Below are positions 1-28,833 of a DNA stretch of 28,833 nucleotides, in pieces. The notes below the pieces were generated by a model. The model ran no database searches. It was not told where the DNA came from and was given only the letters and a program-made list of their open reading frames with translations. A program made the position numbers and the translations under genes. The stretch spans positions 1-28,833 of the forward strand of contig NZJA01000154.1 in NCBI GenBank assembly GCA_002691835.1. The letters are read 5' to 3'. The DNA is from Planctomycetota bacterium (GTDB taxonomy: Bacteria; Planctomycetota; UBA8108; UBA1146). Each line of letters opens with the position of its first letter. Within the stretch, counting starts at the first letter, position 1.

Positions 1-163
1 TCCCATTGATGGGGTTGGCGCTGTAAGTGCTGGCAGATCCTGCGAGGGTCGTCTCAAAAGCACCATTGATGTAGACGTTGATGCTGTCGTAAGCACCGCC
101 GTTGGTCCAGTTGACCGTGGACGTGTCGGTGCAGTTGGCATCGCAGGTCATGTTGGTGATCGG
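1..163 (-). repeat. In-frame internal repeat, copy 2
   Basis: This copy is at the window edge and matches 490-652 at 160 of 163 bases, with an offset of 489 bp (163 codons). It encodes the Ig/FN3-like repeat unit of the large secreted protein, including the INVYINGAFETTLAGSAST segment. All three differences are third-codon-position synonymous changes. The repeat may continue beyond the window. Confidence 0.95.
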
Positions 164-3100
164 CGAAGTGGTACCACCGCCACCGGTGCAACACTTGAGG
201 TCAGACCAGCAGTTGGCGAGCAAGCCGCGAACGCAGATCTCATTGGTGCCTGCACCGGGAACCAGGATGTTTTCGGTGGTTCCTGAGAGAGAGGTAAAGA
301 AGGCGCCGGCGACGTACACCTCCACCGCGTTGTAGGTCACGGGATTGATCCATGCGACCGCCACATCTGTTGTTCCCGAGATGCGATCGCAGGAGACATT
401 GACGGGCGGCGGAGTCAAACCGAAGGCGGTGCAGCAGGTCTGTGCTCCTACGGTCGATCCGATGACCGGCTCGAGGCAGATATCGCGGATCCCATTGATG
501 GGGTTGGCGCTGTATGTGCTGGCAGATCCTGCGAGGGTCGTCTCAAAAGCACCATTGATGTAGACGTTGATGCTGTCGTAGGCACCGCCGTTGGTCCAGT
601 TGACCGTGGACGTGTCGGTGCAGTTGGCATCGCAAGTCATGTTGGTGATCGGGTCGGCAGTTCCTTGCTGACGGTACTCCAACTCCACGAGGCCCTTACC
701 GAAAGAGGCGTCGTCCCATCCTCCAATACGGATCAGGTAAGTTTCTCCAGCGGTGATGGGGATGTCTTCGACTGCAGAAGTGAACCCTGTACAATTTTGG
801 CCTGTAGCAGCGTTGAAGCCATCGCCGTTACAGGCGATCTGAACGAGATTTGCGCAATCCCCGCTGTAGACAACGACATCCGTGTCGAAAGATACGATTT
901 CACAGGTTCTGACATTTAGCAATCCAGAGTTGTCTGCGGTGTAGGTGTACCAGACATCGTTGGTCATGCCACCGAGGAAAGTTGTTCCGCATTGAGCATC
1001 ATCGTAGGGCTCAGTACTGGTCGTCGCACAAATGGTGTCCAGGCCATTGAATCCGAGCACAGCCGGGATGGCTTCAAAGCATTCGTCACCGGACGAGAAG
1101 CCAGGTACGAAATCGAGGAACAGCTCTCCGGGTCCGTTGACAGTGTCGTCAACACCTCCCACGCGAATGTAGTAAACATTGTTTGCAGAAACGGTAAATT
1201 CCATCTCTGAAGTTCCACCCGAGCAGCCTGCGACATCTCCGCTACAAGCAATTTGAACCTTGTCTGAGCAGGTTCCCCTATAGGCAACTAGATCAGTATC
1301 AAAAGTGGCGGAGCCGTTGAACGGGCATGTGCTGACCTTGACCGTTCCACATTCTGGGGGGCTGAAGGTGTACCAAAGATCGTCTTTTACACCACCAAGA
1401 CCAAAGCACATGGTTGGATCGAAGGGGTCTGGGCTGGGCGTTGCACACGAAGTGTCGAAAATTGTACCACCGGGTGCGATCCCGAGGGCATCAGGACATT
1501 CGTCATTGGGACAAATCAAAATGGGCGCTAGTGGGAATGGAAGCGGATCGATGAGATTCGTAATCACAATCCCTGGATCAGCAGATATTGCCCGCGTATT
1601 GCATGGACCGAGGCCAACCAGAGTGATGAGTGATGAGTTGAAAGGATTAGCGAAAGCTCGTGTGTAAGGCCTGGCTTGGAAGTACTCACTGGTATTCAGG
1701 GCATTGACGATGGTGTTGGCAACTAATGCATCGGAACCCGCTGTTATTGGTGGAATCACGACAACCGTTGAGGTATCGCCAATATCGAAAGTAACAGTTG
1801 AGGTTCCAGTGGGATCAGTCACTACATCAACGGATCCATGCCACGAACTTAGCATGAACTTCATGGCATTCAGGTTGTCATCTGCAGACAAATCGAGTGC
1901 GGCAGCATTGTGAAGTCGCATAAATGTACCGTTGAAGTTTGTGACAAAAATATCTGAAGCTGTGTATAAGTTGGGGCCACCGAGGCTTGCGCTGTTTCTT
2001 GAGAGCGAGAAGAAGCCCAAATCCCACTGAAGGTTTCCATTAGGCATGTTAACAGTACCGTCGGGATTCAGCGGCGGCACACCTTTAGGGGCTGGACGAA
2101 GTTCTGTTAGACTGCCTTCGTCAAAACCTTTAGCGGGCATAATGACGAGAGCATCGATATCGTCTGTGGCATTGGGTTCAAGAGTGCCATCTTGAAGACC
2201 AATGTCAATTCGGCCACTGGCATAGATGTATCTGCCGCTCAGCCCCGGCACCCAGACAAGAATGTCATCGCCAGAACAGATTCCATCTGTAGGCAGTCCG
2301 GGGCGAACTTCTGGAAGTGAAGACCCGGTGCTTGCGCCGCCATTTTGTAGAGACCACCAAACAGGTCTTACTGGAGTACCGTTTCCATTTGGATCTGAAA
2401 ATGCAGGTGGAGAATCATCGAGTGCATCAAGATCTTCATTGGGAGGAATTGTCAATGAGGTGAATGGAACGACCAGAGTATTGACAGGTGTAAATGCTCC
2501 AGAAACGGGAATTCCGAGTGAGGCGAACTCAGAGGAAGATGCGTGGGCCGGGGAAGCCGTAGCCGCTGCATTCACTGCGGATCCAGGGTTACCAAAGCTG
2601 GTTCTGTCCACAGAAAAGATGACGTTTCTACCCGGGTCCGTGACCCGGACCCCGTGGCAAAATCCATCAACATTGTCTTCAAAGAGATCGCCGAGAACAT
2701 CCAATCCAGGCACAGGAGGCATTCCTGTACCAAAGGTCATCGAAGGGCTTGGTGGATTTAATGAGGTGTTGGGATCTACAGAAAATGACGGGAGCTGAAG
2801 AATCTGAACATCGGGCACATTTGGGTCAGGGTCTGGGGTGATGATAATAGGTGGGTCGCCGACAATAGGAGGGAGAAATTCGATCCCAAGCTCGGGAAGC
2901 TTGAGGTCCCAATTCACCATCAGGGCCGAAGTGAGTGTCGACGCAAGCTGTGTTCCCAAACGACACAGCCCCACACCGACAGCTTCGTAGGTCACACCGT
3001 TCGTGATAAGTTGCGCTTTGACAGAAAGTTCATTGCCTGTCCAAAGCTCGCCTGGAACAGCCTTGAGAATCAATTGTGAGTTTTGCGGACCTTCCAGCAC

Positions 3101-3403
3101 AGCACCGATCAGTTCATACCGAGTGCTTTCAATTGATTGAACTGTAGAAGATTCTCTGGAGACGGAAATCACACCTCTAAATTCCACGGGAGTAACCCCA
3201 CCCGCAGAATTTTGAAAATTCAGAGTGGCTTTCACGAGAGAATTGTCAACCGCTCCGGGAATCTCAGGTGTTTGAGCATGGGATGCTCCGACACCAAAAC
3301 ACGTCATGAGAAACAAAAACAGAAAAGACAGTGATAAACCCGATGGCGTGAACCACGGCGTATCCTTTGAATTACAGGTGCTAGGTAATCTGAAACGATT
3401 CAC
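1..3403 (-). CDS. Large secreted modular protein, 3' end outside window
   Basis: An uninterrupted minus-strand frame runs from a GTG at 3403 to the window edge (1134 codons, no stop reached). The GTG is preceded by AGGAGG at 3409-3414, five bases away, which fixes the start. A hydrophobic signal segment ends in SHAQ near residue 44. The N-terminal half is not recognised. From about residue 640 there are two related modules of roughly 130 residues, each opening with a Cys-rich 'DECP/DECF' segment and containing DLWYTF or DVWYTY and YY/YLIRVGG-type strands, resembling PPC-like beta-sandwich modules of planctomycete surface proteins. These are followed by Ig/FN3-like repeats of about 80 residues starting MTCDANCTDTSTVNWTN. 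It is probably exported and cell-surface or extracellular; function unknown. Cysteines are frequent, suggesting disulfides. The gene lies downstream of typA on the same strand but 297 bp away, so it probably has its own promoter. Confidence 0.85.
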   Translation of the reverse strand, partial: MNRFRLPSTCNSKDTPWFTPSGLSLSFLFLFLMTCFGVGASHAQTPEIPGAVDNSLVKATLNFQNSAGGVTPVEFRGVISVSRESSTVQSIESTRYELIGAVLEGPQNSQLILKAVPGELWTGNELSVKAQLITNGVTYEAVGVGLCRLGTQLASTLTSALMVNWDLKLPELGIEFLPPIVGDPPIIITPDPDPNVPDVQILQLPSFSVDPNTSLNPPSPSMTFGTGMPPVPGLDVLGDLFEDNVDGFCHGVRVTDPGRNVIFSVDRTSFGNPGSAVNAAATASPAHASSSEFASLGIPVSGAFTPVNTLVVPFTSLTIPPNEDLDALDDSPPAFSDPNGNGTPVRPVWWSLQNGGASTGSSLPEVRPGLPTDGICSGDDILVWVPGLSGRYIYASGRIDIGLQDGTLEPNATDDIDALVIMPAKGFDEGSLTELRPAPKGVPPLNPDGTVNMPNGNLQWDLGFFSLSRNSASLGGPNLYTASDIFVTNFNGTFMRLHNAAALDLSADDNLNAMKFMLSSWHGSVDVVTDPTGTSTVTFDIGDTSTVVVIPPITAGSDALVANTIVNALNTSEYFQARPYTRAFANPFNSSLITLVGLGPCNTRAISADPGIVITNLIDPLPFPLAPILICPNDECPDALGIAPGGTIFDTSCATPSPDPFDPTMCFGLGGVKDDLWYTFSPPECGTVKVSTCPFNGSATFDTDLVAYRGTCSDKVQIACSGDVAGCSGGTSEMEFTVSANNVYYIRVGGVDDTVNGPGELFLDFVPGFSSGDECFEAIPAVLGFNGLDTICATTSTEPYDDAQCGTTFLGGMTNDVWYTYTADNSGLLNVRTCEIVSFDTDVVVYSGDCANLVQIACNGDGFNAATGQNCTGFTSAVEDIPITAGETYLIRIGGWDDASFGKGLVELEYRQQGTADPITNMTCDANCTDTSTVNWTNGGAYDSINVYINGAFETTLAGSASTYSANPINGIRDICLEPVIGSTVGAQTCCTAFGLTPPPVNVSCDRISGTTDVAVAWINPVTYNAVEVYVAGAFFTSLSGTTENILVPGAGTNEICVRGLLANCWSDLKCCTGGGGTTSPITNMTCDANCTDTSTVNWTNGGAYDSINVYINGAFETTLAGSASTYSANPING
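490..652 (-). repeat. In-frame internal repeat, copy 1
   Basis: Partner of the repeat at 1-163. Between the two copies lies a diverged repeat of the same kind (SCDRISGTTDVAVAWINP), so the real period is one pair of units, about 163 codons. Confidence 0.95.
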
Positions 3404-3700
3404 AACAACCTCCTCATTAAATTACTGAATAAAGATCCGATTCTCAGGACTAATGAGTCCCAAATCAAGTCGGCGCATCATTGGAATGGGAGTGTGGAGA
3501 GGTCTCGATTAAAGAGGGGTACGCTAATCTAAATGGTTTTAAAGTATAAGCTTACTAGCATCGGTGATCGGAAAATTTTAGAGGACCCAGTTTGTATCTT
3601 TGATTGTTATATGTACTGCCAAGCCGATTATCAGGCCACTGTCATTCTCCAGCGCATCTTTGTTTATCCTTAACGCAGCTACTGTATTCGGATGAGTTGA
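3404..3700. other. Intergenic region, no gene seen
   Basis: This 297-bp AT-richer stretch lies between the typA stop and the GTG of the large secreted protein. I see no ORF with coding character and no strong hairpin-plus-T-run terminator. It contains the small palindrome TAAGCTTA near 3547. It presumably holds the promoter of the secreted protein, but I cannot place -35/-10 boxes with confidence. Confidence 0.6.
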
Positions 3701-5563
3701 TCAGGAATCTTTCTCGGCTTTTGCTTTGCGCTTTTCGCGGCGGCGGTCCGCTTCTTTGAGAAGATGTTTGCGCACGCGGATGCTCTCGGGAGTGATCTCG
3801 ACCAGCTCCCCTTCGACAACGAGCTCGAGAGCCTCTTCCAGTTTTAGTTTCTTAAGGGGACGCACGCTGCTGTTGTCGTCTTTTCCAGCAGCTCGGACAT
3901 TGGTCAGCTTCTTGGTGCGCACGATATTGACTTCCAGGTCATTGTCGCGGTTGTGTTCACCGACGATTTGGCCTTCGTAGACCTGCTCTCCAGGTTCGAC
4001 AAAGAAAACGCCGCGATCAAAGAGAGCATCGAGGCTGTAAGGGGTGGTCTGACCACTCTCTACAGCGATCAGTGAACCCGAGTTACGTCGCGGAATTGAT
4101 CCCGTCTGAGGTCCATGCTCAAGATAACTGTGATGCATGATGACACGACCTGCAGTTGCTGTAAGAAGTTTGGTTCGCAGGCCAATCAGACCCCGAGCGG
4201 GAATCTTGAATTCCATGTGAATCATATCGCTGGCGGATCGGGTGCTCATATCCATCATCTCTGCACGGCGTTCACCCACGAGCATCATCACAGGTCCTTG
4301 TGCGTCGATAGGGCAATCCATGACAAGATGCTCAAAGGGCTCGTGCCACTTTCCATCGACTTGACGCTCAATCACCCGAGGCATACCCACACACATCTCG
4401 AAGCCTTCTCGGCGCATGTTTTCGAGGAGGATTCCCAAATGCATGAGACCGCGGCCCGAGACCATAAACTCTTCCGGTCGCTCACCCTGTTCGACTTTGA
4501 GGGCCACGTTGCGTTCGAGTTCCTTGTCGAGGCGGTCCTTCAGCTGTCTTGAGGTGACGAACTTGCCCTCGCGACCAACGAAGGGCCCATCATTTACACG
4601 GAAGGTCATGTGAAGGGTCGGTTCGTCTACAAGAATGGCGGGCAGGGCCGTCGGCTTTTTCAAGCAGGCGATCGTATCGCCAATCTCGATGTTGTCGATG
4701 CCGACGACAGCACAAATATTTCCTGCCTCAGCTTCTTTTACTTTTTTACGCCCAAGGCCTTCAAACAAATGAAGTTCTTGAATTCGCGCTTTACGAGGTG
4801 CGGCATTCGGGCTCAAGACCTGGATTTCTTCGTGTGCAGAGACTTTTCCTGCAGCAATACGCCCGATTGCAATACGTCCTATGAATTCAGAGTGATCGAG
4901 GGTGCTGACTCGCAGTTGAAGAGGTGCATCGAGGGTGACGGGAGGAGATGGTACGTGCTCGATGATGGCATCGAAGATTCTCTGAAGGTCATAGCGTTCA
5001 CCACCGAGCTCTTCTTCGCACCATCCATCGCGACCGGAACAGTAGAAGATGGGGAAGTCGAGAGTTTCATCATCGGCTTCCAGGCTAACGAGGAGGTCGA
5101 AAACTTCATCGACGACTTCTGAGGGTCGCCCATCTGGACGATCCGCCTTATTGATAATGACCATCGGCTTGAGTTTGTTTTCGAGTGCCTTTTGCAGAAC
5201 GAAACGAGTCTGTGGCATGGGCCCATCGAAGGAATCGACCAAAAGAAGAACACCATCTGCCATCGACAGAACGCGTTCAACTTCGCCTCCGAAGTCGGCG
5301 TGACCAGGGGTATCGATGACGTTAATACGGTAGGTGATCTCTTCTCGCTGAACTTCTATGGCGCAATTCTTAGCGAGAATCGTGATGCCACGTTCTCTTT
5401 CCAGAGGATTACTGTCAAAGATCAGGCCGTGTTGACCTCCCGCGAGGCGATCTAATTCTTCGTTACGAAACATCCCTGACTGATAGAGCAGGCGGTCGAC
5501 CAAAGTAGTTTTTCCATGGTCGACGTGGGCGATGATCGCCACGTTGCGTATTTGTTCCTGCAT
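3701..5563 (-). CDS. typA: Ribosome-associated GTPase TypA/BipA
   Basis: A translational GTPase of the EF-G/LepA superfamily that binds the 70S ribosome and acts in ribosome assembly and stress or low-temperature adaptation. With the ATG at 5563 the protein starts MQEQIRNVAIIAHVDHGKTT and is 620 residues, close to the usual 600-615. G1 is AHVDHGKT at 12-19; G3 is DTPGHADFGGE; G4 is NKADRP; G5 is SGRDG. Later segments such as GRGLMHLGILLENMRREGFE and the LGLIGLRT-like stretch (ARGLIGLRTKLLT) match the TypA domain III/V and C-terminal regions. The frame is open further upstream to a TTG at 5626, which would add 21 residues without family similarity and with no good ribosome site, so ATG 5563 is preferred. 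The C-terminus has a short basic tail (RRREKRKAKAEKDS). It diverges from the DUF2256 gene across a 203-bp gap. Confidence 0.95.
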   Translation of the reverse strand: MQEQIRNVAIIAHVDHGKTTLVDRLLYQSGMFRNEELDRLAGGQHGLIFDSNPLERERGITILAKNCAIEVQREEITYRINVIDTPGHADFGGEVERVLSMADGVLLLVDSFDGPMPQTRFVLQKALENKLKPMVIINKADRPDGRPSEVVDEVFDLLVSLEADDETLDFPIFYCSGRDGWCEEELGGERYDLQRIFDAIIEHVPSPPVTLDAPLQLRVSTLDHSEFIGRIAIGRIAAGKVSAHEEIQVLSPNAAPRKARIQELHLFEGLGRKKVKEAEAGNICAVVGIDNIEIGDTIACLKKPTALPAILVDEPTLHMTFRVNDGPFVGREGKFVTSRQLKDRLDKELERNVALKVEQGERPEEFMVSGRGLMHLGILLENMRREGFEMCVGMPRVIERQVDGKWHEPFEHLVMDCPIDAQGPVMMLVGERRAEMMDMSTRSASDMIHMEFKIPARGLIGLRTKLLTATAGRVIMHHSYLEHGPQTGSIPRRNSGSLIAVESGQTTPYSLDALFDRGVFFVEPGEQVYEGQIVGEHNRDNDLEVNIVRTKKLTNVRAAGKDDNSSVRPLKKLKLEEALELVVEGELVEITPESIRVRKHLLKEADRRREKRKAKAEKDS

Positions 5564-5766
5564 ATCAAAGTGCTCGATTCGAAAAGATTCGGGTTGCGCC
5601 AGATTTACAAGCTCGGCGTCACGCAAATCTTACTGTTCTGATACGTCTGGGGAAGCAAACCGGGAAATCATGGTCATTCTTGAACAGGTAGAAATTCGGT
5701 CATCCATCATGAAAGGCCCTCAGGGATCTCTCAGCAGGAAATGCCAATAGGAGTTATTCTGGATTC

Positions 5767-5904
5767 ATGGCGAAGCAAAAGAAAAAATACGACCTCGATC
5801 AGAAGATCTGCCTTGCATGCGGGAGGCCCTTTTTTTGGCGTAAAAAGTGGGAAAAGAACTGGGTAGAGGTCCGCTATTGTTCAAAACGGTGCCGGCAAAA
5901 ATAG
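5767..5904 (+). CDS. DUF2256 small zinc-finger protein
   Basis: A 45-codon gene: MAKQKKKYDLDQKICLACGR at the start, then PFFWRKKWEKNWVEVRYCSK and RCRQK. The two CxxC-like pairs (CLAC and CSKRC) and the RPFxWRKKWEKxWxEVRYCSxRC signature are those of the DUF2256 family of tiny putative zinc-binding proteins. Its length is normal for the family. An AGGAG-like site (TAGGAG, 5748-5753) lies 13 bases before the ATG, a slightly long spacing. The biochemical function is unknown; in other genomes I recall relatives lying near photolyase/cryptochrome genes, but no such gene is in this window. It is divergent from typA, so the two share an upstream region. Confidence 0.85.
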   Translation: MAKQKKKYDLDQKICLACGRPFFWRKKWEKNWVEVRYCSKRCRQK

Positions 5905-6050
5905 TTTCGGCGAAATTGTCAGATTTTTGGAACTGCAGAATATGGGCTGTTCGTAAGGCTGAAGCATTTCCATTTCCAGACGGAAATGAAGCCAAAATAT
6001 GGTAATTTCTCGAACTCAAGACAGGTTTCCGTTGTTTGTGAGGATTCTCA

Positions 6051-7121
6051 ATGCACCAGAAGTTTCATTGGTTCACAGTTCTGTTCCTGCTAGTTCAGTT
6101 CTTTGCTGGGCCGTCGGTTTGGGCTCAGGGCTGACCGGCCTGAACCAATCCGGGTGCCCCTGATCCGGGCGCCCTGGGGTCCGGTCTGGGCTCTATTAAG
6201 TATGGCGCTGGTTCGATTCAAACTCGACTTTCCATCAGCCGAGGTTTTGGTTTTGATGGCACCCATTTTGAAAATAAGGGCATCGACGCTTCCGGAAACG
6301 TGATTGATGTTCCTGGGCATGTTCATGATGTCACCCTGGATCTATTTCGCGTGGTGATGCAGTTTGACTATTCTTTCAAAGAGGATTGGTTTGTAAGGGG
6401 ACGTCTTCCTCTTGAAAGAAGAACACGGACTTCCTCCCTTGCCCAAGTCGATCCAGCATCGACTCCAGAGCAGATCGAAGCGATGGAAAGAAATCTACAG
6501 ATTCACCACCCTTCGGAAGTTCTTAAAGGTTTTGGGGACTTAGAACTCTTGTGGGGCTGGCATGTCCGAGACCTTGGTGTCGAAATGGGGAATCTGGCGA
6601 TCGCATTAGGATCAACATTTCCGACAGGACGTACCGAGGAAAATCCTTATGAGCTCGGCGATGATGGCGAAGCCCATGAACACATCCAATTTGGCAGTGG
6701 AACGTTTGATCCGATTATCGAGTTTTCCTATAGCCGCCCTATCGGAGAAGAAAGCATATTCAGTATCTATGGCCAAGGACGATTTCCGACAGCGGTGAGC
6801 AGCAAAGGGTACAAGGGTTCTCAACTGGTACAGGGGGGAATGGGAGTCGTGACGCCCCTTGGTAAAGTTGGGCCTTGGGATCACCTCAATGGCCTTGTTG
6901 GGGTCTTCGTCCAAGATATGGGGCGTGCTTACTGGGATGGTGTTGAAGACCCGAATACAGGATTTCAGAACGTTTCCCTACAGTTGGGTATCAGTTGGAG
7001 AGATGAAGTCATGAGAAGTTGGAACCTCTCTCTGATCCTTCCTCTAACGGTGGATACGTCTTCTGGGCCTGAAGGAACATATGATCCGGGGCCCATCATT
7101 AATCTTGCGATAGGATTTTAA
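6051..7121 (+). pseudogene. Outer-membrane beta-barrel protein interrupted by two in-frame TGA
   Basis: ATG 6051, with GAGG eight bases upstream, opens a clear signal peptide (MHQKFHWFTVLFLLVQFFAG, then PSVWAQG) that stops at TGA 6132-6134. After two codons a second TGA occurs (6141-6143). The same frame is then open to TAA 7119-7121 and encodes alternating beta-strand segments (QTRLSISRGFGFDG, FRVVMQFDYSFKEDWFVRGR, FGDLELLWGW, GLVGVFVQDMG) ending in Phe, as outer-membrane barrels do. It resembles the MetA-pathway/phenol-degradation 'transporter' or DUF3187-type barrels, without firm assignment. Only a GTG at 6300 could restart in frame, which would drop the signal peptide and the first strands. 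A compensating pair of one-base shifts would instead read ...VWAQGLTGLNQSGAPDPG. It is either a recent pseudogene or a sequencing error. The 3' end overlaps the convergent hydratase gene by 23 bp. Confidence 0.7.
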
Positions 7122-8229
7122 CCATCTTCTTTGATCGAGGGCGTATCAGAGAGCGGACTGACTGAAGAACAATCTTTTCACTCAGTTCGGGAGCTTCATC
7201 CCGACAAAGATTTTCGATCTCAGAGCGAGACCGTTGTTTTTCCTTGAGCAATCTCAAGGGAAACAAAGTTCCCTTTTTATCTGGTTTCGGTTGCCAGTTT
7301 TTTAGCCCCAGAGTTTTGACCCGAATCGTCTCAAGTTGATCATCGATCGGCTCTGCAGCGAGAATCCTGCTGACCGCACTAACTTGATCTCCAGGTGAAA
7401 CATGCTGGAGATGGGAGCAGTGAAGTACGACTTCATCGAGAACTTGGCTAAAATCACGATTGCTCAGGGCCGAAACAAGAGAATAAATCAGCCCACCTGA
7501 AATCATCAGCCCATCTCGACCATACTGTTTTTCATCCCAATGAATCGGGTGTGATTCCTGAAGCATCGTGGAAATGGCAAGGTTCTCCGACCATGCGATG
7601 GGTCGTCGTGCTTTGTGAAAGAAAACTTCCCCTCTTTTTAGCGTTGATTGAGGAGCATCCGGAAATTGCTCGACGTCTTTGTATCGATCCGTAAAAAATC
7701 CCGCAGCTTGCTGAAAGTATCGAAGTGCAGAGGAAGGTGGCGTTGTTTCTTGTTGAGCTGATGGGTTGTCCAGGGGGTCGAAAAAATACCTCATGAGCAA
7801 CGAGAAGACTCTTTGTTGGTTTTGGTTGACCAGTATATGGGTCATGGAAATCACGCTGGCATCGCCACGACTGGTGTTGCGAACTTCCTCCACTCTGGAA
7901 AAACTTCTGAGAGTGTCACCCGTGTTTACGGAGTTTTCCTGACGAGCATTTTCAATATCCAGATGGTAGCGACAGTGCTCAGAAAGTGGATCCAAAGCGA
8001 AGCTCAGGGTCATATTCAGAAGAAGATCTGATGGGAAGGGGATTTCTGAAAACCCACAAGATCTCGCATATTCAAGACTCGTATGGACCCGTTGCGAGAT
8101 CGGGAAGATGGAAGACCAGCGTGTTCGCCAGTAGTCTTCGACAGTGATCTCATGGGGACTTTCGATGATTTGACCGGCAAATGGCCGGTTCAATAAAAAG
8201 CCGCCAATTGAATCGTTTGCATGAGTCAT
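7099..8229 (-). CDS. MaoC-type double-hotdog hydratase, mesaconyl-CoA hydratase-like (copy 2)
   Basis: A 376-residue protein if ATG 8229 is used; that ATG has GGAG six bases upstream, while the in-frame ATG at 8241 is poorly spaced from any such site. Two hotdog halves are visible. The first starts GQIIESPHEITVEDYWRTRW and contains SLEYARSCGF and NTGDTLRSFSRVEEVRNTSR. The second contains ARRPIAWSENLAISTML, then HPIHWDEKQYGRDGLMISGG. This resembles Mch-type beta-methylmalyl-CoA dehydratase/mesaconyl-CoA hydratase (about 340-350 residues) more than single-domain (R)-hydratases. It is clearly paralogous to the next gene upstream and lies 94-106 bp after it, the last gene of the unit. By context it would hydrate a branched or dicarboxylic enoyl-CoA; the exact substrate is not known. 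Its last 23 bp overlap the convergent barrel gene. Confidence 0.75.
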   Translation of the reverse strand: MTHANDSIGGFLLNRPFAGQIIESPHEITVEDYWRTRWSSIFPISQRVHTSLEYARSCGFSEIPFPSDLLLNMTLSFALDPLSEHCRYHLDIENARQENSVNTGDTLRSFSRVEEVRNTSRGDASVISMTHILVNQNQQRVFSLLMRYFFDPLDNPSAQQETTPPSSALRYFQQAAGFFTDRYKDVEQFPDAPQSTLKRGEVFFHKARRPIAWSENLAISTMLQESHPIHWDEKQYGRDGLMISGGLIYSLVSALSNRDFSQVLDEVVLHCSHLQHVSPGDQVSAVSRILAAEPIDDQLETIRVKTLGLKNWQPKPDKKGTLFPLRLLKEKQRSRSEIENLCRDEAPELSEKIVLQSVRSLIRPRSKKMVKILSQD

Positions 8230-8335
8230 TCTGTTCTCCATTGCTCCAGGCAGTAGAGATCGTCGGCATGTGTCATCAACGTACCTATTTCCTTATCAGG
8301 TTCCCTAAGCCTGCACACCTCCCCGAAGCGATAAG

Positions 8336-9430
8336 CTAACGAGGTCTTAATATGGATCGGGTAGCTTGCATGGCAATCCGCCCTGCAAGCTCTGGGCAGT
8401 TACCCGCGCAGATTTTTTCAATCTCTGAAGGTTTGAGTGTTTCTGCACTCAATAGTTGATCTGGAATATCAACTTCAGGCAGCTCATGAGCGATATCGAC
8501 ATTCTTGAGGCCAAGAGTTTTCACAGTGATGCGCTCCAAGGTTTCTGAAATATTTTCTACTTCAACGATCTTGGAGATGGCTCCGATCCCATCTTCAGGT
8601 GCCACTGTATTGATATGGGAAGAGCTTATCAGGGTCTCGTCGAGGACTTGCCGGAGTTCGCGATCACAAGCGGCAAACACCATCGATTGCACAAAGCCCC
8701 CGCATACAACTATCCCATCTCTGCCATAGTGCTGTGAGTCCCAATGGATGGGATGGGTATTTCGGTAAAGAGTTGAGAGGGCGAGGTTCTCTGACCAGCC
8801 CAGGGGTCGAACCATGGGATGAAGAATGAAATCACCAATTTTAAACGGACTGTTTTTTGATTCTGGAACTTTGGAGATGCCACTGAAGTGATCAATCATC
8901 GATGATTCGGCGATGGCAAAGAACTCGTCTCCGTCGACTTGATCTTGAATGATCGATTCGGTTCTTGAAGTAGGTAGAGGGTCGTAATACGAGCGCTTTT
9001 TGAGAGAAAAGACCCTCTCGTTTCGTTGATTGACAAGAATATGCGTAGAGTGAATGACGCTGGCATCTCCGCGGGATGTATTTTTTAGACCGTCAATGCG
9101 TGTGTAACTTCGAAAGGTGTCGCCGAAATGAGCAGGCCTCTCCTGGCGTGCATTTTCGAGGCCCAAATGTAGACGACAACTTTGTGAAAACGGTTCAACT
9201 GAAAAACAGAGTGCCATGTTGAGCAGCATTGCTTGGGGAATCGCAGCAGATTCAAATCCCCAAGCTTGGGCATACTCTTCACTCGTCGTCAGCTTGCTGG
9301 ACGTTGGGAAGACTGATTGCCACTGAATGCGCCAAGAATCATCGACGGTGATCTCGTATGGACTTTCAAGAATTTGGCCATGCTGAACCGTATTTAGATC
9401 AAGACCGTATTTGGGAAGGCTTCCTCGCAT
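8336..9430 (-). CDS. MaoC-type double-hotdog hydratase, mesaconyl-CoA hydratase-like (copy 1)
   Basis: 364 residues. The ATG overlaps the TAA of the upstream lyase gene by one base (TAATG), with GGAGGTGG just before it, so translation is probably coupled. The architecture is the same as the neighbouring paralogue: first hotdog with LESPYEITVDDSWRIQW, SEEYAQAWGF and HFGDTFRSYTRIDGLKNTSR; second hotdog with RPLGWSENLALSTLYRNTHP, IHW (HPIHW at 226-230) and DSQHYGRDGIVVCGG. The central His is kept, but the Asp of the classical D-x-N-P-[IL]-H hydratase-2 motif is not evident, as I recall for Mch-type enzymes. The likely role is reversible hydration of mesaconyl-CoA or a related enoyl-CoA, feeding the adjacent C-C lyase. 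A role in itaconyl-CoA/citramalyl-CoA turnover is an alternative. Confidence 0.75.
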   Translation of the reverse strand: MRGSLPKYGLDLNTVQHGQILESPYEITVDDSWRIQWQSVFPTSSKLTTSEEYAQAWGFESAAIPQAMLLNMALCFSVEPFSQSCRLHLGLENARQERPAHFGDTFRSYTRIDGLKNTSRGDASVIHSTHILVNQRNERVFSLKKRSYYDPLPTSRTESIIQDQVDGDEFFAIAESSMIDHFSGISKVPESKNSPFKIGDFILHPMVRPLGWSENLALSTLYRNTHPIHWDSQHYGRDGIVVCGGFVQSMVFAACDRELRQVLDETLISSSHINTVAPEDGIGAISKIVEVENISETLERITVKTLGLKNVDIAHELPEVDIPDQLLSAETLKPSEIEKICAGNCPELAGRIAMQATRSILRPR

Positions 9431-10320
9431 TAGGCCACCTCCAGATTCTCAAGAGCATATTGTTGCAAAATCCTCTGAGCGATCTTGACCATCGGTGGGC
9501 CAATCATTTCACCATCGAGAATCGCAATGTGTCCCTGTTCACGACAGGCATCCAAAACGCGTTTGGAGTAAGCGATTTCTTCCATAGTGGGGGTGAAGAT
9601 TTTCAAAGCTAACTCAGCCTGTTTGGGATTCAGGGCGAAGCAGCCGTCGAAACCATACTTTTTCATTTTTATATTTTGGTTTTCGAAGCCAACCGTACTT
9701 TTCAGATCCAAGTGAACGGTAGCGACAGCAGAAATCTGACAGGCGCGCGCCGCTTGAAGAACCTTCATTTGGGCATCGCCGTAGCAATCTTCATGAATCT
9801 CAGAGTGCATTTCCACGCAGTAATCCACATGGCCGAAAGCGACAGCACAAATTCGAGGAGAACTGCACAGAATTTCTTCCAGATGGAGAACTGCGCCGGG
9901 TCTTTCGATCAGAGGAATCAGCGAGATTTTCTTTGGTAAATCGAGCCATTTTTCACGGCGCTGAATCATGTCTTCCAGCGATACCATCTCTTCCCTGTTC
10001 TGGATCATAGGGACGATGATGCCGTCCAAATCCTTGTGAAGGCATGAGATGATATCTGCATGCATTTCCGAAGGTTGATCTGGCCCATTGATTCGCAGTA
10101 CCACAGTGCGGTCTCTGAAAATGCCCGTTTCGAAGAGTTTTTGTATTCGTTGTCTTTGCTGAGATTTTTGTTCCGCAGGGATACTGTCTTCGAGGTCCAG
10201 GATCAGGGTGGCGTTAGACGGTAAAGAGCGCAGTTTTTGAGGGGAGGCTGTGGCCTTGGTAAAAATCAGGCAACGGAAGTGGTGTGGCCCCATAATTGGG
10301 ACATTTTGGTTTTTAGTCAC
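9430..10320 (-). CDS. HpcH/HpaI-CitE family acyl-CoA lyase (malyl/methylmalyl/citramalyl-CoA lyase-like)
   Basis: A 296-residue TIM-barrel lyase of the CitE/Mcl family, which cleaves or forms C-C bonds of hydroxyacyl-CoAs using Mg2+. Visible family motifs: LILDLEDSIP (39-48), VVLRINGPD with the CoA/substrate Arg76, LIPLIERPGAVLHLEEI with the metal-binding Glu139, AVAFGHVDYCVEM (FGxxD at 162-166), and YGFDGCFALNPKQAEL near the C-terminus. The start is GTG 10320, supported by AGGAGG six bases upstream. It is the first gene of a unit with two Mch-like hydratases; together they could convert mesaconyl-CoA to beta-methylmalyl-CoA and then to propionyl-CoA plus glyoxylate, or the reverse. Which hydroxyacyl-CoA is used cannot be told from the sequence. 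Confidence 0.85.
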   Translation of the reverse strand: MTKNQNVPIMGPHHFRCLIFTKATASPQKLRSLPSNATLILDLEDSIPAEQKSQQRQRIQKLFETGIFRDRTVVLRINGPDQPSEMHADIISCLHKDLDGIIVPMIQNREEMVSLEDMIQRREKWLDLPKKISLIPLIERPGAVLHLEEILCSSPRICAVAFGHVDYCVEMHSEIHEDCYGDAQMKVLQAARACQISAVATVHLDLKSTVGFENQNIKMKKYGFDGCFALNPKQAELALKIFTPTMEEIAYSKRVLDACREQGHIAILDGEMIGPPMVKIAQRILQQYALENLEVA

Positions 10321-10369
10321 CGCGAACCTCCTGAGTTTAATATCAGGATTCGCAGAGGGGTCGGACCAG

Positions 10370-10383
10370 CAATTTTAAAATTG
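10370..10383. promoter_or_regulatory. 14-bp perfect palindrome upstream of the lyase-hydratase unit
   Basis: CAATTTTAAAATTG is a perfect palindrome about 50 bp upstream of the lyase GTG and just after the stop of the dockerin gene. It is a possible operator. AT-rich palindromes also arise by chance, and no regulator gene is adjacent. Confidence 0.25.
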
Positions 10384-10391
10384 GCGGATAA

Positions 10392-11717
10392 TTAGGGGCA
10401 AGGGGGCGATGAGCAGCCTAAGGCGTCCATTGTTGGATCCAGTCCACAGTTGCTGTAGGGCTCAGCTGGGCTTGCTCCTCCGGAAAACAAAAAGCTCAGC
10501 AGATATATCGAATCGGCAATATTGAAGGCTCCATCATCATTGGTATCGGCAGAATCGGCACAGTTTATGGAGCCGCTGGGTCCAAAAAGAGCATCCAATT
10601 GAGCAATTGCGTCTGCGAGATTGATGGTGCTGTCTGCGTTGACGTCGCCCCGAATGAAGTTGTTTAGAATAGGGATCATCACGAGAACATTGTCTTCACG
10701 TTCGACGCCGTTACTGCCAAATCCCGAAAAATCGACTTCGTTATCGACGCCCAAGGCATTGTCAAATCGTAGCCAGCTGGAGACGCAGGCAGAGGATGAG
10801 GCTGCTGATGGAATCGTCGAATAAGTCGCTTCGACGGCAATGAGCCCACCGTTGAAGGGGACGACTTCGATTCCAGCGGTGTCGACGGTCATGTCGATGG
10901 TCCAACCATTGTCGAGGATCTCGACCAAAACCAGGTCGGGTCCGGCTCCACCATTGGATTCGGCGAATTGGCCAGATGGGATGACGCTGTCGACCTGAAA
11001 AAGATCGCCGTCATGGGAGACCGCCATCGATAGGCCATCCAACTCAAAAGAGGGCACAAGGCCTGCAAGAACCATGGGTTCGATGGAGATGCTGCCGATT
11101 CCACTGTCACCATCGTAGGTGCCGGCCGAGAAAGGCATGCGGTAAATCGCCATGGGGTCTACGACTCCATTAAACATGAAGGTGTCAAATGTGTAGGGGA
11201 GAGTGGCGAAGGATTCCCTCAAGATCATATTCGAATAGGTCGATCCGCCAGGGTCACAAAAGGTCAGATCTGTCCAGTAGGACCCTGTGGGGACCCAAAC
11301 GTAATCGACTGAGTAGAGGTGCAGGTCTTCATCCGCAGGGAGCGTCAACGCCAGGGTTGAATCGAGAATCGTCTCAACCGTAAAACCGTTGGAAAATGGG
11401 GTGATGGCCTCAAACTCCGGTGGCGCAGGCAAGTTGGTGACAGCGCTGCCGTAGTAAAGGTCATTCCACTCTACTTCAGTTTCTTCATGACAGATCGTGA
11501 TGATCCAACCATTTACAGGGCCACCGTGTTGGGTGTCGAGCAACACATCAATAGTGGGCAGCGGTGGAAATGGATGTTCCATCTTCAGCAGATAAACGTC
11601 ACTGGCTGAAGCGTGCTGTGGTAATCCACAAAAAATCAGAATCATTACTGAGGTCATGAATAATTGAAGGCAGTTTTGATGATTCATTCGTTGAGTCCCT
11701 GAGAGTTTTTTGAACAT
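10392..11717 (-). CDS. Secreted protein with cohesin-like module and C-terminal dockerin-type EF-hand pair
   Basis: 441 residues from ATG 11717; an in-frame ATG at 11687 (MNHQN) is an alternative start. A signal peptide ends near QHASAS. The middle (about 210-340) has an adhesin/cohesin-like beta pattern (LDGLSMAVSHDGDLFQVDSV, then FNGGLIAVEATY). The C-terminus carries two calcium-binding dockerin-like loops, GDVNADSTINLADAIAQLDA and DTNDDGAFNIADSIYLLSFL, followed by the planctomycete-style tail CGLDPTMDALGC...PPCP. It is probably exported and attached to or displayed at the cell surface. No catalytic domain was recognised. A good sigma70-like promoter lies 50 bp upstream. Confidence 0.8.
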   Translation of the reverse strand: MFKKLSGTQRMNHQNCLQLFMTSVMILIFCGLPQHASASDVYLLKMEHPFPPLPTIDVLLDTQHGGPVNGWIITICHEETEVEWNDLYYGSAVTNLPAPPEFEAITPFSNGFTVETILDSTLALTLPADEDLHLYSVDYVWVPTGSYWTDLTFCDPGGSTYSNMILRESFATLPYTFDTFMFNGVVDPMAIYRMPFSAGTYDGDSGIGSISIEPMVLAGLVPSFELDGLSMAVSHDGDLFQVDSVIPSGQFAESNGGAGPDLVLVEILDNGWTIDMTVDTAGIEVVPFNGGLIAVEATYSTIPSAASSSACVSSWLRFDNALGVDNEVDFSGFGSNGVEREDNVLVMIPILNNFIRGDVNADSTINLADAIAQLDALFGPSGSINCADSADTNDDGAFNIADSIYLLSFLFSGGASPAEPYSNCGLDPTMDALGCSSPPCP

Positions 11718-11767
11718 GTAGCTACCAGAATATCTATCTTTGAGCGGATCCTCAGTTAGATACCTGA

Positions 11768-11795
11768 ATTATAGTTTTTCTATCAGACATTGCAA
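11768..11795 (-). promoter_or_regulatory. Sigma70-like promoter for the dockerin protein gene
   Basis: On the minus strand, TTGCAA (11795-11790) and a perfect TATAAT (11773-11768) are separated by 16 bases. Transcription would begin about 40-45 bases before ATG 11717. The site lies between the DUF3592 stop and the dockerin gene, suggesting an independent transcript. Confidence 0.45.
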
Positions 11796-11807
11796 TGGTG
11801 CCCTGAT

Positions 11808-12374
11808 TTACTCAGTTGGGTTGCCTTGTTCTGTTTCATCGAGGTGCTTGCCCCGAAATGCCTTCCGTAACGGAAAAATCAAAATGATGACGAACGCGAT
11901 TCCCCCAAAAAAGAAAATGTTCATGACCAATTTCGTACTGTCCTGCAAGCCTTGAATCAGAACAGAATCCGCTGGGTCATCGGGGAAGTAAAATACCGGG
12001 ATTTCTGCGTCGACAGGAAAACCTTCGACCAGCGTTTTCGCATCACTTTCTTTTTTAAAGCTGCTCATAAACTGAACCATGTTGTTTTCGTAGTTTTCAC
12101 CGCTGACCGAGTATTGATAAGTAATGTTGGGTTTGTAGGTGGTAGTAGTGGTTCGCTGTCGCCCGGTTCCACTGGTAGAGACGACCCTTTTGTATTCAGA
12201 GGTCAATACTATCCCATATGTATTCGGCCATTCTGTCGAAGCCTGGTAGTGACGAGACTCGGCGAAGAAAAATAGAACAAACCCGAGCCACGCTGAAAAA
12301 ATCAAACCAAAGATCAGAATCAGGCAACCTTTGCCTGCGAAGGTCATTTTGGGAGGATCGGTGGAATCGTTCAT
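11808..12374 (-). CDS. DUF3592 membrane protein (second of pair)
   Basis: 188 residues from ATG 12374. This start overlaps the TGA of the preceding gene in an ATGA arrangement, which supports it over the in-frame upstream start. A transmembrane helix is near residues 15-38 (GCLILIFGLIFSAWLGFVLF) and a second near 145-165 (VMNIFFFGGIAFVIILIFPL). Between them is an extracytoplasmic DUF3592 domain: EWPNTYGIVLTSEYKRV, YKPNITYQYSVSGENYENN, and AEIPVFYFPDDPADSVLIQG. A Thr run (RQRTTTTTYK) sits in the variable loop. The function of DUF3592 is unknown. The gene is translationally coupled to a paralogue. Confidence 0.8.
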   Translation of the reverse strand: MNDSTDPPKMTFAGKGCLILIFGLIFSAWLGFVLFFFAESRHYQASTEWPNTYGIVLTSEYKRVVSTSGTGRQRTTTTTYKPNITYQYSVSGENYENNMVQFMSSFKKESDAKTLVEGFPVDAEIPVFYFPDDPADSVLIQGLQDSTKLVMNIFFFGGIAFVIILIFPLRKAFRGKHLDETEQGNPTE

Positions 12375-12868
12375 GATGAGCTCAGTTTTTTCCACCAACC
12401 AAAGGCACATATCCCTGCAAGGATGACTGCCCCTGCGGCACCGAAGATCAAGAAGATATATGTGTGGCCGGGGGCCTTCGGTTCAAGGATTGAGGTGCTG
12501 GGGTCCGATTTGGAATAGAAGATCGTCAGTTGAGGGAGCTGTGTATATTTTTTCAGTGCCTCTTCAGCAATCATGAGACTGCTGTGGTTATCGTCCATGA
12601 TGCTGATCTTGTCGTTTGTGTAGCTCACGCCTGCAACCTCGTATTGATATTGCAGTGAAACTCGGTAATCCGAAGAGCGCCCTCTTCTCTTTTTGACCTC
12701 AGAGATCTCAGATGTCGAGATTTTCCCCGGAACAGTTGGCCAAGATTCCGCTCCCTCATAAGTCTTTAAGTCCATCAGGAGGATACTGAACAAGGTGCAC
12801 CAGACTGCTAGTGTTGCAGTGCTAACGAGGGGATGCTTGTTCCTGAATAGTGATATCCGTAAAGCCAT
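12371..12868 (-). CDS. DUF3592 membrane protein (first of pair)
   Basis: 165 residues. AGGAGG lies five bases before ATG 12868. An N-terminal helix (about 14-32) and a C-terminal helix (about 134-156, TYIFLIFGAAGAVILAGICA) flank a DUF3592 domain: ESWPTVPGKISTSEISEV, VSLQYQYEVAGVSYTND, and PQLTIFYSKSDPSTSILEP. It is paralogous to the next gene and overlaps it by four bases (ATGA). The protein sits in the inner membrane with the domain probably outside; function unknown. Its 5' end is 28 bp from the stop of the upstream dockerin gene, so the three may be co-transcribed. Confidence 0.8.
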   Translation of the reverse strand: MALRISLFRNKHPLVSTATLAVWCTLFSILLMDLKTYEGAESWPTVPGKISTSEISEVKKRRGRSSDYRVSLQYQYEVAGVSYTNDKISIMDDNHSSLMIAEEALKKYTQLPQLTIFYSKSDPSTSILEPKAPGHTYIFLIFGAAGAVILAGICAFGWWKKLSSS

Positions 12869-12896
12869 AAGGCCTCCTGCTAATGGGAGCGATTAC

Positions 12897-13547
12897 TTAG
12901 GGACAGATGGGATTTTGGCAGTCGGGAACAGGGCCGCCGGGGGCGGCAGGTCCGCAATCCGGAAACGGGGCCGGGGGACCAGGCGCGGCCTGAAACAGCA
13001 CATTGAGCATTTGGATCGAATCGCCAATGTCGTCGTTCCCACTGAGATCCATGTCACAGGCATCGCGGCAGGGTGGTGGCGGGCCAGAGGCGAAGAGGCT
13101 GGTCAGATGATAAATCACATCGGCCACGTTGAAGGACATGTCGTTGTTGCAATCACCGCGAATGAACTCGGGACCACTGGCAGGATTACAGCCAATGGGA
13201 TCAAACGTACCACCGCTGATACAAAGAGTCGGGAAGCAGATGCCGACACAATCCCAGGCGGTGCCGCTGAGAAGGCCATAGCTGCCAGCAGGGGGCATCG
13301 GCAATGTGCCCAGATCGGCGGCGATATCTCCGATTGCCGGATCGTCGGGGTAAAAGACGAGACACATCCCCAATGGATCCATTTCAAAGGTGCCACAGAC
13401 CGTCACTGGGGTTTGGGCCATGGCCGGTTTTGCCATGACAAGAATCAGCAGCGCCAGGGCAATTGAGGGTATCGGGGCGATTGCGGGCAAAGTGAATGGA
13501 AGGCGGGCTGCCCCATCTCGAATCATGGGCAAGAGTTCCTTTTTCAT
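12897..13547 (-). CDS. Small secreted protein with dockerin-type EF-hand pair
   Basis: 216 residues from ATG 13547 (MKKELLPMIRD), chosen because AAGGAG lies six bases upstream; a longer frame to 13604 lacks such a site. A long-n-region signal peptide ends at KPAMAQ. The short mature part before the dockerin is Cys-rich (VCGTFEMDPLGMCLVFYPDD, GTAWDCVGICFPTLC) and not recognised. Dockerin-like loops: GDCNNDMSFNVADVIYHLTS and DMDLSGNDDIGDSIQMLNVL, then a Pro/Gly/Cys tail ending QNPICP. It diverges from pntA. Function unknown; exported. Confidence 0.8.
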   Translation of the reverse strand: MKKELLPMIRDGAARLPFTLPAIAPIPSIALALLILVMAKPAMAQTPVTVCGTFEMDPLGMCLVFYPDDPAIGDIAADLGTLPMPPAGSYGLLSGTAWDCVGICFPTLCISGGTFDPIGCNPASGPEFIRGDCNNDMSFNVADVIYHLTSLFASGPPPPCRDACDMDLSGNDDIGDSIQMLNVLFQAAPGPPAPFPDCGPAAPGGPVPDCQNPICP

Positions 13548-13731
13548 GCCAGCTCCTTCCAGTGTCCTGAATTCCGCAGAATTCAAAGGATCCACACGTT
13601 TCATTTTACTTGTTGTCGGGGTGAAGAGAACCGGCGAGTCGAAGAGGAATGCTCCGGAATTGCTACAAAGTAGCCTCTGAAACTCGCATCATGGGATCAA
13701 TAAGCAAAAAACTCCCCTGAAAGGATCGGTC

Positions 13732-15282
13732 ATGAAGATCGGTGTTGTGAAGGAAGCCTGGCCCGGTGAGTGCCGTGTGGCTGCTTCCCCCAAAAATGTC
13801 CAGCGGCTTATCAAGCAGGGCTTCGAAGTTCAGGTGGAGGCCGGCGCAGGTCATGCTGCCACCTATACTGACCAAGCATATGAAGCTGCAGGAGCGACGA
13901 TTTGTGACACCCAAACCGCGTGGGGTCAGTCGGATGTGGTGATCAAGGTGCGCGAGCCAATGGAGCGTGGCGACATGGACGCGCATGAAGCGGACCTTCT
14001 TTCTGAAGGTGGAACTCTGATCAGCTTTATCTGGCCTGGACAGAATCAGGATCTGGTAGAGCGTCTGGCTGCCCGCAAGGCGACGGTGCTTGCCATGGAT
14101 TGCATTCCCAGAATCAGCCGAGCTCAGAAGATGGATGCACTGTCTTCGATGGCCAACATTGCCGGTTATCGGGCGGTCCTCGAAGCGGCTCATGAATTTG
14201 GCAGTTTCTTTACCGGTCAAATGACTGCCGCTGGCAAGGTGCCCCCTGCCAAAGTCATGATCGTAGGTGCAGGGGTTGCTGGTCTGGCTTCCATTGGTGC
14301 CGCTCGCGGACTTGGAGCCATCGTTCGTGCCTTCGACACGCGACCTGCCGTTGAAGAGCAGGTTCAATCGATGGGGGCCGAATTCTTGACGGTAGAAATT
14401 GAAGAAGATGGAACCGGTTCTGGCGGCTACGCAAAAGAAATGAGCCAGGCCTTTATCGATGCAGAACATGCTCTCTTCGAGGAACAGGCGAAAGAGATCG
14501 ACATCATCGTGACCACTGCGCTGATTCCTGGAAAGCCGGCGCCACTCCTGATCACTGAGCAGGCCGTCAAAAACATGAAACAAGGTTCTGTGATCGTCGA
14601 TCTGGCTGCCGAGCGGGGTGGAAACACTGCCGGAGCGGTGGCAGATGAGGTCGTAGAGAGCCATGGAGTCAAAATCGTCGGCTACACCGACCTGCCCAGC
14701 CGTATGGCGAATGTTTCGAGTGACCTGTACGGAAATAATATCTGCCACCTCCTGGATGATATGGGTAAGGCGGAAAAGTACCGGGTCGATGAAGAAGACG
14801 AAGTGGTTCGCGGAGCACTGGTACTTCTTCAGGGAGAAATGAAGTGGCCCGCTCCAGTTAAAAAACTTGCTGAAGAATTGAAAACACCGGAACCCGAAAA
14901 AATTGAAGTTGCGCCTGTTGCAGGAGAGCCCGCCAAAAAGAAGGACAGTGGGCCATGGGCCCTTCTGTTGATCGGCTTGGCATTGATCGCTGTTGGTTGG
15001 ACCGGAGGAGAAGGCTTCCTTCAACAGGTGACGGTGTTCGTTCTTTCCTGTTTTGTCGGCTATCAGGTGATCTGGAATGTCAGCGCTTCGTTACACACAC
15101 CCTTGATGAGTGTGACCAACGCGATCAGCGGAATCATCATCGTTGGCGGCATGCTGCAGTTGGGAGGTCCGCTGGAAGAGCCGGCCACCCTGCTGGGAGT
15201 GGTCGCTGTCCTTTTTGCCACCATCAACATCGCTGGCGGCTTCCTCGTCACCCAGCGCATGCTGAAAATGTTCCAGGGTTAG
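13732..15282 (+). CDS. pntA: NAD(P) transhydrogenase subunit alpha
   Basis: 516 residues, the size of the E. coli-type fused alpha subunit. With PntB it transfers hydride between NADH and NADP+ while moving protons across the inner membrane. Domain I (1-380) has the alanine dehydrogenase/transhydrogenase fold: start [23 protein letters not shown] motif [38 protein letters not shown], and [11 protein letters not shown]. After a charged linker ([10 protein letters not shown]) come about four membrane helices from residue 405 to the end ([15 protein letters not shown]...). An A/G-rich AAAGGA lies before ATG 13732. pntB follows after nine bases. The long minus-strand frame opposite this gene is a shadow. 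Confidence 0.97.
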
Positions 15283-15291
15283 GGGGCCAAG

Positions 15292-16734
15292 ATGATACCT
15301 TCAGGAGCGATACTCGCCTCTTACCTCGTCGCCGGAGTACTCTTCATTCTCAGTCTGGGAGGACTTTCCACCCAAAAGACTGCCAGGCGTGGAAACCTCT
15401 ACGGCATCATCGGCATGTTGTTGGCCATCGGTGCGACCACCTTGTGGATCACCGGTTACGCCGAGGGTCTCAGGCCCGAAGGCTTGCTTCAGGATTCCGG
15501 AACCCAAACCGCTTTCGCCGCAGCGATCGGAGTGGGTGCCCTCATCGGCGGCATCATGGCTGCTCGGGTGGGCATGACTTCCATGCCGGAGCTGGTGGCG
15601 ATTCTGCACAGTTTTGTCGGACTCGCTGCAGTGCTCGTGGGCCTTTCAATGTACAGCAGCCCGAGCATTGAGGTCGCGGATGGAGGACACTTCGTCCTCA
15701 ACATTGAGATCTATCTGGATGTCTTTATCGGGGCCATCACCTTTACCGGTTCTGTACTCGCATTCCTCAAGCTGAGGGGCAGTGTCTCCGGCAAGCCGCT
15801 GACCTTGCCGGGACGCCATCTGATCAATCTGCTGATGGTGGCCGCCTGTGTGTGGCTCGCCATCGACTTTGTTCCGGCAGATCTGAACTCCAACTGGCAG
15901 CCCCTGCTGTGGATGACCCTGATTGCCTGTGTGATCGGTTTTCACATGGTGGCGGCCATCGGAGGAGCGGACATGCCGGTGGTGGTGTCGATGCTCAACA
16001 GTTATTCCGGTTGGGCCGCCGCCGCCGCAGGATTCATGCTCAAGAATGACTTGCTGATCGTTACCGGTGCACTCGTTGGATCTTCGGGAGCAATCCTCAG
16101 TTACATCATGTGTCGTGCGATGAACCGATCCTTTATCAGTGTCATCCTTGGAGGATTCGGCACGGATGGTGGAGGAGCAGCATCCGTTAAGTCTGAAGAT
16201 CAGGGCGAGGTCCAGACGTTTGAGGTCAATGAGGCGGTAGAAGCAATGCGGGAAGCCTCCAGCATTGTGATTGTTCCCGGCTATGGCATGGCTGTCGCTC
16301 AGGCTCAGCACTCTCTCAGTCAGGTTGTCGACTTCCTTAAGGACAAAGGCAAAGAAGTTCGCTTTGCAATCCACCCTGTAGCCGGCCGACTCCCAGGTCA
16401 CATGAATGTGTTGTTGGCAGAAGCAAACGTCGACTACAACATCGTTCTGGAAATGGAAGACATCAACGATGATCTTCCTGCGACAGACCTCGTTTTGGTG
16501 ATCGGTGCGAATGACATCGTCAATCCAGATGCTCTGGAAGACCCGGCCAGTCCGATTGCAGGCATGCCAGTGCTTGAAGTATGGAAATCGGAAACCGTCA
16601 TCGTCATGAAGAGAAGTATGGGTACCGGATATGCCGGAGTTCAAAACCCACTCTTTTTCAAAGAGAACACTCGTATGTTGTTTGGTGATGCAAAAGCTGT
16701 CGTCGATCAACTGTTGACGGGTTTACGGCAGTAG
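15292..16734 (+). CDS. pntB: NAD(P) transhydrogenase subunit beta
   Basis: 480 residues, near the usual 460-470. The N-terminal part (to about 285) is membrane domain II with eight or nine hydrophobic helices and Gly/Ala-rich segments such as [20 protein letters not shown] and [18 protein letters not shown]. The C-terminal domain III binds NADP(H): [72 protein letters not shown]. The start ATG 15292 follows a GGGGG-rich site overlapping the end of pntA. It forms a two-gene operon with pntA and is followed by a strong terminator. Confidence 0.97.
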
Positions 16735-16756
16735 TTTTTTAAGCCAGTCGTTCTGA

Positions 16757-16814
16757 AAAAGCCGGAGAAGTGTCGTGTGGGGCGGAGCACTCACACGAGA
16801 TTTCTCCGGCTTTT
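16757..16814 (+). terminator. Rho-independent terminator after pntAB
   Basis: AAAAGCCGGAGAA (16757-16769) pairs perfectly with TTCTCCGGCTTTT (16802-16814). The loop contains a nested stem, TCGTGTG (16773-16779) with CACACGA (16792-16798). It begins 22 bases after the pntB stop. Confidence 0.85.
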
Positions 16815-16881
16815 ATGTTTAAGGCACCTCCTATTTGTCACCAAAGCGCTCACAAGTTGACTTTTATGTCACATCCCCTGC

Positions 16882-16898
16882 CAAAACGGTGCGTTTTG
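16882..16898. promoter_or_regulatory. Short inverted repeat upstream of the hybrid kinase gene
   Basis: CAAAACG-GTG-CGTTTTG, a seven-base perfect inverted repeat, lies about 110 bp before the kinase start. It could be an operator or a small hairpin. The rest of 16815-17007 shows no convincing gene. Confidence 0.25.
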
Positions 16899-17007
16899 CC
16901 GTGAACACCCAAACTAGTGGAAACCATGTCCTGTCTTCGAGCGTTTTCGGATATGGAAAAAGGGCACAAATATCTTCTAACTGAGTTTTGGGAGAGCCCA
17001 ACTGCTG

Positions 17008-19926
17008 GTGAATGGGAGAGTGAAGGTGGACCTGCGTAAGAAATCCACAACGAAATGTATACTGATCGCATGGAATGAATCCACATCAGTACAGGAATTA
17101 TCCACACTGAAAGAAGCATTGGTCCGAGACGGATATCGAGTCGATGTGGTTTACGAAGTGTCTCAATTGCAAAAGCAATTAGATGAGTACGGAATCCAGG
17201 GAGAAACGCCAACGGCTTTCATATCCCACTACCATTTCCCAAAAATTCCAGTGGGCGGTTTGAATCGATTGGTTTGGAGTCGAATTCAAAAGCGGGATTC
17301 TCAAATAAAACCATATTCAATTGTCATTACTCCACGATTGTTGGGGGCTGATCTGCAGCAATTCACCATCGATTCGGGAGCCGACAAAATGGTGAGGATC
17401 GTTGATCTTCCGCACGAGATTATTCGAGAGTTAAAGACACGGGGAGAAACAGATACGAGCTCTTCCAAAAAGCTGCCGAAGATCTTTGTGCAGCTGGAGA
17501 ATGCTGCCCTGGAAAAAGAACTTGAGACTTTTCTTAAGAATCAGCAGCAGCAAATGGTGACGGTCAAGCTCGATGATATTGAAGAATGCTCCCAAGTTAG
17601 CGGTGGGGTATTTCTCGTTTCTGAATCGGTTCTTTTGAAAACTGAACTAAGACAGGAAAAAATATATCTTGAAAAGTTGGCTGAAGAAACAGGCGTGGTC
17701 ATTCTGCTCGATAAGGATTCAGCCAATAAGGGCGACGAGTCGAAAGCCATCGATTACTTTTTGAGAGGTGCGCTGGACTGCATCGACAGGTCTGTTGCTG
17801 TTCAAGGTATCGTTCATCGATTGCTGAGTGTGAGAAGGAACAGGGCCCGCCGAAATTTAGAAGATCAGCTAGTGAGTTCTGTCGCTGAGGAGACACGAGA
17901 TCGCCAGGTCTTTGAAGAGGTATCCAGCCTGGAAACAGCATGCATCATTCATGACGATGATGGTCGAATTCATATGGCAAACAAGGGAGCCGAACTTCTC
18001 TTTGGACATGACGAGAGGTCGTTTCAAGGAATGCATGTCAGGTCATTGCATCCCAAGGACTACACCAAAGAGAGAAAAAAGAACTACGAAAATTTCATCA
18101 AAAACGACATGCTTAAAGTTGAAGCAACTTTCGTGAAAGCAAATGGCAAACACTTTGATGCCCTCCTTGCATCGAGCAGAACAGAAATTTTATCAAGTTC
18201 TGGGAAGTCTTTGATCTGCGCTCACATCCATAGCCTGGAACACTACAAGTTTTTGAACTCAGCTGTCGGCGATATGATTTCATCTGATTCAAAGAACCTG
18301 GATCAGCAGGTTCAAGCAGTCATTTCAAAGATGGGGCACCTGATCGATGGAATTTCGGCAATACACGTGTTCAGGCGTATTGGCAATTTTGCTCAAGGAG
18401 ACTTTTCCTGGCAATCGACTCCGCAAGCCAGCAACAGCGATTCAATTATAGAGAGACCTATTGAACTCACTCAGACATGGAAGTTGTTTGAAGAAGATGG
18501 ATTTGATTTTATTGAAGACGATCCTCAGCCCGAATCTTTAGGCATTTACTCTGTTTCGGGCTCACTCGCAGAGGTGAGCTCACTCCTCGAGCCCAACGAT
18601 TCGGTAAAGTTTATTGCTGCTCCGATGAGTTATGGGAAAAAGAATTTGGGCATAGTGATTGTAGAGCTCGATCCCAGAATGATCGATGAGCAATGGGAGG
18701 GTGTTGAGAAGTACAGGAGGCAGGTCATCCGGCGAACACTGACACCGATTGCCGGAATGATCGCCAGCGGAATTCAGAGAAAGCTGGAGGATGCGGTCCG
18801 CGAAAAGATGGAGCAACAAAGCATCCAGGAAGACAAAAAGCGCAGCATTAATAATATTACGGATGGGATTGCCCACGATTTCAATAATTTGTTGCAGTCG
18901 ATCAGTGGTCACGTCTCTTTATTGTTAGATTCTGTTGCCTTGAAAGAAAAGGAAAGAAAATCGCTGAGATCGGTGAAAAGCGCTGCTGAATTGGGAGCTT
19001 CTCTGAGTAGCAGGATTCGCGATTTGTCTTTGCCGTCCAGCTCTGTAGTAGAATTTTCTCTGCATCAATTGATTACTGAAGTTAGCGAACTTGTGATTTC
19101 CAGTCTCGATTCAGATACTCCGCCAATCCTGCGTCTGAATTCTTCCCATGACATTTTGCGTTGTGATCGCTCTCAGGTTCACCAAGTTTTCATGAACTTG
19201 TTTAAGAACGCGAATGATGCCATGAGGAGTATCAATAAAAATGGAGCGATTTCGATCTTCTCCGAATTGAGAACGAATGAGTTCGGCCAAGAAATGATTC
19301 AAATTACTTTCATGGATGAAGGACCCGGTATCGATAGAGAAGATGTTTTCAAAATCTTCGAACCATATTACTCGACGAAGTCTGAGTCTAATCAGGGAAC
19401 CGGTATGGGACTTTGGATCATTTCCAGAATTATGCGTCACCATGGTGGGAGTATTCGAGTGAATGAAAATTCAAAGGGTGCAGCTTTTGTTCTCGAGTGG
19501 CCTTTGGTGGATGAATCGGAGCCGGTCATTGAAGAGGCCGTGGGGAATACCCAAGGAGAAGGCTCTATCCTGTTGGTCGATGATGATGAACTGGTTAATG
19601 ATTCCTGTCGTGCTCTTCTGGAGCATTTAGGGTTTAAGGTCATCTCTGCATATGATGGCCAAACGGCATTAGAGATTTATTCCAAGCGAGGCGATGAGAT
19701 AGATCTTGTGATTCTGGATCAAAAAATGCCTGGAATGTCGGGTCTCGAATGCCTGAAACGATTGGTGCTCGGGGATCCGGAAATTAGGGTGGTGGTATCG
19801 AGCGGAAATGCTGTTTCTGATCAGCACCGAGAACAGTTTTCGAATGTGCTGGGTATTTTGCCGAAGCCTTACACCCTGAAGGATCTCCGTAAAATGCTGA
19901 ATCAGGTATCCATCATGAATGATTGA
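17008..19926 (+). CDS. Soluble hybrid sensor histidine kinase (REC-like, PAS, GAF-like, HK, REC)
   Basis: 972 residues, no membrane helix, so cytosolic. Residues 15-145 and about 150-275 look like two degenerate receiver-like alpha/beta segments (KCILIAWNES..., then LPKIFVQLEN...) without a clear phospho-Asp. A PAS domain spans about 300-410 (SLETACIIHDDDGRIHMANK). A GAF-like region spans about 430-585 (ending KNLGIVIVELD). The H-box ITDGIAHDFNNLLQSISGH has phospho-acceptor His623. The ATPase domain has N-box FMNLFKNANDAM, DEGPGID, FEPYYSTK and GTGMGLWI. A C-terminal receiver has ILLVDDDE, phospho-Asp904 (VILDQKMPGMSG) and Lys953 (PKPY). The start is a GTG at 17008; GTG 17026 is an alternative. 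It autophosphorylates and relays to its own receiver; the output partner is not in the window and the signal is unknown. Confidence 0.9.
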   Translation: MNGRVKVDLRKKSTTKCILIAWNESTSVQELSTLKEALVRDGYRVDVVYEVSQLQKQLDEYGIQGETPTAFISHYHFPKIPVGGLNRLVWSRIQKRDSQIKPYSIVITPRLLGADLQQFTIDSGADKMVRIVDLPHEIIRELKTRGETDTSSSKKLPKIFVQLENAALEKELETFLKNQQQQMVTVKLDDIEECSQVSGGVFLVSESVLLKTELRQEKIYLEKLAEETGVVILLDKDSANKGDESKAIDYFLRGALDCIDRSVAVQGIVHRLLSVRRNRARRNLEDQLVSSVAEETRDRQVFEEVSSLETACIIHDDDGRIHMANKGAELLFGHDERSFQGMHVRSLHPKDYTKERKKNYENFIKNDMLKVEATFVKANGKHFDALLASSRTEILSSSGKSLICAHIHSLEHYKFLNSAVGDMISSDSKNLDQQVQAVISKMGHLIDGISAIHVFRRIGNFAQGDFSWQSTPQASNSDSIIERPIELTQTWKLFEEDGFDFIEDDPQPESLGIYSVSGSLAEVSSLLEPNDSVKFIAAPMSYGKKNLGIVIVELDPRMIDEQWEGVEKYRRQVIRRTLTPIAGMIASGIQRKLEDAVREKMEQQSIQEDKKRSINNITDGIAHDFNNLLQSISGHVSLLLDSVALKEKERKSLRSVKSAAELGASLSSRIRDLSLPSSSVVEFSLHQLITEVSELVISSLDSDTPPILRLNSSHDILRCDRSQVHQVFMNLFKNANDAMRSINKNGAISIFSELRTNEFGQEMIQITFMDEGPGIDREDVFKIFEPYYSTKSESNQGTGMGLWIISRIMRHHGGSIRVNENSKGAAFVLEWPLVDESEPVIEEAVGNTQGEGSILLVDDDELVNDSCRALLEHLGFKVISAYDGQTALEIYSKRGDEIDLVILDQKMPGMSGLECLKRLVLGDPEIRVVVSSGNAVSDQHREQFSNVLGILPKPYTLKDLRKMLNQVSIMND

Positions 19927-19966
19927 CACAATATGGAGCCTTTCATATGGAATTATGGAAGAGATC

Positions 19967-19978
19967 GGCCAATTGGCC
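19967..19978. promoter_or_regulatory. 12-bp perfect palindrome upstream of the protease gene
   Basis: GGCCAATTGGCC lies between the kinase stop and the protease start, about 145 bp before ATG 20122. A TTGACC follows at about 19989, but no good -10 at the right spacing was found. It is a possible regulator site only. The remainder of 19927-20121 holds no gene that I can support. Confidence 0.25.
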
Positions 19979-20121
19979 ACCTTGCAGTTGACCCTTGGGG
20001 CTAATACCATCGTAAGTTGATTTATTATCAGGGTTTGAGATATCAAAACATCGACGGCAAGAGAGAGTAGCAATAGGTGCTCGCATTTAATCGGTCGATC
20101 ATTCGAGAGGGATGCAGAGTG

Positions 20122-22782
20122 ATGAAAAAAATCTTAAGGTCACCACGGCAATTTTTGGGTCGACTACTAGGCGTCCTTTTATTGCTGGGCCTTTTTTCGG
20201 GCCCACTCTTGGCTCAGGCCGCCTTTTCTAATGCGAATCCGGATGCTGATCTTGTTGCTGCTGAACTTGGGGCTACCCAAGCAGATCTTCATAAGCTCGA
20301 GTTTTCACAGTTTGCGGATGCTGAATTGGTGTTCGAGGTAGAGCTTCCGAGCTACGGGCCGGTGACTTTAAGTCTTCGCCCATATTCTGTCCGCAGTGAT
20401 CGCTTTCAGGTATTGGTTGATGACGGGTCGGCTCTGCTGCCGTATCCCGCTCCTCCGGTGTTGACGAAGCGTGGATCGGTGCTTGAGATACCGGGATCCA
20501 AGGTCTCGGGCAGTTTTGATGGAGCTTCGTTCACCGGAATTATCCGCACGGGTGATGAAGTTTACTCCATCGTTCCGTTATCCGAGGTGGGTTACAACGG
20601 CAGCTCTGATTGGCATGCATTGATCGACGAAAAGGATGTCATCGATAACGGTGAGTTGTGTGGAACCAATACCCTGGGCAGCTCAGGCAGAGTAAATCCG
20701 GGTACCTCGACACCCTCATTTGGAACGACCTTTTTCCTGACGGAAGTGGGGATCGATTCCGATTTCGAGTTTTACCAACAGAACAACAGCAGTGTCGGCA
20801 ATACGGTTGCTGACATTGAAAATGTCATGAACTCGGTCAGTGAAGTTTATGAAGATCCTTCGATCAGCATTACTTTTGAAATCTCAGTTCTCATTGTCAG
20901 AACGACCAGCGCAGATCCTTATGGAACGATTTCAGGTGCAGGCCAGCTCCTGAACGCATTTGGGAATAATTGGGGAACTGCGCCGGAAAGTCAGATTCAG
21001 AGAGATGTGGCGCATTTCTTTACTGGGATCAATATCGATGGAGGCACGATTGGCATCGCTGCCCTTTCAGATATCTGCACCTCCAATGCTTATGGACTGT
21101 CGCAGTCCCGTTTCAGCTCTATTTTCAGCAGACGTATTGCGTTAACCACCCATGAGCTTGGGCATAACTGGTCAGGGACCCATTGCGACAGCCAAGGCTC
21201 ATGTCGAATCATGTGTTCGGTTCTCAGTGGCTGTGATGGAATCAATCCGCTTTCATTCTCAGCTGCTCCAACTGGCCAGATTGTGAATTATCGAAACTCC
21301 AGAAATTGCCTTTCCAGTAAACCGCCGGCTTTGGCTTTACCATTTTTCGAAGAGTTCCCCGCAGGCTCAGTGGATAGCACTCGGTGGATCTATAATGAAG
21401 GCGGGGTCGTCAGCAGTCAGGGGAATGGTGAACCCAGTGGTCCCAGCTCGCTACAGTTGAACAGGAGTGGCGGGGGGATCTATCAGTACGACGAGATTCG
21501 TACCAATGCCATGCTGTTGAGTAACACCAACCCGGTATTACAATTTTACACCAATCATTCCGGCGTTGAATCAGGAGAAGAATTGATCGTCGAGTATCTG
21601 ACAGCTTCTCTGTCATGGATAGAGCTCGACCGCATCGTTTCCACGGGTGGATCTCCTTCGGCGTACACGGTTCAAACCTACACTTTGCCTCCAAACGCTC
21701 GACACAATAACTTCCGTTTACGCTTCATCACCAACACCAATGAGAACAATGACAATTGGTATATTGACGATGTCAGTGTTTCAGACGGACCCCCTCCAAC
21801 TTTGGATCCCCCGCTGATTCTGGGAATCAATCCACCGGACGGATCAACTGCAGGGGGAGCTTTCGTGACCATCACGGGTCAAAACTTCACCTCTGATGTG
21901 GTCGTGCTTCTCGGAAGTTCATTGATTGATAACTTGTCCTACGTCAGTGCCACCCAGCTTGTGGGTAATGTTCCAGCAGCAACGGTACCAGGGTTTGTGG
22001 CAGTGATCGCCAGCCAGGCTTCGGGAAGCAGTTTGTTGGATCCCGGGTTCCTGTATACCGAAGAGTTCATCGTCCACGACAATGGTGAAGGCTCTCCGGG
22101 CGGCGAAGTCGCTGTCACTGTCAGCGCAGATCACGATACGGTTTTGTCCGGGTACTCATTGGCAGTAGATTTCGATGCTAACGAAGTTGTGGTTTCCTCG
22201 ATCACCGCAGAAAACAGCGTGGCGGTGGGTGCTGATTTCTTCGAGCCTTCCTTTAATAATGACGCGACAACAAGTGGAGGGTGGTGGACTTTGGGAGCGA
22301 TCCTGAGTTTCACCGGCACGACGACCATTCCGCCTTCGGATCAGACAGTTCTTGCGACTGCGAATTATTTCATTCAACCGACGGCGACTGTAGGGTCTCA
22401 AATTTTCTTATCGATGGTGAATGGTGTCGGGCCAGCAAGCCCGCCGTCAGAAAACTTGCTCGTCGATCCGGGAGGAAATGCTGTACCACCGCTGTTAGAA
22501 GCGGGCTTCATTATCGTTGGGGCCTCTTCATTTGTTCGAGGCGACGGAAACGGTGACCTGACGGTGAATGTTGCAGACGCAGTATTTATCCTTAATTTCC
22601 TCTTTTCAAATCTTCCGTCTGATTGCCTGGACTCGATGGATACGAATGATGATGGGGGAAATGATATTGCGGATGCAGTTGCAGTTCTTCAGTTCCTGTT
22701 TTCATCAGGAACTGAACCGCCTCCGCCATTCCCGAATCCAGGACCCGATCCGACAACAGATGCCCTGGACTGCGATTTTTAA
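20122..22782 (+). CDS. Secreted metzincin (reprolysin-like) protease with IPT, cohesin-like and dockerin modules
   Basis: 886 residues from ATG 20122 (MKKILRSPRQ), directly followed by a signal peptide ending LLAQA; a GTG at 20077 in frame is less likely. Residues about 35-155 resemble an M12B propeptide. The catalytic domain (about 205-395) has HELGHNWSGTH at 344-354: zinc ligands His344, His348, His354 and base Glu345, followed by CRIMC as probable Met-turn. The usual Gly at motif position 8 is Ser, with Gly at 9. Then come a beta-sandwich (about 400-560, NDNWYIDDVSV), an IPT/TIG domain (about 563-650), a cohesin-like domain (about 650-800) and dockerin-like loops GDGNGDLTVNVADAVFILNF and DTNDDGGNDIADAVAVLQFL. 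It probably degrades extracellular protein and is held in surface assemblies. A terminator follows directly. Confidence 0.88.
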   Translation: MKKILRSPRQFLGRLLGVLLLLGLFSGPLLAQAAFSNANPDADLVAAELGATQADLHKLEFSQFADAELVFEVELPSYGPVTLSLRPYSVRSDRFQVLVDDGSALLPYPAPPVLTKRGSVLEIPGSKVSGSFDGASFTGIIRTGDEVYSIVPLSEVGYNGSSDWHALIDEKDVIDNGELCGTNTLGSSGRVNPGTSTPSFGTTFFLTEVGIDSDFEFYQQNNSSVGNTVADIENVMNSVSEVYEDPSISITFEISVLIVRTTSADPYGTISGAGQLLNAFGNNWGTAPESQIQRDVAHFFTGINIDGGTIGIAALSDICTSNAYGLSQSRFSSIFSRRIALTTHELGHNWSGTHCDSQGSCRIMCSVLSGCDGINPLSFSAAPTGQIVNYRNSRNCLSSKPPALALPFFEEFPAGSVDSTRWIYNEGGVVSSQGNGEPSGPSSLQLNRSGGGIYQYDEIRTNAMLLSNTNPVLQFYTNHSGVESGEELIVEYLTASLSWIELDRIVSTGGSPSAYTVQTYTLPPNARHNNFRLRFITNTNENNDNWYIDDVSVSDGPPPTLDPPLILGINPPDGSTAGGAFVTITGQNFTSDVVVLLGSSLIDNLSYVSATQLVGNVPAATVPGFVAVIASQASGSSLLDPGFLYTEEFIVHDNGEGSPGGEVAVTVSADHDTVLSGYSLAVDFDANEVVVSSITAENSVAVGADFFEPSFNNDATTSGGWWTLGAILSFTGTTTIPPSDQTVLATANYFIQPTATVGSQIFLSMVNGVGPASPPSENLLVDPGGNAVPPLLEAGFIIVGASSFVRGDGNGDLTVNVADAVFILNFLFSNLPSDCLDSMDTNDDGGNDIADAVAVLQFLFSSGTEPPPPFPNPGPDPTTDALDCDF

Positions 22783-22796
22783 TCTGCTTGAGATGT

Positions 22797-22838
22797 AAAA
22801 AAGGCCCGCAATCCCTAAAAGGATTGCGGGCCTTTTTT
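22797..22838. terminator. Perfect bidirectional terminator between convergent genes
   Basis: AAAAAAGGCCCGCAATCC (22797-22814) and its exact complement GGATTGCGGGCCTTTTTT (22821-22838) flank a six-base loop. A-run and T-run on the two sides make it work on either strand, ending both the protease gene and the convergent ClpX-like gene. Confidence 0.93.
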
Positions 22839-22848
22839 GATGCGAGGA

Positions 22849-24246
22849 TTAGCGTTGGGATCCCTCTATTTGTTTCAACGATGAGAGAAGATCGCCTTCA
22901 CACTGCTCTATCGCCTCACAGAGGAAGGCAAGGGATACCGATGCCTGTTGTGCTCGCGCAAGAAGTTGAAGCAGAACCCTTTGGCCTTCACCGCCAAATT
23001 GCCTGCGAATACTTCTCCAGGTTTTATCTTGAGCAGCAGTCAGGGAAAGCCTGCCCATCGAAAGTTCCAGTTGGTCCAGAGAGGCACCGACATTGGCAAG
23101 GGGCATCGACATAATGGAAGACTCGATGGGGATGACACTATCGATCTGTTTTTGTTCCTGAATCTGAAAACCCGCCCACACGGATTGAAGCAGTTTTTCA
23201 AGGGGGGAATCACTTTCTCCCTGATCCGGTGTGAGAAGTTTTGGTTGGCCTCCCTGTTCGATGTGTTCGCGGTCAAACTCAATACCACGGACCCCACTCT
23301 TGGAAAGTTCAGTGATTCTGTGATCAATCGGGTCGAGGACTTTTTCGATCAGTCCGTTTAGAGAACGGGCACCATCGCCAAGTCCTTGAGCTTGTTCTGC
23401 TATGGCCTCCAGGGCCGATTCCGAAAAGCTGAGTTCGATACCATGGGCTTTCCAGAAGGTCTTTTTCTGTGAGAGAACCCCGTTATCCATTTCTTTCAGC
23501 AGATGAACAAAGTCAGAAGTGGTCAATTGATTGAGCAACGAAACCTTGTTGAAGCGGGAAGCCAGCTCATCGCTAAGTCCAAGGGTGACCAAATCCTCTT
23601 TGCGGATAAGGTCACGGATATGAGTGGAGTCACTGGGCTCTTCATCGATTTGGAACCCAATACGTGAACCTTCATCGAGGCGCTCTTCGACAGCGGTCTG
23701 GATCCATGGGAAAGCGCCACAACAGATGAAGAGCAGTCCTGCTGTATCCAGTTGACTCTGGGGTTCTTCCTTGTGACGAAGCACAACGCCGTCCATCAGG
23801 GTCACGAGAGCTTCCTGTACGGCAAGCCCAGGATCTCCCGGAGAAGAAGAAGTTCGCAGGCAATGATCGAGTCGGTCGATCAAGACAATCCCGTGTTGCG
23901 CAAGGTTCAGATCTCCTCCGGCTCTGTGAAGCAGCGCATCTGTGATTCCCTGAAGTGCTTGCCCTGAGAGAGCCGGTTGAACTAACGAAGAAGCATCCAC
24001 TTGGATCCAGGGGACTCCCAGAAATTCGGCTGTTTTTTGGACGAGGAATGTTTTTCCAACGCCCTCTGGTCCGGCGAGTAGCAGGTGTTGGCCGAGTGGG
24101 CGTGAATCCCTGAACAGATGATGATTCAGGTAATGATTGTAGACTGCGACGGAGATTTCACGTTTGGCATGCTCTTGGCCACGAACATGAAGCTCCAGAA
24201 AGTTCCAGATTTCCATGGGGTCCGGGAATGTGGATCGATCAGACAT
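22849..24246 (-). CDS. Divergent ClpX-like AAA+ protein with altered Walker B and pore loop
   Basis: 465 residues from ATG 24246 (MSDRSTFPDP), chosen for AAGGAAGG six to seven bases upstream. It follows ClpX through the AAA+ core: VYNHYLNHHLF, Walker A GPEGVGKT (59-66), QEALVTLMDG, LLFICCGAF, the ClpP-docking tripeptide in GSRIGF (196-198), arginine-finger region DELASRF, and sensor-2 GARSL. Differences from ClpX: no N-terminal Cys4 zinc domain; Walker B reads IVLIDRLD (D124-R125 instead of D-E); the pore loop expected as GYVG is ALSG (92-95); and there is a C-terminal extension of about 120 residues (helical, Gln/Leu-rich). ATP binding is likely; ATP hydrolysis and substrate pulling are doubtful. 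It may be a regulatory or scaffold partner of Clp proteins. It is divergent from the decarboxylase gene. Confidence 0.8.
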   Translation of the reverse strand: MSDRSTFPDPMEIWNFLELHVRGQEHAKREISVAVYNHYLNHHLFRDSRPLGQHLLLAGPEGVGKTFLVQKTAEFLGVPWIQVDASSLVQPALSGQALQGITDALLHRAGGDLNLAQHGIVLIDRLDHCLRTSSSPGDPGLAVQEALVTLMDGVVLRHKEEPQSQLDTAGLLFICCGAFPWIQTAVEERLDEGSRIGFQIDEEPSDSTHIRDLIRKEDLVTLGLSDELASRFNKVSLLNQLTTSDFVHLLKEMDNGVLSQKKTFWKAHGIELSFSESALEAIAEQAQGLGDGARSLNGLIEKVLDPIDHRITELSKSGVRGIEFDREHIEQGGQPKLLTPDQGESDSPLEKLLQSVWAGFQIQEQKQIDSVIPIESSIMSMPLANVGASLDQLELSMGRLSLTAAQDKTWRSIRRQFGGEGQRVLLQLLARAQQASVSLAFLCEAIEQCEGDLLSSLKQIEGSQR

Positions 24247-24417
24247 GAGAACCTTCCTTCTGTTTTCACACATGGCAGTCTAGCGAATCATCACTCCCAG
24301 AGCATCGATTGTTCGAATGATCCTGCGGGTTCCGGTCTTTTTACAAAATCTTCATAGCGGGCGTTTCTTCTCTGGATTCCAATCTGAAGGGCTGAAGAGA
24401 TAGAAAAAGAGGCTCGA

Positions 24418-25848
24418 ATGGAATCTCCATCCGAAGAATTACACTGGGACCCCGAAACGGTGCGCAAAAACGCATATCAAGCGGTCGACTGGGTTGTCGA
24501 TTATCTGCAGAAAGTCGAAAGTCAGCAGGTCTATTCCAGCGTTGAGCCGGGATCGGTTTTTGATCAGGTACCGGTTGCGCCGCCGGTTCAGGGTGAAGAC
24601 TTCGAGGCGATTCTTGGAGATCTGGATCAGATTGTCATGCCGGGATTGACCCACTGGCAGCACCCGTCGTGGTTTGCATTCTTCAATGCAAACACCTCCG
24701 GTCCCTCATTGGCAGCAGACATTATCAGTTCGGGCATGGCTGTTCAGGGAATGCTCTGGCAAACCAGCCCCGCTTGTACTGAAGTTGAAACCCGAATGAT
24801 GGATTGGTTACTGGATCTGCTGGGGCTTCCACAAATATTCCATTCGGCAGGAGCTGGCGGAGGTGTGATTCAGGATACGGCATCCAGTGCGACCCTTTGC
24901 GCTTTGATCGCAGCCAGGGAACGTGTGTCAGAATTCAGAGTCGATCAGGAGGGCGTCGAATCAAAGATGACCGTCTACGCCTCGGGACAAACTCACTCTT
25001 CGATTGAAAAAGCGGTGCGGATTACAGGACTGGGAAGCCAACAATTTCGTCAGGTTGCCACCGATCATGAGCTTCGTTTGAACCCGGCGGATCTCGAGCG
25101 CCGTATTCAGGAAGATATCGAGCAGGGAATGACTCCAACGATGGTCGTGGCGACTGTCGGAACCACTGCAACAACTGCAGTGGATCCCGTCGCGGAGATC
25201 TCAGAGATTTGTCGGAAGTATGGAGTTTGGCTTCATGTCGATTCTGCTCACGCCGGTACTGCCGCCATCGTTCCAGAGATGCGGTGGATCCACGAGGGAG
25301 TCGAGAATGCTGATTCATTCACCTTTAATCCTCACAAGTGGATGTTCGTCGGTTTTGACTGCAATGCTTTTTGGGTTAAAGACCGCCAGGTTCTCGTCAA
25401 GGCGCTGAGCGTTCTGCCGGAGTACCTGAGGAATGAAGCGACGGAATCGGGAAAGGTGATCGATTACAGGGACTGGCATATTCCACTGGGTCGGCGGTTT
25501 AGAGCCCTCAAGCTTTGGTTCGTCATGAGAAGTTATGGTTCAGAAGGCCTGAAGAAACTGATTGGGGAGCATTTGGAATGGGCATGTTGGTTTGAAAATC
25601 AAGCCCATGAACACCCCGATTGGAATGTGACGCATCCGAGAACCATGAATCTCGTTTGCATCGCTCACAAGGAAGGTTGTGAGAAGACCGATGAGATCGC
25701 CAAAATTCTGAATGAGTCAGGAGAACTTTCTGTAACACCGACAACAGTAGAAGGTCGTCGAATCATTCGATTCTGTTTTGGTGGTACACAGACTCGAATG
25801 AAGCATGTTGAGGGGGCATGGACGGCATTATTAAAAGCGGCTCAGTGA
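24418..25848 (+). CDS. Aromatic-L-amino-acid decarboxylase (PLP group II)
   Basis: 476 residues, the normal length of animal and bacterial AADC. It decarboxylates aromatic amino acids (Trp, Tyr, Phe, DOPA or 5-HTP) to the amines, using pyridoxal phosphate. Seen: HPSWFAFFNANTSGPSLAAD, the active-site His193 in GQTHSSIEKA, PLP-ring Asp275 in WLHVDSAHAG, and Schiff-base Lys307 in FTFNPHKWMFVGFDC. The mobile-loop Tyr350 (SGKVIDYRDWHIPLGRRF) is the residue that separates decarboxylases (Tyr) from aldehyde synthases (Phe), so decarboxylation is expected. An AGAGG site precedes ATG 24418. It stands alone on the plus strand between two minus-strand genes. The exact substrate is not determined. Confidence 0.92.
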   Translation: MESPSEELHWDPETVRKNAYQAVDWVVDYLQKVESQQVYSSVEPGSVFDQVPVAPPVQGEDFEAILGDLDQIVMPGLTHWQHPSWFAFFNANTSGPSLAADIISSGMAVQGMLWQTSPACTEVETRMMDWLLDLLGLPQIFHSAGAGGGVIQDTASSATLCALIAARERVSEFRVDQEGVESKMTVYASGQTHSSIEKAVRITGLGSQQFRQVATDHELRLNPADLERRIQEDIEQGMTPTMVVATVGTTATTAVDPVAEISEICRKYGVWLHVDSAHAGTAAIVPEMRWIHEGVENADSFTFNPHKWMFVGFDCNAFWVKDRQVLVKALSVLPEYLRNEATESGKVIDYRDWHIPLGRRFRALKLWFVMRSYGSEGLKKLIGEHLEWACWFENQAHEHPDWNVTHPRTMNLVCIAHKEGCEKTDEIAKILNESGELSVTPTTVEGRRIIRFCFGGTQTRMKHVEGAWTALLKAAQ

Positions 25849-25854
25849 TATATT

Positions 25855-25881
25855 CTTAAGGATCTTGCTTAAGGTTTTTTT
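25855..25881 (+). terminator. Probable short terminator after the decarboxylase
   Basis: CTTAAG (25855-25860), a seven-base loop and CTTAAG (25868-25873), followed by G and seven T's. The stem is only six bases and AT-rich, so strength is uncertain. It overlaps the stop codon of the convergent M16-like gene. Confidence 0.45.
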
Positions 25882-27194
25882 GTCGGAGAGACACTGGCAG
25901 GAATGACAATTCCCGTGACAGCTTTTTCCGGCAAGAGGTATTCTTCGCCTAATGATTTCATTTGTGATTCCACGTCTCGCCCGAAGATATTGATCAATTT
26001 CCGCTCATCGACGTCGTGAATCCGTTGAACCATTAACGCTTTCGCTGCGGGTACCGGGTTGTACATCGATGTCTCATCATGGACTCGTGAAATCCCTAAA
26101 AGCCCACCAAAGGTTTTTCGAGCGTATTGCATGTCGCTCATCTCAGCGGACGACTGTAGTGCGAAATTTATGGCAGCATCGAGGCGAGCTTTCGCCGCAA
26201 GCAAAGCGGTTTTAATATCAGTTTGCTCGGTGGGAATGGGAACGATCAGCGTGATCAGCTCGGGTTCAATCGTCGGATTCCATTGAACCGTCGAAGGATC
26301 AGAATCAAGAATGCGGACTATTCGCGGGATCAGGATTCCCAGGGCGAGAGATTCTTTGGTACCCGGAGGGGGCACTCTCCAGCTGCGAACGATGGCACCA
26401 GACATTCCGGGCAGGTTTTTTTTGACGCCGATTTCTCCATACTGAGCCGGCTCCGGAGTCACTTTCGCAATCGGAGTCCCCGCCGCGATTTTCCCTAACT
26501 TTTTTCTGGCGATTTCAAGAGTGGGATCCGGGTCGTGAGGGCCAATGATGGCGATATGAATATTGACGGGAGTAAAAGTTTCAGATCGGAACTCTTCAAG
26601 GTTCTGCAGGTTGATTCCGCCCAACTGATAGCGTCCTCTTGGCCCAGATTTTTTTGGAACAAGCCTGTCGTGAACCCGGTCTTCAAGACCTGGAACGAGA
26701 CTGGTGAGTTGTTTCTTTTGATCTGCGAGCAAGTCTCCACGAACCCGGCCAATGAGCGAAGCGTCGGTCAGTGAAAATTCAAAACGATCGACGATTTTAT
26801 TCAGGTGATCGGCAACATCTTTTGGAGGAACTTTTTCGATCCACCAGGTTCTCTGACCCCCGACCTGGATTTCACCTTCGGAAGAAGGGGTTCTGTAAGA
26901 CCTTCGCAGAACTTCTGCCAATAGATGTGTTCTTCCGGATGTACCCGGTGGGTCATGAAGTGAACCAACACTCCAGCTCGTGATAATGATGGCTCTCTGA
27001 TCCGACTCTGGAAGAAAAGATGGCAAGGGCAGTGAACCAAAATCCATGCCGTTGTCGAGGGGGTACCAGACCTGCCGCGGAGATTGGGCGCAAACGTTCT
27101 TGGTTGAAAAGAACGAGACGGACAGACAGCCGATCAATAAAAAAAACATCAACAGGGCCTGAAGCCGGTGCCGATTCCCCAACTCGATTTCCAT
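25869..27194 (-). CDS. Secreted M16-peptidase-like protein without the zinc-binding motif
   Basis: 441 residues from ATG 27194, with a GAGAGGAAC site about ten bases upstream. A signal peptide ends near NVCAQ (residue 37); LIGC inside it could also be a lipobox. Residues 65-105 (RAIIITSWSVGSLHDPPGTS, GRTHLLAEVLRR) match the start of M16 (insulinase/processing peptidase) domains, GSxxDPPGxxGxxHLLEHxL, but the HxxEH zinc motif is changed: His90 is kept while Glu and the second His are Ala93 and Glu94. The later NLEEFRSETFTPVNIHIAII matches the strand that follows the M16 helical part. Paired M16 proteins often have one inactive partner, but no active one is in this window. It is likely periplasmic or surface and non-proteolytic. 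The 5' leader abuts a duplicated 3' end of the neighbouring Clp gene. Confidence 0.65.
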   Translation of the reverse strand: MEIELGNRHRLQALLMFFLLIGCLSVSFFSTKNVCAQSPRQVWYPLDNGMDFGSLPLPSFLPESDQRAIIITSWSVGSLHDPPGTSGRTHLLAEVLRRSYRTPSSEGEIQVGGQRTWWIEKVPPKDVADHLNKIVDRFEFSLTDASLIGRVRGDLLADQKKQLTSLVPGLEDRVHDRLVPKKSGPRGRYQLGGINLQNLEEFRSETFTPVNIHIAIIGPHDPDPTLEIARKKLGKIAAGTPIAKVTPEPAQYGEIGVKKNLPGMSGAIVRSWRVPPPGTKESLALGILIPRIVRILDSDPSTVQWNPTIEPELITLIVPIPTEQTDIKTALLAAKARLDAAINFALQSSAEMSDMQYARKTFGGLLGISRVHDETSMYNPVPAAKALMVQRIHDVDERKLINIFGRDVESQMKSLGEEYLLPEKAVTGIVIPASVSPTKKP

Positions 27195-27197
27195 CGT

Positions 27198-27378
27198 GTG
27201 CTGTTCCTCTCTGCAGTTCCATCTGACGAAAAAACACTGAAGAGATCAACTGGAGTTTGGATTCACAACAGCGATGGTTGGACGACTCTCCGCATAGATG
27301 ACGTTTCGAAGCCGAGTTGGCCACGATTTCAAAATTACCATTCAGGGCTTCTTCTGCTTGTGGGAATCTGAATCCCTG
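27198..27378 (-). repeat. Tandem duplication, decayed copy A (remnant 3' end of the Clp gene)
   Basis: This is an imperfect copy of the adjacent 27379-27556. The minus strand still reads AQGFRFPQAEEALNGNF, equivalent to VQGWRFTQPEEALDGNF in the intact gene, but the stop is lost and the frame runs on. Noncoding matches include TTCCATCTGACGAAAAAACA in both copies. It forms the 5' leader of the M16-like gene. Confidence 0.8.
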
Positions 27379-27556
27379 TGCCGTTTCTTCCCTGCACTTC
27401 CATCTGACGAAAAAACAACGCCAAGATCAACCGCAGTTCAGATCAGGAAATGATCAGCGACTCTCCGAGGTGTGGCGTGTGGAAGCCCAACTGGCCACCA
27501 GATCAAAATTACCATCCAGGGCTTCTTCCGGTTGGGTGAATCGCCAGCCCTGAACC
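27379..27556 (-). repeat. Tandem duplication, copy B (3' end of the Clp-RF2 gene plus flank)
   Basis: It contains the last 34 or so codons of the Clp-RF2 fusion, its TGA at 27456-27454, and about 75 bp of 3' flank. The offset to copy A is 181 bp at the left end and 174 bp at the right, so several small indels separate the copies. Confidence 0.8.
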
Positions 27557-28833
27557 AGGTTGACCAATTTCGGGTCAGGATTCAGGCGGTAACGCTGCAC
27601 GATTTCATCCCTGCGGGGAGAATCTTCCAGCAATTTTTGCGCATGACGGACACGCTCATTGCGGTCTCCAGGGGGCAAGCCGAGAGGCTGCGGGGCGATG
27701 GAGATGCGGGTGTGGACTTTGCGATCCTTGTGCTGGGCCTCGGGGTTCTCGAGTTCATGCAATCCACCCAGTGGGTGGAGGAATCGCCAGGAAGCGAAGC
27801 CGGTCACTGCAACGATCCATTCGCCGTCCGGTGTGTGGGTCAGCTCCTCCAAATGCATGTTTCGCTTGTCCGCCCAATCAACGATCATCTTTTTCAATCG
27901 GGAAGACCAGGCGACCTGTTCCTCCTGTGATTCCCGGTCGCGCTGAACCGGCTGAATTCTCAGGTAGGCATCCTGGGGAAGGTCATCGTCGAGGACTTCC
28001 ACCGCATGGTCGAGAAGGTAGATCTGCTGAGCGAGCCTCTGAATCAAGGCAGGGGGGTAACTATCCCGGGAGGTTTCCGCATCACCGGAGAGTCGATCGA
28101 GCAGGGATCGGGCTGTTTCGGTTCCGTGGTCGATCCGATCCCGCAACTCGGCACGGGCCAGAACCGGCAGCCTCTGTGGATCGTCCCAGAAGCCGGCAAC
28201 GCCCATACTTTCCATCGCCTTGGCTCGGGCTTCACTCCACTCCACGGATTCGACAAGGCTTTCCAATTTGTCGACCTGCTCGGCCAGTGCCTCGACCTCT
28301 TCCAGGCGCCCGGAACCGCGCATGGCGATGTAGGGGATGAGCAGACGGGGAGATGCCTCGGAGCCTTCCTCCAGTTCGGGGATGGGTACCAACTGTTTTT
28401 CCGCCACTTCCTGTTCGGTGGCATCCGGATCGACAAAGTCGACGACGATCTTGCCCCCTTCTCCGCGGACGAAAAGGAATTGGTCTGCCTGAGGATCATC
28501 GTGGGCGAGCATTTCCCGGGCGATGGGAGTCAGGGCATACTGTTCGACCGCCCGGCGCAGCGGCCGTGCCCCCAGGTCGGCAGTCAGTCCCTGGGTGAGC
28601 AACAGATCGATGGCGGAATCTTCCCACTCCACGGCCCACGGGCGATCCTTGAGACCCCGGCGTGAGAGCACCCGTTTCAGTTCCAGCTTGAGCAGTGCCC
28701 GCTGCTCCGTTCTGGAGAAGGGGCGGAAGGTGACGATCTGGTCGATCCGGTTGAGGAACTCGGGGCGGAAGGTCTCCCTGAGGGCGATTTCGTAGGGGTT
28801 GTAAGACCCTCCGGAACTTTTGAAGCCGAAGGA
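27454..28833 (-). CDS. ClpA/ClpB-type AAA+ unfoldase fused to an RF2-like domain lacking GGQ (5' end outside window)
   Basis: The frame is open at the right edge; 459 C-terminal codons are present (residue 1 is at 28833). Residues 1-135 are the end of an Hsp100 D2 module: YNPYEIALRETFRPEFLNRI, DQIVTFRPFS, sensor-2 LGARPLRRAVEQYALTPIAR. After a linker, residues about 174-445 follow peptide chain release factor 2: FWDDPQR (215-221, the RF2 N-domain signature), DAYLRI and EEQVAWSSRLKKMIVDWADK (288-323, compare RF2 DAxLxIxAGAGGTEAxDWAxML...WAxxRG), GGLHELENP and KVHTRISI (356-378, compare GVHRLVRISPF...RRHTSF), and EEALDGNFDLVASW (436-449, compare QAVLDGDLDxFIEAYL). The GGQ domain is deleted and SPF is absent. 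Release activity is therefore not expected; ribosome binding is possible. The 3' end is tandemly duplicated. Confidence 0.85.
   Translation of the reverse strand, partial: SFGFKSSGGSYNPYEIALRETFRPEFLNRIDQIVTFRPFSRTEQRALLKLELKRVLSRRGLKDRPWAVEWEDSAIDLLLTQGLTADLGARPLRRAVEQYALTPIAREMLAHDDPQADQFLFVRGEGGKIVVDFVDPDATEQEVAEKQLVPIPELEEGSEASPRLLIPYIAMRGSGRLEEVEALAEQVDKLESLVESVEWSEARAKAMESMGVAGFWDDPQRLPVLARAELRDRIDHGTETARSLLDRLSGDAETSRDSYPPALIQRLAQQIYLLDHAVEVLDDDLPQDAYLRIQPVQRDRESQEEQVAWSSRLKKMIVDWADKRNMHLEELTHTPDGEWIVAVTGFASWRFLHPLGGLHELENPEAQHKDRKVHTRISIAPQPLGLPPGDRNERVRHAQKLLEDSPRRDEIVQRYRLNPDPKLVNLVQGWRFTQPEEALDGNFDLVASWASTRHTSESR

Follow-up and report, generated by a model that had tools for sequence, protein, structure and literature searches.

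A conserved family of predicted Hsp100 ATPases with a C-terminal module derived from release factor 2 in Planctomycetota and Actinobacteriota

What an Hsp100 unfoldase might do with a C-terminal module that resembles release factor 2 (RF2) is the question raised by an open reading frame at one end of the window, the 28,833-nucleotide stretch of Planctomycetota DNA analysed here. The frame (27454..28833, minus strand) holds the 3' part of the gene, 459 codons plus the stop. It is cut at its 5' end by the edge of the window, so that the 5' part of the gene lies outside, and close relatives of the encoded protein are 1194-1197 amino acids long. The tail is 95% identical in a whole-gene relative of 1194 amino acids (L003:4275-7859) and in a 1212-codon stop-to-stop frame (L001), which come from an uncultured MAG and a Planctomycetia MAG; P0002 is a further full-length relative, and L002 and L004 are fragments.

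Release factor ancestry of the C-terminal module

A sequence-only reading of this frame had proposed that a D2 C-terminus precedes a complete, GGQ-less RF2-like module, and this description stands in its main parts. Residues 1-134 (28432..28833, minus strand, as are all parts of the gene given below) form the end of a ClpB/ClpC-type D2 AAA+ module and the D2-small domain, with a Pfam match to PF10431 at residues 42-112 (42.2 bits), and begin with SFGF (28822..28833), which by position and conservation corresponds to the [LIVF]GF loop at the ClpP-docking position of ClpA and ClpC. A linker (residues 135-173; 28315..28431), with a pLDDT of ~50 at its middle, leads to the RF2-like module. Its parts, whose boundaries are approximate, are a helical domain like RF2 domain 1 (residues 175-285; 27979..28311) bearing the FWDDP signature (residues 215-219; 28177..28191), a part like RF2 domain 2 (residues 286-382; 27688..27978) with LENPEA (residues 361-366; 27736..27753) where RF2 has the SPF codon-reading loop, a short stretch at the site of the deleted RF2 domain 3 and GGQ (residues 383-410; 27604..27687), and an end like RF2 domain 4 (residues 411-452; 27478..27603) with QRYR and ALDGNFD (residues 438-444). 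The landmarks FWDDP, DAYLRI, DWADKR, GGLHEL and ALDGNFD are all present in RF2 order, GGQ is missing and SPF replaced as had been described, and the word 'complete' holds for domains 1, 2 and 4; a MAFFT alignment sets in a different register the loop in which KVHTRI had been paired with RRHTSF.

As a single sequence, the window protein gives a weak match to prfB (TIGR00020, E 0.0056) and one of E 0.34 to RF2 in the PDB; Pfam returned no PCRF match to it, and no match confined to its tail at E up to 0.1. Within the clade of the window protein (the window clade), P0008 (20.6 bits) and P0010 (20.9 bits) fall below the curated PCRF cut-off of 24, which sister proteins exceed (58.5, 46, 41.8, 31.5 and 46.4 bits; P0012, 25.5 bits). 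When family profiles were compared by hhalign, 18 fusion modules matched 20 Planctomycetota RF2s with a probability of 99.95 (E 6.2e-38, 306 columns), and the window clade alone (10 sequences) reached 94.0 (E 1.4e-7), whereas in the controls the probability was 0.4, 0.3 and 10.3 for the reversed sequences of the three groups and never above 2.5 when the window clade was column-shuffled 20 times. The refuting outcome of no RF2 match did not arise, and a predicted model keeps the arrangement of RF2 domains 1, 2 and 4 rather than a fold unlike RF2. The evidence for RF2 homology is weak from a single sequence and strong from the family, and we regard the homology of the C-terminal module to RF2 as nearly certain. 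One family member (L043) favours RF2 over RF1 (130.5 bits versus 56.6 and 53.7); the curated prfB cut-off of 370 bits is not reached, the best fusion among the matches listed scoring 138.6 bits. Sequence and model together establish RF2, not RF1, as the source of the module.

Residues lost and kept were counted in 69 modules aligned with 20 RF2s, for which 30 of the 119 actinobacterial modules were sampled and five long Planctomycetota frames were left out. The catalytic glutamine of GGQ is found in none of the 69 aligned modules, and the letters GGQ, present in four of 164 modules, lie elsewhere than at the catalytic position. The S, P and F of SPF do not exceed 5% in any fusion group with more than two rows, the residues of the alpha5 GGT tip and of RRHT do not exceed 38% in fusion groups, and the switch loop is shortened in the aligned fusions. 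Mostly retained are the F-W pair, M..W, the G and H of the GxH turn, R-x-Y and the G of LDG; for example, the W of FWDDP occurs in 69/69 aligned fusions and 20/20 RF2s, and its F in 68/69 fusions. The alignment indicates that the retained residues are mostly a fold framework, and that residues of the elements by which RF2 touches the codon, the decoding centre and the peptidyl-transferase centre are lost or rare. In addition, several RF2 positions with T, S, V or E carry R or K in most fusions, and new conserved basic residues appear in domains 1, 2 and 4; the gains of R and K are read here as a rewired, more basic face of the module.

The interval corresponding to domain 3, measured in 161 of 164 modules, falls into two sets, 39 to <80 and 83-120 residues long, compared with 128 in RF2. 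In a tree of D2 sequences, the proteins without domain 3, P0133 excepted, form a single 100/100 clade; we infer that GGQ was lost first and that domain 3 was excised later. P0133 (886 amino acids) is without domain 3 yet lies outside that clade, so domain 3 may have gone twice. Domain 3 is partly reduced in the fusion L113 of genome G009 (the interval is 83 in its twin, L046), which adjoins the domain-3-less clade in the D2 tree and is a possible intermediate. A scan for the RF2 family gave, in G009, the fusion match only and no ordinary RF2 or RF1, and this genome may be incomplete.

Altered motor and N-terminus

Full-length relatives possess two AAA+ modules and a D2-small domain of the ClpA/B/C fold, of which the window covers the D2 end. 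The D1 Walker B motif is found in 0/152 fusions compared with 19/19 control Hsp100s in the same search range, and the aromatic GYVG pore loop of D2 in 0/164 fusions compared with 19/19 other Hsp100s; the D2 Walker B motif is retained and the aromatic pore loop of D1 mostly kept. An xGF/xGL tripeptide (x = I, L, V, F or A) is present in D2 of 163 of the 164 fusions, with slight departures from [LIV]-G-[FL] in the window clade (FGF) and in three others (AG[FL]). The ClpB-like Hsp100s of the fusion genomes are without this loop, and a ClpP gene is present in 33/33 genomes. From these features, docking to ClpP would seem an evenly balanced proposition.

The sequence-only reading had pointed to the upstream part of the gene for Clp_N and D1. 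In the relatives D1 is present, without Walker B, and Clp_N was not found, either in the isolated N-terminal parts of L003, L043, L045 and L047 (Pfam, E up to 1) or among the Pfam matches listed for 11 full-length proteins. HEAT repeats (PF13646) occur in four of five proteins that retain domain 3, one of them below the curated cut-off. A strongly hydrophobic segment precedes D1 in 15/16 proteins of the window clade, 99/105 actinobacterial proteins and 3/26 other Planctomycetota proteins, and these last three fall within the domain-3-less clade of the D2 tree. Since most domain-3-less relatives carry such a segment, the window protein is probably membrane-anchored. A defence role suggested by PADLOC (DolB, PDC-M37B and others) was rejected, as the matches coincide with the AAA+ modules (and, for L043, with HEAT repeats as well) and are read here as shared folds.

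Distribution and co-occurring genes

The homologues, which could have revealed an unrelated coiled coil in the extension, instead show a fusion conserved in two phyla. It is present in at least 38 of 392 Planctomycetota genomes, a lower bound from a match list that reaches near E 6e-28, in which frame length (1074 codons) is the sole basis for G215 and the others were read. The long frames of G104 and G391, considered as fusions, encode RF2 with no Hsp100 and were removed. A second branch comprises Gaiellaceae and Gaiella (Actinobacteriota), by the source names of a few matches. The D2 tree, built from 38 fusion proteins and 19 other Hsp100s, separates all the fusions from the rest by a 100/100 branch, a split such as one origin would produce, and the architecture lies in one open frame on many independent contigs. 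A protein search with L043 as query returned only its own record and P0133, probably because candidates need shared five-residue words. Taken together with the predicted model, the fusion is a conserved family of putative ClpA/ClpC-type Hsp100 ATPases with an RF2-derived C-terminal module.

No gene neighbour common to the whole family was found; within the window clade, a few neighbour genes recur in 3 to 7 loci. Downstream of the fusion in the window is an M16-family-like gene with an N-terminal hydrophobic stretch (25872-27194, minus strand; PF05193, 34.4 bits), homologues of which adjoin the fusion, in either orientation, in 7/7 window-clade loci checked. A few genes away from the fusion lies another atypical Clp ATPase, a divergent ClpX-like AAA+ protein (22852-24273, minus strand; NCBIfam ClpX 205.7 bits, cut-off 359) with a Walker A motif GPEGVGKT, IDRLD where Walker B has DE, and an IGF tripeptide; homologues 71-81% identical, some of them short, lie near the fusion in 3/7 window-clade loci checked. 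The window also encodes a TypA/BipA translational GTPase (3704-5626, minus strand), ~22 kb from the fusion gene, and a reprolysin-type metallopeptidase with a TIG domain (20077-22779, plus strand), whose cohesin and dockerin matches are weak and below cut-offs.

Ribosome quality control genes co-occur with the fusion in Planctomycetota. RqcH (PF05833) is found in 141/392 genomes: it occurs in 35 of the 38 fusion genomes (the exceptions are G047, G193 and G235) compared with 106 of the 354 others, a Fisher count that uses no tree. On an rpoB tree of 60 of 63 genomes, 30 with and 30 without the fusion (G067, with a split gene, G013, with no match, and G040, with a fragment, were omitted; G061 entered by a partial rpoB), RqcH is present in 27/30 compared with 11/30 (Pagel p 0.008) and MutS2 in 25/30 compared with 9/30 (Pagel p 0.029). 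The MutS2 count takes matches of E 1e-90 or better, which excludes MutS (4e-63 or weaker). HslV, an unrelated protease subunit, occurs in 10/30 and 8/30 (Pagel p 0.75), and on the same tree p is 0.011 for RqcH with MutS2, a recognised pair; the Pagel test is a modest one, with draft genomes, a single marker gene, a tree in which many nodes are weak, and three partners tested on it. SmpB is alike in both groups (30/32 and 30/32), and the mreB control (59/63 genomes) is near-universal and hence uninformative. In a survey of 15,259 genomes, rqcH and mutS2 are reported in 0/3,213 Actinobacteriota (PMC11633108), so the Gaiellaceae branch is unlikely to depend on RqcH and probably works without it.

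Ribosome targeting and its alternatives

The best explanation overall, which we hold tentatively and at somewhat below an even chance, is that the fusion protein forms a hexamer that docks on ClpP, in which D2 would burn ATP and D1 would grip. The RF2-like module would be the targeting part: it would move into or close to the A site of a stalled ribosome, or the face that a split 50S subunit exposes, and would neither read the codon nor cut the peptide; the unfoldase would then pull out or clear the nascent chain into ClpP, and in the window's branch this machine may also be membrane-anchored. Targeting to a ribosome or its subunit, taken by itself, falls just short of evenly balanced. Of the proposal that the module brings an unfoldase to ribosomes, the module and the conservation of the fusion stand; ribosome binding does not follow directly, because the contact residues are mostly lost. 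Indirect support comes from the co-occurrence with RqcH and MutS2 in Planctomycetota and from the new basic residues. In ArfA rescue, as described in PMC5378476, the SPF motif of RF2 is dispensable and domain 1 binds the L11 stalk, so RF2 can serve without codon reading, and the fused module might by analogy act likewise.

Several observations argue against this explanation. The 300-residue tail presumably leaves D2 on the prospective ClpP-docking side, where it could block ClpP. On the rpoB tree RqcH is present in 11/30 fusion-free genomes and absent from 3/30 fusion genomes, SmpB is indifferent, and a family-wide gene neighbour was not found. The survey count of zero for rqcH and mutS2 in Actinobacteriota, the phylum of the second branch, also weighs against it. 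Ordinary threading is argued against because the pore-loop aromatic is lost from D2, the ring that is the principal motor of ClpA (PMC9663308). The strongest counter-argument is that the known ribosome contacts appear mostly gone, and an exapted structural domain fits almost as well: the RF2 fold would serve off the ribosome, binding substrate or giving structure within a ClpP-type machine associated with the membrane, and its RF2 origin would be historical only. This serious but doubtful alternative agrees with the retention of framework over functional residues and with the deletion of domain 3 in the clade bearing transmembrane segments, and it sits less well with the retention of the multi-domain arrangement (1, 2 and 4) rather than one subdomain and with the co-occurrence of RqcH and MutS2.

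Less probable, and indeed quite unlikely, is a non-threading remodeller that acts without ClpP and would disassemble, by competition through its RF2-like module, a complex that RF2 joins, for example release factor- or RqcH-bound particles. The loss of the D2 GYVG loop and of the D1 Walker B motif would suit such an activity; the near-universal xGF/xGL loop, its absence from ClpB-like Hsp100s of the same genomes and the consistent presence of ClpP speak against it. A chaperone-linked release factor that is still active and releases peptides on stalled ribosomes has RF2 homology in its favour and is contradicted by the missing catalytic glutamine and the misplaced GGQ letters, so that we find it hardly credible. 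An assembly or gene-calling artefact, or a chance resemblance, has in its favour that the window's close relatives are metagenome assemblies, and is made negligible by the one-frame architecture on many independent contigs of two phyla and the negative hhalign controls.

The fusion differs from ClpC and ClpA, the Hsp100 partners of ClpP, in that Clp_N, D1 Walker B and D2 GYVG were not detected and an RF2-derived module is added, and from RF2 (prfB) in that GGQ and SPF are absent, the GGTE tip mostly lost, the switch loop shortened, domain 3 deleted or degenerate, and the whole placed behind an AAA+ motor. Like RFH (prfH) and ArfB, its module is a paralogous bacterial descendant of release factors with a specialised role; unlike it, these keep the catalytic glutamine or GGQ in the text available (PMC1586002; PMC6514570, section 2.4), and neither is described there as joined to an AAA+ ATPase (PMC6514570, section 2.4). 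ClpI is a third double-ring Clp class of Actinomycetota, with LGF-plus and LGF-minus types, and, in the main text of its description, has intact ATPase modules in both rings and an M-domain, whereas D1 of the fusion is without Walker B; the words 'release factor' do not occur in that main text, and on this account ClpI is a different class (PMC10149685). In the literature searched, which included work on Clp in ribosome quality control and from which subscription papers and preprints were mostly outside scope, the Hsp100-RF2 fusion is undescribed, and a broad survey of how release factors evolved does not use the word Clp in its main text (PMC6514570). Ribosome quality control in eukaryotes offers an analogy only, in which the release-factor-like protein Vms1/ANKZF1 works with the AAA+ unfoldase Cdc48/p97 (PMC6514570). 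The two are separate proteins, and the release-factor fold of Vms1/ANKZF1 is unrelated to that of the fusion module. Cdc48/p97 also belongs to a different AAA+ clade from the Hsp100 of the fusion. By this analogy the fusion might be a single-polypeptide bacterial counterpart of the Cdc48-Vms1 arm, in which a codon-blind, dead RF2 on stalled or split ribosomes would feed the chain straight into ClpP, with D1 gripping, D2 burning ATP and the whole sited at the membrane in the window lineage, a reading that we consider unlikely in this full form.

The route of nascent chains from failed translation to ClpP is at present attributed largely to tags (ssrA, poly-alanine) and to soluble proteases. The fusion may link stalled ribosomes to protein destruction: if its module still finds ribosomes, it would amount to an unfoldase-protease that bacteria have built on the body of a release factor, and would offer a direct handle on how the nascent chains of failed translation come to ClpP. 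Even without ribosome binding, the family offers a natural experiment in motor design that seems to split gripping (D1) from ATP hydrolysis (D2), and is a case in which the body of RF2 has outlasted peptide release and stop-codon reading.
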